A DNA stretch of 64,000 bases from Chloroflexota bacterium (GTDB taxonomy: Bacteria > Chloroflexota > Chloroflexia > Chloroheliales > Chloroheliaceae). Each line of letters begins with the position of its first letter. Position 1 is the stretch's first letter. The notes under the pieces were generated by a model. That model saw nothing but the letters and a program-made list of their open reading frames with translations, was not told the DNA's origin and searched no databases. Location: NCBI GenBank assembly GCA_028287745.1, contig JAQBPB010000026.1:1-64000 (forward strand), in the 5' to 3' direction. A program made the position numbers and the translations under genes. Below, in pieces: positions 1 to 64,000 of this stretch.

Positions 1-1615
1 AGGAGTTGATGAAAGGCAGCGGCTGGAACTCCTGGACCAACTTGGGCACTGCGCCCATTTGTGCGGCATGCTGGCCGAAGCTTCCATGGCCTGGCGGGAT
101 GCGGCAGCCGGGTGGCACCAGAAAGGCGAGTTGCAAGCCTGGGCCGAGAGTGAGCGGAAGCTGGCAAATATTTCCGAGTTACAGGGGCATTGGGAAAGGG
201 CGCTGGCGGCCCGAGCGGCGGCGGCCCAGGGCTTTATCGAGAGTGGTTTACCGGCTGAGGCGGCGACCGAACGCATGGCCGCAGCGGTGCACCACCGCTC
301 CGCCGGGCACTTCCGCCCCGCGCTTGAGCTACTACTACAGGCAGCCGTGGAAGCTAACCAGACCCAGCGCTGGGACCTCAAAGCCCGCATCCTGGGTCTT
401 GAAGGGAATGTCCGGGCCCGGATGGGACACACCGCTGCGGGTTTGGACCTCGTGCGAGAAGCTCTGGGCCTGGCGTTGGAACATAACCTGGCTGGCCCGG
501 CAGCTGAGATTTACCAGCGGCTGGCCGACTCACTTGAACATGGTGGTGACTATGCCGGGGCCAAAGTTACCTACCTGACGGCCTTTGATTTCTGCCAGGC
601 CAATGCCATCCCGGCAACCGCCCAGCTTTGTATTGCCTGCCTGGCCGTAGTCCTGACGCAAACCGGTGAGTGGGACCAGGCTATGACCTTATGCCGGAAT
701 GTCCTGTCTTCAGAAAACAGCTCTTTGCACGCCCGGACAGCGGCCAGTGCTACGCTGGGCGTATTATTCGCGCTGCGCGGCCAGCCGGGACGGGCCCGGC
801 CTTTGCTGCTTGACGGGCTGGCCCTGGCCCGGCGCATTGAACTGGTAGCAGTGGAATTACTTTCCGAATGGGGACTGGGAATAGTCGAGGAACAAAATGG
901 CGCCAATGAAGCAGTTGCCGAGCATTACCGCTTCATTCTAACCCGGTGGGAGCAGATTGAAGACCGCCATTATGCGATAGCACCTTTGCGGTGGGCGGCT
1001 ACCTTCCTGGCAGTTGCCCGCTACGGTGATGAGGCCCGGGCGGTCGCAAATGCCCTGACCAGGATTGCCAGTGACACCGCACAACCTGAAGCCCTCGCGG
1101 CCCTGGCGCACGCCCTGGGTGAGATTGCCTTGCTTGAGGGCCAGCCCACCCAGGCGGTCCAGTTATTCCGGCAATCGCTTGAACTACTCCGTGAAATTGA
1201 AATTCCTTTTTCATACGCCGTAACCCAGTACCGGGCCGGAATAGCTTATATTGCAGCGGGTGAACCCCAGGCCGCTCATGAACAGTTATTAAATGCTTGC
1301 CGTACCGCCCGCAAGCTGGGGGCGCGCCCGCTGGCAACCCTTATTTCAAATAAGCTGCCCGCCCCTGGTGAACCACCAAAGCAGCGCATGAAAGAAGCGG
1401 CCCGGCGCGGCCAAAACCGCATCCTTACCAACAGGCAGCTGGAAATCTTAAGGTTTATGGCGCTTGGTCAGACAACCTCGCAGATCGCAAAAGAACTCTT
1501 TCTAAGTCCCCGCACCGTCGAGATGCATATCGGCAACATTTTCACCGCCCTGGACAGCCGCTCCCGGACCGAAGCCGTGCGTAAGGCAAGCGCAAGGGGC
1601 CTTCTGCCCGGTTAA
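1..1615 (+). CDS. LuxR-family regulator with TPR-like region and C-terminal HTH, truncated at the window edge
   Basis: C-terminal TNRQLEILRFMALGQTTSQIAKELFLSPRTVEMHIGNIF is a LuxR HTH. The frame is open upstream of the listed ATG at 59 (..VDERQRLELLDQLGHCAHLCGM), so the real start lies outside the window. Confidence 0.85.
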   Translation, partial: GVDERQRLELLDQLGHCAHLCGMLAEASMAWRDAAAGWHQKGELQAWAESERKLANISELQGHWERALAARAAAAQGFIESGLPAEAATERMAAAVHHRSAGHFRPALELLLQAAVEANQTQRWDLKARILGLEGNVRARMGHTAAGLDLVREALGLALEHNLAGPAAEIYQRLADSLEHGGDYAGAKVTYLTAFDFCQANAIPATAQLCIACLAVVLTQTGEWDQAMTLCRNVLSSENSSLHARTAASATLGVLFALRGQPGRARPLLLDGLALARRIELVAVELLSEWGLGIVEEQNGANEAVAEHYRFILTRWEQIEDRHYAIAPLRWAATFLAVARYGDEARAVANALTRIASDTAQPEALAALAHALGEIALLEGQPTQAVQLFRQSLELLREIEIPFSYAVTQYRAGIAYIAAGEPQAAHEQLLNACRTARKLGARPLATLISNKLPAPGEPPKQRMKEAARRGQNRILTNRQLEILRFMALGQTTSQIAKELFLSPRTVEMHIGNIFTALDSRSRTEAVRKASARGLLPG

Positions 1616-1786
1616 TACCGTACCCCGTTAAAAAAAATACCGTATAATCACGAATGGCAAAGCCCTGGTCCCAGGGTAGAATTTCTTTAACTACAATCAC
1701 TTAATTTCAACCCAGGTTTCTAACTGGTCCGGGTATGTGCCAGGAGAATTGGAACGCCAGGAAGAAAAACGGCAGGAGGCGTACTT

Positions 1787-2215
1787 GTGAGCCAGACAAG
1801 CGTGCAAATCAAAACGATGGATAACGCCAGCCTTGCAGTTGGCTGGGCCGGGGAACGTACCCTTACGATTGACCGCCCGCTGGCGGTCGGTGGCATGGGA
1901 CTCGGGTATAACGGCGGTGATTTACTCTTGTTGGCTGTGGGGGCCTGTTACTGCAATGACCTGTTCCGTGAGGCGGCATTACGAGCGGTTAGCATCAAAA
2001 GGGTCCATATCGAAGTCCAGGGGGAATGGGGCGGAAACCCGGTGCGGGCCCGGCAGATTGAAATTCTTGTGACAGTTGAAGCGGAAAACAGCCAGAGCGA
2101 CATTCTTGAGCTGATAAGCCATACCGACCAGCTGGCGGAAGTACCCAATTCCTTACGGTTCGGTACTCCGGTGAAGCTGGGAACGGTACGCGCCCTCTCA
2201 ACGGTCGGCAATTAG
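1787..2215 (+). CDS. OsmC-like family protein (GTG start)
   Basis: 142 aa; OsmC-like pattern GGDLLLLAVGACYCNDLFREA; AGGAGG-like RBS before GTG. Confidence 0.7.
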   Translation: MSQTSVQIKTMDNASLAVGWAGERTLTIDRPLAVGGMGLGYNGGDLLLLAVGACYCNDLFREAALRAVSIKRVHIEVQGEWGGNPVRARQIEILVTVEAENSQSDILELISHTDQLAEVPNSLRFGTPVKLGTVRALSTVGN

Positions 2216-2451
2216 GGCTTTACCCTGGGCGTTGCGCGGGTCCGGCCAAGTTGTAAGGAAAGAAGCACCCAGGACAAAACCTTAGCCCTTCCTACCTGGC
2301 CTGAATGTAAACCGTTGATTTGGGGAAGAGTAAAACTTTTCGATTTTACTTTGCGGCGGTTCAGCACATGTTGCGTCAAAAACTTTCAACCAGCACCTGA
2401 AGCTGCTTGGAGTTTAATTTTCTGAGCGGATATCTGAAAAGGAGTTTTTAT

Positions 2452-3267
2452 ATGACACAGACAGTTGATGAAGTACAGGCCCTGAAGAACCGGGTGAAAG
2501 CTACCTGGATGGCCGGAGATTTCGCCAAAATTGCCGAAATTGTTCAGCCCCACGCCGACGAGTTTATTGCCCGTTTACAACTTAAACCAGGCACCCGGGT
2601 CCTGGACCTGGCATGCGGAACGGGCAACCTGACCATCCCGGCAGCCAGGCTAGGCGCGGATGTTACCGGGCTGGACCTGGCCCCTAACCTGGTGGATGTC
2701 GCCCGGCAGCGTGCCGCTGCCGAGGGACTTAACATCCGGTTTGATACCGCCGATGCCGAAGACCTGCCCTATCCGGACGGTGCTTTCGAGGTGGTCTTGA
2801 GCATGTACGGTATTATGTTTGCGCCGCGCCCTGAGCCAATCACCGCCCAACTACTGCGAGTGTGCGCGCCGGGAGGCTTAATTGTCCTGGCGAACTGGAC
2901 CCCTACCGGTTTTATCGGCCAGATGCTCAAGACAGTTGCAGCCCATTTACCGCCACCGCCGGGTATGACTCCGCCGCCACTCTGGGGAGTGGAAGAAGTA
3001 GTGCGGGAACGCCTTAAAGCCGGTACAACCGAAATCACCTGCACGCCGCGCAAAGTGCTGTTCAAGGTGCCGGTTAGCCCGGCCCAGACGGTGGATTATT
3101 TTATCCAGCATTATGGACCGACCAACCGGGCCTATGCCAGCGTGCCTGACAAACAGGAAGCCCTGCGCCAGGACCTCGAAAAGCTCTGGTCGAGCCATAA
3201 TACCGCTACCGACGGTACGACCTGTGTCGAGAGCGAGTACCTGGAAGTGCGCGCAACGCGGGCCTGA
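2452..3267 (+). CDS. class I SAM-dependent methyltransferase
   Basis: VLDLACGTGNLTIPAARLGADVTGLDLAP motif I; AAGGAG RBS before ATG at 2452, preferred over the listed 2407 start. Confidence 0.85.
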   Translation: MTQTVDEVQALKNRVKATWMAGDFAKIAEIVQPHADEFIARLQLKPGTRVLDLACGTGNLTIPAARLGADVTGLDLAPNLVDVARQRAAAEGLNIRFDTADAEDLPYPDGAFEVVLSMYGIMFAPRPEPITAQLLRVCAPGGLIVLANWTPTGFIGQMLKTVAAHLPPPPGMTPPPLWGVEEVVRERLKAGTTEITCTPRKVLFKVPVSPAQTVDYFIQHYGPTNRAYASVPDKQEALRQDLEKLWSSHNTATDGTTCVESEYLEVRATRA

Positions 3268-3299
3268 CCGGTTAGCCGCAACAACACCGTAGTGTAAAT

Positions 3300-3349
3300 A
3301 ATGTGCCAACATCGCTCATCCGAATCCGGGTGAACAATGTTGGCACATT
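3300..3349 (+). terminator. hairpin terminator after the methyltransferase
   Basis: Perfect 13-bp stem AATGTGCCAACAT / ATGTTGGCACATT followed by TTTTGTG. Confidence 0.75.
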
Positions 3350-3816
3350 TTTGTGTCAAATTATATGGTCATTTACTGGTCAGGAAAGGTAGCCTTTAAG
3401 CCCTGCAGGAACACTGACCGATTTTCCCCTCACATTGGGGGGATTTTGTTTTTTAAAAAGGTGCCATGCTATAATCGGTTATATGGTCAGGAGTTTATGC
3501 TTTTGCTAAAACCAATTCACCTTTTCCCAAAGAAATAGGTTTTGAGCTGACTTGAAGGATGAGAGCTACATGGCTTCCCTTTTTTGTTGGCGCAACACCT
3601 AAAATGTGAAATTGATACGGTATTTTAACTCGGGTTTGGGAGTTTTACCTCTTTTTACCCGGGGTCTTTATTCCCTCAAACCGGTGGTTTCCTGACCATA
3701 CCAGGGGAATAAAGCGAACTGCGCAGGTGATATTTCCTGGTGGAAATAGAAAATTGTTATTTATAAGTTGTTATTGCTAATTTAGCAGTCTGGCTAAAGA
3801 ATTGAAAGGGAACAAA

Positions 3817-5175
3817 ATGGATCTCAGGAAGGTTGCGGATGCTGTACCGGAGTACCCTGCTTTTTTAACCGTCGAAGAACTCAATGCGTCTACTCGCAAG
3901 CTTACCGCCGATTTTCCTGACCTGGTCACGGTCCGGCCCCTCGGTAAAAGCCAGGGCGGTTTCCCGCTTGAGCTTATTTCAATCGGCAACGGGCCAAAGT
4001 CAGCCCTGGTTGTCGGCACACCGCATCCTAACGAACCAATTGGCTGCATGACAATTGAGTTCCTGACACGCCACCTGTGCGAGAATAATGAACTGCGCGA
4101 AGAACTGGGCTACACCTGGCACTTTATAAAGTCTATTGATCCGGACGGCTTAAAGCTGAATGAAGGCTGGCTGAAAGGCCCTTTTACCATTTCAAATTAC
4201 TTAAACCATTTCTTCCGGGAAGCCCTGTTTGACCAGGCCGAATATAGTTTTCCGGCAGACTACAAAATTTTGCATTTTGATAATGTCAATCCCCAGACGC
4301 AAGCCTGGATTAAGGCCCAGGAACTTACCAGGCCGGACTTTCAATATTCCCTGCATAATTCCGAATTAGGCGGCGTATTCTACCTGATTTCGGATGACGC
4401 GCCACCCTTGTATGACCTTTTCGGTGAATTGCCAGGCTGGTTTAACCTGGCCCTTGACCCGGTGGGCGAACCCGGTATTACTAACCAGGCTTTTGCGCCC
4501 GCTGTCTCTCCCTTGCCGTCAATCAAGGGTATTATTGATGAACTGGAAGCCGCCGGTACGACCGACCCCAGCTCTTTCTGGAAAGCAGGCTTCTCAAGTT
4601 ATGAATTTGCCCGGCAGTATAATACCTACTCCCTGGTGGTTGAAATGCCCTACTGGGATAACCAGCGGTTTTTGGACCAGACACCCACTAATACTTCGTA
4701 CCATGAACTCATTAAAGAGTACCTGCAAGCTGAAGACAATTCCCATGAATGGCTGGACCCCCGAATAGAAGCGGCCAGGGCCTTATTACTGCCCGGAAAT
4801 AACCTGTTTTTAAACGCGGTCCAGGAGCAAATCAAGAACACCAAGCGGCGGTTAGGGCCTTTGCGGGAATCCCTGCAAAAACCCGAGGAAGACCGGATGG
4901 CTACCCAGGCCGATATTTTCCTGTACCGGACTACCTTTATCATGTTCCAGCAGCGGCCCCTGACAATGTTCAAGCGAATGTTGGAAGAAGAAATCGCAAA
5001 AGGGAACAGTAACCCCACGTTTGTTGAATTGCACGGCGAGGCCAGTACCCGGCTGGAAGATGTTTGCAAGGTATTGGAAGAAACGATTGAGTACCGGAAT
5101 ATCCCTATCCGGGAACTGGCCGCGGTTCAGGCCTGTGCTGGGCTTGCTACTGCCGCCTTTGTGCGCGACCGGTAA
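3817..5175 (+). CDS. M14-family zinc carboxypeptidase-like protein
   Basis: HPNE zinc motif (GTPHPNEPIG), later SLHNSELGG His, and LVVEMPYW Glu region. Confidence 0.75.
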   Translation: MDLRKVADAVPEYPAFLTVEELNASTRKLTADFPDLVTVRPLGKSQGGFPLELISIGNGPKSALVVGTPHPNEPIGCMTIEFLTRHLCENNELREELGYTWHFIKSIDPDGLKLNEGWLKGPFTISNYLNHFFREALFDQAEYSFPADYKILHFDNVNPQTQAWIKAQELTRPDFQYSLHNSELGGVFYLISDDAPPLYDLFGELPGWFNLALDPVGEPGITNQAFAPAVSPLPSIKGIIDELEAAGTTDPSSFWKAGFSSYEFARQYNTYSLVVEMPYWDNQRFLDQTPTNTSYHELIKEYLQAEDNSHEWLDPRIEAARALLLPGNNLFLNAVQEQIKNTKRRLGPLRESLQKPEEDRMATQADIFLYRTTFIMFQQRPLTMFKRMLEEEIAKGNSNPTFVELHGEASTRLEDVCKVLEETIEYRNIPIRELAAVQACAGLATAAFVRDR

Positions 5176-5210
5176 GGATGCCCCGCAAAGAAGACCATTA
5201 GTATAAAAAT

Positions 5211-5247
5211 AAAAGGCCGGTGGATTTTTAGACTCACCGGCTTTTAT
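5211..5247. terminator. bidirectional hairpin between convergent genes
   Basis: AAAAGGCCGGTG..CACCGGCTTTT between 3817(+) and 5278(-) genes. Confidence 0.65.
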
Positions 5248-5277
5248 TTGCTTGCCAACCTTACCGGGTAAAGCCGC

Positions 5278-5958
5278 CTAGCGCATGCCCAGGGTAGCCT
5301 CATTAATCCCGGTCATATACAGCCAGCGCATCTGAGTCGCTTCCTGAATTGTTTTCAGGACCATCTGCCGTTCTTCATCGGTTTTGGTGTACAACTCTAA
5401 AATCTGGAAACCGCGTTCCGCGTGATCTTCATCGGCGGTAATATGGACCGTAAAGAATTCCACTTCGTCCGCCGTGAAGCCGTACTTCTCACGCAGGGGC
5501 GGCGTATTGCGCTTGTAGATTGCCGGTACCTGAGATTCCAGACCAACCAGCAGACCGGCGGCGGCCAATAAGAAAGGACCTTTGGATTTCTGGTAGCACC
5601 AGGTACTGAGGGCCAGGGTTGTCGGAAGAACGTTAGCATTTATAACCTGGTCGCGTGTGACCCCGCAAGCCTCGGCAAATTTGATAAGCATTTCTGTGTG
5701 GCGAGTGCCCATTTCCTCTTCCCACATGTTCTCCAGCAGGAAGTCGCGCACATCTTCGTATTCGCATTCAGACATTACAGCCCCTAGCCAGCGCGAGAAC
5801 TTGCCCACATAATGATAATGCTGAGCCGCCCAGAACCCTAAATCGGCCCGGCTTAGCTCACCTTTAACCCATCGCTCAGTAAATGGGTGCATCTGGCTGT
5901 GCTTGCCTTTAATTGCATTGATCATCTCTTCCCGGTAACTGTTGACAGTTAGCGTCAT
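5278..5958 (-). CDS. PqqC/TenA-like (heme-oxygenase fold) protein
   Basis: ENMWEEEMGTRHTEML and HITADEDHAERG are typical of PqqC-like/iron-containing redox families. Confidence 0.7.
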   Translation of the reverse strand: MTLTVNSYREEMINAIKGKHSQMHPFTERWVKGELSRADLGFWAAQHYHYVGKFSRWLGAVMSECEYEDVRDFLLENMWEEEMGTRHTEMLIKFAEACGVTRDQVINANVLPTTLALSTWCYQKSKGPFLLAAAGLLVGLESQVPAIYKRNTPPLREKYGFTADEVEFFTVHITADEDHAERGFQILELYTKTDEERQMVLKTIQEATQMRWLYMTGINEATLGMR

Positions 5959-6142
5959 AAAATACCTCCTAATGTTTTCCTTGTAAGTTTTAACATTAAC
6001 CCAGTTGGCTGAAGTATGCTAAATATTTTGGCTAACAGAGTATTTGTTTCCTGATGGCATGCCAGCCAGTTTGTTCGCTTAAAGCAAGTTAATCAGTTTG
6101 ACTCCAGGGTTGATTTGCCTTATCATTAGTAACAAGTATACG

Positions 6143-6160
6143 ATGTAACGTTTGTAACAT
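6143..6160. promoter_or_regulatory. shared regulatory motif copy 1 (ATGTAACGTTTGTAACAT)
   Basis: 18-bp sequence identical to the reverse complement of 11623-11640; between divergent genes 5278(-) and 6265(+). Confidence 0.65.
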
Positions 6161-6264
6161 TTGTAATTAAAGTAACATTTTATTCAAAACTTGTCAAGCT
6201 TTTATTGCTTTTAGCCCGATTCCGTAATAGAATGACTGGGACTAGAAGTAAGAAATGAGGCTCA

Positions 6265-6870
6265 ATGGAAAAGAAACCGGAACATTTCCAATCACCTGAC
6301 CACTATAATGAAAACCTGCTGAATTGGGATATTCTGATATACCGTGTCCCAACCGAACCGGCCCGCAAACGCACCTATATCTGGCGGCAGCTTAAAAAAC
6401 TGGGTGTCGTTTACTTACAACATGGCGTTTGTATCCTTCCTGACAGCCAGGAACATATGGCTGCCCTGCGAAACATTGTAAGCAAAGTAGTAGAGTTCGA
6501 AGGCGAAGCAACCTTGCTAAAGACTATTTCCGAAAGCCAGGAATGGCAACAGGATATTATCCAGCGCTTTCACGATGCCAGGGAACAGGAACGCGTCGAA
6601 CTGAGAGAATTGGCCGAGCAGTTACATAACGATATTACCCTTTACAACGAACATGGGCCTTTGAAATATTCGCTGCTGGACCGCCTGGAAGAGCGGCTTG
6701 AACAGTGCAAGCGCGACCTGGCCCAGATAAAAGAGTATGACTACTTTGATAAAGGCGCGAACGGCGACCTTGAACAGTATATCGCCGCGATTGACCTGCA
6801 ATACCAGGATTTTTGCCAGAAAGTCTGGTCCCACCATGATGTCAAGGTTTCCAGTGGCGAAGCCAAATAG
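6265..6870 (+). CDS. ChrB-like (chromate resistance protein B N-terminal domain) protein
   Basis: LIYRVPTEPARKRTYIWRQLKKLGVVYLQHGVCILPD matches the ChrB N-terminal pattern. Confidence 0.7.
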   Translation: MEKKPEHFQSPDHYNENLLNWDILIYRVPTEPARKRTYIWRQLKKLGVVYLQHGVCILPDSQEHMAALRNIVSKVVEFEGEATLLKTISESQEWQQDIIQRFHDAREQERVELRELAEQLHNDITLYNEHGPLKYSLLDRLEERLEQCKRDLAQIKEYDYFDKGANGDLEQYIAAIDLQYQDFCQKVWSHHDVKVSSGEAK

Positions 6871-6873
6871 AAG

Positions 6874-7731
6874 CTAACTATTCAGCCCGATCAAAATTAC
6901 CCCACTGACAATTGATAACGTACCGGCCAGAATACGGCCGGTAATTTTTTCGACCCCTTTTAGAAATAGCCAGGAAAAGAGCAGTACAAATAAAGGCGAC
7001 AGGTTATAAAGCGGCACCACAACCGAAACCAGGCCGCTTTGTAAGGCGGTGTAGAGACAGACCAGGCCAATACCCTGGCACAACCCGGAAGCCCCGAAAA
7101 AGAGAGCCGCCCTGGGTTTTATTTTGAGTAAGGTAGGCGAAGGGCCTGTGACGTCCCAGATAAAGGCGCACACCAGCGATACAAAAACGGCTACAAACAG
7201 GCCGACCAGGGGCGTATCCACCTCTTGTAAGGCAACCCGCCTTATGATGTTATCCAGGGCGAAGATAAAGGCGCTTAATACTGAAATAAAGGTATCAACC
7301 TTCCAGGGAATGCCACCTTTGACCGGTTGCAGCGAGAGAACAATAACGCCCACGGCGGTTAAAAGCGCCCCCGCCACTACCGCCAGGCCGGGCTGCTCAC
7401 CCAGGAACAGTACTGCCAGGAGCAAAGCCGGGAGAGGGGCGGCATTCTTAATCGGGTAAGCGATGGCCGGACCCAGCCGGTGCACGCTCACGAAAAGGAT
7501 CGCCGCGCCGACCATCGCCAGCATTCCGTCAAAGACAAAAAGCCCCAAACCGGCCCAGCTTATGCGAAAGGCGGGCCGGGTCACTACCAGGAGACAGGCC
7601 AGGAAAGCCAGGTCGGTCCCAAAAGTTACTGCCACCGATTGCCGGACATTACCAAAAGCCAGGCCTTTTTTAGTAAAGATAGCAATCCAGCCGAAAAGAA
7701 AAGCCGCAGCGAGTGCAAGGAAAATGGTCAT
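6874..7731 (-). CDS. EamA/DMT-family transporter
   Basis: Multiple TM segments; MTIFLALAAAFLFGWIAIFTKKGL start; internal repeat typical of DMT carriers. Confidence 0.8.
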   Translation of the reverse strand: MTIFLALAAAFLFGWIAIFTKKGLAFGNVRQSVAVTFGTDLAFLACLLVVTRPAFRISWAGLGLFVFDGMLAMVGAAILFVSVHRLGPAIAYPIKNAAPLPALLLAVLFLGEQPGLAVVAGALLTAVGVIVLSLQPVKGGIPWKVDTFISVLSAFIFALDNIIRRVALQEVDTPLVGLFVAVFVSLVCAFIWDVTGPSPTLLKIKPRAALFFGASGLCQGIGLVCLYTALQSGLVSVVVPLYNLSPLFVLLFSWLFLKGVEKITGRILAGTLSIVSGVILIGLNS

Positions 7732-7742
7732 AATAGTGGTTC

Positions 7743-8711
7743 CTAATGCCCTTGGGCATTGTTGGCTGATCTTCGCGAACGTTGCAGTGGGTCGGCCTGG
7801 GTTCGTAACCAGCTTGCCACTACATTGACTGAGAGTACGGTCAGGGCAATCGCAAGGCCGGGAAACGTTGAGAACCACCAGTTAGTTTGAAAGTAATCTG
7901 CGGCATCGGCAATGATAAGACCCCAGGACATATCGGGAGGCTGTACGCCTACGCCCAAAAAGCTCAGGATTGACTCGGCGAGGATAATCCGGGCAAACTC
8001 CAGGGTGCCCAGGGTAAGCAGCGGAGAAGCCAGGTTGGGCAACAGGTGGCGAAACATAACCCGGCGGTGGTTTGCCCCGATGGCCTGGGCCGCTTCGATA
8101 AAAGGCATCTCGCGCAAGCTTAACACCTGACCGCGCATCATCCTGGCATAGACCATCCAGCCGTTAATTGAAAGAACGATAATCAGGGCCGTAACGCTAG
8201 GGCCAACCATTGTCAGGATCAGCAGGGCCAGCAGCAACCCGGGGAAAGCGGTTTGAACATCGGTAAGGCGCATCAGCAAGGTATCAACTTTACCCCCAAA
8301 GTAACCGGCCAGCAGCCCGATTAAAGTGCCAAAGGACCCGGCTAGCACCACCACCGACAGGGCTATAACCAGGGAAGAGCGGCCGCCCCAGAATATGCGA
8401 CTCAGTAAATCGCGCCCCTGCTGGTCCGTACCCAGCAGGTTAGACCAATCGCCGGATTCCCAGGCGGGCGGTTTTAGGCGGCGGGCAATGTCGCCGTCAT
8501 TCGGGTCCATCGGTGCTACCCAGGGCGCAAATACCGCTGAAATGATAATCACAAGCATGAAAAGAATACCAATTAAAGCGAATTTGTCCCTGGCAACAGA
8601 CAACATCAAACCCCGGCTACCGTCAAATGCACTGGCGACCCTGCGCCGGGATTCGCCCGGACCAGTTAGTACTTTGGCCGGGGAAGTTTTTTCCAGTTGT
8701 TCTAAACTCAA
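7743..8711 (-). CDS. dipeptide/oligopeptide-type ABC transporter permease (DppC-like)
   Basis: LGTDQQGRDLLSRIFWGGRSSL and EAAQAIGANHRRVMFRHLLPN. Confidence 0.9.
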   Translation of the reverse strand: MSLEQLEKTSPAKVLTGPGESRRRVASAFDGSRGLMLSVARDKFALIGILFMLVIIISAVFAPWVAPMDPNDGDIARRLKPPAWESGDWSNLLGTDQQGRDLLSRIFWGGRSSLVIALSVVVLAGSFGTLIGLLAGYFGGKVDTLLMRLTDVQTAFPGLLLALLILTMVGPSVTALIIVLSINGWMVYARMMRGQVLSLREMPFIEAAQAIGANHRRVMFRHLLPNLASPLLTLGTLEFARIILAESILSFLGVGVQPPDMSWGLIIADAADYFQTNWWFSTFPGLAIALTVLSVNVVASWLRTQADPLQRSRRSANNAQGH

Positions 8712-8739
8712 ATTTAAAACCCTTGTTGTTTAAACTGCT

Positions 8740-9666
8740 TTAATGTAACCTGATACGCGGGTCAAGACTGGCATAGATCAGGTCGGTTGTCACATTGATT
8801 ACTACCACCATCAATGCAACCACAAAGACGACTGCCTGCACCACCGGCAGGTCATGGTTACTGATCGAATCTTTTACAAGCTGCCCGATGCCGGGCCAGG
8901 CGAAAATGACTTCCACCGGCACAGTGTAACCGGCCAGCATGCGGACCAGTTCCCAGGAAGAAAGGGTAGTAATCGGGATTGAAGCATTTTTAAGATTGTG
9001 GCGGCGAATTAAGGTCATTTCGCTCAGACCTTTGGCCCTGGCTGTCACAACATATTGCTTGCCGCTTTCATCCACCATCGCGGAGCGAACAATCTGGGTA
9101 ATTCGCCCGGCGGCAAGGGCGACCAGGGTAAGCACCGGCAGCACCAGATAACGGATATCCCCATCACCATAGCCGGAACTGGCGAACCAGCCCAGGTTAA
9201 CCGAAAAGATCATTACCAGCACCATGCCCAGCCAGAAGTTGGGCATGGACACGCCAAACAGGGAACCGAGCGTGCAAAACTTATCCAGGATTGAACCGGG
9301 ATGGCGGGAAGCAATAATGCCCAGAGGCAGCGCGATCAGTAAAGAAATTATCATCGCTGTAAAGACAAGTTGAAAAGTAGCAGGCAAGCGTTCAACTACT
9401 ACTGCTAACGCCGGGCGGCGTTCACGCAGGGAGTCACCAAAATCCAGGTGGTAGGCACCGGCGGCAAACCGGCCAAACTGTACCAGTACAGGATCATCGT
9501 AGCCTAGCTGGTGCTTCAGTTGCAGGTAATCCTCGTGGCTGGCTTCCAGGGGAAGCATTACTTTGACCGGGTCGCCTATGATATTGCAGACTATGAATAC
9601 GACTAACGAAACACCAATTATTACCAGTAAAGCATGGAGCAATCGTCTTAGGGCATAAGAGAGCAT
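8740..9666 (-). CDS. dipeptide/oligopeptide-type ABC transporter permease (DppB-like)
   Basis: MLSYALRRLLHALLVIIGVSLVVF and TARAKGLSEMTLIRRHNLKNA. Confidence 0.9.
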   Translation of the reverse strand: MLSYALRRLLHALLVIIGVSLVVFIVCNIIGDPVKVMLPLEASHEDYLQLKHQLGYDDPVLVQFGRFAAGAYHLDFGDSLRERRPALAVVVERLPATFQLVFTAMIISLLIALPLGIIASRHPGSILDKFCTLGSLFGVSMPNFWLGMVLVMIFSVNLGWFASSGYGDGDIRYLVLPVLTLVALAAGRITQIVRSAMVDESGKQYVVTARAKGLSEMTLIRRHNLKNASIPITTLSSWELVRMLAGYTVPVEVIFAWPGIGQLVKDSISNHDLPVVQAVVFVVALMVVVINVTTDLIYASLDPRIRLH

Positions 9667-9689
9667 GTTTGTCCCTTCTTTTACCTGTG

Positions 9690-9717
9690 GGCAGCCTGGC
9701 CGTAAAACCAGGCTGCC
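9690..9717 (-). promoter_or_regulatory. intercistronic hairpin between substrate-binding protein and permease genes
   Basis: Perfect 10-bp stem GGCAGCCTGG / CCAGGCTGCC. Confidence 0.65.
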
Positions 9718-9729
9718 AAGTGTAAGTCC

Positions 9730-11412
9730 TTACTTCGCCAGCTTCATTTCGGTAACCAGGATTTTACCGTCGTGACGCGGTTTCCAATCCAGGCGTTGGG
9801 TCATACCATAAATATCGCTGATATTTACCAGGAAAAGCATCGCGGCATCGTCACGGCTGATCTTCATCGCATCTTTATAAAGGATAGTGCGTTTCGCGAC
9901 ATCGGTTTCTGCGCGGGCCTGATCCAGCAGTTTATCCACATCATCGTTGCAATAGCTCGAAACACGACCTTTGCAGGCAAAGTAAGCGGAGTAAGCCCGG
10001 TCTGCATCGAACAATTCGTTGCTGTTAGAAACAAAGATACTGTGCGGTGGGTTCTCCGTAGCAAAAAGCTGGTCCAGGTAACGGCTCCACTCGTTAATCT
10101 TGATATTGGGCTTTAAGCCAACTTTGGTAAGCTGCTGCCCGACCGCCTCAATGACCTCTTTGTCCTTCAACCAGCGGCCGCTTTCACCGACCAGGTCGAA
10201 GGCCAGACCTTCGGCACCGGCTTCTTTGAGCAGGGCTTTGGCTTTTTCGGGATCAAAGGGGTAAGCCTTCACTTCAGGGTTAAAACCAAAGGCATCGGGG
10301 CGCAATATCTGGCCCTGGGCAAGTTCGGCGTTGCCACCGTAAATATTCTTGATAATGCTTTCTTTATCCACGGCGTAGTTAATCGCCTGCCTGACTTTGG
10401 CATTGGCCAGGGGGCCAGTCCTGGTAGCCAGGCGGATCATCGGGAATTCTACCCCGGTCGTCTTGGCCGATTTAGGAGCCTGGCTGACCTGTTCTGGCAG
10501 CAGGTTGGTTACCAGGTCGACATCACCGGTTTTAAGGGCGGGCAACTTGGTAGAATTTTCCTTGAAGGGGCGAATAATCACGTCTTTAATCGAAGGAGCA
10601 GTCCCCCAGTAACTGTCATTGGCCGTAAGGGTAATAGACTGGTTGCGCTTCCACTCCACGAACTTGAAAGGACCAGTCCCAACAGGTTTTTCGGCAATAT
10701 CTTTGGTCTGTGAATATTTGGCGGGAACAATCTTCATCCAGTACATGCGGCTTGGAAGAATGGGGTCCGGCCCTTTGGTAAGAATATCTACCGTATAGTC
10801 ATCCACTTTCCTGGCGCTATCCAGCGTACCAAAGAAGGAGAGCTGCTCCGATTTAAAGGCCGGGTCCAGGATGCGGGTGATACTGGTTACGACGGAGTCG
10901 GCGTTAAAGTCCTCGCCATTATGAAACTTGATGCCTTTGCGGAGAGTAAAACGCCAGGTGGTCAGGTCTTTTTGCTCGAATTTCTCAGCCAGTCCGGGGG
11001 CGATTTGCATATCCGAAGGCTGGCGGACCAGCAAAGTCTCATAGATATTATCGTTAACAGCCCGTTCATTGCCATCTTCGGCACTCTGAGGATCAAGGGT
11101 GCTTGGCTCACCACCGATGCCAATAGTTACTTTACCGGCGGGAGCAACTTTAGAGGTGGAAGCAGTTGTGGCAGCCGCTGGGGCAGCGGTGGTAGCGACT
11201 GCTGGGGCAGCGGTGGTAGCGACTGCTGGGGCAGCGGTAGTGACAGCCGCCGCAGTAGTACTTGTGCTAGCAGCGGTCGTCGCGGCTGCCGTGGTGCTGG
11301 CGGAAGTAGCCGGGGTAGCTGTGCTGTCACCACAGGCGGACAGCAGTAATACTCCCAACATTGTGCTGATTGTCAAAACCACAAACGAGCTTCGGGTATT
11401 ACTTTTCTGCAT
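9730..11412 (-). CDS. family 5 (peptide) ABC transporter substrate-binding lipoprotein
   Basis: Lipobox LLLSACG, Ala/Thr linker, SBP_bac_5 pattern; ATG at 11412 (MQKSNTRS). Confidence 0.9.
   Translation of the reverse strand: MQKSNTRSSFVVLTISTMLGVLLLSACGDSTATPATSASTTAAATTAASTSTTAAAVTTAAPAVATTAAPAVATTAAPAAATTASTSKVAPAGKVTIGIGGEPSTLDPQSAEDGNERAVNDNIYETLLVRQPSDMQIAPGLAEKFEQKDLTTWRFTLRKGIKFHNGEDFNADSVVTSITRILDPAFKSEQLSFFGTLDSARKVDDYTVDILTKGPDPILPSRMYWMKIVPAKYSQTKDIAEKPVGTGPFKFVEWKRNQSITLTANDSYWGTAPSIKDVIIRPFKENSTKLPALKTGDVDLVTNLLPEQVSQAPKSAKTTGVEFPMIRLATRTGPLANAKVRQAINYAVDKESIIKNIYGGNAELAQGQILRPDAFGFNPEVKAYPFDPEKAKALLKEAGAEGLAFDLVGESGRWLKDKEVIEAVGQQLTKVGLKPNIKINEWSRYLDQLFATENPPHSIFVSNSNELFDADRAYSAYFACKGRVSSYCNDDVDKLLDQARAETDVAKRTILYKDAMKISRDDAAMLFLVNISDIYGMTQRLDWKPRHDGKILVTEMKLAK
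11175..11245. repeat. 24-bp tandem repeat encoding the TTAAPAVA linker of the SBP
   Basis: GCTGGGGCAGCGGTGGTAGCGACT repeated, third copy diverging. Confidence 0.8.
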
Positions 11413-11622
11413 AATCTCCTCCAATAAACCTTGAACAATATTGGCAATAACCAGGAGTCGAATATTAAATTTTCCAGGGAAAGCCGACTAACCTGAAACC
11501 ATTCAGGGGGGAATGCGGTAAGTAAAAATCTAAATTTGAGCAAATAGAACTAGAAAGTTTATCTGTCCGAGCCCTTATATTTAATTAGTGTTTTTGAAAA
11601 TTGTGCTTGTTGCAACTGAACG

Positions 11623-11640
11623 ATGTTACAAACGTTACAT
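11623..11640. promoter_or_regulatory. shared regulatory motif copy 2
   Basis: ATGTTACAAACGTTACAT, exact reverse complement of 6143-6160; upstream of the peptide SBP gene. Confidence 0.65.
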
Positions 11641-11698
11641 TGTACCTATATTTATATACTATAATCTTTAATTGTCAATAGGGAAAAACCGGGTTATT

Positions 11699-13318
11699 TT
11701 ACCAACCGGCTGCATAACCTTCCCGCCGGGGATCGGCCCCGCCCTGCAATACCCCACTTCGGGCCTGCCGCATGACAATTTGAGCACCACCCATTTTGTC
11801 CGACCAATGGCCGACCCGTTCCAGCCGGTAGCCCCAGTGGGCTAACTGGTCAAGGGTGGCGGCCGGGAAACGGTCTTCCACGCTTAAAATTCCGTCCGAA
11901 GACCGCCGCCACCTGGGCGCTTCAATTGCCGCCTGGACAGGAAGCTCGTAGTCCAACAGGTGGGTAAGCAATTGCAGGTTAGTCTGGACCTGTCCATCGG
12001 AGCCAGGAGTACCAAGCGCCGCGAAAGGCTGGCCTTCCGGGGTCATAACCAGGCATGGATTAAGTGTATGGACAGGCCGCTTACCGGGAGCCAGGCAGTT
12101 AGGACTTTCCGGGTCAAGTGAAAAGCCGACCAGCCGGTCATTAAGCAGGACGCCTGTATTTCCGGCTACCACTCCCGCCCCGAAAGCATGGAAAAGACTC
12201 TGGATAAAAGAAACCGCGTTACCTTCGCGGTCCATTACCGCGAAATAGGTAGTCTCGCCGCCCATGGCAGGTAAAGCCGGGGAAACCGGCGCTGGCCGGG
12301 ACGCTTCGCCTGGTTGAATGGATTTGCGGTGGTGCCTGGCCCGTTCCGGCGATAATAGTTCGTCCAAAGGCCAGGCAACAAAGGCCGGGTCGCCCGCAAA
12401 ACGCAGCTTATCGGCGAAGGCCAGCCGGGTCGCCTCGACCAGCAAGTGCAAGGTTTCCGGGGAATGGAGGCCGGTATAAGCCAGGTTGTCGTCCCCAATA
12501 ATATTAAGCGCTTCCAGCAGAATATGGCCCTGGGAAACCGGCGGCTGGCTGTAGACGGTCAACCCGCGATAGCCGGTCCGAATAGGCTCTTTCCACTCCG
12601 GACGGAAATTCGCCAGGTCCGCTTCGGCCAGGAAGCCGTCGTTTTCAGCGCAAAAATTAGCGATTGCCCGGGCGGTTTCTCCCAGGTAAAAGCCGCTGGC
12701 GCCTTCCAGGGCTAACCTCCGCAAGGTAGTTGCCAACTGCGGCTGGACCAGCCTTTCCAATGGGCCTGGCACCCGCCCGCCGGGCAGGAAAATAGAGGCT
12801 GTTGCCGGGTACCGCTCGAGGCTATCCCGGTAGCGGGTAAGGGAGCCGAAAAGGAAATAGTTAACCGGAAAGCCCTGCGCGGCGTAGTCAATCGCGGGCT
12901 GGAGAAGTTCAGCGGCAGACAGGGTGCCAAAGCGCTCCAGCATAGCAAACCAGCCTGCTACCGACCCCGGCACTGTCGCGGTCCCGGCGCCGCTGCGTGG
13001 TTTGGGAGGCCGGGCTTGAAAGTATCCCAGCCGGGCGGCAGCCGGGGCGGGCCCACTGGCGTTCAGGGCGCTAACTTTATTCTCCCTGCTTGAGTAGAAA
13101 AGGCCAAAAGCGTCCCCACCCAGGCCGTTCATATCCGGCTTGACCACTGCCAGGACTGTAGCTGTCGTAAAAGCCGCGTCAAAGGCGTTTCCGCCACGAC
13201 GCAATACCGCCAACCCGGCCTGGGTAGCCAGCGGATGCCCGGCAGCAACCATCCCATTCAAGCCCATAATAACCGGCCGGTGCGCCCCGGTCGGAGGTAG
13301 GCTGTATTTACCAGTCAT
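11699..13318 (-). CDS. gamma-glutamyltransferase family protein
   Basis: MVAAGHPLATQAGLAVLRRGGNAFDAA and catalytic Thr context GGETTYFAVMDREGNAVSFIQSL. Confidence 0.9.
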   Translation of the reverse strand: MTGKYSLPPTGAHRPVIMGLNGMVAAGHPLATQAGLAVLRRGGNAFDAAFTTATVLAVVKPDMNGLGGDAFGLFYSSRENKVSALNASGPAPAAARLGYFQARPPKPRSGAGTATVPGSVAGWFAMLERFGTLSAAELLQPAIDYAAQGFPVNYFLFGSLTRYRDSLERYPATASIFLPGGRVPGPLERLVQPQLATTLRRLALEGASGFYLGETARAIANFCAENDGFLAEADLANFRPEWKEPIRTGYRGLTVYSQPPVSQGHILLEALNIIGDDNLAYTGLHSPETLHLLVEATRLAFADKLRFAGDPAFVAWPLDELLSPERARHHRKSIQPGEASRPAPVSPALPAMGGETTYFAVMDREGNAVSFIQSLFHAFGAGVVAGNTGVLLNDRLVGFSLDPESPNCLAPGKRPVHTLNPCLVMTPEGQPFAALGTPGSDGQVQTNLQLLTHLLDYELPVQAAIEAPRWRRSSDGILSVEDRFPAATLDQLAHWGYRLERVGHWSDKMGGAQIVMRQARSGVLQGGADPRREGYAAGW

Positions 13319-13331
13319 AATGTCTTTCCGC

Positions 13332-13721
13332 TTATAGCACCGCTTCCGGCTGGACGGTTGGCGAAGGGCGTTGTTTGCCCTTTGGCCGTGCAATCCAGAT
13401 GGCGTCGTCTTCAATTTTGACCTGGTAGGTATCCAGGCAGCGTTTTTCGTCTCGTGGGAAAATAACTTTCCCGGTCGGCACTTCATAGACCCAGGCGTGC
13501 CAGGAACAGGTCACTTTATTGCCCAGCAACCGGCCCTCTACCAGCGGCCCGGCCCGGTGGAGGCAAATATTATTGAAGGCATAGAATTCCCCCTTGATGT
13601 TGGCCAGGGCCACCTGGTGGCGGTCAATTTTAAAAAGCTTCATTGTACCAACCGGCACTTCGCTGACCAGCGCTACCCGCACGAAATCAAGGGGTTTCTC
13701 CGGGGTTGGGGTTTCTGACAT
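13332..13721 (-). CDS. Rieske [2Fe-2S] protein
   Basis: CLHRAGPLVEGRLLGNKVTCSWHAW (CxH...CxxH). Confidence 0.9.
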   Translation of the reverse strand: MSETPTPEKPLDFVRVALVSEVPVGTMKLFKIDRHQVALANIKGEFYAFNNICLHRAGPLVEGRLLGNKVTCSWHAWVYEVPTGKVIFPRDEKRCLDTYQVKIEDDAIWIARPKGKQRPSPTVQPEAVL

Positions 13722-13745
13722 AGCAATTATCCTATCTAATTCCGG

Positions 13746-14189
13746 TTACTTGTTAGCGGTCAGGGCCTGTTCAAAAGCGGCCAGGGCTGCTTCTCCGACC
13801 GCAATATCCTGCTTACCGTTGCCACCGCTGATGCCAACACCGCCAATTACCCGGCCCATATGCTCCACCGGGAAACCACCTACAAAAATAGCGAATTTGC
13901 CGGGTAACATCGTATGGATACCGAAAGCTTCGCCCCCCGGAAGGGCCGGACCGCCTTCCTGGTTAAATTTATGGGTGGCCCTTTTATGCCCGGCAGCTGT
14001 AAAAGCTTTGGCAATGGCAATTTCAACCCCGGTGATACGCGCTTCGTTCATGCGGTGGAGGGCGATCACATGGCCGCCTTCGTCACAGATACAGATTGTT
14101 TCCGCCACTCCAATTTCGAGGGCCTTCATTTCAGCTGCTGCAATCATTAAAAGGGCATCTTCCAGTTGTAGGCGCGGTATTTGAATCAT
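13746..14189 (-). CDS. GlcG/HbpS-like heme-binding family protein
   Basis: ALLMIAAAEMKALEIGVAETICICDEGGHVIALHRM and GGFPVEHMGRVIGGVGISGG. Confidence 0.8.
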   Translation of the reverse strand: MIQIPRLQLEDALLMIAAAEMKALEIGVAETICICDEGGHVIALHRMNEARITGVEIAIAKAFTAAGHKRATHKFNQEGGPALPGGEAFGIHTMLPGKFAIFVGGFPVEHMGRVIGGVGISGGNGKQDIAVGEAALAAFEQALTANK

Positions 14190-14224
14190 TTTCTGCTCCT
14201 GAGCAAGTAAGTTATTAAATGACC

Positions 14225-15673
14225 TTAAAGAGCGATATCGACTGTTTTTAAACGAGTATAAAATTCCATAGCGGCCCGGCCCTGTTCTTTGTAGGTTGCG
14301 GAACTCGAGTCTTTAAAGCCGCCAAAAGGCGCATTCAGGCTGACCCCGGTCGTAGGTTTGTTAACTTTGACCATACCTGCCTGGACACCCCTGGTAAAGT
14401 TGTGTGCGGTTGTCAGGCTGCGGGTGCAAATCGCAGCTGACAGGCCGTAACTGGTATCGTTAGCCAGGGCCAGCGCTTCGGCAAAGTCGCGGGCAACCAT
14501 GACCGCCAGGACCGGTCCGAATATTTCCTCCTGTGCAATCCGCATCCGGGAGGTAACGCCGGTGAAAATCGCCGGAGAGATAAAATAACCTTTTGCCAGG
14601 CCACCGGTTGCAACAGGTTGCCCGCCCATAACCAGGCGGGCCCCTTCTTCCTGGCCGATTTTCAAATAGTTCATAACTGTTTCCATTTGCTTGCGGCTGG
14701 CGAGAGGCCCCATCTCAACCCCTTTTTCAAGGCCGTTTCCAACGGTTAGCTTCCCGGTACGGGCAATTAACCGTTCCAGAAATGGTTCAAGGACTGACTC
14801 GATTACGATGGCCCGGCTGGTCCCGGTACAGGCCTGACCGGCCAAGCCAAAGGCCCCTTTGACCGTTACCTGGGCGGCAAGGTCAAGGTCGGCATCGTCC
14901 ATGATTACCATCGGGTTTTTGCCTCCCATCTCAAGTTGAAGTCGGCACCTGGCATTGGCCGCCTGGCGCAGGGCGTTACCGACCGGGTTGGAGCCGGTAA
15001 AAGAAATACCGCTTATTTGAGGGTTGGCGGCCAGGGCGTTGCCAACTTCACCGCCTGGCCCGGTAATAAAATTCAGGACTCCTTCCGGCAAACCGGCCCT
15101 GGTTAGAATTTCTACTATGAACCGGCCCACGGCGGGAGATAGCGAGGAAGGTTTGAAGATAACGGTGTTTCCGGCCGCCAGGGCAGGCGCGATTTTCCGG
15201 ACAGGTATAGAAAGTGGGAAATTCCAGGGAGTTACCACCGAGATGAGGCCAAGTGGTTCGCGCAAGGTACTGACCACGCTGCCAGGCTCATCGCTGGGAA
15301 AAGTCTCGCCGGTGGTGTTATAGGCTTCCGCGGCGTAATAGCGCAAGCTGGCGGCGGACCTTTTAAGCTCAATCGTACTTTCGGCCAGGGTCTTGCCAAC
15401 TTCAGCCGTTACCAGCCGGGTGAGGTGCTCGCCTTCCTTTTCCATCAAATCGGCGGCCCGGTACAGGATGCTTGCCCGCTGTCCAGGCGTAGTGGCAGCC
15501 CAGGATTTAAACGACTGGGCGGCTGATTCAATTGCCGCCAGAACATCACTTTCACCGGAAACGGAAAATTGGTCGATTTCTTCGCAGGTCGCCGGGTTAT
15601 AGCTGGAAAAGACCTGCTCACCCGCGGCGGGAAGCCAATGCCCACCTATAAAATTTGAACAAACCTGTGGCAT
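14225..15673 (-). CDS. NAD(P)-dependent aldehyde dehydrogenase
   Basis: [17 protein letters not shown] and active-site Cys in [15 protein letters not shown]. Confidence 0.92.
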
Positions 15674-15759
15674 CAGGCCCTCCCCTGTATTATTTTGTTA
15701 GAAAATTGAAGTTGGAGTTTAGGCAGTTTAGCTTAAAAAATTAATGTAACAATTAGTAC

Positions 15760-15777
15760 ATGTCACAATCGTTACAA
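15760..15777. promoter_or_regulatory. shared regulatory motif copy 3 (diverged)
   Basis: ATGTCACAATCGTTACAA matches 15 of 18 positions with ATGTTACAAACGTTACAT; 87 bp upstream of the ALDH start. Confidence 0.5.
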
Positions 15778-16174
15778 TTAAGATATAACACGAAAAAAAC
15801 AGTGTGTCAAGAGTAAAAATGTAACTTTAGTTTTCTCACAGAGTTACCACGAGTTCGGCTTCAAACAAGGGGCCATATTTAGGGCTTGAGAAAGTAGCAG
15901 CATAATTAAAGGATTGCAAAAGCAAATAAGTTTGCAGGAGATTGCCACCGGCAGCGTTAAAGTTACCCGGCTTTTCCAAGAAAGGTCATTAGTTGTTATA
16001 AGTTGGGGATATTCTTATCGCGTTATTTTGCGAAAGGCTTGCTTAAACCCGAACAGTTGATTCGTTTTATGTAAAGCTCATTACTCCCTTTAAAAATAGT
16101 CCGCCTTAATAAGCGGACAAACTAGTAGTAGCAGTGCTAATTTTAATGGCCCTGTCACAGAACAGAGCCTTTAA

Positions 16175-19100
16175 TTAAAAGCCAGATTTTATAGGGGGTT
16201 CCAGGACCAAAACCGAGGGGACCTCCCGGGGGTAAGCCAGGCGCAGCAACATGTAACCGGCCCCGGCCAGCCCGGTCATTAACTCCGGTGTTTCCACGCC
16301 AAAGGGTGAGCCGGAGTCCCAGGTTTCCTGGTGCAAACCCTGCCAGATTTTACCTTTTAAGGCATCCAGTTCAGCTTGCAACTCCGGGGTCTGGGTCGTT
16401 AAAGAAGCTGCCAGGATTAAATCCATATTGCCCAGGTCGCCGTGACACAGGCAGTAATTTGTGCCGAAGCCTTCTTTGAGAGTGGTCTGAACGGCCGCTT
16501 TTATATCGGAACCCAGGGCCACATCCTGCAAGTAGGCCAGGGAGGCCACCCGGCTCAGACCTATCCCGGCCGCGCCGTAGCACCAGCCGGTCAGGTAATC
16601 CGCCCCTTCCAGTTTTACCGAGCCAGGGTTCCCGAAGTTTCGCAGGTCCGGCCAGTTCTGCTTCTCTTGCGAAAAGGTAGAGTTTTCGTAAGCGAAAGCC
16701 TGCTTACCGGCATGGTGAAAACGCTCTTTCTTACTGGCCGCACCCAGGGCCAGCAGGGCTAAACCGATGCCCGCCGCGCCGTGAGCCAGGCCGGTGAGAG
16801 GCCCATCCGAAGAAATAGGGCCGGTCCAGCCCAGACCCGCAGGCGACGGGACAGCTTTTGTCAGGAGATGGTCGCCGCACATAACGGCCAGTTCCAGGAT
16901 TGCCGGGTCGGTCTTGAACTTATACAGATTTAAAAGGCAAAGGAGCGTCCCGGCCGAACCGCCCAACAGGTCATAATGCTGGTCCTTGCGGATTAAAGGA
17001 GGTAAAAGCCCGGCCAATTTAACCGCTTCATCGAGTAGAGCCGGTTCTTGCCAGAGTTCCGCCAGGTGCGTATTGAGGTGGATCGCGCCCGCGATGCCGC
17101 TAAAGGCCCCAGGAGTAAGCCAGTTTTCCCGTTCCTTATGCCGGTCCAACTGGCGGTTCATGCCGGTAAACGCCTGCCGGGCCAGCCCGGTATATTCAGG
17201 GTTGCCGGTGATTTTACCCAGGTAAGCCAGAAACAGGCTGATACCGCTCAGGCCGCTATATAAATCGTAATCGGCCGAAGCGACTTCAAATTCGTTACCC
17301 GGTTGAAGGTTCAGGACGGCCCAGTTAGCCGCTCCCTCTTTGATTAAAGCCAGTTCGTGCAAGCGGTCGCCCATCCGGGCGGCCAGGCTTACCAGCGCTT
17401 GCGGGCCTACCGGCCCCGGCGGTTGAGCCTGAAACAGCACCGTTTTCTTTTTGGCATGAGCGAAGGGGTCCAACGTGGCAAAAGAAGCTTTGATGAACCA
17501 GAGCTGCGTCTCCAGGTCGGCCTGGGATAAACTGCCGATATGCTCGCTGACCGACTCAAGGCTGGACCGGTTGAAGAAATTGGGCCATACATCGCCCTGG
17601 CTACCGGTCAAATCCCGCGACCCAACCAGGGTAGTGAACAGCGGTATATCACCCTGTAGCAGGTCGGACTGCTCGGCAGAAATTAGCCGGGCCAGGAAAG
17701 GCTGGACTGCCACGCCCAACCAGAGCTTATCCAGGAAGCGGTTCCGGGTCAGGGCATTTTTTAACAATTCGGGGTGAAAGCTTTCCTTCAAAATCCGGCT
17801 ATAAGTCTTGGTAGACCGGACAATCACCCGGATAGGGTCATTTTTGAATTTTGGTAAGAACTCTTCCCGTAGAAATTTCCGGTTTTCAGCCAGAAGTAAG
17901 TAAACCTGCTTGAAACCGGCCAGGAAATCAGCCAGGTAATCATTCAACTCAACTTCCGCCCCATTTATAGTTGGCCGGTTATCAGAACCTTCCAGGGCAA
18001 TATGCTTTTTTACAATCCGCATTTCATCGGTAGCAAAACCTTCCCAGGTATTGATTGGAGTGGGTGAGAGTTGACCGGCTTTACCACCTAACCCGCTTAT
18101 ATCCAGCCCTTGTCCCAGGACGTTGGAGCCGGTGCGCTCCGGTAGCATCCCTATGCGCAATACCGAGTAGCCAACTCTATCCAGGGCCGGGTCATTGGCC
18201 TGTTTGAAGAACTCTTCCTCTAACCTGGGATGAAAGAGGGCTTCCAGGTCTACCAGGACCGGGTGTTCTCCGGCGGCAATCAGGTTTTCCGAGTGAAAAT
18301 CGGTGGCTTGCAGGGTATAAAGCAGGGCCAGGTAACCTCCCTGACGCCGGTAAAAGCGGTGTACCTCCGCGGCAGTCGAGCAGCCGGTGTAATGGGCAAA
18401 TTCGGACCAGCCGTATTTACCTGAGTCCAGGGTCTTCAGGACGCGGAAAGATGTTTCGAGTCCCTGGTTGCTCAGCCAGCCGAGCAGCTCGTTAAAATGA
18501 ACGTCTATACTGACCGGTTTTGGTTTGTATATAAGCCGGTAACCGGAGTCAAACTTTAGCCTGACCACGCTCCGGCCGCCCCGGTGGCTGTCCCCGGCGG
18601 CTTCAACTTCTACCAGTTGGCCCGGACTGCCGGTTTCGGGCCAGAACAACCGGCCAAGCTTTTCCCAATCCGCGCACAGATGGCCTAGAAATTCCAGGCT
18701 GAAATTCAGCCAGTTACTTACGGTAATCACAAGCTGGCGAGCAAGCACCGGGTACTCTTCCAGGAGCACCGCCAGGTTAGCCGGTTGGCTCAGGCGAGAA
18801 ATAAAATTGTTAAAGCGTTCCTGGGGGGTTTCACCTTCCAGGCGTCCCTGGACGCGGGCTACGTTTATTTCCAGGGCGATAACCCTGGCTAATTTAGTGG
18901 CAAGCAAGGCGGGTAAATTTGCCAGCAGCTGCCCGGTCACAATTTCGGCTTTAAAAGGTACTTGCGGATATTGGCCGGCCAGGGCCCGGATGCCCGCCTG
19001 AAGCCGGGCAAGGTTAGTCGCTACTAAAGGTTTAATAAGGTTAAGGAATAGCAGTTTATTTTCCCGGTCTTCGACATCCGGCAAAATTAAGTCAAAATTT

Positions 19101-19471
19101 ATTTCTTCGTCCTGGTTTTCAAAGGCTGCTACAAACTGCTCTAACCAGCCGGGAATGAACGGAGTCCGTGAGAATAAAGCCTGTTCCGGCTCAGCCAACA
19201 GGGCCAGTAAATTTTCTTCAGTCAGGTTATCGGCGGCCACCCGCTGTTTGAAATAATTGGCTTTATTAAAGGGAGGTTGCTCTTGCCATTTCTGGAACTG
19301 ACGCCGGGCTTTTTCACCGGGAAAGTCAGCCGGGGTTTCTTGCAAACCGGTCACCTGTCCTGCCAGTCCGGCTCTTTCTGACAGAAACAAGGCCCGGTAC
19401 CAGGCCGGATTGTGCGTGGAAAGAAGATTTAATTTCTGGTTTTCAGTAATTAAGTCAGCCATTTTACTCAT
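16175..19471 (-). CDS. lanM: class II lanthipeptide synthetase LanM
   Basis: Dehydratase motifs RLIYKPKP and TDFHSENLIAAGEHPVLVDLEALFHP; LanC zinc ligands in GWCYGAAGIG and CLCHGDLGNMD. Start may be 19462. Confidence 0.95.
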   Translation of the reverse strand: MSKMADLITENQKLNLLSTHNPAWYRALFLSERAGLAGQVTGLQETPADFPGEKARRQFQKWQEQPPFNKANYFKQRVAADNLTEENLLALLAEPEQALFSRTPFIPGWLEQFVAAFENQDEEINFDLILPDVEDRENKLLFLNLIKPLVATNLARLQAGIRALAGQYPQVPFKAEIVTGQLLANLPALLATKLARVIALEINVARVQGRLEGETPQERFNNFISRLSQPANLAVLLEEYPVLARQLVITVSNWLNFSLEFLGHLCADWEKLGRLFWPETGSPGQLVEVEAAGDSHRGGRSVVRLKFDSGYRLIYKPKPVSIDVHFNELLGWLSNQGLETSFRVLKTLDSGKYGWSEFAHYTGCSTAAEVHRFYRRQGGYLALLYTLQATDFHSENLIAAGEHPVLVDLEALFHPRLEEEFFKQANDPALDRVGYSVLRIGMLPERTGSNVLGQGLDISGLGGKAGQLSPTPINTWEGFATDEMRIVKKHIALEGSDNRPTINGAEVELNDYLADFLAGFKQVYLLLAENRKFLREEFLPKFKNDPIRVIVRSTKTYSRILKESFHPELLKNALTRNRFLDKLWLGVAVQPFLARLISAEQSDLLQGDIPLFTTLVGSRDLTGSQGDVWPNFFNRSSLESVSEHIGSLSQADLETQLWFIKASFATLDPFAHAKKKTVLFQAQPPGPVGPQALVSLAARMGDRLHELALIKEGAANWAVLNLQPGNEFEVASADYDLYSGLSGISLFLAYLGKITGNPEYTGLARQAFTGMNRQLDRHKERENWLTPGAFSGIAGAIHLNTHLAELWQEPALLDEAVKLAGLLPPLIRKDQHYDLLGGSAGTLLCLLNLYKFKTDPAILELAVMCGDHLLTKAVPSPAGLGWTGPISSDGPLTGLAHGAAGIGLALLALGAASKKERFHHAGKQAFAYENSTFSQEKQNWPDLRNFGNPGSVKLEGADYLTGWCYGAAGIGLSRVASLAYLQDVALGSDIKAAVQTTLKEGFGTNYCLCHGDLGNMDLILAASLTTQTPELQAELDALKGKIWQGLHQETWDSGSPFGVETPELMTGLAGAGYMLLRLAYPREVPSVLVLEPPIKSGF

Positions 19472-19524
19472 TTCTATAATAAAGCTTTACAGGATTAATC
19501 CGGAAACCAAACTTTTTAAAGTGA

Positions 19525-19554
19525 AGGCAGAAGCCTTTTAAAGGGCTTCTGCCT
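19525..19554 (-). promoter_or_regulatory. perfect hairpin between lanthipeptide precursor and lanM (possible attenuator)
   Basis: 11-bp stem AGGCAGAAGCC / GGCTTCTGCCT, no long U-tract following. Confidence 0.6.
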
Positions 19555-19595
19555 CGATGGTTACTTTTTCAAATTAGTGGAAAGCTAAAATGAAA

Positions 19596-19811
19596 TTAGC
19601 AGCCGCAGCCCTGGATTTTCGTCCGAGCGCTGTAGCATTCAGGTGTGCGGTAAGGGGGGCGGCCACCCGAAATTTCATCAAGCTCTTCCTCCTGCAATTC
19701 AAAATCGCCGACGGGGTTGGCGGGAAGCTTGGCAAGCTGTTCAGGAGTAAGGCTATTGCGGTACTCTTCGTCTTTCCAGGCCCGGGCAATATCGATTTCG
19801 TCATTGTTCAT
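19596..19811 (-). CDS. lanA: mersacidin/lichenicidin-like class II lanthipeptide precursor
   Basis: Leader MNNDEIDIARAWKDEEYRNSLTPEQLAKLPANPVGDFELQEEELDEISGG, then core RPPYRTPECYSARTKIQGCGC; immediately upstream of lanM. Confidence 0.93.
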   Translation of the reverse strand: MNNDEIDIARAWKDEEYRNSLTPEQLAKLPANPVGDFELQEEELDEISGGRPPYRTPECYSARTKIQGCGC

Positions 19812-20122
19812 TTATTTTCTCCTTGAAGTTTAATTTTTGACTGCGTTACCTTTTGGGGCGCAGAAAATAATACTTAGCTTGACCAGGTTGAAAACCTGTC
19901 TGGCTAAAGCTTATCCTGACGATGGTCAATGAAAATGAATTAGGTCAAATGCAAATCTAAAATTGATGTTTTAGATTGTTCGAGTGGTACGGAATAATTA
20001 TACGAAAATTAAATTACTATGTCTGTGAGATAAATTACATTTATTTAAGATAAGAAAAAAGGAAAGAAAATATTTAATTGGCAAATTTCAAAGAGAAGTG
20101 ATTACAAAGGCGAAATCACATA

Positions 20123-20151
20123 TTGACAGTGCTTATAAGCAATGATATTAT
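20123..20151 (+). promoter_or_regulatory. sigma70-like promoter for the 20238 regulator
   Basis: TTGACA, 17 bp, TATTAT; overlapped by the palindrome GCTTATAAGC and followed by ATATTATTtcAATAATAT. Confidence 0.6.
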
Positions 20152-20237
20152 TTCAATAATATTGGAGCACTACAATTAAACTGTTGTAATTTATGTAGAT
20201 TTAATTTCATATGCTACGTAAAAGCTGAAACGACATA

Positions 20238-21194
20238 ATGGAAGATATTGAGCTAACAAATCGAGCTTTAACGCTATCGAACATTAAAGATACAGGTCAA
20301 TTAAGGCTTGTGTTAAAAGCACTGGACTCAGATAACCGGCTGCGCATCCTTGATTACCTGTCTAATAAAGTAGCAACGCTCAGCGAAATAGCAGCGGTTA
20401 TGGAACTTCCAATTTCAACAACTGCCCTGCATATAGACACCCTGAAGGAAGCGGGTTTGATTAGCATCCAGCACAAACCTTCTACCCGGGGCGGGATCCA
20501 GAAGGTTTGTGCCCGGATGTACGACCGGATAGAAGTGCGCCTGCCGGTCGTCAAGCCAGAACGGGAGCAGTCAGTTGAACTTTATATGCCGATTGGGAAG
20601 TTTATTGACTGCCAGGTTACGCCGACCTGCGGCCTGTTAACCGACACGCATATAATCGGATTTCTGGATGACCCGGCCTCCTTCTACGAGCCGGAAACCG
20701 CCAATGCTTCGTTGCTCTGGTTCCACCAGGGTTATGTGGAGTACCGCTTTCCAAACCGTTTACCGGCGAATACCACGGCGAAATCGCTTAGGTTAAGCAT
20801 GGAAATCTGCTCGGAAGCCCCGTTGTACAACCTGGATTGGCCCTCTGATATTACTTTATGGATTAACGGTGTGGAAGTGGGCACCTGGACAAGTCCGGCG
20901 GACTTTGGCGGAGAACCGGGCCGTCTTACGCCCGCCTGGTGGACCCGGGGTACTCAGTACGGCTTGCTAAAATTCTGGCACGTCAGCGAACAATTGTCGG
21001 AAGTGGATGGCATGAAGATATCAGCGGTTAATATACACGACCTTAAACTTAAAAAGTCACCTTTTATTTCTATACGAATCGGGGTAAAAGCGGATGCGCA
21101 GCACGTCGGCGGCCTCAATTTGTTCGGTTCCAAATTTGGCAATTACCCACAGGACCTGGTGCTCAGCCTCGGCTATCGGACCCTGGGAAATTAG
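20238..21194 (+). CDS. ArsR-like winged-helix regulator with a large C-terminal domain
   Basis: N-terminal DNRLRILDYLSNKVATLSEIAAVMELPISTTALHIDTLKEAGLI; C-terminal ~220 aa rich in beta/aromatic residues. Confidence 0.75.
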   Translation: MEDIELTNRALTLSNIKDTGQLRLVLKALDSDNRLRILDYLSNKVATLSEIAAVMELPISTTALHIDTLKEAGLISIQHKPSTRGGIQKVCARMYDRIEVRLPVVKPEREQSVELYMPIGKFIDCQVTPTCGLLTDTHIIGFLDDPASFYEPETANASLLWFHQGYVEYRFPNRLPANTTAKSLRLSMEICSEAPLYNLDWPSDITLWINGVEVGTWTSPADFGGEPGRLTPAWWTRGTQYGLLKFWHVSEQLSEVDGMKISAVNIHDLKLKKSPFISIRIGVKADAQHVGGLNLFGSKFGNYPQDLVLSLGYRTLGN

Positions 21195-21283
21195 GGCCCT
21201 TACCGGTTAAAAGTTGTTGGAAGTTCAGGTAGGACTGTAATCAGGTATGTTAAATAAGCAGTAAAACGAAAGGAAATGTGTTA

Positions 21284-23134
21284 ATGGAACGAGATGAGAA
21301 CCATCCGAGGCCCCAGTTAATACGCGAAAACTGGACGGACCTGGGAGGAAAATGGGGCTTCGCCTATGACGATAGCAATGTAGGGCTGAATGAAGGCTGG
21401 GAAACCAGGTCTGAAGTTTTCAATAAGATCATTACCGTACCTTTTCCACCTGAATCCGAGGCCAGCGGCATCGGGGATAAAGCTTTCCACCCGGTAGTGT
21501 GGTATCGCCGCACTTTTCAGCCTGACCCGGCCCACCGGCAGGGCCGCCTTTTATTACACTTTGGCGCGGTAGATTACCAGGCCCTGGTCTGGGTAAACAA
21601 CCGGTTGGTGGCCCAGCACGAAGGCGGCAATACGCCTTTTACCGCCGATATAACCACGGCCTTAGACCCCGAGAAAGCCGATCAGGTTATCGTGGTGCGA
21701 GCGGAGGACCAGCCGACCGACCTTACCCAACCACGCGGCAAGCAGTACTGGGAAAAGCAGCCGCGCCGTATCTGGTACGACCGCACCACCGGCATCTGGC
21801 AGCCGGTCTGGTTGGAATATGTAGCCGAAACTTATATTGCTGAAATACGCTGGACTCCCGACCTCGACCGGGGCTTGCTAGGCGTAGAAGTCAAGCTCAA
21901 TCAAAAACCGGCCCGGCCCTTGAAACTGCATATTGAGCTTTCAATCCGGGGCATCTCGCTGGCGGAAGATGACATTAAAGTAGAACGCTCCGAAGTACGC
22001 CGCGAAATTGCCCTTGAACCGGGCGAAGTAACCATGAACCGGGAAGAAATACTCTGGTCACCCATGTATCCAAACCTGATTGACGCCGAGCTAAGTTTGC
22101 GTGAAGGTGATAGGGTACAGGACCGGGTGTTGAGCTACGCCGGGCTGCGCAGCGCCGCCTTCAACCGGGGTTACTTTTTGTTGAACGGGCGGCCCTACTA
22201 CCTGCGCCTGGCCCTTGAACAGGGCTATTGGCCGGAAACGCACCTGGCTGCCCCCAGTAATGAAGCCCTGAAGCGCGAAGTGGGACTGGCTAAAGAACTG
22301 GGCTTTAACGGCGTGCGTATCCACCAGAAGGTGGAAGACCCGCGCTTTTTGTACTGGTGCGACCGCCTGGGCCTGCTGGTCTGGGGAGAGATGGCTAATG
22401 CCTATGTCTTTTCAGCCACAGCCATCGAGAAATTCACGCGGGAATGGCTGGACGTGGTACGCCGGGATTACAGCCACCCCTGCATTATTACCTGGGTGCC
22501 TTTGAACGAAAGCTGGGGCGTACCGAACCTGGAACAGGACTCTATGCAGCGCAGCTATGTTAAAGCTCTGTACAATCTCACTCACGCGCTGGACGGCACC
22601 CGGCCGGTTATCGGGAATGACGGCTGGGAACATGTAGTGGGAGATGTCTGGGGTATTCACGATTACGCGCCGAGCGGGTCTATTATTCGCGAAAGGTACG
22701 GCTCGGCTGAGGCGGTTAAACAGGCCCTGGCACAGACCCAACCACACTATCGCAACCTGATTTTGCCGGAAAACACCCATAAAGGTGAGCCGGTGATGCT
22801 GACCGAGGTAGGCGGGTTCAGTCTTTCGCCGGGGCAGGGCGAAGCCTGGTGGGGTTACGCGACCGCCCATGATAACGAGTCTTTCCTGGCGAAATACACC
22901 GACCTGATCCAGGCCATCCTGGACTGCCCGACTATTACCGGCTTTTGCTACACGCAATTAACCGATACGGGCCAGGAAACAAACGGGCTGCTGCGGGCTG
23001 ACCGCACCTCCAAGCTTGATCCAAAAGCAATTAAGGCGGTGACTGCCGGGCCTACAAAGGCAATGCCGGGGGAGATAATTAAAAACATACAGCTGGCTAC
23101 GGAAATTACTTCTTTCCAGGAAGGCGGCGTATAG
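21284..23134 (+). CDS. glycoside hydrolase family 2 protein
   Basis: Acid/base context WVPLNESWGVPN, nucleophile context PVMLTEVGGFS, N-terminal sugar-binding domain. Confidence 0.9.
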   Translation: MERDENHPRPQLIRENWTDLGGKWGFAYDDSNVGLNEGWETRSEVFNKIITVPFPPESEASGIGDKAFHPVVWYRRTFQPDPAHRQGRLLLHFGAVDYQALVWVNNRLVAQHEGGNTPFTADITTALDPEKADQVIVVRAEDQPTDLTQPRGKQYWEKQPRRIWYDRTTGIWQPVWLEYVAETYIAEIRWTPDLDRGLLGVEVKLNQKPARPLKLHIELSIRGISLAEDDIKVERSEVRREIALEPGEVTMNREEILWSPMYPNLIDAELSLREGDRVQDRVLSYAGLRSAAFNRGYFLLNGRPYYLRLALEQGYWPETHLAAPSNEALKREVGLAKELGFNGVRIHQKVEDPRFLYWCDRLGLLVWGEMANAYVFSATAIEKFTREWLDVVRRDYSHPCIITWVPLNESWGVPNLEQDSMQRSYVKALYNLTHALDGTRPVIGNDGWEHVVGDVWGIHDYAPSGSIIRERYGSAEAVKQALAQTQPHYRNLILPENTHKGEPVMLTEVGGFSLSPGQGEAWWGYATAHDNESFLAKYTDLIQAILDCPTITGFCYTQLTDTGQETNGLLRADRTSKLDPKAIKAVTAGPTKAMPGEIIKNIQLATEITSFQEGGV

Positions 23135-23229
23135 CGGTTTAGAATATCCTGCCAGGTGAGATAGTATAAAATTTTATTCGTTTGTTGAGTAGAATTTTGA
23201 GTTAATCATCCGAATGGAAACCAAAGCCT

Positions 23230-23260
23230 GCCACCTGTCTAACAACCCTGGACAGGTGGC
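23230..23260. terminator. hairpin (part of a double hairpin)
   Basis: Perfect stem GCCACCTGTC / GACAGGTGGC. Confidence 0.6.
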
Positions 23261-23318
23261 TAATAAATAAAAGAGGTGCCAGCTTCCGATAGCGAGCCAG
23301 CACCTCTTTTATTTATTA
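23261..23318. terminator. bidirectional hairpin terminator
   Basis: TAATAAATAAAAGAGGTGCC / AGCACCTCTTTTATTTATTA, 19 of 20 paired. Confidence 0.8.
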
Positions 23319-23523
23319 ATGTAGATTAGTACTTTTCAGCGCTTGAACTGTCCCGGCGCTATTAGACACCCTGTCGCGGTTACATAGGGCCGGTTAAGCC
23401 TGTGTTACCGGACTTAGACGAGCATGGAAGCGTCAAAAAACGGTATTTGACCGGAGTAGTCACACCGCTGGTCAGGAAAAGATACTGTAATGGGTCGTAC
23501 CAGGCAATGCCGGTTAGTTTGAA

Positions 23524-24573
23524 CTAAGAAGGCGAGTAAACTTTGTAATTGAAATCATTACGGACCACGGTAGCTACCGACTCTCTGATCAGTAATTCGG
23601 TATTCAAGACAGGCAAATTCGGTTCCTGGTTCTCTATCAAATTCAGGGCGGCCTGGGCCGCCGCGATGCCTATTTCGGTTAGAGGCTGCCTGACGGTAGT
23701 CAGGGGGGGAATGGTGTAGGCCGAACCGGGCTGGTCGTCATAGCCAACAATTGAAATATCGTCGGGCACGCGCATGCCGTGGCGGTAGAAGCCTAACCTG
23801 GCGCCCATTGCCATCATGTCGTTACCGGCAAAAAGGGCCGTAAAGCGCACGCCCCTGGTGAACAGCACGCCCACCCCAAACAAACCGGATTGCTCCTCGA
23901 AATCGCCTTCTACAATAAGCTGCGGGTCCGGTTCAAGACCGGCGTCCCGGAGGGCCTGTTTATAGCCTTCGAAACGCTGCATGCCGTCCGGCACATTCAG
24001 GGCACCGGTGATATGGGCGATACGAGTGTGGCCGCGTTCAATCAGGTAGCGGGTAGCCTGGTAAGCGCCCTGAAAATTGGAAACTACCAGGCACTGTTTT
24101 TCCAGGCCGGACAGCTTTCGCCCAATCGAAATCAGGGGGATTTCTTTAGCAATTTCAAGAAGATATGTTTCATCAACCTGGTTCCACAAAGTGACAATCG
24201 CGTCAACCCGCCGGGCCACCAGCAGGTCAAGTAACTTGCGCTCTTCTTCCAGCCTGTAATTGCTGCTGGCTACCAGCGAGCGATAGGGCGTCAGTTCCAG
24301 GCCCTGCTCAATGCCATTGATGATAGTGTTGTAGAAAATACTGGCGCTCTGGGGTATCAGGATACCGATGGTCATGGTGCGGCCCCGGCCCAGTTCCTGG
24401 GCGACCAGGTTTGGCTTGAAGTTCAGGTTCTGGACCGCTTTTAGCACCGCTGCCCTTTTAGCGGGGTCCACTGGCATACTATTATTAAGCACCCGCGAAA
24501 CGGTGCTGGCCGAAACACCCGCTTCGTTAGCGATATCAAATATAGTAGTAGAATTGCGCCTTTTTTTGCTCAT
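23524..24573 (-). CDS. LacI-family transcriptional regulator
   Basis: TIFDIANEAGVSASTVSRVLNNS HTH and periplasmic-binding-like sensor. Confidence 0.93.
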   Translation of the reverse strand: MSKKRRNSTTIFDIANEAGVSASTVSRVLNNSMPVDPAKRAAVLKAVQNLNFKPNLVAQELGRGRTMTIGILIPQSASIFYNTIINGIEQGLELTPYRSLVASSNYRLEEERKLLDLLVARRVDAIVTLWNQVDETYLLEIAKEIPLISIGRKLSGLEKQCLVVSNFQGAYQATRYLIERGHTRIAHITGALNVPDGMQRFEGYKQALRDAGLEPDPQLIVEGDFEEQSGLFGVGVLFTRGVRFTALFAGNDMMAMGARLGFYRHGMRVPDDISIVGYDDQPGSAYTIPPLTTVRQPLTEIGIAAAQAALNLIENQEPNLPVLNTELLIRESVATVVRNDFNYKVYSPS

Positions 24574-24624
24574 TGCCACCTGTCTGTAGTCTTTGCAACT
24601 TATTGCAAGATTAGCTGATGTTAA

Positions 24625-24636
24625 GAAAGCGGTTTC
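24625..24636. promoter_or_regulatory. LacI-type operator candidate upstream of the lacI-like gene
   Basis: GAAAGCGGTTTC, resembling LacI/GalR-family operators. Confidence 0.5.
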
Positions 24637-24681
24637 AAGTTATAAGAGGTTTACCCGGTTTTGCAGTCTTTATTATAACCC

Positions 24682-24703
24682 GTCTTGAAATAAATTTCAA
24701 GAC
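24682..24703. promoter_or_regulatory. perfect inverted repeat in the divergent regulatory region
   Basis: GTCTTGAAAT-AA-ATTTCAAGAC, 10-bp arms. Confidence 0.6.
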
Positions 24704-24913
24704 CTTGCAAAAAATGACATTTTTATCATTCACAACCATTCAAAGCTTTTAAAGCCGGATTTAAATACTGCTAAAAACGGCATTGCGAAGAGAAAACTGC
24801 TTAAAAGAGGAAGGGAATGGAGCCTTTTAACCTGGCAGTAATAATTAACGAGCCATTTTATGCCGGTTGCTTAAATTTAACCAGTTTTGGGGATTCTCTC
24901 TTGAAAGAATCTC

Positions 24914-24942
24914 TTGACACCGCTTTCAAACTATTGTATCAT
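24914..24942 (+). promoter_or_regulatory. strong sigma70-like promoter with overlapping LacI-type operator
   Basis: TTGACA, 17 bp, TATCAT; -35 overlaps TTGACACCGCTTTCAA, a near-palindrome of LacI operator type. Confidence 0.6.
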
Positions 24943-25166
24943 TCTATTATTACAAATCTTACAATGCAGTATTTAAAAATGGTTATCAAACGCGACTCTA
25001 CACTCCAGGCTGACAAATCAATACATAAATATATATAACGATGGACTCAGTCAAAAGGTAATTTTCTACACGAACAATCTATTGACCAGTTTTAATGAAA
25101 GGTAGTAGTGCTTGCTACTTTTCGAAGATTTCGGCTTGCCGAAAATCTTTTTCAAGGAGGAAAACT

Positions 25167-26633
25167 ATGCGTCACCCTGCTACCAAAGGGCGCCCTGGAA
25201 GCTCCATTAAGGGCCGGACCTCTTTAATCGTGCTTCTGCCGCTCGTCCTGACAATGCTACTCGCTGCATGCGGCGATGCCACCAGCACTCCGGCTGCCCC
25301 CACCAAAGCGGCAACTGCCGCTACGACCACAGCCCCGGCTACGACTGCCGCCGCTGCTGCGACCACCGCCGCCCCGACCACCGCGGCCCCGGCGGCTACG
25401 ACTGCGGCACCCGCCACTACCGCAGCGGCTGTTACCGCTGCCGCGACTAGCGCCGCTTCAGCTTTTACCGGACAGGCTACCATCCGGGTAATGACTTTCT
25501 TTGCCTATGATAATCCCGAAGTTGAAAAGGGTGTGGTAGAAGCCTTCCAGAAGGCTAACCCGAACATCAAAGTAAATCTTGAGCAAGTTTCCTACGATGA
25601 TATTTTTACCAAGTATAAGACCCAGGTCGCCGGTGGCACCGCCCCGGACGTAATCTCGATGAATTTCGAAAACGTGCGCAGCTACGCAACCAAAAAAGCC
25701 CTGGCCCCTTTGAACGATCTGGTGTCACGCGATAAGTTCAACATGGGCATCTATTACCCTAATACGGTCCAGATGCACACCGTTGACAATAACCTTTACG
25801 GCTTACCGGCCACTTTCTCCGATAACGTGGTCTACTATAATAAGACCATGTTTGATAAAGCCGGGGTGACTTACCCTGACGCAACCTGGGACTGGAGCAA
25901 GCTGGTCAGCACCGCCAAGCAGTTCACCAATGGCGAAACCTACGGCTACGGCCCGGCCTGGTGGCCGATGTACCTTTTCCTGTATAACACCAATATCCTG
26001 ACCGCAGATAACGCTAAATGCGCCCTGGACACGCCGGAAGGTTTGCAGGCAATCCAGGCATATGTCGACCTGTCTACCAAAGATAAAGTTTCGGCCAATG
26101 CCGCCGCCGCTAAAGCGCAGGGCGACTATGACCGCTTCATTGCGGGCAAGCTGGCGATGTATGTAGCCGGACCCTGGGCCGTCAAGCCTTTTAACAAAGC
26201 CATTAAAGACACCTTCCAGTGGGATATTGCCGAACATCCCAAGGGCACGACCCAGGGTACTTTCCTTTACAGCAATACCTACGCGATTTCGGCCAGTTCC
26301 AAGAACAAGGATGCTTCCTGGGAATTCCTGAAGTTCGCTTCGGGAGTAGAGGGCCAGACCATCCGCCAGAAGGGCCAATTTGAAATCACCACCATCAAAT
26401 CGGTGGCCGACTCCACTTTTGTACCTTCGATGAAAGGCCAGTCCCCGGCCCACCCGGAAATTTTCTTGAACGCAACCGCCTACGGCAAGAAATTGCCGGA
26501 CCACGCGCGTTTGCAGGAAATCCTGGATGCCATCCAGCCGGAGCTTGACCTGGCGCTCAACGGCAACAAGTCGGTCAAGGAAACAATGACTGCTGCTTGC
26601 AACTCCGTAAATAGCATTCTTGCTCAGAAATAA
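25167..26633 (+). CDS. sugar ABC transporter substrate-binding lipoprotein
   Basis: Lipobox MLLAACG, Ala/Thr linker, SBP_bac_1 pattern; AGGAGG RBS before ATG at 25167. Confidence 0.92.
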   Translation: MRHPATKGRPGSSIKGRTSLIVLLPLVLTMLLAACGDATSTPAAPTKAATAATTTAPATTAAAAATTAAPTTAAPAATTAAPATTAAAVTAAATSAASAFTGQATIRVMTFFAYDNPEVEKGVVEAFQKANPNIKVNLEQVSYDDIFTKYKTQVAGGTAPDVISMNFENVRSYATKKALAPLNDLVSRDKFNMGIYYPNTVQMHTVDNNLYGLPATFSDNVVYYNKTMFDKAGVTYPDATWDWSKLVSTAKQFTNGETYGYGPAWWPMYLFLYNTNILTADNAKCALDTPEGLQAIQAYVDLSTKDKVSANAAAAKAQGDYDRFIAGKLAMYVAGPWAVKPFNKAIKDTFQWDIAEHPKGTTQGTFLYSNTYAISASSKNKDASWEFLKFASGVEGQTIRQKGQFEITTIKSVADSTFVPSMKGQSPAHPEIFLNATAYGKKLPDHARLQEILDAIQPELDLALNGNKSVKETMTAACNSVNSILAQK

Positions 26634-26652
26634 CTACTTTGTGTAATAATAA

Positions 26653-26689
26653 GGCCAGTGGCTGCGGGATTTTTCCGCAGCCACTGGCC
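26653..26689 (+). promoter_or_regulatory. intercistronic hairpin between SBP and permease genes
   Basis: Perfect 15-bp stem GGCCAGTGGCTGCGG / CCGCAGCCACTGGCC. Confidence 0.75.
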
Positions 26690-26756
26690 GCAAAACCAGG
26701 CAGGATGCCTTCTTCCAGTGGTGGAAAAACCTATAAACATGATCGGTGGATGATCA

Positions 26757-27713
26757 ATGGAAACCAACACTTCCGTTAAAGCGGTCAACCAGCCTTCGGC
26801 TACCCGGCAGGTCAAAGCCAGGGCTAACAAAAAGGTCCCGGTTAACTGGCGAGATGCCTTTTGGGGCTATATTCTGATCGCCCCGGCCTTTATCTTCATC
26901 ATCGGTTTTACCTTTATCCCGGTCATTGGCGCTTTTGGGATCAGCCTGACTAAATGGGACCTGCTTTCCCAGGCAGAATTTATCGGCTTTGATAATTATC
27001 AAAGAATATTCTCGGATAACGTAGCCACCAAAACTTTACTCAACACCTTCTACTATACATTCGTCAGCGTGCCGCTGGGTATAATAATCTCCCTGCTGCT
27101 GGCGAGCCTGCTGAACCAGAAAATCCGGGGTCTGGCAATATTCAGGACCTTTTACTATCTGCCGGTCATCTCTTCAACCGTCGCCGTCAGCATGATTTTC
27201 CGGTGGGTTTTAGACTCCCAGTACGGCATGCTCAACGGAGGCTTAGCTATCTTTGGGATTTCGCCCATTCCCTGGCTAACCGACCCGGCCTGGGCCATGC
27301 CCGCCGTTATTCTGGTAACGGTCTGGCGCAGCCTCGGCTTTAACATGCTGGTGCTTTTAGCCGCCTTGCAGGATGTACCAAAAGAGCTGCACGAGGCCGC
27401 CGCCATGGACGGAGCGACCGCCTTTCACAAGTTTTTCTATGTGAGCATTCCCCTGATAACCCCGGCCATTTTCTTTGTTACAATGACCAGCCTGATAAAT
27501 TCCTTTCAGAGCTTTGACCTGGTCTACAACATGACCCAGGGAGGTCCGGCCAGGGCTACTTCTTTGATCGGTTACTACCTGTGGGAACAGGCTTTCAAAT
27601 ACCTGAATATGGGCTATGGAGCGGCAATCGCTTTTGTGCTGTTCTTCTTTATCCTGGTGATTACCTTTGTGCAGTGGGTCCTGCGCCGCAAATGGGTCTT
27701 TGGGGAGGAATAA
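26757..27713 (+). CDS. sugar ABC transporter permease (MalF-like)
   Basis: EAAAMDGATAFHKFFYVSIPLITPA signature. Confidence 0.92.
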   Translation: METNTSVKAVNQPSATRQVKARANKKVPVNWRDAFWGYILIAPAFIFIIGFTFIPVIGAFGISLTKWDLLSQAEFIGFDNYQRIFSDNVATKTLLNTFYYTFVSVPLGIIISLLLASLLNQKIRGLAIFRTFYYLPVISSTVAVSMIFRWVLDSQYGMLNGGLAIFGISPIPWLTDPAWAMPAVILVTVWRSLGFNMLVLLAALQDVPKELHEAAAMDGATAFHKFFYVSIPLITPAIFFVTMTSLINSFQSFDLVYNMTQGGPARATSLIGYYLWEQAFKYLNMGYGAAIAFVLFFFILVITFVQWVLRRKWVFGEE

Positions 27714-27719
27714 AAAGTT

Positions 27720-28574
27720 ATGCTAAATAAGACTGCTTCTCTGGACACTTATAACAGGAACAGGCTCCTGATTAAATTCCTCAGTTACTTTGTCCTGACG
27801 GCCGGGGCTGCCCTGATGGTGATGCCATTTTTGTGGAGTGTGGCAACCTCTTTTAAGAACGCCAAAGATGTTTTTACCACCTCACCATTTCAAATAGCTT
27901 TTCCGCCGGATTTTTCCGCTTATAATGAAATGCTGGAACGGGTAGATTTCGTCCGCTACGCCACCAATACTTTTATCGTGGCCGGTCTGATAACGCTGGG
28001 GCAATTGTTTACCTGTTCTTTATCGGGCTATGCTTTTGCCAAGATTAGATTTCCGGGACGGGATGCGATTTTTTTGATTTTCCTGTCTACCCTGATGGTG
28101 CCAGCTGCCGTGACCCTGATTCCCAATTTCATTATAATGCGCTCGTTCCAGTTACTTGACACCCTGACCGCCCTGGTGCTGCCTTTTCTTGGGAGCGCTT
28201 ACGGCACCTTTCTAATGCGCCAGTACTACCTGACCTTTCCTGATGAATTAACCGACGCCGCCAAACTGGATGGCTGCAACCCTTTTACCTTTTACTTGCG
28301 GATACTGCTCCCAAATTCAAAACCTATCCTGGCGACCCTCGGACTGCTTACTTTCCAGGCCTTCTGGAATGATTTTCAATGGCCGCTGATTGTAATCAAT
28401 TCCGAGTCCAACCGGACCCTGCAAGTAGGGCTTTCTTACCTGCGTAACGAGCATTACATTAACTGGCCGCTTTTAATGGCCGCTTCGGTTCTGACGACTT
28501 TGCCAATTATTGTGCTGTTCTTGCTGGCTCAAAAGCAACTCGTCCAGAGCGTCAAACTTTCCGGTATCAAGTAG
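27720..28574 (+). CDS. sugar ABC transporter permease (MalG-like)
   Basis: DAAKLDGCNPFTFYLRILLPNSKP signature. Confidence 0.92.
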   Translation: MLNKTASLDTYNRNRLLIKFLSYFVLTAGAALMVMPFLWSVATSFKNAKDVFTTSPFQIAFPPDFSAYNEMLERVDFVRYATNTFIVAGLITLGQLFTCSLSGYAFAKIRFPGRDAIFLIFLSTLMVPAAVTLIPNFIIMRSFQLLDTLTALVLPFLGSAYGTFLMRQYYLTFPDELTDAAKLDGCNPFTFYLRILLPNSKPILATLGLLTFQAFWNDFQWPLIVINSESNRTLQVGLSYLRNEHYINWPLLMAASVLTTLPIIVLFLLAQKQLVQSVKLSGIK

Positions 28575-28678
28575 GAACCGGTAAGTCTTCATTAGCAAAA
28601 TAAGCCGGGGGCCGGTTATTATTGAAAACTACCACTGGACGACTAGTTTAAGTTTCCAAGATGAAAGGCATCGAAACA

Positions 28679-30127
28679 ATGGATCAGTTGCAAATTAAAG
28701 GCGGTAAAGTAGTTGACGGCACCGGGAACCCGGTCTTTTTACGCGGCGTGAACATCGGAGGTTGGCTGAACTTCGAACATTTCCTCAGCGGCTTTCCCGG
28801 CTCGGAGGCGAACCTGCGCCGGTTAATGCAGCAAAAGTTAGGCGAAAAGAAAGCCGCTTTTTTCTTGGAGCGGTTCCTGGACCATTTTTTCAACGAAAAC
28901 GATGTGAAGTTCCTGGCCAAATCCGGCGTTAATGCCATTCGCCTACCCCTGAATTACCGCCATTTCGAAAGCGATATGGCGCCTTTTGAATACATGGAGA
29001 GCGGTTTTAAGCGGGTGGACCAGGCCCTTGAATGGTGTGAAAAGCACTCAATCTATGTCATTTTGGACTTACATTCGGTGCCGGGCTGGCAAAACGGCGA
29101 TTGGCACTGCGACAATAGCAGCCGCCACGCCCTCTTCTGGTCCCACAAACATTTCCAGGACCGCTTTGTGGGACTGTGGGAAGAACTGGCCCGCCGTTAC
29201 CGGGACCGGGCAGTCGTAGCAGGCTATAACCTGGTAAATGAACCCTTAACTAATGCCCCTTATGGCCGCTTTTTACCGGACGCGGAGTACCAGCCGGACT
29301 GGGAGATTATGAACCAGGTCTACCGGCGCACCACCGAGGCCATCCGCAAGATTGACCCGAAACACATAATTATCGTGGAAGGCGACTACTATTCGATGCT
29401 CTTTAAGGGTCTGGAAGCGCCTTTTGACCCCAATCTGATGTACAGCAACCATAATTACATCGAAGTAGCCGTGTCTCCGATAGAGGCTTACCCGCTAACG
29501 TTTAACGGTACCTATTGGGATGAGCGGAAAATTGAGGAACAGTTTATCGAAACGGAGGGCTTCCAGTTCGCGCAGACCCATAACGTGCCGCTTTACGTGG
29601 GAGAGTTTGGCCTGAATATGGAGTACCCTTCCGATAATGTGGTCCATAAAGTTAACATCTTCCGCGACCACGTTGGGGTCTTCAATCGCCTGGATTGCCA
29701 CTGGACTTTCTGGTCGTACAAGGACCTGGGCGTTATGGGCTGGCTGCAGACCGCGCCGGACTCGCTCTATAACCAGACTATTAAACCGCTCCTGCAAGCT
29801 AAAACCGACCTGGGCGTAGATTTTGGCTGGCTGGCCGGGTTTATTCCCGAAATACAGGGACCTATGACCGCCATTAGCGAGCAGATTGTGTCGCGCATTC
29901 CGGGGCTGGACCCCGCGACAAACTTCCGGTACTTGAGCCAGGCGGCCATGGCCGGGTATGCCGCCGACCAACTCCAAAACCTGTATGTGGCCCAGTTTGT
30001 CGATAAATCCGAAGCGGAAATTGATGCAATCCTGGCCTCGTTTGACCTTAGCAGGTGTATTGAAAGGAAAGAGTTGGGCGAGGTTATTCGTGCAAGCGGG
30101 AAAGTTTACCCAACCGCCGCCAGTTAA
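28679..30127 (+). CDS. glycoside hydrolase family 5-like protein
   Basis: GYNLVNEP acid/base and LYVGEFGL nucleophile contexts; no signal peptide apparent. Confidence 0.85.
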   Translation: MDQLQIKGGKVVDGTGNPVFLRGVNIGGWLNFEHFLSGFPGSEANLRRLMQQKLGEKKAAFFLERFLDHFFNENDVKFLAKSGVNAIRLPLNYRHFESDMAPFEYMESGFKRVDQALEWCEKHSIYVILDLHSVPGWQNGDWHCDNSSRHALFWSHKHFQDRFVGLWEELARRYRDRAVVAGYNLVNEPLTNAPYGRFLPDAEYQPDWEIMNQVYRRTTEAIRKIDPKHIIIVEGDYYSMLFKGLEAPFDPNLMYSNHNYIEVAVSPIEAYPLTFNGTYWDERKIEEQFIETEGFQFAQTHNVPLYVGEFGLNMEYPSDNVVHKVNIFRDHVGVFNRLDCHWTFWSYKDLGVMGWLQTAPDSLYNQTIKPLLQAKTDLGVDFGWLAGFIPEIQGPMTAISEQIVSRIPGLDPATNFRYLSQAAMAGYAADQLQNLYVAQFVDKSEAEIDAILASFDLSRCIERKELGEVIRASGKVYPTAAS

Positions 30128-30156
30128 ACGGAAGGCCAGCGTAACAGGAGATAATT

Positions 30157-32232
30157 TTGCCAGAACTTACCTTTCAAGACGGAGTAGCTTTTTGGAAAGA
30201 TACCCCGCTCTATTTAATTACTGCCGAATACCCTTACTTCCGGGATAACCCGGCTAACTGGGAGCAGCGGCTCCGCCAGATTGCCAGCCTGGGAGCCGGT
30301 ATAATCAGCACTTATATTCCCTGGCGGCATCACGAGCTACTCATAAACGGCGAGCGGGTATTCGACTTCAGTGGCCGGACTTTGCCAAACCGGGACGTGC
30401 TGGGCTTTATCGGGTTGTGTCGGGGCCTGGGCCTGAAGCTAATCCTCAAACCGGGCCCGTTTTGCCACGCCGAGTTGAATTACGGCGGCTTACCAGATTT
30501 TGTATGCCCACTCCAGCGGCCCGATATAGAACCTAACCTGAAAGGCGATAACAGCCCGGTAACCTGGGTGGGCAGCCAGCCCGGCAGCACAGGCGCACCC
30601 CTACCCTGGCCGCTGCCTTCGGCCGACTCCCCGGTCTATAAAGCGGAGGTCATGCGCTGGTTCCAGGCTGTCCGCAGCCAGGTGCTTCTTGAAAACTGCG
30701 CCCCTTCTGGTCCGGTGGTGGCGACCCAGGTCGGTAACGAAGGCATCTACAGCGACGCCCAGCATGCCGTGTGGTCGCACGATTACAGCCGGTGCGCCCA
30801 GGAAGAATACCGCCGCTGGCTGGAAAAACGCTATGGCAGTATCGGCGCGTATAATTCCGCGCACCACAGCAAGCTAGATAATTGGTCCGAGATTGAGCCG
30901 CCCAGCGCGTATACGGCACCGCCGGAACTGGCAGGCCTGCGGGCATACACGGACTGGGCCGAGTATAGCGGGTATTCGCTGGGCAGCCTTTTCACCGAAT
31001 ACGCCGCCTGGCTAGATTTGCCGGTCCCGGCCCTTACCAACGTTAACCCGCCCACCGCCGATGCCTGGGGCATAGATGCCTGGCTTAGCCGGGTGCAACC
31101 GGGCAAGTGGAAAGGCGTGGAATACGGCTATACCAACTGGATTGGGGTAGCCGCCGAGGACGCTTCGGCCCTGGCCCGCTACATGCTCCTGACCCGCCGG
31201 GCCGCCGGACCCAACCTGGAAGAGAACTGGGGCTTTGGCAAGATTTATGACCCCCGTTACGAGAAGGCCAGCGTTTGTTTCCAACAGACCCTGGTTGCCA
31301 TCGCGGGCGGCACGACCGGCTATAACATTTATACGGCGGTTGGCACCACGGACTGGGATGAGGAAATTGACCGCTTCATGGAAAAGCCTTACCCATCCCA
31401 TGCCCCTATTGGGCCGGATAAGGTTGATCCGGACAAAGCAAAAGCTCTTGCTGACCTGAATGGATTCCTGAACGAGTTTGGGGCGGAATACCTCAACTGC
31501 GCCCCGGTTACAGGGGTGGCCTGGGGCCTTTACCAGCCCTATGCGCACCTGGGAGCATGGTGTACTGAGGCGGATAACGGTATGTGGCCGGAAGTTGCCG
31601 GGCACACTTTACCGGTACAGGGACCGGCGTTAATGGCCGTACAGCAAAAACTGATTGAGGATGGGCGGGACCTGGCCTACCTTGATTTAGAAACGGCGAC
31701 CGTGGCCGACCTTGCCCGCTATAAGCTGCTCATCATGCCGGGTGGGCCATACATGGACGCCGCTACCCAGCACAGCCTGGCCGAATTTACCCGGGAAGGT
31801 GGGACATTGGCCCTTATTGGGGAGGTACCGGCCCTGGATGAACAACTTGAGCCTTTCAGGGAACTGGCCGGGCTTAAAGAAGAAAGCCGCCTGATGGTTT
31901 TTCCCGATCAGAAGCAACTGCTGGCCGCCTTGCCAGAGCTATTGAACAATGTCAGGGCGGCAGGGCTGGCAATCGAGGCCCCTGGTAAAGCCTGCGCCTG
32001 GCTGCGCGAGAACCCGGCCCAAAATCTCCAATTCCTGGTTATCCTGTCCAACCTGGCCGGAGAGGTGCGGATTACCTACTCACGGGGAGAGGAGCAAATC
32101 AACCTGGCTTTAGATTTGCCTGACCGGGGCGGCGCAATCGTCCGCCTTGACCGGGGAAAGGTCAGCCACATGGTTATTGGCGGTGAGTCAGATACGCCAG
32201 GTACTTACTCTGCTACCACTCCCGGTGCATAA
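30157..32232 (+). CDS. GH35-like beta-galactosidase family protein (TTG start)
   Basis: LGAGIISTYIPWRHHE, LILKPGPFCHAELNYGGLPDF and TQVGNEGIYS; RBS AGGAG before TTG. Confidence 0.75.
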   Translation: MPELTFQDGVAFWKDTPLYLITAEYPYFRDNPANWEQRLRQIASLGAGIISTYIPWRHHELLINGERVFDFSGRTLPNRDVLGFIGLCRGLGLKLILKPGPFCHAELNYGGLPDFVCPLQRPDIEPNLKGDNSPVTWVGSQPGSTGAPLPWPLPSADSPVYKAEVMRWFQAVRSQVLLENCAPSGPVVATQVGNEGIYSDAQHAVWSHDYSRCAQEEYRRWLEKRYGSIGAYNSAHHSKLDNWSEIEPPSAYTAPPELAGLRAYTDWAEYSGYSLGSLFTEYAAWLDLPVPALTNVNPPTADAWGIDAWLSRVQPGKWKGVEYGYTNWIGVAAEDASALARYMLLTRRAAGPNLEENWGFGKIYDPRYEKASVCFQQTLVAIAGGTTGYNIYTAVGTTDWDEEIDRFMEKPYPSHAPIGPDKVDPDKAKALADLNGFLNEFGAEYLNCAPVTGVAWGLYQPYAHLGAWCTEADNGMWPEVAGHTLPVQGPALMAVQQKLIEDGRDLAYLDLETATVADLARYKLLIMPGGPYMDAATQHSLAEFTREGGTLALIGEVPALDEQLEPFRELAGLKEESRLMVFPDQKQLLAALPELLNNVRAAGLAIEAPGKACAWLRENPAQNLQFLVILSNLAGEVRITYSRGEEQINLALDLPDRGGAIVRLDRGKVSHMVIGGESDTPGTYSATTPGA

Positions 32233-32439
32233 ATTCCTGGCCTTGTCCGGTCTTTTTTGGTTTGGATATCAGGAATAGTCCTTAATAAGCTACTTCTAAC
32301 ATCCAAACCTGGCTGATAGGCAGTGCTCCCAGTGCGCCGAAATACGATTTTCTACTTAAAGGCTTACCAATTGAACCGAGTGATCATTAAAACCGGCCCT
32401 ACTTTTGAATCTGACAAACCAGGCAGGTAAAAAGATAAA

Positions 32440-32466
32440 CCTGTTACCGCTCGGGACGGTAACAGG
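32440..32466. terminator. hairpin between convergent genes
   Basis: Perfect 10-bp stem CCTGTTACCG / CGGTAACAGG. Confidence 0.6.
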
Positions 32467-32533
32467 TGGTAGAAGGCTATGGTAATAATTCAACTTTTAA
32501 TAATGACGCAAAACTTTGAGGGAAAAGTAATTG

Positions 32534-32917
32534 TTATGCCGGGGCGGCGGTTGACATTGCGCCGAGTTGCTGTAGAAGGGCCAGGACATCGGCCTGTATC
32601 CAGAATTTAACAATCTTCCCACCGGCGACCTGGTAGATAACCATAACCGGGACTGTTACCGGCTTGCCGGTGGCAGGTATGCCCATAAAAGCCCCCCGGT
32701 GAGTGCCGGTCATAATTCCCCTTACCACTACTTTGTCATCTTCGGCAACCATATCTTCTACGGCTAACTGATAGCCGGGAAAAGCCGCCTCAAACATCTC
32801 AATATGTTCTATGAGGTTATTATCTGTAACATAACGTTTACAGGCCTGAATCTTATCACCGCTACTCAATTCCGCGAAGTATTGTCTGATAAAGGCTTTG
32901 TTGTTTTCAACAGACAT
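32534..32917 (-). CDS. SnoaL-like ester cyclase family protein
   Basis: NKAFIRQYFAELSSGDK and GTHRGAFMGIPATGKPVTVPVMVIYQVAGGKIVKFW. Confidence 0.8.
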   Translation of the reverse strand: MSVENNKAFIRQYFAELSSGDKIQACKRYVTDNNLIEHIEMFEAAFPGYQLAVEDMVAEDDKVVVRGIMTGTHRGAFMGIPATGKPVTVPVMVIYQVAGGKIVKFWIQADVLALLQQLGAMSTAAPA

Positions 32918-33254
32918 TCCTTACCTCCCGTTAAGCCACTATTCTATTGACCATTGAGGGTTTTCTTAAATTTAGAATACCTTATTTAAGAATAGCTTTG
33001 ATTGCACGGTCGTACAAGAAGATTCTTGGTACATAGTTGGTACATTCTGTTTACCCACCTGTTTTATCCTAGTTGATAAATAAGAATCTCGTGCTTGAAT
33101 TTCCTGATTATATTAATTTATTAATATATTGTATTGATTTTTATCATAAGTGGGCTATAGTAATAGTAACTTTTGTTGCATCTTCAAAGTATAAAATTTA
33201 AGTATATTTGGCTGCGGGTGTAACCTTGTTTTTAGTGCAAAGGAGGGCTTGGCT

Positions 33255-33689
33255 ATGTCGCCAGAAGAACTCAGGACCAGGACAGAGCGGTTCATTGAAG
33301 AAGTCTTGAACCAGCACAATCTTGCCGTAGTTGATCAATTTATTGCCCCGGAGTACTTGCTCCAGGACTCGGAACCTCCGATTCAAGGGCCGGATGGGTA
33401 TCGACAATTTATAGAAGGTATCCTGGTTATCTTCCCGGATATCCATTTTACCCTTGATGAATTCTTTGCCGTGGGCGACAAGATTGCCTTCCGGTGGTCC
33501 ATACAGGCTACCCATAAAGGGACATGGGGTGTAATACCGGCCACGGGTAAGACCGTCAGGGACAAGGGAATTATTATTTCCCACGTCAACGCCCAGGGCA
33601 AAACAGTTGAAGAGTGGATCACCAACGATGGGTTAGGCATCTTGCGGCAGCTTGGCGGTTTACCAACGCCAACAGCAACCCCGGCCTGA
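33255..33689 (+). CDS. SnoaL-like ester cyclase family protein
   Basis: FIEEVLNQHNLAVVDQFIAPEY and THKGTWGVIPATGKTV; AGGAGG RBS. Confidence 0.8.
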   Translation: MSPEELRTRTERFIEEVLNQHNLAVVDQFIAPEYLLQDSEPPIQGPDGYRQFIEGILVIFPDIHFTLDEFFAVGDKIAFRWSIQATHKGTWGVIPATGKTVRDKGIIISHVNAQGKTVEEWITNDGLGILRQLGGLPTPTATPA

Positions 33690-33708
33690 TCTAACAACAC
33701 TTCTTAGA

Positions 33709-33748
33709 GAAAAGGCCCGGTTGCTTAAAATGCAATACGGGCCTTTTC
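33709..33748 (+). terminator. hairpin after the ester cyclase gene
   Basis: Stem GAAAAGGCCCG / CGGGCCTTTTC. Confidence 0.7.
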
Positions 33749-33869
33749 AGGATCCTTAACAATTCCTCGTTATTCTAATTCAATAATTTAGGCTTATGTC
33801 GAAATTATTCCAGGACATTCTATTGGCCGGTTTAATTTTCGCACGAATATCCGTTTCAGGAGAAAAAGT

Positions 33870-34958
33870 ATGGCTATTCAAACTCCCACTACTTCTATTG
33901 ATCCCATCAAATCCGAAGCTTTTGCCGGTCGGTTGGTGGGGTTGATAAACAGCGCGGCGCTATCTTTGATGATTAGTATCGGCCATAAAACACGCTTGTT
34001 TGATACTATGGCGGGTCTGGATCCTTCTACCAGTACCCAGATCGGTCAGGCGGCCGGTTTACAGGAACGATATGTTCGGGAGTGGCTCGGTGCTATGGTT
34101 ACCGGGCAGATAATTGATTATAATTCCACGAATAAGACCTACCACCTACCTGCCGAACACGCAGCCTGGCTAACCAGGGCCGCCGGACCAAATAATTTTG
34201 CCTTTCAACCCAGCTATCTTGTGCTGGCTACCAATGTACAGGACCAGATTATAAACTGCTTCTATACCGGTGGTGGTGTGCCCTACTCCGCCTTCGCCAA
34301 CTTTCAAGGAGTGTTGTTTGAAGGGAGCGCTTCGGGCCTGGACAGCAGCCTCATCCAGGCAACCCTGCCCCTTATACCAGGTCTGATCGTACAATTAAAG
34401 GCCGGAATCGATGTAGCGGATATCGGCTGCGGCTCAGGGCACGCGATTAATATCATGGCACAGGCTTTCCCCAACAGTCGTTTCGTGGGCTATGATTTCT
34501 CCGAAGACGGCATTGCGGCTGCCCAGTCTGAAGCCATGAAACTGGGATTAACCAACGCTTCATTTATGGTAAAAGATGCTGCCCAACTTGATGTAGAAGG
34601 GCAATACGATTTTGTTACCGCCTTTGATGCCATCCACGATCAGGTTAAACCCAGTCAGGTGCTAAAAGGTATCGCAAAGTCACTCCGGCCTGACGGTTTT
34701 TTCCTGATGGTTGATATTAAGGCATCCAGCCAGCTTGAAAATAACATGGACCACCCGATGGCTCCCTTACTTTATACTCTCTCGCTGAACCATTGTATGA
34801 CCGTTTCATTGGCTGGAGGTGGCGAAGGGCTGGGCACTATGTGGGGCGAGGAAAAAGCCTGCCAGATGCTAGAGGAAGCGGGTTTTAACCAGATTGAAGT
34901 GCAACAGCTCGAAGGAGATATGCTTAACAATTATTATATTGCTAAAAAGAGTAGTTAA
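33870..34958 (+). CDS. SAM-dependent methyltransferase with N-terminal winged-helix-like region
   Basis: VADIGCGSGHAINIMAQAFPNSRFVGYDFSEDGI; N-terminal GLQERYVREWLGAMVTGQII. Confidence 0.85.
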   Translation: MAIQTPTTSIDPIKSEAFAGRLVGLINSAALSLMISIGHKTRLFDTMAGLDPSTSTQIGQAAGLQERYVREWLGAMVTGQIIDYNSTNKTYHLPAEHAAWLTRAAGPNNFAFQPSYLVLATNVQDQIINCFYTGGGVPYSAFANFQGVLFEGSASGLDSSLIQATLPLIPGLIVQLKAGIDVADIGCGSGHAINIMAQAFPNSRFVGYDFSEDGIAAAQSEAMKLGLTNASFMVKDAAQLDVEGQYDFVTAFDAIHDQVKPSQVLKGIAKSLRPDGFFLMVDIKASSQLENNMDHPMAPLLYTLSLNHCMTVSLAGGGEGLGTMWGEEKACQMLEEAGFNQIEVQQLEGDMLNNYYIAKKSS

Positions 34959-35161
34959 GAAATTCGGGGTGCCTTCAGCAGATACTCGAAGTTGAGGGCT
35001 TCCCACATCATCTCTTATTCTCAGGAGATATCAAAATAGTAAGGATTTCCTGGCGGAAACCCGGCCAGGACAAATTTTTATTAGAGCACCTGGCAGTGTA
35101 GCCCAGACCGGTTAATCCGGCTGGAATTTTATTCCTACTGCCCAGTAGAGCCACATAAAGC

Positions 35162-36296
35162 TTAAGCTTTGTAGGGGGCGGTAGTTTCGCGAACCACCAG
35201 TTCAAGCGGCAGGTTAATGCGGAGTGGCAGGTCGTCCAGGTCGGCGGCGCGTTCGATAAGCTGCCGGACCGCAAACCGCCCTTTGGCTTCATTGTGGTCA
35301 TTTATAGATGTTAAAGGCCAGGTATACAGCTCTGAAAGTTCCAAATCCCCATAACCCATGACACTGATATCTTCCGGCACGCCCTTTCCTACTGCCCTTA
35401 AACCTTGAATAACCCCAAAAGCCATATAGTGATCGGCGCAAAACACAGCCGAAAAATTAACTTTTCTATCCAGTAATTCCTTGATGGCCTTTTCACCGCC
35501 TTCCCTGGACATTTCGTTACGGGCGGTAAGTTCGGGCCGGACCGCAATACCGGCTTCAGCCAGGGCGATTTCGTAGCCGTACTGCCTGCGCTGCATTCCA
35601 TAACGTTTTGGGCCGTTGATCATGGCAATGTCCCGGTGCCCAAGGCTTAAAAGATGTTCCATAGCCACCAAAGTGCCGTCTTCCGAATCGTTACTAATGA
35701 CATCCATTGGAACTTTAGGATAGTGGCGCGGGTCAATAACGACAGACGGTACCCGCCACTCATATAGGGCCTGGAGCAGTTCCGGCGCGCCAAAGTTGAT
35801 AAGTACCACTCCATCGGCGCTGCCTCGTTTGATGGCTTCTATCAGGGGAGGTAGCGCTCCCGGTCCATCTTCGACTACCGAAAAGGCCAGGGAAATTCCC
35901 TGCCTGGCACATTCCGCCTGGGCCGCATTAAGTATCTGGTAGAAATATGAAGTTTGAAGGGCCGGGGTTTTCCGGATCGGCACGCACAGTGTAATATTTT
36001 TAATTATTCTCTGGTAACTGGCTTGTTCGGAGACGGGGTGGATAGGGGTGGATAGGGGTGGTAAAGTCAATTTTAGCAACCTCACGCACCTTTTTAGGCA
36101 CGTAGATATAGCCAAGTTTATCAATGGCTTTTTGAACCTTCAAACGCAATTGCTGGTCTACATTAGGCTGGTTGCTTAATACTCTTGAAACGGTGCCAAT
36201 CGAAACACCCGCTTCCCGCGCCACATCGATAGACGTAATATTAGGTGACCCTTTAACAATGAGTTCCATTTCCGTCATCCTTAAAATCCATTTCAT
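35162..36296 (-). pseudogene. LacI-family regulator split by a frameshift at a 10-bp tandem repeat
   Basis: HTH in ORF 36000-36296 ([25 protein letters not shown]); sensor domain in ORF 35162-36124. Frames differ by +1. Removing one 10-bp unit restores a continuous reading frame. Confidence 0.85.
36031..36060. repeat. 10-bp tandem repeat (GATAGGGGTG x2 plus a partial unit)
   Basis: AGACGGGGTG GATAGGGGTG GATAGGGGTG read directly. Confidence 0.9.
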
Positions 36297-36493
36297 TCAC
36301 CTGGGCCGGGGAAATACAGTGAAATTGATAATTGTATAGACCAGGACCTTAATTACCAGGGCCGTTTACTTGATGATTATATCCTGGCCTCAATGATTTT
36401 GTCAATGATATTAACCCACTTAGATAGCCTAAATGTTAAAGTTTGGACTTGCTTTGCCGCCAATTCAATGATATAGTGGCTTTATCAGTTTCT

Positions 36494-36540
36494 ATTCATT
36501 GATGATACTGCTACAGCTTGTATTTTAATCATCAATGAAT
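36494..36540. promoter_or_regulatory. perfect 13-bp inverted repeat in the lacI/nagB divergent region
   Basis: ATTCATTGATGAT / ATCATCAATGAAT separated by 21 bp. Confidence 0.6.
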
Positions 36541-36636
36541 TGATTTCTTTTCACGCAGTTTCAAACGGGCTTTTCAGTAATTTAAGAATAAAATTTAGTG
36601 GTTATCCAGAAGTTGGCCTTACTTTCCCACTCTTTT

Positions 36637-36660
36637 TATAGCTACAAGCTTGTAGCTATA
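36637..36660. promoter_or_regulatory. perfect 24-bp palindrome upstream of nagB-like gene
   Basis: TATAGCTACAAGCTTGTAGCTATA, self-complementary throughout. Confidence 0.7.
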
Positions 36661-36722
36661 GCAATTGCAATGAAGCAAAGCCAGATTAGTTGGCAGACTT
36701 GAACAGGAGGGACCTGGTAAGT

Positions 36723-37523
36723 ATGACTGAAAATCAGCCGGGGATTAGTACAGACCCTGAAAAGGTATTCTTCGTCGATAAATTACGGGTGGAAATTCAT
36801 GCCGGTCGGCCCGAAGTTGGCCGGGCCGCCGCCAGACATATATCCGGCTATCTGAACCGGACCATTGCCGAAAACGGCGCGGTCAGAGCCATTTTTGCCT
36901 CAGCTCCTTCGCAAAATGAATTTTTAGATAACCTGGCCCTGGACAGTTCCATTGATTGGGCAAAAGTAACCACTTTTCACCTGGATGAGTACCTGGGTCT
37001 GGCCGGTGACGCGCCGCAAACCTTTGGCACTTACCTGAGAGAGCGGCTTTTCAACCGGATTACAGGCGTGCAGGTCCATTATTTAGATGGAGCGGCCACC
37101 GACCCGGCAGGCGAGTGCCGCCGCTACAGCCGGTTGCTGGCAGAGGCGGCGGTGGACCTGAGCATCCTTGGGATTGGGGAAAACGGTCATATCGCTTTTA
37201 ACGACCCGCCCCTGGCTGACTTCAACGACCCGGAAAAGGTCCGGGTGGTAGACCTGGACGAAATTTCGCGGGTGCAACAGGTCAATGACGGCTGCTTTCC
37301 CACCCTGGACGTGGTTCCCCGGCAAGCCTTGACCGTGACTATCCCGGTTATGATGGCGGCCAAAAAGATTGTGGCTATCGTACCGGGGCCAACTAAAGCT
37401 AAAGCAATTTATGCCACCCTGACCGGCCCGATTTCGCCGCTTTGTCCGGCCTCGATTCTGCGGCAGCATCCGGCGGCAACGCTCCTGATTGACCGGGCCT
37501 CGGCCGCCCTTTTAGGCATTTAA
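36723..37523 (+). CDS. nagB: glucosamine-6-phosphate deaminase-like protein (copy 1)
   Basis: FHLDEY and LGIGENGHIAFNDPP; AGGAGG RBS before ATG at 36723. Confidence 0.88.
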   Translation: MTENQPGISTDPEKVFFVDKLRVEIHAGRPEVGRAAARHISGYLNRTIAENGAVRAIFASAPSQNEFLDNLALDSSIDWAKVTTFHLDEYLGLAGDAPQTFGTYLRERLFNRITGVQVHYLDGAATDPAGECRRYSRLLAEAAVDLSILGIGENGHIAFNDPPLADFNDPEKVRVVDLDEISRVQQVNDGCFPTLDVVPRQALTVTIPVMMAAKKIVAIVPGPTKAKAIYATLTGPISPLCPASILRQHPAATLLIDRASAALLGI

Positions 37524-37708
37524 CAGGACCAGATAAGTTTTTCAAGCCTGCCACCCGGCGGTTCCGGGGGCAGTATGCTGGAAAGAAATTGCCAGCCCGC
37601 CTGACCAGTAATAGCCAATACCCCGGTTATAAGTGGTAAAGGACTATTTGGAAAACCTTCCCGGTTTAAAGTTAGGTATTTAACCTTAAACGCACAGAAA
37701 GATTATAA

Positions 37709-39640
37709 ATGAAGAAGATTAAAACCAATATTCCCAGCATAACTCCGCCCGCCTGGGCATTCCTCGAGCGCAAATTATTTGAATTGTTGGACCGGGCAGT
37801 ATACCCCTATGTCGAAAAGTATACCCTGGAAGACGGCCGCCTGAGCTGGCGGGAGGAGGGCGAGGACAACTGGCAAAGCCGCGATGGGTCAGACGATTTT
37901 TACGAGGCATTCTCCAACTGGCCGCTGTTATACCTGCTCGGCGGCGGCAAGCACGTCCTGGAAATCGCCGACCGCGAGTGGGACGCCATCACCCGGCAGT
38001 TGACCGACCTTAAAATGGTCCACAAGGAGTACGAACTTGGTTATGACCAGTTCCACCAGGGTGAAAGCTATCTTTATTTCTATTATCTCTGCCTGGCCGA
38101 CCCGACTAACCCAAAACTGCTGGACCGGGCCAGAAGGTTTGCCGGTTTCTACCTGGGCGAAGACCCAGAAGCCCCCAACTACGACCCGGAACATAATATA
38201 ATTCGCGCCCCGCACAGCGGCAGCGGCGGCCCGCGCTGGGGCCACTTTGATAACGAGCCGAATTATGTCTGGAACGAGGAAATGCGCCGCTACGGGTTGC
38301 CCTACCAGGATGTACCGGGCATCGCCACTTATGACGACCTCAAAGACCCGGCAAAGGCCCGCGCAATGGGTGAAATAATGGAAGAGCGCCTGGGCCGGGG
38401 CGATGTCGCGTCTAACCTGCCTGTAACCAGCCTGGTTACCAATGCCTACCTGATGACCGGCGAAGAAAAATACCGCGAGTGGGTAATCAAATATGTGGAA
38501 GGCTGGGTCGAGCGCGCCCAACAGAACGGCGGTATCCTGCCGGATAATGTCGGGCTATCCGGCCAGGTCGGCGAATATATAGATGGCAAGTGGTACGGCG
38601 GCTTGTACGGCTGGGCCTGGCCGCATGGGTTGCACAGCCTGGGAGCGGCCACGCTGGTCGGCGGAGCCAACGCTTTCCTGCTGACCCGGGACCAACGTTT
38701 CCTGGACCTGGCCCGTACTCAACTGGATAACGCGCTCAAGCTGGGTCAGATTATGAATATTGACGAGGCGGAAACAAGCCTGAACCACCACCAGATCGGG
38801 CAGCTTTCGGCAATGGGCGAGGACCGCAATACCCTGCTGGTGCCAAATCGCTATAACGATACGGGCTGGTTCGATTACCAGATACCTTCGCCGGATTTCT
38901 TGACGGCGGTCTGGAACCTCACCAAGGACCCCGCCGACTGGGAGAGAATAGAATACTCGCGCCAGCACAGCAGCTACGACTGGAACAAGGTTACTCCCTT
39001 CCGCAACAAATGCGACTCGGGCCACGAAGAACCCTGGCTGCGCTTTCTGGCCGGAGAAAACCCGACCTATCCCGAAGCGATACTCAGCGGCACTTACGGC
39101 CAGGTCTGCCGCCGGTTGACGCTGATCAGCCAGGACCAGGCCGACCTGTCGAAGGTTTCTATCCACCACTGGCAGCAGCATAACCCTGTTATCCTGGAAG
39201 CGCTAATCCAACTGACCACCGGGGCACCCCAGGTGATCTACAACGGCGGCCTGTTACACGCGGTAGTGCGGTATTACGATGCCCAGGAACGGCGGCCCGG
39301 CTTGCCCCGGGACGTGGCGGCCCTGGTAAAGAAAGCCAGCGCAACAAGCGCGACGATCCACCTGGTCAACCTGAACCCGTTCGAGAGCCGGGAAGTGGTT
39401 TTACAGGCTGGGTCATTCGGGGAGCATAACTTCCGGTCGGTCAGTTATGCCAGCCGGACCAGCGAGTTCCCGGGCGGCGTCTATGACTACGCCGCGCCGC
39501 CGTTAAAGACCGAACAACTGCATCTGGAAATTCAGGATAAATACCTGCAGGTCGAATTGCCGCCAACCAGCGAGATTGTGCTGGAACTGGAACTGGAGCG
39601 ATTCGCGAACCAGCCTTCCTATGCCAGTTTGTACGCTTAA
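37709..39640 (+). CDS. hypothetical (alpha/alpha)6-barrel-like protein, possible glycosidase
   Basis: 643 aa, no family recognised with confidence; repeated helical hairpins and GGLYGWAWPHGLHS motif; sits in a sugar cluster. Confidence 0.5.
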   Translation: MKKIKTNIPSITPPAWAFLERKLFELLDRAVYPYVEKYTLEDGRLSWREEGEDNWQSRDGSDDFYEAFSNWPLLYLLGGGKHVLEIADREWDAITRQLTDLKMVHKEYELGYDQFHQGESYLYFYYLCLADPTNPKLLDRARRFAGFYLGEDPEAPNYDPEHNIIRAPHSGSGGPRWGHFDNEPNYVWNEEMRRYGLPYQDVPGIATYDDLKDPAKARAMGEIMEERLGRGDVASNLPVTSLVTNAYLMTGEEKYREWVIKYVEGWVERAQQNGGILPDNVGLSGQVGEYIDGKWYGGLYGWAWPHGLHSLGAATLVGGANAFLLTRDQRFLDLARTQLDNALKLGQIMNIDEAETSLNHHQIGQLSAMGEDRNTLLVPNRYNDTGWFDYQIPSPDFLTAVWNLTKDPADWERIEYSRQHSSYDWNKVTPFRNKCDSGHEEPWLRFLAGENPTYPEAILSGTYGQVCRRLTLISQDQADLSKVSIHHWQQHNPVILEALIQLTTGAPQVIYNGGLLHAVVRYYDAQERRPGLPRDVAALVKKASATSATIHLVNLNPFESREVVLQAGSFGEHNFRSVSYASRTSEFPGGVYDYAAPPLKTEQLHLEIQDKYLQVELPPTSEIVLELELERFANQPSYASLYA

Positions 39641-39711
39641 TCTGAAATTGTGAAGATAGGGCTTAATTTAAGTAATTAACATTATTCCAAAACAGGAGGA
39701 ACCGCTACACC

Positions 39712-40512
39712 ATGTCTGAAAGTACAGTGGAATCCAGTTTACAGCCTGAGAAAACCTTTTTCGTAGATAAATTACAGGTTGAAATCTATGCTGACCGGGC
39801 TACCTCCGGCCGGGCGGCGGCGGCTTATACGGCCTCCATCCTGCAGCAAGCTATTGCCCAGAATGGGGCGGCCCGGGGCCTTTTTGCGGCTGGGCCTTCC
39901 CAGAACGACTTGCTGGCTAACCTGTCGCTTGATAACTCAGTCGATTGGGGGAAACTAACCGCTTTTCACCTGGACGACTATGTGGGTATGTCCGGAGATG
40001 CGCCGCAATCCTTTCAGACTTACCTGAAAGAAAATCTCTTCAACCGGGTTAAACCGGGCCAGGTCCACTATATAAATGGAATGGCGCCGGACCCCCAGGC
40101 CGAAGCCGTGCGGTACGGCAAGTTATTGCAAGAGGGCGAACAGGACGTAGCCTGTATCGGGATTGGTGAAAACGGCCACCTGGCCTTTAACGACCCGCCG
40201 CTGGCCGATTTCAATGACCCCCAGAATGTCCGGGTCGTGGACCTGGTCGAAAGCTGCCGGGTCCAACAGATCCATGACGGCTGCTTCCCGGAACTGGACC
40301 TGGTGCCCCGGCAAGCCCTGACAGTAACCATTCCGCCTATCCTGGCCGCGAAAAGAATTGTCTGTGTGGTGCCCGGCCCAACCAAAGCTAAAGTGGTTTA
40401 CGAGAGCTTAATGGGTCCGGTAACGTCGCTTTGCCCCGGCTCTATTTTGCGGCAATATGTGACAGCCCGGCTGTTTTTGGACCGCCAATCGGCGGCTCTT
40501 TTACAGGTTTAA
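39712..40512 (+). CDS. nagB: glucosamine-6-phosphate deaminase-like protein (copy 2)
   Basis: FHLDDY and IGIGENGHLAFNDPPLADFNDP; clear paralog of 36723-37523. Confidence 0.87.
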   Translation: MSESTVESSLQPEKTFFVDKLQVEIYADRATSGRAAAAYTASILQQAIAQNGAARGLFAAGPSQNDLLANLSLDNSVDWGKLTAFHLDDYVGMSGDAPQSFQTYLKENLFNRVKPGQVHYINGMAPDPQAEAVRYGKLLQEGEQDVACIGIGENGHLAFNDPPLADFNDPQNVRVVDLVESCRVQQIHDGCFPELDLVPRQALTVTIPPILAAKRIVCVVPGPTKAKVVYESLMGPVTSLCPGSILRQYVTARLFLDRQSAALLQV

Positions 40513-40592
40513 GCCTGGAATTTGTAACCGGGGCCTTTTAATCGGCAGTACCGCCCACCAGGAAAAGGGTCTTTTAACCAGACGGAGTTTTA

Positions 40593-41513
40593 ATGCAAAA
40601 AGATTTCGATGTAGTGGTAGTAGGCGAACTAAATGCTGACCTGATCCTGAGGGGAAATGTAACACCCGAATTCGGCCAGGTTGAAAAACTAATTGATGAT
40701 GCAACCCTGACCCTGGGCAGTTCTGCGGCAATCTTTGCCTGCGGAGCTGCCCGGCTTGGTTTAAAAGTGGCATTTACCGGTAAGGTCGGAAACGATGAAT
40801 TCGGCAACTTCGTTGTAAAGGAACTTTCCAAAAGGGGAGTGGATACCGCCGGGGTAGTTGTAGACGCCGCGATAAAAACCGGCCTGAGCGTGATTCTTTC
40901 ACAGGGGGACGACCGGGGAATCCTGACCTATCCAGGGTCAATTTCCGCCTTGCGTTATGCGGAAATTGACCCGGCCCTGCTCGGGCGAGGCAGGCACCTG
41001 CATCTCGCCAGCTACTTTCTGCTGGATGGCCTGCGGGCGGATATCCCTGCTCTATTTAAGGCAGCCCGGCAGAACGGTGCTTCTATTTCGCTCGACACCA
41101 ACTACGACCCGACCGGGGTGTGGGACGGCGGCCTGCGAGAAACGCTGGGCCTGGTGGATATTTTTCTACCCAATTTAACCGAACTTATGGCTATAGCAGG
41201 AGTCAGCGATAGCCGGGAAGCCGGGGATATCCTTGCAAAACAGGTGCCAATCCTGGCCCTGAAGCTGGGACCGGAAGGAGCCCTGGCCCGGCAAGGAAAT
41301 ACGCTGGTCCGGGCGGCTGTGCCCGGCGTAAAAGTGGTGGATACCACGGGCGCGGGTGACTCTTTTGATGCCGGGTTTATTTATGGCTACCTGAACGACT
41401 GGAACCTTGAACGCACTCTAAAACTGGCCTGCGCCTGCGGGTCGCTTTCTACCCGGGGGCCGGGCGGCACCGCGACTCAGCCAACCCTTTCCGAAGCCCT
41501 GGCACTGGTCTGA
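40593..41513 (+). CDS. PfkB-family carbohydrate kinase
   Basis: [20 protein letters not shown] signature. Confidence 0.92.
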
Positions 41514-41764
41514 CCGCTGCCGTTACCCCACCCTCCTTTAACCTGATGCTTACCGGCAAGTTAATCTCCCCACCTTTGTAGCCTTTACGACTGTCCAGGG
41601 GCTTGATTATAATGCAAAGGACGATACAAATTTCCAGGTGCGGCACGGTCACAACAGGCGTTAGCCGCCAGGCTTTCACGAACCGGAAAGGCGCTCACTC
41701 TGTTCTCAAAGATAGAGTTTTTAAGGCGCCCGACGGTAATAGGTTCCAAACGAAGGAGGCAGAC

Positions 41765-42721
41765 ATGCGGGTGGTAGTAATTGGCGGGAGCGGGCATATT
41801 GGGAGTTACCTGGTGCCGCGTCTGGTTGAGGCGGGCCACGAAGTGGTGCAGGTCAGCCGCGGTTCGCGCGAACCCTACCAGGCGCACAAAGCCTGGCAAC
41901 AGGTCCGCAAAGTAACGATTGACCGGGCGGTAGCCGAGGCCAGCGGCGAGTGGGGCCAGAAACTGCACAATCTACAGCCCGATGCGGTGATTGACCTGAT
42001 TTGCTTCACCGTAGACAGCGCGCGCCTGCTGGTGGAAGCGCTGCGCGGGCGGGTCCAGCACCTGTTGCACTGCGGCACAATCTGGGTACACGGCCCAAGC
42101 ACGGTAGTTCCCGCCACTGAGGACCTGCCGCGCCGCCCTTTTGGGGATTACGGCATCAAGAAGGCGGCTATCGAAGCCTATTTATTGGACGAGGCCCGGC
42201 GCAACGGCTTTCCGGCAACCGTACTGCACCCCGGCCATATCGTCGGCCCCGGTTGGGCGCCACTTAACCCGGCCGGGCACTTCAACCCGGAAGTCTTTGC
42301 GCGTATCGCGCGAGGCGAAGAACTAAACCTGCCCAATTTCGGCCTGGAAACGGTCCATCATGTCCATGCCGACGACGTAGCTCAGACTTTTATGCAGGCT
42401 CTGACCCACTGGAGCAGCGCGGTCGGCGAGAATTTTCACGTGGTATCGCCCGCCGCCGTGACCCTGCGCGGCTATGCCGAGGCCGCCTACGGCTGGTTCG
42501 GCCAGGCCCCACAACTGCGCTTTTCAGACTGGGAAGAATGGCGCAAAACCGTTTCCGAGCAGGAAGCCGCCGCGACCCACGACCATATAGCGCACAGTCC
42601 CAATTGCAGCATCGAAAAGGCCCGGCGCTTGCTGGACTACCAGCCCCGCTATACCTCGCTGCAGGCCACTTATGAAGCGGTGCGCTGGCTGGTGGACCAC
42701 GGCACACTCTCAGTGGAATAA
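41765..42721 (+). CDS. NAD-dependent epimerase/dehydratase family protein
   Basis: MRVVVIGGSGHIGSYLVPRLVEAGHEV Rossmann motif; GGAGG RBS before ATG at 41765. Confidence 0.88.
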   Translation: MRVVVIGGSGHIGSYLVPRLVEAGHEVVQVSRGSREPYQAHKAWQQVRKVTIDRAVAEASGEWGQKLHNLQPDAVIDLICFTVDSARLLVEALRGRVQHLLHCGTIWVHGPSTVVPATEDLPRRPFGDYGIKKAAIEAYLLDEARRNGFPATVLHPGHIVGPGWAPLNPAGHFNPEVFARIARGEELNLPNFGLETVHHVHADDVAQTFMQALTHWSSAVGENFHVVSPAAVTLRGYAEAAYGWFGQAPQLRFSDWEEWRKTVSEQEAAATHDHIAHSPNCSIEKARRLLDYQPRYTSLQATYEAVRWLVDHGTLSVE

Positions 42722-42832
42722 GACACTCGAAACGGCCCGGAGCTTAGTCCCGGTGTAATTACCAGGAGCGCTGGGCCGCAGGTTTAATTAAACACATTGT
42801 TACAGGCTTAACCGGGCAACTTGCCGGGGATT

Positions 42833-43944
42833 CTAGCAGATGCGGGGTAAAGGGTCGCCCACCAGCATATCGAGGACGCGGGTACCGCCGATGTCGGTAC
42901 GCAAAAAGACCATAGCGGCCGGTCCGGCCCGCACTTCGCCAATAACCGCCGCGTCCCGCCCCAGGGGATGGCTTTTCAAGGCGGCCAGGGCCGCTTCCAC
43001 CCCTTCGGGGGCCACAACTGCCAGCAACTTGCCTTCGTTAGCAATCGTGAGCGGGTCCAGACCTAAAATCTCACAGGCACCGCGCACTTCCGGTTTCACG
43101 GGAATTGAATTCTGGTCCAGGGCAATCGAAACTTCCGAGGTCATCGCGATTTCGTTCAAAGTGGTTGCCACCCCACCGCGAGTGGGGTCTTTCAGGCAGT
43201 GGACACTGGCCCCGGCCGCTTTCAGCAGGGCAGCGACCAACCCGTGAAGAGGCGCCGTATCGCTGCCAATGCTGGTTTCAATTTCCAGGGCTTCGCGGGC
43301 CAGTAAAATAGCGATGCCGTGGTCCCCGACCGCACCGTTTATTAAAACTTTATCGCCAGGCCGGGCCTGGGCCTGCCCCATCGGCCAGGTGACCTGAACC
43401 ATACCTACGCCCGCCGTATTGATAAAACTTTATCAGCCTTGCCTCGTTGGACGACTTTAGTATCTCCGGTGACAATCAAAACCCCGGCCCGGGCAGCGGC
43501 AGCGGCCATTGAGGCGACTATCCGCTGCAAATCGGCCATGGGTAAACCTTCTTCCAGGATAAACCCGGCCGATAGATAAAGCGGCCTGGCCCCGGCCATT
43601 GCCAGGTCATTGACCGTTCCGTTTACGGCCAGTTCGCCAATATCGCCGCCCGGAAAGAATAGCGGGCTGACCACATAAGAATCGGTGGTGAAGGCCATGG
43701 TAGTGCTGCCCGGCGCCAGGTTAAAGACCGCTGAATCGTCCATCCGGTCAAGCAGCGGGTTCGAGAAAGCCGGAGCAAAGACGCCTTCAATCAGGTTATG
43801 GGTAGCTTTACCACCGCTGCCGTGACTGAGCGTAATATGGGTATCACGCAAGTAAAACTTCTGGCGGCGGTGCTGGCGGACCCGTTCGATTTTATCCAGG
43901 GCTTCGCCAAGTTTAGCATCTGAAATTTCTCGATTGGTTTGCAT
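42833..43944 (-). pseudogene. hypE: hydrogenase maturation protein HypE, frameshifted
   Basis: N-terminal half [28 protein letters not shown]-terminal half GDHGIAILLAREALEIET..PLPRIC with C-terminal Cys. One missing base in the A-run at 43424-43427 (minus: GTTTTATC) breaks [16 protein letters not shown]. Confidence 0.88.
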
Positions 43945-43946
43945 TA

Positions 43947-44567
43947 TCAAGCCTCTTTAGACGCTACCCCGGCCGCCTGGGCCAGGTTTATAACCGGTAA
44001 CCGGGAACGCTGGGCCGCCAGCGAGAAGCGGCCGTAATTGTAATAAGCCGCACAGGCACCATCCGAAGAAACCATACAGGTGCCAATCGGGGTTTCCGGT
44101 GTACAAGCGGTGCCAAAAACTTTACATTCCCACGGTTTTATAACACCCTTCAAGACTTCGCCACACTGGCAGGCTTTGGGGTCGGCCACCCGGATACCCG
44201 GCAACTGGAAGCGCTTTTCAGCGTCCCACTCGGCATACTCTGGCCGCAACTTGAGGGCGCTGTGGTTGATGAAGCCCAGGCCGCGCCACTCGAAGAAAGG
44301 CCGCAGTTCCATGGTCCTGCCCATCGCTTCCAGGGCCTTAAGGTTGCCCTCGGGCCGGACCACCCTGGCATACTGGTTTTCTACCTCGCGCCGGTCGTCT
44401 TCAAGCTGCTTGGCAACCATGTAGACTGACTGAATTATGTCAAGCGGCTCGAAACCTGAAAGGACCACCGGTTTACGGTAGTCGCGGGCGATAATGGAAG
44501 GCGAGTCACTGAGAACCCTGGATACAGTACTCTGCGAAACCTTGGCCACCTGAGCAATAAAACGCAT
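43947..44567 (-). pseudogene. hypD: chimeric ORF: LacI HTH N-terminus fused to HypD C-terminal part
   Basis: MRFIAQVAKVSQSTVSRVLSDSPS is LacI-like; following GFEPLDIIQSVYMV..VENQYARVVRPEGN..ACQCGEVLKGVIKPWECKVFGTACTPETPIGTCMVSSDGACAAYYNYGR is HypD. Confidence 0.88.
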
Positions 44568-44598
44568 TGTTACGGTGTAAGCAGGTTTAGAAACCCGG

Positions 44599-44858
44599 TC
44601 ATCACTGCGTGGTATACCTACCTGGTACTATGGCGATGAGATCGGAATGGGAGATGTACCTGTACCACACGAATTAATGGTTGACCCGCGTGGTATTACT
44701 ATCACCAGGGTAAACCGCGACCCTTTCCGCAGTCCCATGTAGTGGGATAGCTGCCCCAATGCATGTTTTACCGTCCCGGAAGCCTAGAACTGGTTGCCGC
44801 TTTCGGCAGACTATCAAAACCATCAATGTAGCCAGCCAGAGTATCGTTCCCAGTGCAT
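44599..44858 (+). pseudogene. remnant of GH13 alpha-glucosidase
   Basis: SSLRGIPTWYYGDEIGMGDVPVPHELMVDP..NRDPFRSPM*WDSCPNACF, then WLPLSADYQN and INVASQS in shifted frames; stop at 44740-44742. Confidence 0.85.
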
Positions 44859-44907
44859 AAACTAAAAGTTATAACTTTACCCGTCTATCAGGAAAGGCAA
44901 CTTTCCA

Positions 44908-45062
44908 ACCATGTCATTCCAAGCGTAGTCGAGGAGCCGCGGGTAGCCCCTGAGTGCCTTCACTGTGGTTCAGGATCAAATAACTTGAGGGTTGCCGATT
45001 TATTTAACAGAGGTGTGTCAAAACTTGCCTTACGCAGTATTCAGGATGACTATGCAGGATAG
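44908..45062. repeat. possible degenerate CATTCnnAGCG...GGATGAC dispersed repeat
   Basis: TGTCATTCCAAGCGTAGTCGAGGAG near one end and CAGGATGAC near the other, resembling a dispersed repeat seen in several bacteria. Confidence 0.3.
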
Positions 45063-45388
45063 TTACCCATTTTAGTAAAGCATATATGCCAAATCTTGCT
45101 TTACAAAGTAGTACCCAGCCTTTTAAAGTAACGCCCTGACAGGCAACTTCTTATAAGTACCCGGTGTAATAAATCTACTAAGCGCATAGCAGGAAACAAC
45201 CCTTCCGATTAGCTGTATACCCTGGTCTTTCAAACGGAAGGGCCTGTTCTTCCTACCCAGGAATTTCCGGTAGGATGGACCGGCTTGCTTCACAAGGCAA
45301 TTTCCACTATGAAGAAAACCTCCAACCGGTCTGACCCCTAGCTTTAAACCCATGGAGATAGAACTTTGAAATGTGCTAAATCAACCTA

Positions 45389-45417
45389 TTGACAATAATA
45401 ATTTCATCGAATAAAAT
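45389..45417 (+). promoter_or_regulatory. sigma70-like promoter of the fructan locus
   Basis: TTGACA, 17 bp, TAAAAT. Confidence 0.55.
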
Positions 45418-45532
45418 AGCCCCAAGTTACTTATACGAATTAGTTATACGTTTTACCAACCGAATTTCATTACAATAGGGTAATAAAGCTCCGCTCTGAT
45501 AATCTAGCGAAATAATTGGTTTTCTCGTTAAA

Positions 45533-45552
45533 TTACTAATACGTATTAGTAA
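45533..45552. promoter_or_regulatory. perfect 20-bp palindrome upstream of GH32
   Basis: TTACTAATACGTATTAGTAA. Confidence 0.65.
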
Positions 45553-45603
45553 CAGGTAGTACCGACTTAATCAAAGCTGCTCAAGTCAAGTAAAAGGGTA
45601 CTC

Positions 45604-47151
45604 ATGTCGCAATCGCCAGACCAGGTTAATTTTTTCACCGCCGCATCACCGGATAAAGACCGCACCACTCTTTCCGACAAACAGGCACTCATGGCTAAAA
45701 TAGCTGCCGATCCACACCGGCCAGCCTATCACTTTTTGCCCCCGGCTAACTGGATAAACGATCCTAACGGGTCGTGCCAGTGGAACAGCCAGTATCACCT
45801 TTTCTACCAGTATCACCCCGGCGGTGCCTTTCGAGGTCCGCGCCATTGGGGCCATGCGATCAGCCCGGATATGGTCCACTGGACCGATTTGCCAATCGCC
45901 CTGGCTCCCGGCCCGGATGCAATAGATAAGGATAGCATTTACTCCGGCTGCATGGTTATTAACCAGGGAGTACCCACCATCGTCTATACCGGTATCAGCG
46001 GCACCCGCGAGTCGCCCTGTATTGCGACCTCACAGGACGGAATGGTTAGCTGGCAAAAGTACCCGGGCAACCCGGTAATAGCCGCCCCACCTCCAGGATT
46101 TGAAGTGAGCGGTTTCCGTGACCACTGCATCTGGCAGGAAGGTGCCGATTGGTACCAGCTTATCGGGGCCGGTATTAAAGGTGTGGGTGGAGCCCCACTG
46201 CTGTACCGCTCCCAGGACCTGTACAACTGGGAATATTTACACCCACTCTGCGTTGGAGTAGCCGAAGTAACCGGCCAGATGTGGCAGTGCCCGGACTTTT
46301 TCCCGCTTGGCGATAAATATGTCCTGACTATCGCGCCCCAGCCGGACCGGGTCGTACTGTATTACACCGGGACCTATGACCGGGAAAAACACCTTTTCAC
46401 CCCCGAGCATAAAGGCGTCTTTGACTATGGCGGCAGTTATTATGCCCCTCAATCGTTCCTGGATGAGCAAGGGCGCCGCATTATCTGGGGCTGGCTGCAG
46501 GAAGGCCGCAGCGTAGCCGCTCATACCGAAGCCGGGTGGGCCGGAGTAATGTCGTGCCCGCGCATTTTATTTTTGCATCCTGACGGCAGCCTGGGTGTCA
46601 GGCCGGTGCCGGAACTGGAAAGTTTGCGCGGAGAGCACCGCCACCGGGAGCGGTTAAGCCTGACCGGGGCGGATATGGCCCAGGCCCCGCTGTTCGACCA
46701 GCCGGTCAAGGGAAGTTGTGAACTGATAGTTGAACTTGACCCGGGTGACTCGGCCCGGTGTGGTTTGCGGCTGGGCTATTCTTTTAATGAAGAAACCGGC
46801 ATAATATATCACGCTGACACCGGGACCCTGGAAATAGACCGGACAGCCTCCAGCCGCAGCCAGGAAGATTTACATGATGTTCAGGGTGGGACCTGCGCGC
46901 TTTCCCCGGAAGGGACACTTAAACTACATCTCCTGCTGGACGGATCGGTACTGGAAATCTTTGTAAACGAAAGAGTTTCTTTTACCAGCCGCATTTACCC
47001 TTCCCAGACAAACCGGGTTAACCTTGACTTTCGAGTCCAGGGTGGGACCGCCCGGCTGTTAGATCTCAAGCTGTGGGAGCTGGATTCTATCTGGACCGAC
47101 CCGACCAGGGAATTACCGGAGGGTTCAGAGAAGAAGCTTACTTATTCTTAA
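45604..47151 (+). CDS. GH32-family protein (fructosidase-like) with WQCPD instead of WECPD
   Basis: NWINDPNG nucleophile motif, GFRDH, and MWQCPDFF; beta-sandwich C-terminus. Confidence 0.9.
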   Translation: MSQSPDQVNFFTAASPDKDRTTLSDKQALMAKIAADPHRPAYHFLPPANWINDPNGSCQWNSQYHLFYQYHPGGAFRGPRHWGHAISPDMVHWTDLPIALAPGPDAIDKDSIYSGCMVINQGVPTIVYTGISGTRESPCIATSQDGMVSWQKYPGNPVIAAPPPGFEVSGFRDHCIWQEGADWYQLIGAGIKGVGGAPLLYRSQDLYNWEYLHPLCVGVAEVTGQMWQCPDFFPLGDKYVLTIAPQPDRVVLYYTGTYDREKHLFTPEHKGVFDYGGSYYAPQSFLDEQGRRIIWGWLQEGRSVAAHTEAGWAGVMSCPRILFLHPDGSLGVRPVPELESLRGEHRHRERLSLTGADMAQAPLFDQPVKGSCELIVELDPGDSARCGLRLGYSFNEETGIIYHADTGTLEIDRTASSRSQEDLHDVQGGTCALSPEGTLKLHLLLDGSVLEIFVNERVSFTSRIYPSQTNRVNLDFRVQGGTARLLDLKLWELDSIWTDPTRELPEGSEKKLTYS

Positions 47152-47174
47152 TAGCATTTCTAGGGAGAATAAAG

Positions 47175-48212
47175 ATGGCTCGCCCTGGTGACCGGTCGAA
47201 ACGGCCGCCGACCATGACCGATGTCGCGCGCATGGTCGGGGTCTCACAGACTACTGTATCTTTTGTCCTGAATAACGTAGCCGGGTCCAACATATCGGAG
47301 GAAACCCGCGAACGAGTCCTGGAAGCGGTAAAAAAGCTCTCTTACCGGCCAAACGCGGCCGCGAAAGTTTTGCGAACGAGCAAATCGCATACGATTGGCT
47401 TCATTACGGATGACATCGCCACCACGCCCTTTGCCGGTAATATTATCAAGGGTGCCCAGGATATGGCCTGGTCCAATGATAAGCTGCTGATGATAATTAA
47501 CACCAGCAACAACCCGGAAATTGCTGAAGCGGCGATTGAAATGATGCTGGAACGGCAGGTCGAAGCGATAATGTATGCCACCTGGCGGCATATGATCGTT
47601 GAACCGCCACCCAACCTCTACGAAGTACCGGCGGTACTGCTTGACTGCTTTTGTGCCGACCGTTCTTTACCTTCAGTCGTGCCGGACGAAGTGGGCGGCG
47701 GCAGGACCGCCACCGAGGTTCTTTTAAGGGAAGGGCACCGCCGGGTAGGTTATATTACGCTCGCCTACCGCCCTGAAATGCAGGCTTTTGTCAGGTTGGA
47801 AGGGTACAAAACGGCCCTGGCTTCTTACGGCATCCCTTTCGACCCGGCCCTGGTCAGGACCGGCACCAGCACCGCCGTGGGCGGCTATTCGGAAACTTTA
47901 GAGTTAATGAAATTGCCCGACCCACCAACTGCTATCTTTTGCGCCAATGACCGGACGGCAATGGGCGCTTACGACGCACTGAAAGAACTGGGTCTTTCCA
48001 TTCCCAGGGATGTAGCCGTAATTGGCTTTGATAACCAGGAAATTATTTCAGCTTTCCTGCGTCCGGGGCTGTCAACCCTGGCCTTGTCGCACTACCAGAT
48101 GGGGCAGTGGGCCGTAGAATATTTACTATCTCACCGGGGGACTCAAGAAATTAGCGAGCCGCCCGAACAAAAGACTATCGAGTGCCCGGTAGTCATGCGT
48201 GAGTCGGTCTGA
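47175..48212 (+). CDS. LacI-family transcriptional regulator
   Basis: TMTDVARMVGVSQTTVSFVLNNVAG HTH; ATG at 47175. Confidence 0.93.
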   Translation: MARPGDRSKRPPTMTDVARMVGVSQTTVSFVLNNVAGSNISEETRERVLEAVKKLSYRPNAAAKVLRTSKSHTIGFITDDIATTPFAGNIIKGAQDMAWSNDKLLMIINTSNNPEIAEAAIEMMLERQVEAIMYATWRHMIVEPPPNLYEVPAVLLDCFCADRSLPSVVPDEVGGGRTATEVLLREGHRRVGYITLAYRPEMQAFVRLEGYKTALASYGIPFDPALVRTGTSTAVGGYSETLELMKLPDPPTAIFCANDRTAMGAYDALKELGLSIPRDVAVIGFDNQEIISAFLRPGLSTLALSHYQMGQWAVEYLLSHRGTQEISEPPEQKTIECPVVMRESV

Positions 48213-48290
48213 AATTCAGGCCATTGAAATTTCGCTTACCGGTTACTCTGCCGGATTAGTGGCAGGCCGCCGGTTTCCTACAAACCCGCA

Positions 48291-48327
48291 CCGGTTCTTA
48301 ACCAGGTCCGCCTGGCATAAGAACCGG
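48291..48327 (+). terminator. hairpin between lacI-like and SBP genes
   Basis: Perfect 10-bp stem CCGGTTCTTA / TAAGAACCGG. Confidence 0.5.
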
Positions 48328-48477
48328 ATAACTGTTTAACAGGAAATCCAACAATTCAATACGGTTAAAGCTTTACCTTCCATAGAAGTAAATTTGCCAC
48401 TGGCATTTTTACTAAGGAATGTACAGGTATTACTTTTTGTTGCTTTCAATCAAGGTGGATAAGGAGAACTAAAAGAC

Positions 48478-49989
48478 ATGGATACCAACAATAACTCAAA
48501 GGGTTACAGTCGGCGCAATTTTTTACGAATTGCCGGGGCAGGAGCAACCCTGGCGACCCTTGGCGCTTGTGGTGATGCTGCTACCGCTACCCCCACCGCC
48601 AAAGTGGCTGCCACTACAGCCAGCAGCGGAGCTACCGGGCAAACTACGACCGCCGCGTCTACGGTTATTAGCGCTCCGGCCGTAATTAAGTCGGAAGGTG
48701 AAACCCTCAAGATTGCCCTGTACGGGTCGCGGGAAAGTGCGGCTACCCGGGCGGCGATTGTGGACCCGTTCGTCAAGAAATTCCCAGGCGCCAAAGTTGA
48801 ATATATTCCTATTCAGGCAATTGACTGGAGTGACTTCTTTACCAAAGTACTCGCTATGAAGGCTGCGGGGAATACCCCCGACCTGACTATCGTAGCTACC
48901 GAAGGCACCCAAATTTTTGCCGGTAAGGGTCTGGCCGTACCGCTGGATGACTATGTTAAACGGGACAAGGCCGAACTGGCCAGTTACTTTAAGGATGTAC
49001 ACCCTTCGCTGGTGGAAGCTATGATGTACGAAGGCAGCCTGTATGAGCTGCCCAGCGAATTCAACGCGGCCAACATGTTTATTAACACCAAGGTCCTGGG
49101 CGAGGCCGGGTTCAGTGACATCAGTTCCGATTGGACCAGGGACCAGTTTTACGAGATCGCCAAGAAGGTCACCAAGAAAGACGCCAGCGGACAGCCGCAG
49201 GTCTTCGGTTACCAGTGGATCAACCGCCTGTGGGGCGGCTGGTTGCCCTGGATGTTCGTCAACGGCGGCAACCTCATGACCGAGGAACGGGCCCCGGGCG
49301 GGCAGTGGCTCTGGGAAACTTTCTACAAGGATGACCCGGCCGCGAAAAACCGGGGTGGCGGCTGGCGCTGGTTACAGCCCAAGGCAAACGACCCGGCGAA
49401 CCTGGAAGCCCTTAATTTTGTGCACCAGCTGACCAAAGAAGGCATCGCGCCCGTACCGGAACTGGGCGGCGGCGATACCCTCCAGGGATTCTTTGCCAGC
49501 AACAAGGTTGCTATGACTATCGCGGGTGGTTTCTGGGCCGGTGGTCTGAAGAACGCCGGTATGGCAAACACGGCCTTTGATGTCCGGATGTTCCCGAAAT
49601 GGAAGTCGCAGCGCCACCAGTTCGGGGCCGTGGGTTATGTCTTAATGAAAGATGCCAAGAACAAGGACCTGGCCTGGGAGTTCCTGAAACACGCCGTGAC
49701 GATTGAAAGCGCCCAGATTTATCTTAAAGGGAATATCTCGACCCCGGCCCGCCGTTCATTACTAAATGCCGAGCGCTACTCCGTCACCGGGCCGAAGAAC
49801 TGGCAGGTCTTCTACGACACGATGGAAAAGAACCCGGATACGGCTCCTATCCCGGCCCCGGCGGAAGCGAACCAGATGACCACGATTTTTACCAAGTATA
49901 CCGGCCTGGCAATGGCTTCCGAAATGCCGACTAAAGCAGCCCTGGATGCCATGCAGAAGGACCTGGAGGCGGTTTTCGCTAAAAAGTAA
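48478..49989 (+). CDS. sugar ABC transporter substrate-binding protein with Tat-like lipoprotein signal
   Basis: SRRNFLRIAGAGATLATLGACG; SBP_bac_1 pattern. Confidence 0.9.
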   Translation: MDTNNNSKGYSRRNFLRIAGAGATLATLGACGDAATATPTAKVAATTASSGATGQTTTAASTVISAPAVIKSEGETLKIALYGSRESAATRAAIVDPFVKKFPGAKVEYIPIQAIDWSDFFTKVLAMKAAGNTPDLTIVATEGTQIFAGKGLAVPLDDYVKRDKAELASYFKDVHPSLVEAMMYEGSLYELPSEFNAANMFINTKVLGEAGFSDISSDWTRDQFYEIAKKVTKKDASGQPQVFGYQWINRLWGGWLPWMFVNGGNLMTEERAPGGQWLWETFYKDDPAAKNRGGGWRWLQPKANDPANLEALNFVHQLTKEGIAPVPELGGGDTLQGFFASNKVAMTIAGGFWAGGLKNAGMANTAFDVRMFPKWKSQRHQFGAVGYVLMKDAKNKDLAWEFLKHAVTIESAQIYLKGNISTPARRSLLNAERYSVTGPKNWQVFYDTMEKNPDTAPIPAPAEANQMTTIFTKYTGLAMASEMPTKAALDAMQKDLEAVFAKK

Positions 49990-50004
49990 ACTTTAACGTG
50001 AAGG

Positions 50005-50035
50005 CGGTCCCGGCAGTCAGCGATTGCCGGGACCG
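50005..50035 (+). promoter_or_regulatory. intercistronic hairpin between SBP and permease genes
   Basis: Perfect 11-bp stem CGGTCCCGGCA / TGCCGGGACCG. Confidence 0.65.
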
Positions 50036-50062
50036 GTTCACCGCTTCTAGTGGAGAAGTTTC

Positions 50063-51016
50063 ATGCAAGTAGCTAAACCAACCGGTCCCGGCCTGTTGAA
50101 AAGACCTTACAACTGGATACAGGAAGATAGTCTGGCCGGAATGGCCCGCCGCAAGGCTTTGATGGGCTATATTTTCCTGGTTCCAACTATGTTCGGCCTG
50201 ATGGTCTTTACCGTAGGGCCGGTATTTGTTTCTTTTGCCCTGAGCCTGTTTTCCTGGAACGTAATTGACCCGCCGGAGTTTATCGGCGTGGAAAACTACA
50301 GCCGCCTCCTGAAGGACGAGGTGGTAATCACCAGCTTCAGTAATACCGCCATTTTTGTATTTCTGACTGTCAGCTTGCAGATGACGCTGGCCCTCCTGCT
50401 GGCGCTGGCTATCCAACAAAAAATCGCCCGCTGGCTGCGCTATACCTATAGGACAGCCTTCTTTATCCCGCTTTTGACATCATCGGCAGCTATTGCGATT
50501 GTAATGGCCTACATGTTTAACAAGGATTTCGGCCCAATCAATTACTACCTGGGAATGGTGGGAATACCACGCGTTTCATGGCTTAGTTCGTCACAGGTGG
50601 TATTGATAACGATTGTACTGACCTATGTCTGGCAGCACCTGGGCTTTACCCTGATAGTCTTTACCGGCGGACTGGGTAACATGTCCAAGGATGTCCAGGA
50701 GGCCGCCGATGTAGATGGCGCTTCGGGCCTGCGGCGCCTGTGGCATATTACTTTGCCGATGCTCAGCCCGACTATTTTGTTCGCGGCGGTAGTAGGCGTG
50801 ATTAGCGCTTTACAAATTTTCGACCAGCCCTATGTGCTAACGCGTGGCGGGCCTGGCGACTCCAGCCGCACGGTTGTAATGGTGATTTTTGAGGCAGCTT
50901 TCAAGAATTTACAAATCGGCTATGGCTCGGCTATCGCAGTTATTTTATTCCTGGTGATATTGCTTGTTACAGCCTTCCAGTTCTGGCTCAGCAAGCGCTG
51001 GGTTTTCTATCAGTAA
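50063..51016 (+). CDS. sugar ABC transporter permease
   Basis: EAADVDGASGLRRLWHITLPMLSPT signature. Confidence 0.92.
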   Translation: MQVAKPTGPGLLKRPYNWIQEDSLAGMARRKALMGYIFLVPTMFGLMVFTVGPVFVSFALSLFSWNVIDPPEFIGVENYSRLLKDEVVITSFSNTAIFVFLTVSLQMTLALLLALAIQQKIARWLRYTYRTAFFIPLLTSSAAIAIVMAYMFNKDFGPINYYLGMVGIPRVSWLSSSQVVLITIVLTYVWQHLGFTLIVFTGGLGNMSKDVQEAADVDGASGLRRLWHITLPMLSPTILFAAVVGVISALQIFDQPYVLTRGGPGDSSRTVVMVIFEAAFKNLQIGYGSAIAVILFLVILLVTAFQFWLSKRWVFYQ

Positions 51017-51046
51017 TTAGCATATCCCGGAGGGTTAATAAATACT

Positions 51047-51931
51047 ATGAAGTCCCAAAATGTACTTGAGCTACCGGCCAGGCCCTTTAGCCGGGTAGTC
51101 CAGCGAGTGCAATACCGTTTCTGGTTCTGGCTAGGGATGCTGCTTGTGACCATAATGGCTATAATTACGGTAGCCCCGGTGATCTGGGCGCTCTCTACTT
51201 CGCTGCGTACACCAGGCCAGTCTTTTACACTCCCGCCAAAATGGCTTCCGCTTGACCCGGACTTTAAGAACTATGCCGATGTCTTTGTCAAAATACCGCT
51301 GGCTACCTATCTAATGAATAGCGCGGTAATAACCGTCAGTATCGTGCTGGGCCAACTGGTGACCGCGTCGCTGGCAGGGTATGCCTTTGGCCGCCTGAAG
51401 TTTCCGGGCCGGAACATGATTTTCAGCCTGATTATGGCAACCATGATGATTCCGCTACAGGCTACGATTATCCCGGTCTTCGTACTGATAAGCCGGCTCA
51501 ACCTGGCGGACACTCACGCCTCGCTTATAATTCCCGCCTGGGCGACCGCTTTCGGCACTTTTCTCATGCGCCAGTATTTTATGCAGATTCCCAATGAATT
51601 CGAGGAAGCGGCCGTAATTGACGGCGCTACCAATGTGCAGGTCTTTTCCAAAATCTACCTGCCCCTGGCTGCACCGGGTTTAGCTATCCTGGCGGTGTTG
51701 TCTTTCAACACGCACTGGAACGAGTTCTTCCGGCCGCTTATCTTCCTGACCACTAACGATAACTTTACGCTCCCGCTTGGTCTGGTAACTCTGTTTGGCT
51801 ACCTGGGCACCGGCAGCGTGTCGGTGGTAATGGCCGGAGTGATTCTTTCGCTTATTCCGGTGCTGCTGGTTTATATTGTTGGACAGCGTTATCTGATAGA
51901 AGGTATCGCGATGGGCGGCGTAAAGGGGTAA
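51047..51931 (+). CDS. sugar ABC transporter permease
   Basis: EAAVIDGATNVQVFSKIYLPLAAPG signature. Confidence 0.92.
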   Translation: MKSQNVLELPARPFSRVVQRVQYRFWFWLGMLLVTIMAIITVAPVIWALSTSLRTPGQSFTLPPKWLPLDPDFKNYADVFVKIPLATYLMNSAVITVSIVLGQLVTASLAGYAFGRLKFPGRNMIFSLIMATMMIPLQATIIPVFVLISRLNLADTHASLIIPAWATAFGTFLMRQYFMQIPNEFEEAAVIDGATNVQVFSKIYLPLAAPGLAILAVLSFNTHWNEFFRPLIFLTTNDNFTLPLGLVTLFGYLGTGSVSVVMAGVILSLIPVLLVYIVGQRYLIEGIAMGGVKG

Positions 51932-51981
51932 GGCTCCACGCCGCGTTTCTTTAATAATTATCGCTTAATTCATAAGGTGAT

Positions 51982-52000
51982 TGGCCGGTGGTACCGGCCA
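51982..52000 (+). promoter_or_regulatory. small intercistronic hairpin
   Basis: TGGCCGGT-GGT-ACCGGCCA. Confidence 0.45.
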
Positions 52001-52078
52001 GCAATAGCCCTGGGAAGAAATTTCCCCGCAGGCCGGGTTTTTGCGCCAATCGCCGGAATATAATAGAAAAGGTAAACC

Positions 52079-53599
52079 ATGAACCAATCAAATGCGGCCC
52101 AACTAACCGAGGGCCAGGCCGTTATTGATGCCAACAAATTGCTAAAAGAAAAAATGGACCGCGACCCGCACCGGCCAGTTTATCATTTTTTGCCTGCCAC
52201 AAACTGGATGAACGACCCGAACGGGGCCTGCCAATGGAATGGGGAATACCACATTTTTTACCAGTACAATCCTAACGGTGGCTTCTGGGGCACCATGCAC
52301 TGGGGCCACGCTTCCAGTCAGGATTTAATCCACTGGACCGACCTGCCGGTAGCCCTGGCACCCGACCCGGGAACAGTTGATGAATACGGGGTTTTCTCTG
52401 GTTGTATGGCGATCAACAACGGAGTGCCTACCATTGTTTATACGGGTGTACGGATGAACCCCGAAACAGGAAAACGAGTCCAATTACCGTGTATCGCCAC
52501 TTCGCAGGATAATATGCGGACCTGGCAGAAACACCCTGGCAACCCCGTTATAGCCACCCCGCCGGAAGGCCTGGATGTAACCGGCTTTCGCGACCACGCG
52601 GTCTGGCAAGAGGACGGTTACTGGTATATGGTGGTAGGGTCCGGAGTCACTGATGAGGGTGGCGCAATCTTTCTTTACCGGTCCAAAGACCTGATTAACT
52701 GGGAATATATGAACCCGCTGTTCAGAGGTACAGTCGAAGAAACCGGGGTAATGTGGGAATGCCCCGATTTTTTCCCGCTGGGCAACAAATATGTTCTTAT
52801 TATGTCAATCTTACCGACCAAAGACACCATCTATTACATCGGGTCGTATGACCGCGAAAAACATGTTTTCATTCCGGAGCAGAAGGGCATCCTGGACGGC
52901 GGCGGAATATATTACGCGCCGCAGTCGTTCCTGGATGAGCAAGGACGCCGGATTATCTGGGGCTGGTTGCAGGAAGGCCGCAGCGTGCCAACCCATACCG
53001 AAGCCGGGTGGGCCGGGGTAATGTCCGCCCCACGCATACTGTTCTTACACCCGGACGGCAGCCTGGGCGTCAAGCCGGTTCCGGAACTGGAAGCTTTGCG
53101 CAGCGAACACCGGCAGCTTGAGCAGGCCATCCAGACTACCGGCAACCCGGCGGATGTCCCGCTGTTCAATAGTCCGGTAAGTGGAAACTGGGAACTTAGC
53201 CTGCAAGTTGACCCGAGAAAGGCGGCACAGTTCGGGTTGCGGTTAAATTACTCGGAAGGTGAGGAAACGGTTATCAGGTATAACACCGAAACCGGACGGT
53301 TGGAGATAGACCGGACTGCCTCCAGTCACAATACAAGCGACCAGCACGATGTCCGGGGCGAAGCCTGCAAGCTGGATGATAACGGCCAGTTGAATTTGCG
53401 GGTTTTCCTGGACCGCTCTGAAATTGAGATTTACGCCAACGACCGGATTGGCCTTTCCAGCCGCATCTATCCGACCGACCCAACCAGTCTTAGCCTGAGC
53501 GTATTTTCAGTTGGAGGCAGCGCAACAGTACTAAAAGGCGAGTTCTGGGAAATGGAGTCGTGCTGGAAGGGTCCGCGAGAATTCTGGACGCAGCAGTAA
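52079..53599 (+). CDS. GH32-family beta-fructosidase-like protein
   Basis: NWMNDPNG, GFRDH, MWECPDFF with canonical Glu. Confidence 0.92.
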   Translation: MNQSNAAQLTEGQAVIDANKLLKEKMDRDPHRPVYHFLPATNWMNDPNGACQWNGEYHIFYQYNPNGGFWGTMHWGHASSQDLIHWTDLPVALAPDPGTVDEYGVFSGCMAINNGVPTIVYTGVRMNPETGKRVQLPCIATSQDNMRTWQKHPGNPVIATPPEGLDVTGFRDHAVWQEDGYWYMVVGSGVTDEGGAIFLYRSKDLINWEYMNPLFRGTVEETGVMWECPDFFPLGNKYVLIMSILPTKDTIYYIGSYDREKHVFIPEQKGILDGGGIYYAPQSFLDEQGRRIIWGWLQEGRSVPTHTEAGWAGVMSAPRILFLHPDGSLGVKPVPELEALRSEHRQLEQAIQTTGNPADVPLFNSPVSGNWELSLQVDPRKAAQFGLRLNYSEGEETVIRYNTETGRLEIDRTASSHNTSDQHDVRGEACKLDDNGQLNLRVFLDRSEIEIYANDRIGLSSRIYPTDPTSLSLSVFSVGGSATVLKGEFWEMESCWKGPREFWTQQ

Positions 53600-53684
53600 G
53601 CCAGCCAGCCGCAAATCGGGACGTAACGTGGCATTATTGTAGCTGGTTCATTTAACCAGCCCTGTGAAGACAAAGAGGTCAAAT

Positions 53685-55097
53685 ATGGCACTTTTTTTTA
53701 AGCCCAGCGACGGCTGGGCCGGTGACTTCATCCCGTTTTACTGGCAAGGTGACTACCATCTCTTTTATCTGAAAGATTACCGGAACGCCGACACCAACGG
53801 CCAGGGTACGCCCTGGTTTCACCTGGTAACCCGCGACTTCGTTAATTTTGAGGATTGGGGAGAGGCTATACCGCGCGGGCCGGAAGAATCGCACGATTTA
53901 TGGATCTATACCGGCTGTGTCATGGAACACAACGGAATTTTTCATATTTTCTACACCGGCCACAATAAGAATTACCTGAAAATCGGCAAGCCGCAACAGG
54001 TAATTTTACATGCGACCAGTCCCGATTTGCGCACCTGGCATAAAGACCCTGACTTTTCAATTTTCGCGCCGGTTGAACAGGGCTACGAGTTCAATGACTG
54101 GCGCGACCCTTTCGTGTTCTGGAGCGAAGAGGACCAGGCCTGGTTGATGCTGCTGGCCGCCCGTAAGAGCAGCGGCCCCGACCGCAACCGGGGCCTTGTG
54201 GCCTGTTTGACCAGCCCGGACCTTCAAAAATGGTCCATAACTACACCGTTCTGGGAACCGGACCTGTACTTCACGCACGAGTGCCCGGATGTGTTTAAGA
54301 TTAGGGAGTGGTGGTACCTGGTATGGTCGGAATTCAGCGACCGGAAGGTGACCCGCTACCGCATGAGCCGCAGCCTGAAAGGGCCCTGGCTAAAACCGGC
54401 CGATGACGCGTTCGATACCAGGGCTTTCTATGCCGCAAAAACCGGCAGCGATGGGCAGCGCCGTTTCGCCTTCGGCTGGCTGGCCTCGCGCCAGGGCGAA
54501 ACCGACACCGGGGAATGGCAGTGGGGCGGTGACCTGGTGGTCCATGAAATTACCCCGCGCCCGGACGGTACGCTGGCGGTGCGCGTGCCGGAAACAGTGC
54601 TTGAACAGTTCAACCGGCCAATCGAACTGGTACCACAACCGGTGCTTGGAACCTGGCAAAGTGAAGATAGTTGCCTGGTAACCAGCGCCGAGGCCAGGTT
54701 TAGCGCCCTGCTTTTAGCAGATATGCCCGGGGAATGCCTGGTTGAAGCAACCGTACAATTTTCACCGGGCACCGCCGCCTGCGGAGTACTTTTGCGGGCT
54801 TCGGGCGAGCTAAACCAATATTACCAGGTGCGGTTGGAACCGGCCGCTCAGAGGATTGTGGTAGACCTTTGGCCGCGTCCCGGTGACAAACCGTTCGTTT
54901 TCGAACGCCCTTTGGCGCTACAACCTGACCGCCCGGTCCGGTTGCGCTGCCTGACCAGCGGCACCAACCTGGTGGTTTACGTGGATGACGAAACGGCCCT
55001 TTCCTGCCGGATGTACGACCACCCGGCAGGCAGCGCCGGGCTGTTCGCGATAGAGGGTACGGTACAGTTTTCTCAGTTGGCGGTTCGGGCTATTTAG
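53685..55097 (+). CDS. GH32-like divergent glycosidase
   Basis: GWAGDFIPFYWQGDYHLFYL, NDWRDPFVFW and THECPDVFK; beta-sandwich C-terminal region. Confidence 0.8.
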   Translation: MALFFKPSDGWAGDFIPFYWQGDYHLFYLKDYRNADTNGQGTPWFHLVTRDFVNFEDWGEAIPRGPEESHDLWIYTGCVMEHNGIFHIFYTGHNKNYLKIGKPQQVILHATSPDLRTWHKDPDFSIFAPVEQGYEFNDWRDPFVFWSEEDQAWLMLLAARKSSGPDRNRGLVACLTSPDLQKWSITTPFWEPDLYFTHECPDVFKIREWWYLVWSEFSDRKVTRYRMSRSLKGPWLKPADDAFDTRAFYAAKTGSDGQRRFAFGWLASRQGETDTGEWQWGGDLVVHEITPRPDGTLAVRVPETVLEQFNRPIELVPQPVLGTWQSEDSCLVTSAEARFSALLLADMPGECLVEATVQFSPGTAACGVLLRASGELNQYYQVRLEPAAQRIVVDLWPRPGDKPFVFERPLALQPDRPVRLRCLTSGTNLVVYVDDETALSCRMYDHPAGSAGLFAIEGTVQFSQLAVRAI

Positions 55098-55127
55098 CGG
55101 CCCGCCAAAGTTACAGATTAAAACAAT

Positions 55128-55160
55128 GTCCGGTGGTGTATTTGTGCCGCCGGACTTTTT
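55128..55160 (+). terminator. rho-independent terminator closing the fructan locus
   Basis: GTCCGGTGG..CCGCCGGAC followed by TTTTTATT. Confidence 0.8.
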
Positions 55161-55261
55161 ATTACCCTTGAATTTTACTTATTTTGGTTAAATTGAAAAA
55201 ATGGTTTTAAAAGCTGGCACTTTTATATTCCCTGTTAGATATATACCTTGACAGGTATATA

Positions 55262-55612
55262 ATGCAGGAGTATATTCAAATTATGATCAAAACATTGAGC
55301 GCGCTTGCCGAGCCGCACCGTTTACATATTATGGAACTCCTGCAAAATGGGCCGCTTTCGGTAGGCGAAATTGTTGGTAAACTAGGCCTTCAGCAGCCGC
55401 AAGTATCCAAACACCTGCGGGTGCTGGTTGATGCTGACCTTGTTGAAGTGCAGCGGGACGCCCAGCGCCGGATCTACCGGCTGCGGTCACAGCCACTCAA
55501 AGAGCTGGACGGCTGGCTAGAGTCGTTCCGGCACATCTGGGAAGAACGCTACGACCGCCTGGATGAATACCTTCGCCAACTGCAAGAACATGAAACGAAC
55601 CCGACCCCATGA
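55262..55612 (+). CDS. ArsR-family transcriptional regulator
   Basis: LAEPHRLHIMELLQNGPLSVGEIVGKLGLQQPQVSKHLRVL. Confidence 0.92.
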   Translation: MQEYIQIMIKTLSALAEPHRLHIMELLQNGPLSVGEIVGKLGLQQPQVSKHLRVLVDADLVEVQRDAQRRIYRLRSQPLKELDGWLESFRHIWEERYDRLDEYLRQLQEHETNPTP

Positions 55613-55707
55613 ATAGTCCTACCTCAACATAGACCGTACCAGCACACTTTCAGGGGAAGCCGTGCCGGGTGGTCATTATATACGGTAAGTAAAGGAGAAT
55701 AATCACT

Positions 55708-56229
55708 ATGGCGGAAGATAAAGTAACTACCCAAGTCACACCGGACATGGAAAAGCAAGAACTCCTCGTAGAACGTACCTTTGATGCGCCCCGCGAACTT
55801 GTCTGGAAAGCCTGGACGGAACCTGAACGGCTGGCGGTCTGGTGGGGACCGAAAGACTGGAAGACTACGACTTACGAGATGGACGTAAAACCGGGAGGCG
55901 TCTGGCGCTACTGCATGCGCGGGCCGGACGGTATGGAGTCGTGCGGCAAAACAGTCTACCGTGAAATTGTCGAGCCGGAGCGGCTGGTTTACATCGATTT
56001 ATTTACCGATGCGGAAGGTAATGTGATGGAAGGTATGCCTACTTTACAGATAACGACGGAATTTACCGAGTACAACGGCAAGACCAGGATCACCAGTATC
56101 ACTAAATTCGCATCGACCGCCGACCTTGAGGCTATTATTGCGATGGGTGCAATCTATGGGATAACCGAAAACTGGGAGCGCCTGGCGGATTACCTGGCAG
56201 CACCTGAACTGGCAAGCTCCGAATCCTGA
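55708..56229 (+). CDS. SRPBCC/AHSA1 domain protein
   Basis: VERTFDAPRELVWKAWTEPERLAVWWGPKDW. Confidence 0.92.
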   Translation: MAEDKVTTQVTPDMEKQELLVERTFDAPRELVWKAWTEPERLAVWWGPKDWKTTTYEMDVKPGGVWRYCMRGPDGMESCGKTVYREIVEPERLVYIDLFTDAEGNVMEGMPTLQITTEFTEYNGKTRITSITKFASTADLEAIIAMGAIYGITENWERLADYLAAPELASSES

Positions 56230-56405
56230 TAATCCCGGCAGGTTCTAAGTTCAATGATTAACGCCGGTTAGTTTGTACAGCGGGTCAGGGAAACTGGATA
56301 TAATCCTGGAGAATATAGAAGGCAGTTTCCAGCCCGCTATACTCTATACATTCCGGCGGGAACCGGGGTAATAAGTAGAAGCAAGCAGTATAAGGGAGTA
56401 ACATT

Positions 56406-56876
56406 ATGTCTAAAATTAATTTAATCGCGGAACCAGGAAAACAAGAGATCATCATTACACGGGTGTTCAACGCGCCTCGCGAACTAGTATTCAAGACCTT
56501 TACCGACCCAGCGAGTATACCGAACTGGTGGGGGCCAGGATACCTTACGACCACAGTTGATCAGATGGAAGTTAAGTTTGGCGGAGTCTGGCGATACCTT
56601 CAACAAGAGCCGGACGGCAGTAAGTACGGGTTCAAAGGGGTGTACCACGACATTGTCGCACCCGAGCGGCTTGTCTACACCTTTGAATTTGAAGGTATGC
56701 CAGGCCATGTGATGCTTGAAACGGTGACGTTCGAAGAACAGGAAGGCAAGACCCTGTTGAAAGAAATTGCGGTCTTCCAGTCAGTAGAGGATCGCGATGG
56801 AATGCTCCAGTCGGGAATGGAATCAGGAGCAACCGAATCGATGGATCGCCTGGCTGAACTTGTAGAGAAAGCCTGA
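56406..56876 (+). CDS. SRPBCC/AHSA1 domain protein
   Basis: ITRVFNAPRELVFKTFTDPASIPNWWGPGYL. Confidence 0.92.
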   Translation: MSKINLIAEPGKQEIIITRVFNAPRELVFKTFTDPASIPNWWGPGYLTTTVDQMEVKFGGVWRYLQQEPDGSKYGFKGVYHDIVAPERLVYTFEFEGMPGHVMLETVTFEEQEGKTLLKEIAVFQSVEDRDGMLQSGMESGATESMDRLAELVEKA

Positions 56877-56948
56877 AGCGTTTGGGGTGCGGCCCTGCAA
56901 AAATCGAGACAATAGCGCAAAAAGGCAAACCACTATAACGAGGGATTT

Positions 56949-57395
56949 ATGAGATTTCATTCAACAATCCTGCTCGGCGGCAAGACCGCCACCGGTATTG
57001 AAGTCCCGGCGGAGGTAGTTACAGCCCTGGGGCCAGGCAAGCGGCCAGCCGTACGAGTTACCATCGGAGGATATTCCTATCGCAGTACTATCGCGCCGCT
57101 GGGCGGCAAGTTCATGCTCCCTATCAGTGCCGAGCATCGCCAGGCGGCCGGTGTCGCCGCCGGTGACGAGGTAGATATCGACATTGAACTTGATAATGAA
57201 CCGCGAGAGGTTATCGTGCCGCCCGACCTGACGGAAGCGCTCGACCGGGATGCGGAGGCCAGGAGCTTCTTCGAGGGGTTGTCCTATAGCAACAAGCTGC
57301 GCCACGTGCTGGCAATCGAGCAGGCCAAAACTGCCGAAACCCGCCAGCGGCGCATCGAAAAAGCGGTCAGCATGTTTCGAGCAGGCCAGTCTTGA
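56949..57395 (+). CDS. DUF1905/YdeI-type protein
   Basis: RFHSTILLGGKTATGIEVPAEVVTALGPGKRPAVRVTIGGYSYRSTI and C-terminal EGLSYSNKLRHVLAIEQAKTAETRQRRIEKAVSM. Confidence 0.8.
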   Translation: MRFHSTILLGGKTATGIEVPAEVVTALGPGKRPAVRVTIGGYSYRSTIAPLGGKFMLPISAEHRQAAGVAAGDEVDIDIELDNEPREVIVPPDLTEALDRDAEARSFFEGLSYSNKLRHVLAIEQAKTAETRQRRIEKAVSMFRAGQS

Positions 57396-57513
57396 CGCCC
57401 GGTGAACCCATTCACCCTGATTTTTGTTAGCACTTCCCACATAATCCCGAAGAGTCAGTTTGAAATGTTTCCGGCACTTTTAGGACGGAAACAAGATCCG
57501 AATATTACAAAGA

Positions 57514-57559
57514 GAAACCGCCAGGCAAGGTGAATTTCACCAGGAAGCCTGGCGGTTTC
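57514..57559 (+). terminator. hairpin after the DUF1905-type gene
   Basis: Perfect 13-bp stem GAAACCGCCAGGC / GCCTGGCGGTTTC with inner GGTGAA/TTCACC. Confidence 0.65.
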
Positions 57560-57743
57560 GACACCCAACACCACGCACAAGAATTTTAGCCCTTTGGGAA
57601 ACAAATAGTAGTCCGGTTAGCTTTGCTATAAAGTAGGACGGATTAAATTGCTACAGGGCCGGACGATAGCCCGCCTTATCCTGACTGGAAACATATAGCA
57701 AAATGTTAGTGGCCTTAAGATAACCCCGGAAGGAGAATAAAAG

Positions 57744-58295
57744 ATGAGGAAGATAGTCGCCTCGGAGTACCTAACGCTGGATGGCGTAATGGAGGAACCG
57801 GCCTGGACCTCGCCTTACTGGAATGACGAAATCGCCAAATTTAAATTCGACGAGCTATTTGAGAGCGACGCCCTGCTGCTGGGCCGTGTGACCTATGACG
57901 GGTTTGCTCAGGCCTGGCCGCTTATGAAAGACGAGCAGGGCTTTGCCGACCGCATAAACAGTCTACCGAAGTATGTGGCTACCAAAACCCTGGAAAAAGG
58001 CTCCTGGAACAATTCGAACCTGCTAAAAGAGAACCTAATCGAAGAAATTACCCGGTTGAAAGAGCAGCCCGGCCAGAATATTTTGATTTACGGCAGCAGC
58101 CAACTGGTAGACACACTGCTCCAGCACAACCTGATTGATGAATACCGGCTCCTGGTCTACCCGGTTGTTTTAGGGAAGGGAAAGCGTCTTTTCAAGGATG
58201 GCAGTAATACGACCCTGAAGCTGGTAGACAGCAAGACCTTTAGTTCAGGCGTTGTGGCGCTCACCTACGGACCGGTTGAGCAGGAAGAGGCATAA
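57744..58295 (+). CDS. dihydrofolate reductase (RibD C-terminal) family protein
   Basis: MRKIVASEYLTLDGVMEEPAWTSPYW; ILIYGSSQLVDTLLQHNLIDEYRLLVYPVVLGKGKRLF. Confidence 0.9.
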   Translation: MRKIVASEYLTLDGVMEEPAWTSPYWNDEIAKFKFDELFESDALLLGRVTYDGFAQAWPLMKDEQGFADRINSLPKYVATKTLEKGSWNNSNLLKENLIEEITRLKEQPGQNILIYGSSQLVDTLLQHNLIDEYRLLVYPVVLGKGKRLFKDGSNTTLKLVDSKTFSSGVVALTYGPVEQEEA

Positions 58296-58299
58296 TAAA

Positions 58300-58854
58300 A
58301 TGGGAAAAGTCCTGGCAGGTATAACAATGTCACTGGATGGTTTTATTAATGATTGTAACGGCGATGTTAGCCAGCTTTACTCTGATTTCGCTACTTTACG
58401 AGAAACTGAGGTGCTTCAGGAAGCAATAATAACAACCGGGGCAGTAGTGATGGGCCGCCGTGCTTACGATATGGCAGAGGGTGATTTCACGGGTTACGAA
58501 TTTCAAGCGCCCATATTTGTACTTACCCATCATGTTCCGGAAAAGGCTCCTAAAGGAGAGAATGAAAGACTCTCTTTTACCTTTGTCACTGAGGGTATTG
58601 AAAGCGCTATCGAGAAAGCTAAAACCGCCGCCGGTGACAAAGACGTAACGGTGATAGGTGGCGCGGACATCGTTCAACAATGCCTGAGGGCTGGATTGGT
58701 TGAAGAATTACAGATTGACATTATGCCGCTGCTACTGGGCGAAGGTCTCCGATTTTTCGAGCATTTAGCTGCTTCGCAAATTCAATTGGAAAGAATTAAG
58801 GTAATAGAGTTACCGGCTGGTAGGACCGAACTGTGCTTTCGGGTCATAAAATAA
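58300..58854 (+). CDS. dihydrofolate reductase (RibD C-terminal) family protein
   Basis: MGKVLAGITMSLDGFINDCNGD; VTVIGGADIVQQCLRAGLVEELQIDIMPLLLGEGLRFF. Confidence 0.9.
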   Translation: MGKVLAGITMSLDGFINDCNGDVSQLYSDFATLRETEVLQEAIITTGAVVMGRRAYDMAEGDFTGYEFQAPIFVLTHHVPEKAPKGENERLSFTFVTEGIESAIEKAKTAAGDKDVTVIGGADIVQQCLRAGLVEELQIDIMPLLLGEGLRFFEHLAASQIQLERIKVIELPAGRTELCFRVIK

Positions 58855-58909
58855 GATAAATCACTGTTAAACCCGGTCTGTCTTACTCCAAATAAGAAAG
58901 CCTGCACCA

Positions 58910-59461
58910 ATGAACAAAATTACAAGGACCCACCTGGCTAATATCCACTCGGAAGATAAAGACTTACAAACCAGAGCTTATTTCTACCTTATCGAAGAGA
59001 CTGACAGGCCGGTGGATTGGGCCTATGATGTCTGGGACGAAATGGTAGTGACTTTAACTAATAAAGACAACCACCGGCGAGCGATTGCTGCCCAGGTTCT
59101 CTGCAACCTGGCTAAGAGCGACCCGGAGAACCGGATGTTACAGGATTTTGGGGCGCTTCTGGCGGTGACAAAGGACGAGAGGTTTGTCACCGCCCGGCAC
59201 TGCCTGCAAGAGATTTGGAAAGTTGGCACTGCCGGAAAGCCGCAGCAAAAGCTATTGGTGGACGGCCTGGAAGGCCGCTTCAGGGAATGCCTGGCCGAAA
59301 AGAACGGCACCCTGATTCGCTACGATATCATCCAGGATTTGAAAAAGTTATACAATGTCGTAATGGATGAAAAAATAAGAGAAAAAGCCCTGGAGTTAAT
59401 CGAAACCGAAGATGACCCTAAATACCGCAAAAAGTATGCAGCGGTGTGGAAGGCCAGGTAA
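58910..59461 (+). CDS. hypothetical HEAT-like helical repeat protein
   Basis: 183 aa, amphipathic helix pattern; no specific family assigned. Confidence 0.6.
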   Translation: MNKITRTHLANIHSEDKDLQTRAYFYLIEETDRPVDWAYDVWDEMVVTLTNKDNHRRAIAAQVLCNLAKSDPENRMLQDFGALLAVTKDERFVTARHCLQEIWKVGTAGKPQQKLLVDGLEGRFRECLAEKNGTLIRYDIIQDLKKLYNVVMDEKIREKALELIETEDDPKYRKKYAAVWKAR

Positions 59462-59557
59462 ATTTCCGGTCTGACAGCCAGGGCGCCTGGCAAACTGAGT
59501 TTCATGAAGTGTGTGTGCGCTTTGGGCAAGAGACCTTATTAGATAAAGGGATAGGCT

Positions 59558-59827
59558 ATGTGCAGGAACATCAAAACTCTATCAAACTTCGAACCGCCTG
59601 TCACCGAGGAGGAGATACGGGCCGCCGCTTTACAATATGTGCGCAAGGTAAGCGGGTTTAACCAACCCTCGAAAGCCAACGAAGCGGCCTTCCTGGCAGC
59701 GGTTGACGCAATAGCGGCAATCTCCGGTAACCTGCTTAATACGTTGGAGACAAATTCACCACCCAGAAACCGCGCAGAAGAGGCCGCCAAGGCCAAGGCC
59801 CGTTCTGCGCTGCGGTTTTCCCGGTAG
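59558..59827 (+). CDS. DUF2277-type protein
   Basis: MCRNIKTLSNFEPPVTEEEIRAAALQYVRKVSGFNQPSKANEAAF. Confidence 0.85.
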   Translation: MCRNIKTLSNFEPPVTEEEIRAAALQYVRKVSGFNQPSKANEAAFLAAVDAIAAISGNLLNTLETNSPPRNRAEEAAKAKARSALRFSR

Positions 59828-59876
59828 CTTTCCAGAACTTTATTTAGCTTATCTTAAAAAGGGTAGCCGGTCAGAC

Positions 59877-60209
59877 TTAACGGCGCAAGCGGGCCAGTTC
59901 CGCCTTTAAGGCTTCCAGTTCGTCGGTCAGGCGGACCACTATTTCTACCCCGGCCCAGTTCAGACCCAGTTCCTGGATCAGGCGGCGCACTTTTCGCAGC
60001 CGCATAATATCCCCCGAACTGTAACGGGCCGGTTCGCTGGAAGGCCGGGTAGGACTGACCAGCCCTACCTGGACGCACCGTTCAATCAGGGCCGGGCCCA
60101 GGCGGGTCATGTTAGTAGTAATTTCCAGCGTAAAGTAGGTTATTTCGCCCTCGGGGGCCGGTTGTTCCCAGGAGGAGGCGCTATCTTTATCTTCAAAGGA
60201 CTGGCTCAT
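59877..60209 (-). CDS. MerR-like chaperone modulator (CbpM-like)
   Basis: YFTLEITTNMTRLGPALIERCVQVGLVSP..DIMRLRKVRRLIQELGLNWAGVEIVVRL; adjacent to DnaJ-family gene. Confidence 0.8.
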   Translation of the reverse strand: MSQSFEDKDSASSWEQPAPEGEITYFTLEITTNMTRLGPALIERCVQVGLVSPTRPSSEPARYSSGDIMRLRKVRRLIQELGLNWAGVEIVVRLTDELEALKAELARLRR

Positions 60210-60210
60210 C

Positions 60211-61275
60211 TTAGTTTACGCCTCCTTTTGTACCGGTTTGCTCCCTGCGTTGTAGCAACCTGGCAAAATCCTCCAGGGCGGCCTTTTCCTCGGGGTCCAG
60301 TTCGACAGGGAGTTGCACCTGAACCTGCACGTAGAGATCGCCACGCTCGTCCGAACCGGCCCGGCGGGGCATGCCCTGGTTGCGCAACTTGACCTGGTTG
60401 CCGTTCTGAGTGTTAGGCGCGATCTTCAGGGCCAGCCTGCCGCCTTTGATGGTTGGCACTGGCACCTCGCCACCCAGCAGAGCTGTGGTCAAAGGCACAT
60501 TGATTTTTGCATAAAGGTCGGCCCCTTTTCGCTCGAAAAAGACATGGGGCAAGACTTCCACCGCCAGGTAAAGGTCGCCCGCCGGGCCACCGTTATAACC
60601 GGGCGAACCCAACCCGGCCAGGCGTACCCGGTCGCCATCGCTCACCCCGGCCGGTATAGAAACTTCCACTCTTTTAGTCTTTCCCGGCTCTACCGCCAGT
60701 TCAAGGACCCGTTTAGCGCCATTAAAGGCTTCTTCCAGGGTAACCTGGACCGGATATTCGGCGTCACGGCCTTTCGCGGGCCGGGCCTGGGCCTGAAAGC
60801 CACCGCCTCGGCTGCTTCGACCGGCTGCCCCACCGAAGATCGAGTTAAAGAAATCCGAGTAAGGGCTTTCGTTACCAAACATGTCCTCCAAATCTTCGGC
60901 GTTAACGGTGTGGTACTGGTAAGACCCACCCGGTCCGGTGCTGGCCCCGGCGCCCGCATAAGCGCCCCGGCTTCCGACACCGCTCATATAAGTTTCAAAA
61001 GGAACCCCGGTTGCTTCGCCACCCGCCTTCTTCCAGGCTTCGTATTCTTTGTAATTCTCACCGTATTTGTCGTAGACCTTGCGTTTCTCGCTGTCACCAA
61101 GCACTTCGTACGCTTCGCTAATTTCCCGGAATTTGTTGGTCGCTTCCTGGTTGTTTGGGTTGACATCCGGGTGATATTGGCGGGCAAGCTTACGGTAAGC
61201 TTTTTTTATCTCTTTAGTGTCCGTGCCTTTTTCCACGCCCAGTATTTTATAATAATCTTTGAAATCTGTTGCCAT
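60211..61275 (-). CDS. DnaJ-family curved-DNA-binding protein (CbpA-like)
   Basis: [36 protein letters not shown]-domain; DnaJ C-terminal domain; no Cys-rich zinc finger. Confidence 0.92.
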
Positions 61276-61550
61276 TCTTAACTATCACCTCGCTTAAAAT
61301 TTTGGAGGCCACTTTCAAACAATCCCGGCCTCAATGCCGCTGAATAAATCACCGGACAAAGGATTATGCCAGCTAACAAATGATTGCATGCCATTAATAT
61401 TTACGTGCAGGCGGGGTAGGGGTTTCAACTTCCTGATTAATCAAATACAACTATAACACTCTTTCCAAAGCCGAATTTTGTAACGCCCGGCGGAGAGGTA
61501 TGCTAAAATGGGCCACGCAATAAGAAAAACAAAAGGAGGGCCGAATAACC

Positions 61551-62465
61551 GTGGCTGAAAATCTGTTAAATGATTTTGAGGTTTGCGATACCGCGCGGAT
61601 GAGTATCGAGCAGTTGGCCGATACCATGAACGAGAGTTTCGCCGGTTACTTTTTGCCGGTTACTTTTACCCCACCGAAGTATGCCAGATTTTGCCGGGCC
61701 TATAGTATTGACCTGGCCCAGGGACTACTGGCCCGGCACTGGGACGGACGCCTGGTCGGGCTGACCATGCTTGGGCTGCGCGGTGAAAGAGGCTGGTGCG
61801 GCGGCTTTGGGATTGTCCCCGAATTTCGAGGTATAGGGCTGGGAACCTGGTTCTGCCACAAATTAGTCGAGCGTGGACGCGAAGCAGGGCTTACCACCTT
61901 ACAACTGGAAGTGCTAACCCAGAACGAACGGGCCATTCGTATTTACCAGCAAGCCGGGTTTCAGATTACCCGCGACCTGGCGATACTGTCCGCCCCGGTT
62001 AGTACCGTGCTGGAAGAACTTAAGTCGGCGTATACGGTCCGGATGGAAATCAGCGAAGTCAGCCTGGAAGAAGCCTTACACACCGCGATCCGCTTGGAAC
62101 CGGCCCTGGGCTTTGAACCAAGCTGGCAGCGTGAACCGGCCAGCCTGTACACGACCAGCGGGTTGCGCGGGATTGTCGCCCGGCGCGGTGGTACGGCCCT
62201 GGCGGTCCTTATATACGAGCATACCCCGGAAACGGGCCGGATAACCCTGCAAAACCTGACTTTTTACAATGAATCGGCGGCGAAAGCCCTGCTCGAACGC
62301 GCCGCGGTCAACTCGAAGATCCTGCGGCCGCAGCGTGAAGACGCCCCGGCTGAACACTTTTATGTTTTAAATGAGCCGGAACACAGTGAGCTTTTCTTGC
62401 TGCTAAGCCAGCTTGGCCTGCAAGAAACTAATCGTCAACATGAAATGGTTATCGGTCTAAGTTAA
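61551..62465 (+). CDS. GNAT-family N-acetyltransferase
   Basis: GIVPEFRGIGLGTWFCHKLVERGREAGLTTLQLEVLTQNERAIRIYQQAGF. Confidence 0.9.
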   Translation: MAENLLNDFEVCDTARMSIEQLADTMNESFAGYFLPVTFTPPKYARFCRAYSIDLAQGLLARHWDGRLVGLTMLGLRGERGWCGGFGIVPEFRGIGLGTWFCHKLVERGREAGLTTLQLEVLTQNERAIRIYQQAGFQITRDLAILSAPVSTVLEELKSAYTVRMEISEVSLEEALHTAIRLEPALGFEPSWQREPASLYTTSGLRGIVARRGGTALAVLIYEHTPETGRITLQNLTFYNESAAKALLERAAVNSKILRPQREDAPAEHFYVLNEPEHSELFLLLSQLGLQETNRQHEMVIGLS

Positions 62466-62479
62466 GGAGATTACAGTAA

Positions 62480-63454
62480 ATGAAGGCATTTGTCAGCCGG
62501 GCAATCCCTCCAGCGGGGCTAAAAGTTCTTGAAGAATCAACCGACCTGGATATTACTTATAACACGCTGGACGAAGGCTTTAGCAAATCCGAACTGATTG
62601 CCCGGACCAGGGACGCGGATGGGTTGCTCTGCCTGCTAACCGATACGATTGATGCCGAAGTGCTGGACCAGTGTCCTAACCTGAAAGTAATCAGCAATAT
62701 GGCGGTCGGTTACAATAATATTGATGTGGTTGAAGCGACCAAACGAGGGATTGTAGTAACGAATACGCCCGGCGTCCTGACCGAAGCCACGGCCGATTTC
62801 ACCTGGGCCTTGCTCCTGGCGGCGGCCCGGCGGGTAGGCGAGGGCGAACGATTGGTGCGCTCGCACAACTGGCATGGCTGGGGGCCTTTGCAATTGCTGG
62901 GTGGGGCAGTTAATGGCAAAACACTGGGGCTTATCGGCATGGGCCGGATAGGTCAGGCGGTGGCGCGGCGGGCTGCCGGGTTCAATATGGACATTATTTA
63001 CTACAACCGCTCGGCCCTGGAACCGGCGCTGGAAAATGAGTTGAAATTGCGGCGGGTCGAACTGGATGAATTGCTGGTAACCAGTGACTATGTAAGCCTG
63101 CATGCGCCCTACACCAACCAGACTCACCACATTATCAACGCCGAAAGCCTGGGCCGGATGAAACCGACCGCCTACCTCATTAACACCTCACGCGGCCCAT
63201 TGGTGGATGAAGCCGCCCTGGTAGCGGCCCTGCAAGCCGGGCAAATTGCCGGGGCCGGGCTGGATGTTTTTGAGAAAGAACCGGAACTTTATCCCGGCCT
63301 GACCGAGCTGGATAATGTAGTACTGGCCCCTCACCTGGGCAGCGCGACCCACGAAACCAGGGGCGAAATGTCCCGCCTGGCGGCCACGAACCTGGTAGCG
63401 GTCTTGCGCGGCCAGCGGCCCGCGAACCCGGTTAACCCCGAAGTATTAAGCTAA
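62480..63454 (+). CDS. D-2-hydroxyacid dehydrogenase (glyoxylate reductase-like)
   Basis: GKTLGLIGMGRIGQAVARRAAGFNMDIIYYNRS; LINTSRGPLVDEAALVAAL. Confidence 0.92.
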   Translation: MKAFVSRAIPPAGLKVLEESTDLDITYNTLDEGFSKSELIARTRDADGLLCLLTDTIDAEVLDQCPNLKVISNMAVGYNNIDVVEATKRGIVVTNTPGVLTEATADFTWALLLAAARRVGEGERLVRSHNWHGWGPLQLLGGAVNGKTLGLIGMGRIGQAVARRAAGFNMDIIYYNRSALEPALENELKLRRVELDELLVTSDYVSLHAPYTNQTHHIINAESLGRMKPTAYLINTSRGPLVDEAALVAALQAGQIAGAGLDVFEKEPELYPGLTELDNVVLAPHLGSATHETRGEMSRLAATNLVAVLRGQRPANPVNPEVLS

Positions 63455-63511
63455 TTTCCCTGGTTTCCAATTCAAAGTAAAAATGCTAAAGACGAAAAGG
63501 GGAGCGTTCTA

Positions 63512-63988
63512 TTAAATTAGAACGCTCGCCAGGATTTCACGCATGCTGCGGGTCTGTTCAGGACCAACCGGCAGGCGGAACTGTTCGGCCAGACAGCCAA
63601 CCAGTTCCGGCACTTCTGCCGAAGGGACGGTCGGGCGAGGACCGTCCATATCAAAATGGTAGCCGCTGCGGGGAGCCGGACCAGTTACTTCGACCGACAC
63701 CCGGACTAACGGGTAAAAGACCACGAAGCTATCATCGTCCACCAGGACCTGAGTATCCCTTAACTGCGTTTCAGTTAAGGTCGCCAGGAAGTTTCCCAAT
63801 TCCTGCTCCGAATAAACAGTGCAATCGGCGTATTCAACTTCTAATGCTGGCTCTAATTCCAGATCAAACATTACATTCTCCTTCGAAACTTGGGCGGTTG
63901 TCCGGGCCTCTTCAACAGTTTCAAACTCATTTACCCCATCCAGGTCAGTGGCTACAAGCTCGTTTCGGTATAATTTCCCCTCAGTCAT
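63512..63988 (-). CDS. hypothetical protein
   Basis: 158 aa ORF with coding-like composition; an internal ATG at 63871 has an AAGGAG RBS, so the start is uncertain. Confidence 0.55.
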   Translation of the reverse strand: MTEGKLYRNELVATDLDGVNEFETVEEARTTAQVSKENVMFDLELEPALEVEYADCTVYSEQELGNFLATLTETQLRDTQVLVDDDSFVVFYPLVRVSVEVTGPAPRSGYHFDMDGPRPTVPSAEVPELVGCLAEQFRLPVGPEQTRSMREILASVLI

Positions 63989-64000
63989 AAGGTTGCTCCC

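Follow-up and report, generated by a model that had tools for sequence, protein, structure and literature searches.

Clusters built around a LanM synthetase have already been described from Chloroflexi (PMC3951391, PMC6497799), and several well-known peptide systems offer points of comparison for the locus considered here, which lies in a stretch of 64,000 nucleotides, hereafter the window. With class II lanthipeptides of the mersacidin/lichenicidin family it shares the leader family, the GG site and the LanM architecture, and LicM2 is the best solved relative of its synthetase; it differs in lacking LanT and LanP, and in a core peptide from which the mersacidin lipid II-binding motif TxTxEC is absent by pattern search. 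In the prochlorosin/synechococsin systems (ProcA/ProcM), precursor genes lie far from LanM and the maturation genes (PMC7268733, PMC10783134). The scattering of one pathway's genes over the genome and the GG leaders are common to both cases, but in the genome studied here (G000) each full-length LanM has a precursor next to it and what lies far off is the exporter, and the window leader is of the mersacidin type, not Nif11.

NHLM export cassettes were defined together with GG-leader precursors of the NHLP and Nif11 types, some of them adjoining LanM (PMC2887384). All three NHLM components are found above their cut-offs on contig C39 of this genome, but there the trio stands alone, with no LanM or precursor among the listed genes of the surrounding 20 kb, and the leader of its putative client LanA reaches only 22 bits against the NHLP-leader profile, under the cut-off of 50.9. 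Closer in taxonomy is the ktedonobacterial cluster of Dictyobacter arantiisoli (L044), which has a LanM 42% identical to that of the window and a precursor of the same leader family, but whose lanA-lanM pair is adjoined by a C39 exporter, where the window locus has none. A remote, shared exporter is a layout already known from cyanobacteria, and the lanA-lanM locus is therefore close to ordinary.

A two-gene lanthipeptide locus

The window corresponds to positions 1-64000 of contig C20 (82 kb), part of a 6.34 Mb genome in 137 contigs that is 93% complete. The locus consists of the following features, all on the minus strand:

19596..19811, minus strand: lanA, precursor ORF of 71 aa (TIGR03898, 65.5 bits; Shine-Dalgarno-like AAGGAG)
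19526..19553, minus strand: hairpin between lanA and lanM, a possible attenuator (perfect inverted repeat, 12 bp)
16175..19471, minus strand: lanM, class II lanthipeptide synthetase ORF of 1098 aa (PF13575, PF05147, TIGR03897, LicM2/CylM, motifs)
16099..16170, minus strand: pair of hairpins 3' of lanM with a T-rich stretch after the second one, a candidate terminator (hairpin search, folding)

The precursor belongs to the TIGR03898 family of mersacidin/lichenicidin-type leaders, which it matches over residues 7-50, far above the curated cut-off of 23.5 bits, the match ending at GG. The leader comprises residues 1-50 and terminates in ISGG, and the predicted core, RPPYRTPECYSARTKIQGCGC, has 21 residues with three Ser/Thr and three Cys. 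The Shine-Dalgarno-like AAGGAG precedes the lanA ATG. The synthetase is a DUF4135 dehydratase (PF13575, 412 bits) fused to a LanC-like cyclase (PF05147, 246 bits), each nearly full length, and TIGR03897 (931 bits, cut-off 304) identifies it as a full-length LanM. Its closest solved relatives in a phmmer search are LicM2 (6st5, E=2.8e-123) and CylM (5dzt, 4e-53). Aligned with LicM2 and eight relatives, it retains its dehydratase motifs (DSHRGGRSV, YKPK, TDFHSEN, VDLE and RSTKTY) and the LanC-domain zinc ligands C964, C1009 and H1010, and these are conserved among the relatives. The earlier note on this DNA had described a compact class II locus of precursor and LanM, with a mersacidin/lichenicidin-type leader ending in GG and a LanM that keeps its dehydratase motifs and zinc ligands, and these assignments hold. 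The region between the two genes has a folding energy of -29.2 kcal/mol (z -4.85), and its hairpin is possibly an attenuator that favours the precursor mRNA.

The flanking genes encode an aldehyde dehydrogenase and an ArsR-type HTH regulator adjoining a glycoside-hydrolase-like gene, as had been read earlier from the sequence (an aldehyde dehydrogenase and a glycoside-locus regulator). The absence of a nearby transporter was likewise confirmed: no C39 peptidase gene was found on the 82 kb of contig C20, neither an exporter nor an immunity gene was seen in the surroundings of the pair, and no C39 exporter stands beside lanA-lanM in the manner of a lantibiotic cluster with a dedicated LanT/LanP. 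The earlier note had allowed for a LanT hidden in a mis-assembled region. This was rejected, as the pair sits about 16 kb inside the nearer end of the contig with no assembly break there, and the C39 genes of the genome sit on other contigs. A foreign origin judged by composition was also rejected, since the G+C content of lanA and lanM (54.6%, against 52.9% for the window) gives no sign of it.

A complete exporter on another contig

A search of the whole genome for C39-peptidase exporters, proposed in the earlier note, returned three C39-peptidase genes, on contigs C39, C48 and C72. The match on contig C72 was dropped as an exporter candidate, being weak (25 bits) and without peptide genes in its surroundings. 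On contig C39 the peptidase gene (L012:9417-11624) has an HlyD-like gene on one side and a second ABC gene on the other, and the three proteins exceed the equivalog cut-offs of TIGR03794 (231 bits, cut-off 156), TIGR03796 (1114, cut-off 853) and TIGR03797 (944, cut-off 709), so that the trio is a complete NHLM exporter. In its second ABC protein (L012:11634-15908, 1424 aa) the transporter part is preceded by three FHA domains. Of the two alternatives that had been offered for the missing genes, the use of distant genes for maturation and export gains support from this complete NHLM, with its GG-type C39 peptidase, on another contig.

The preferred reading, to which we give a probability of roughly 0.78 on sequence grounds, is that lanA and lanM together are a class II lanthipeptide module of two genes, for which the stand-alone NHLM exporter would remove the leader and carry out export in trans. 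LanM would phosphorylate and dehydrate up to three Ser/Thr of the 21-residue core (T6, S11 and T14), and the LanC domain would then add C9, C19 and C21, giving up to three (methyl)lanthionine rings, of which a ring within T6-P-E-C9 is a plausible one. Cleavage behind GG would remove the leader and export of the product would follow, both by the NHLM of contig C39, through its HlyD-like protein, its C39-peptidase ABC protein and its second ABC protein with FHA domains. A single peptide-cutting exporter, kept elsewhere in the genome and shared between loci, is the probable reason why lanA-lanM has no export gene of its own.

We infer the handling of LanA by this NHLM in the face of some evidence to the contrary. 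The low NHLP-leader score of LanA counts against it, as does the peptidase itself: its catalytic Cys and His are present, but the third position of the triad, that of the catalytic Asp117 of LahT, is occupied by Asn in this genome and in the two same-genus genomes (G083 and G084), with Asp in the related genome G085. Papain-type enzymes use Asn at the corresponding position, and by that analogy it is plausible that the NHLM peptidase is active. In addition, no sequence feature links LanA to the NHLM over the C39-ABC system of contig C48, a set of 164-aa, 926-aa and 725-aa proteins. It is conceivable, but unlikely, that the module is functional and that leader removal and export fall to the contig C48 system instead, the C39 domain of which (L016:6936-9716; PF03412, 71-75 bits) has Cys, His and Asp intact and which is also present in the same-genus genomes. 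Set against this, the system scores far under the cut-off of every named peptide-exporter family that was tried, the NHLM models included, it is absent at threshold from G085, a genome with LanM, and there is no precursor beside it.

Peptide loci without local exporters

Two further LanM loci are present in the genome, on contigs C80 and C111, making three in all, as are two further TIGR03898 precursors, on contigs C80 and C79, again making three. Identity to the window LanM is 46% for the LanM of contig C80 and 32% for that of contig C111, the latter being accompanied by a precursor of 211 aa that has an NHLP leader, while the mersacidin-type precursor on contig C79 is an orphan without a LanM nearby. 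No C39 gene was found in the stretches fetched around these three loci. Beyond a need for hydrophobic residues at leader positions -4, -7 and -12, the C39 peptidase LahT, in the form LahT150, is tolerant: leaders of the Nif11 and nitrile-hydratase types are cut, and so are some of the shorter leaders of lanthipeptides (PMC6363468). The residues at these positions are I/L/L in the window leader, V/L/I in that of contig C80, I/L/L in that of contig C79 and V/L/I in that of contig C111. All four leaders fit the rule, which makes their cleavage by some C39 domain likely, whichever that may be, and the NHLM of contig C39 probably serves the precursor loci on contigs C80, C111 and C79 as well.

The survey also yielded details of single loci. 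A LanM with CCG replacing CHG at the zinc site lies beside a 211-aa NHLP-leader precursor (L014:7346-11469), and a 175-aa protein matching solely the C-terminal end of LanM is possibly a remnant (L013:18423-18950). A mersacidin-type leader (TIGR03898, 54.8 bits) precedes a Cys-free core rich in Tyr, Asn and Pro, with no LanM nearby (L015:9151-9411), and orphan leaders of this type with other cores were also seen at L064:5569-5808 and L065:1389-1640.

LanM loci in this family, the Chloroheliaceae, as a rule have no local exporter: none of the family's eight LanM stretches has a C39 exporter, as against 22 of the 31 in other Chloroflexota families (Fisher p=4e-4), and class-wide a LanM occurs in six of the eight genomes with an above-cut-off NHLM as against 24 of 158 overall (hypergeometric p=1.5e-4), these counts being taken from search hits, with related genomes treated as independent and some LanM stretches short or cut by contig ends, so that the p-values are indicative. 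Within the family, LanM and an above-cut-off NHLM occur together in G000, G083, G084 and G085, and neither occurs in G086.

It is against this family norm that the decay of the locus has to be judged, that is, that lanA-lanM is a remnant or silent, its own exporter lost and its product no longer made or exported. The lack of a local exporter or immunity gene would fit, and no orthologue of the pair was found among the TIGR03898 and LanM loci of the two same-genus genomes. A search of same-genus genomes for the empty site returned a best aldehyde dehydrogenase match of only 49% identity and several paralogues of the regulator. Both reading frames of the lanA-lanM pair are intact, however, with catalytic and zinc residues conserved and a Shine-Dalgarno-like site and hairpins in place, and a missing exporter is usual in the family, all of which renders decay improbable. 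The other alternative in the earlier note, that the product works in an unusual way, found no support, given the rule in the family and the known scattering of prochlorosin genes; that it is intracellular or active without leader removal has the absent local exporter as its sole support, and the GG leader with its C39 determinants and the candidate exporter in the same genome leave it barely credible.

The comparison also brought out LanM relatives of reduced architecture. Nif11-leader precursors with Cys-free, Ser/Thr-containing cores lie beside dehydratase-only LanMs of 672-673 aa without LanC, adjoined by an aldo/keto-reductase-like protein (L062:7315-11082 and L063:7327-10739), an arrangement that suggests dehydration, perhaps followed by reduction, without lanthionine rings. 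A 653-aa dehydratase-only LanM has as its neighbour a precursor in which a mersacidin-like leader is joined to a Cys-free core (L060:8491-10760), and in another family of the class DUF4135-only proteins of 611-619 aa occur near mersacidin-type precursors and C39 exporters:

L130:6117-7976: DUF4135-only protein
L132:7450-9285: DUF4135-only protein
L133:7398-9233: DUF4135-only protein

Significance for the family

The lanA-lanM locus offers a defined precursor, an enzyme and a candidate exporter with which to study maturation in trans, in a branch of the Chloroflexota that has received little attention. Mining based on clusters would label such loci incomplete, when here the missing exporter lies elsewhere and is probably shared. 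The survey also singles out nearby loci whose chemistry may be newer, namely those of the dehydratase-only LanMs with Cys-free cores. The type of locus is already known; less settled is the range of further cargo that the shared exporter may carry. One tentative answer, which we hold to be possible while leaning against it, is that the stand-alone NHLM is a hub in this family, serving peptide loci that are unlinked and differ in their chemistry. Its clients would then be the LanM lanthipeptides, a LanM peptide with an NHLP leader, peptides free of Cys that go with dehydratase-only LanMs, in some cases alongside an aldo/keto-reductase-like partner, and cores that have a mersacidin-type leader but no LanM in the vicinity, and the leader would be an address for export more than one for modification.
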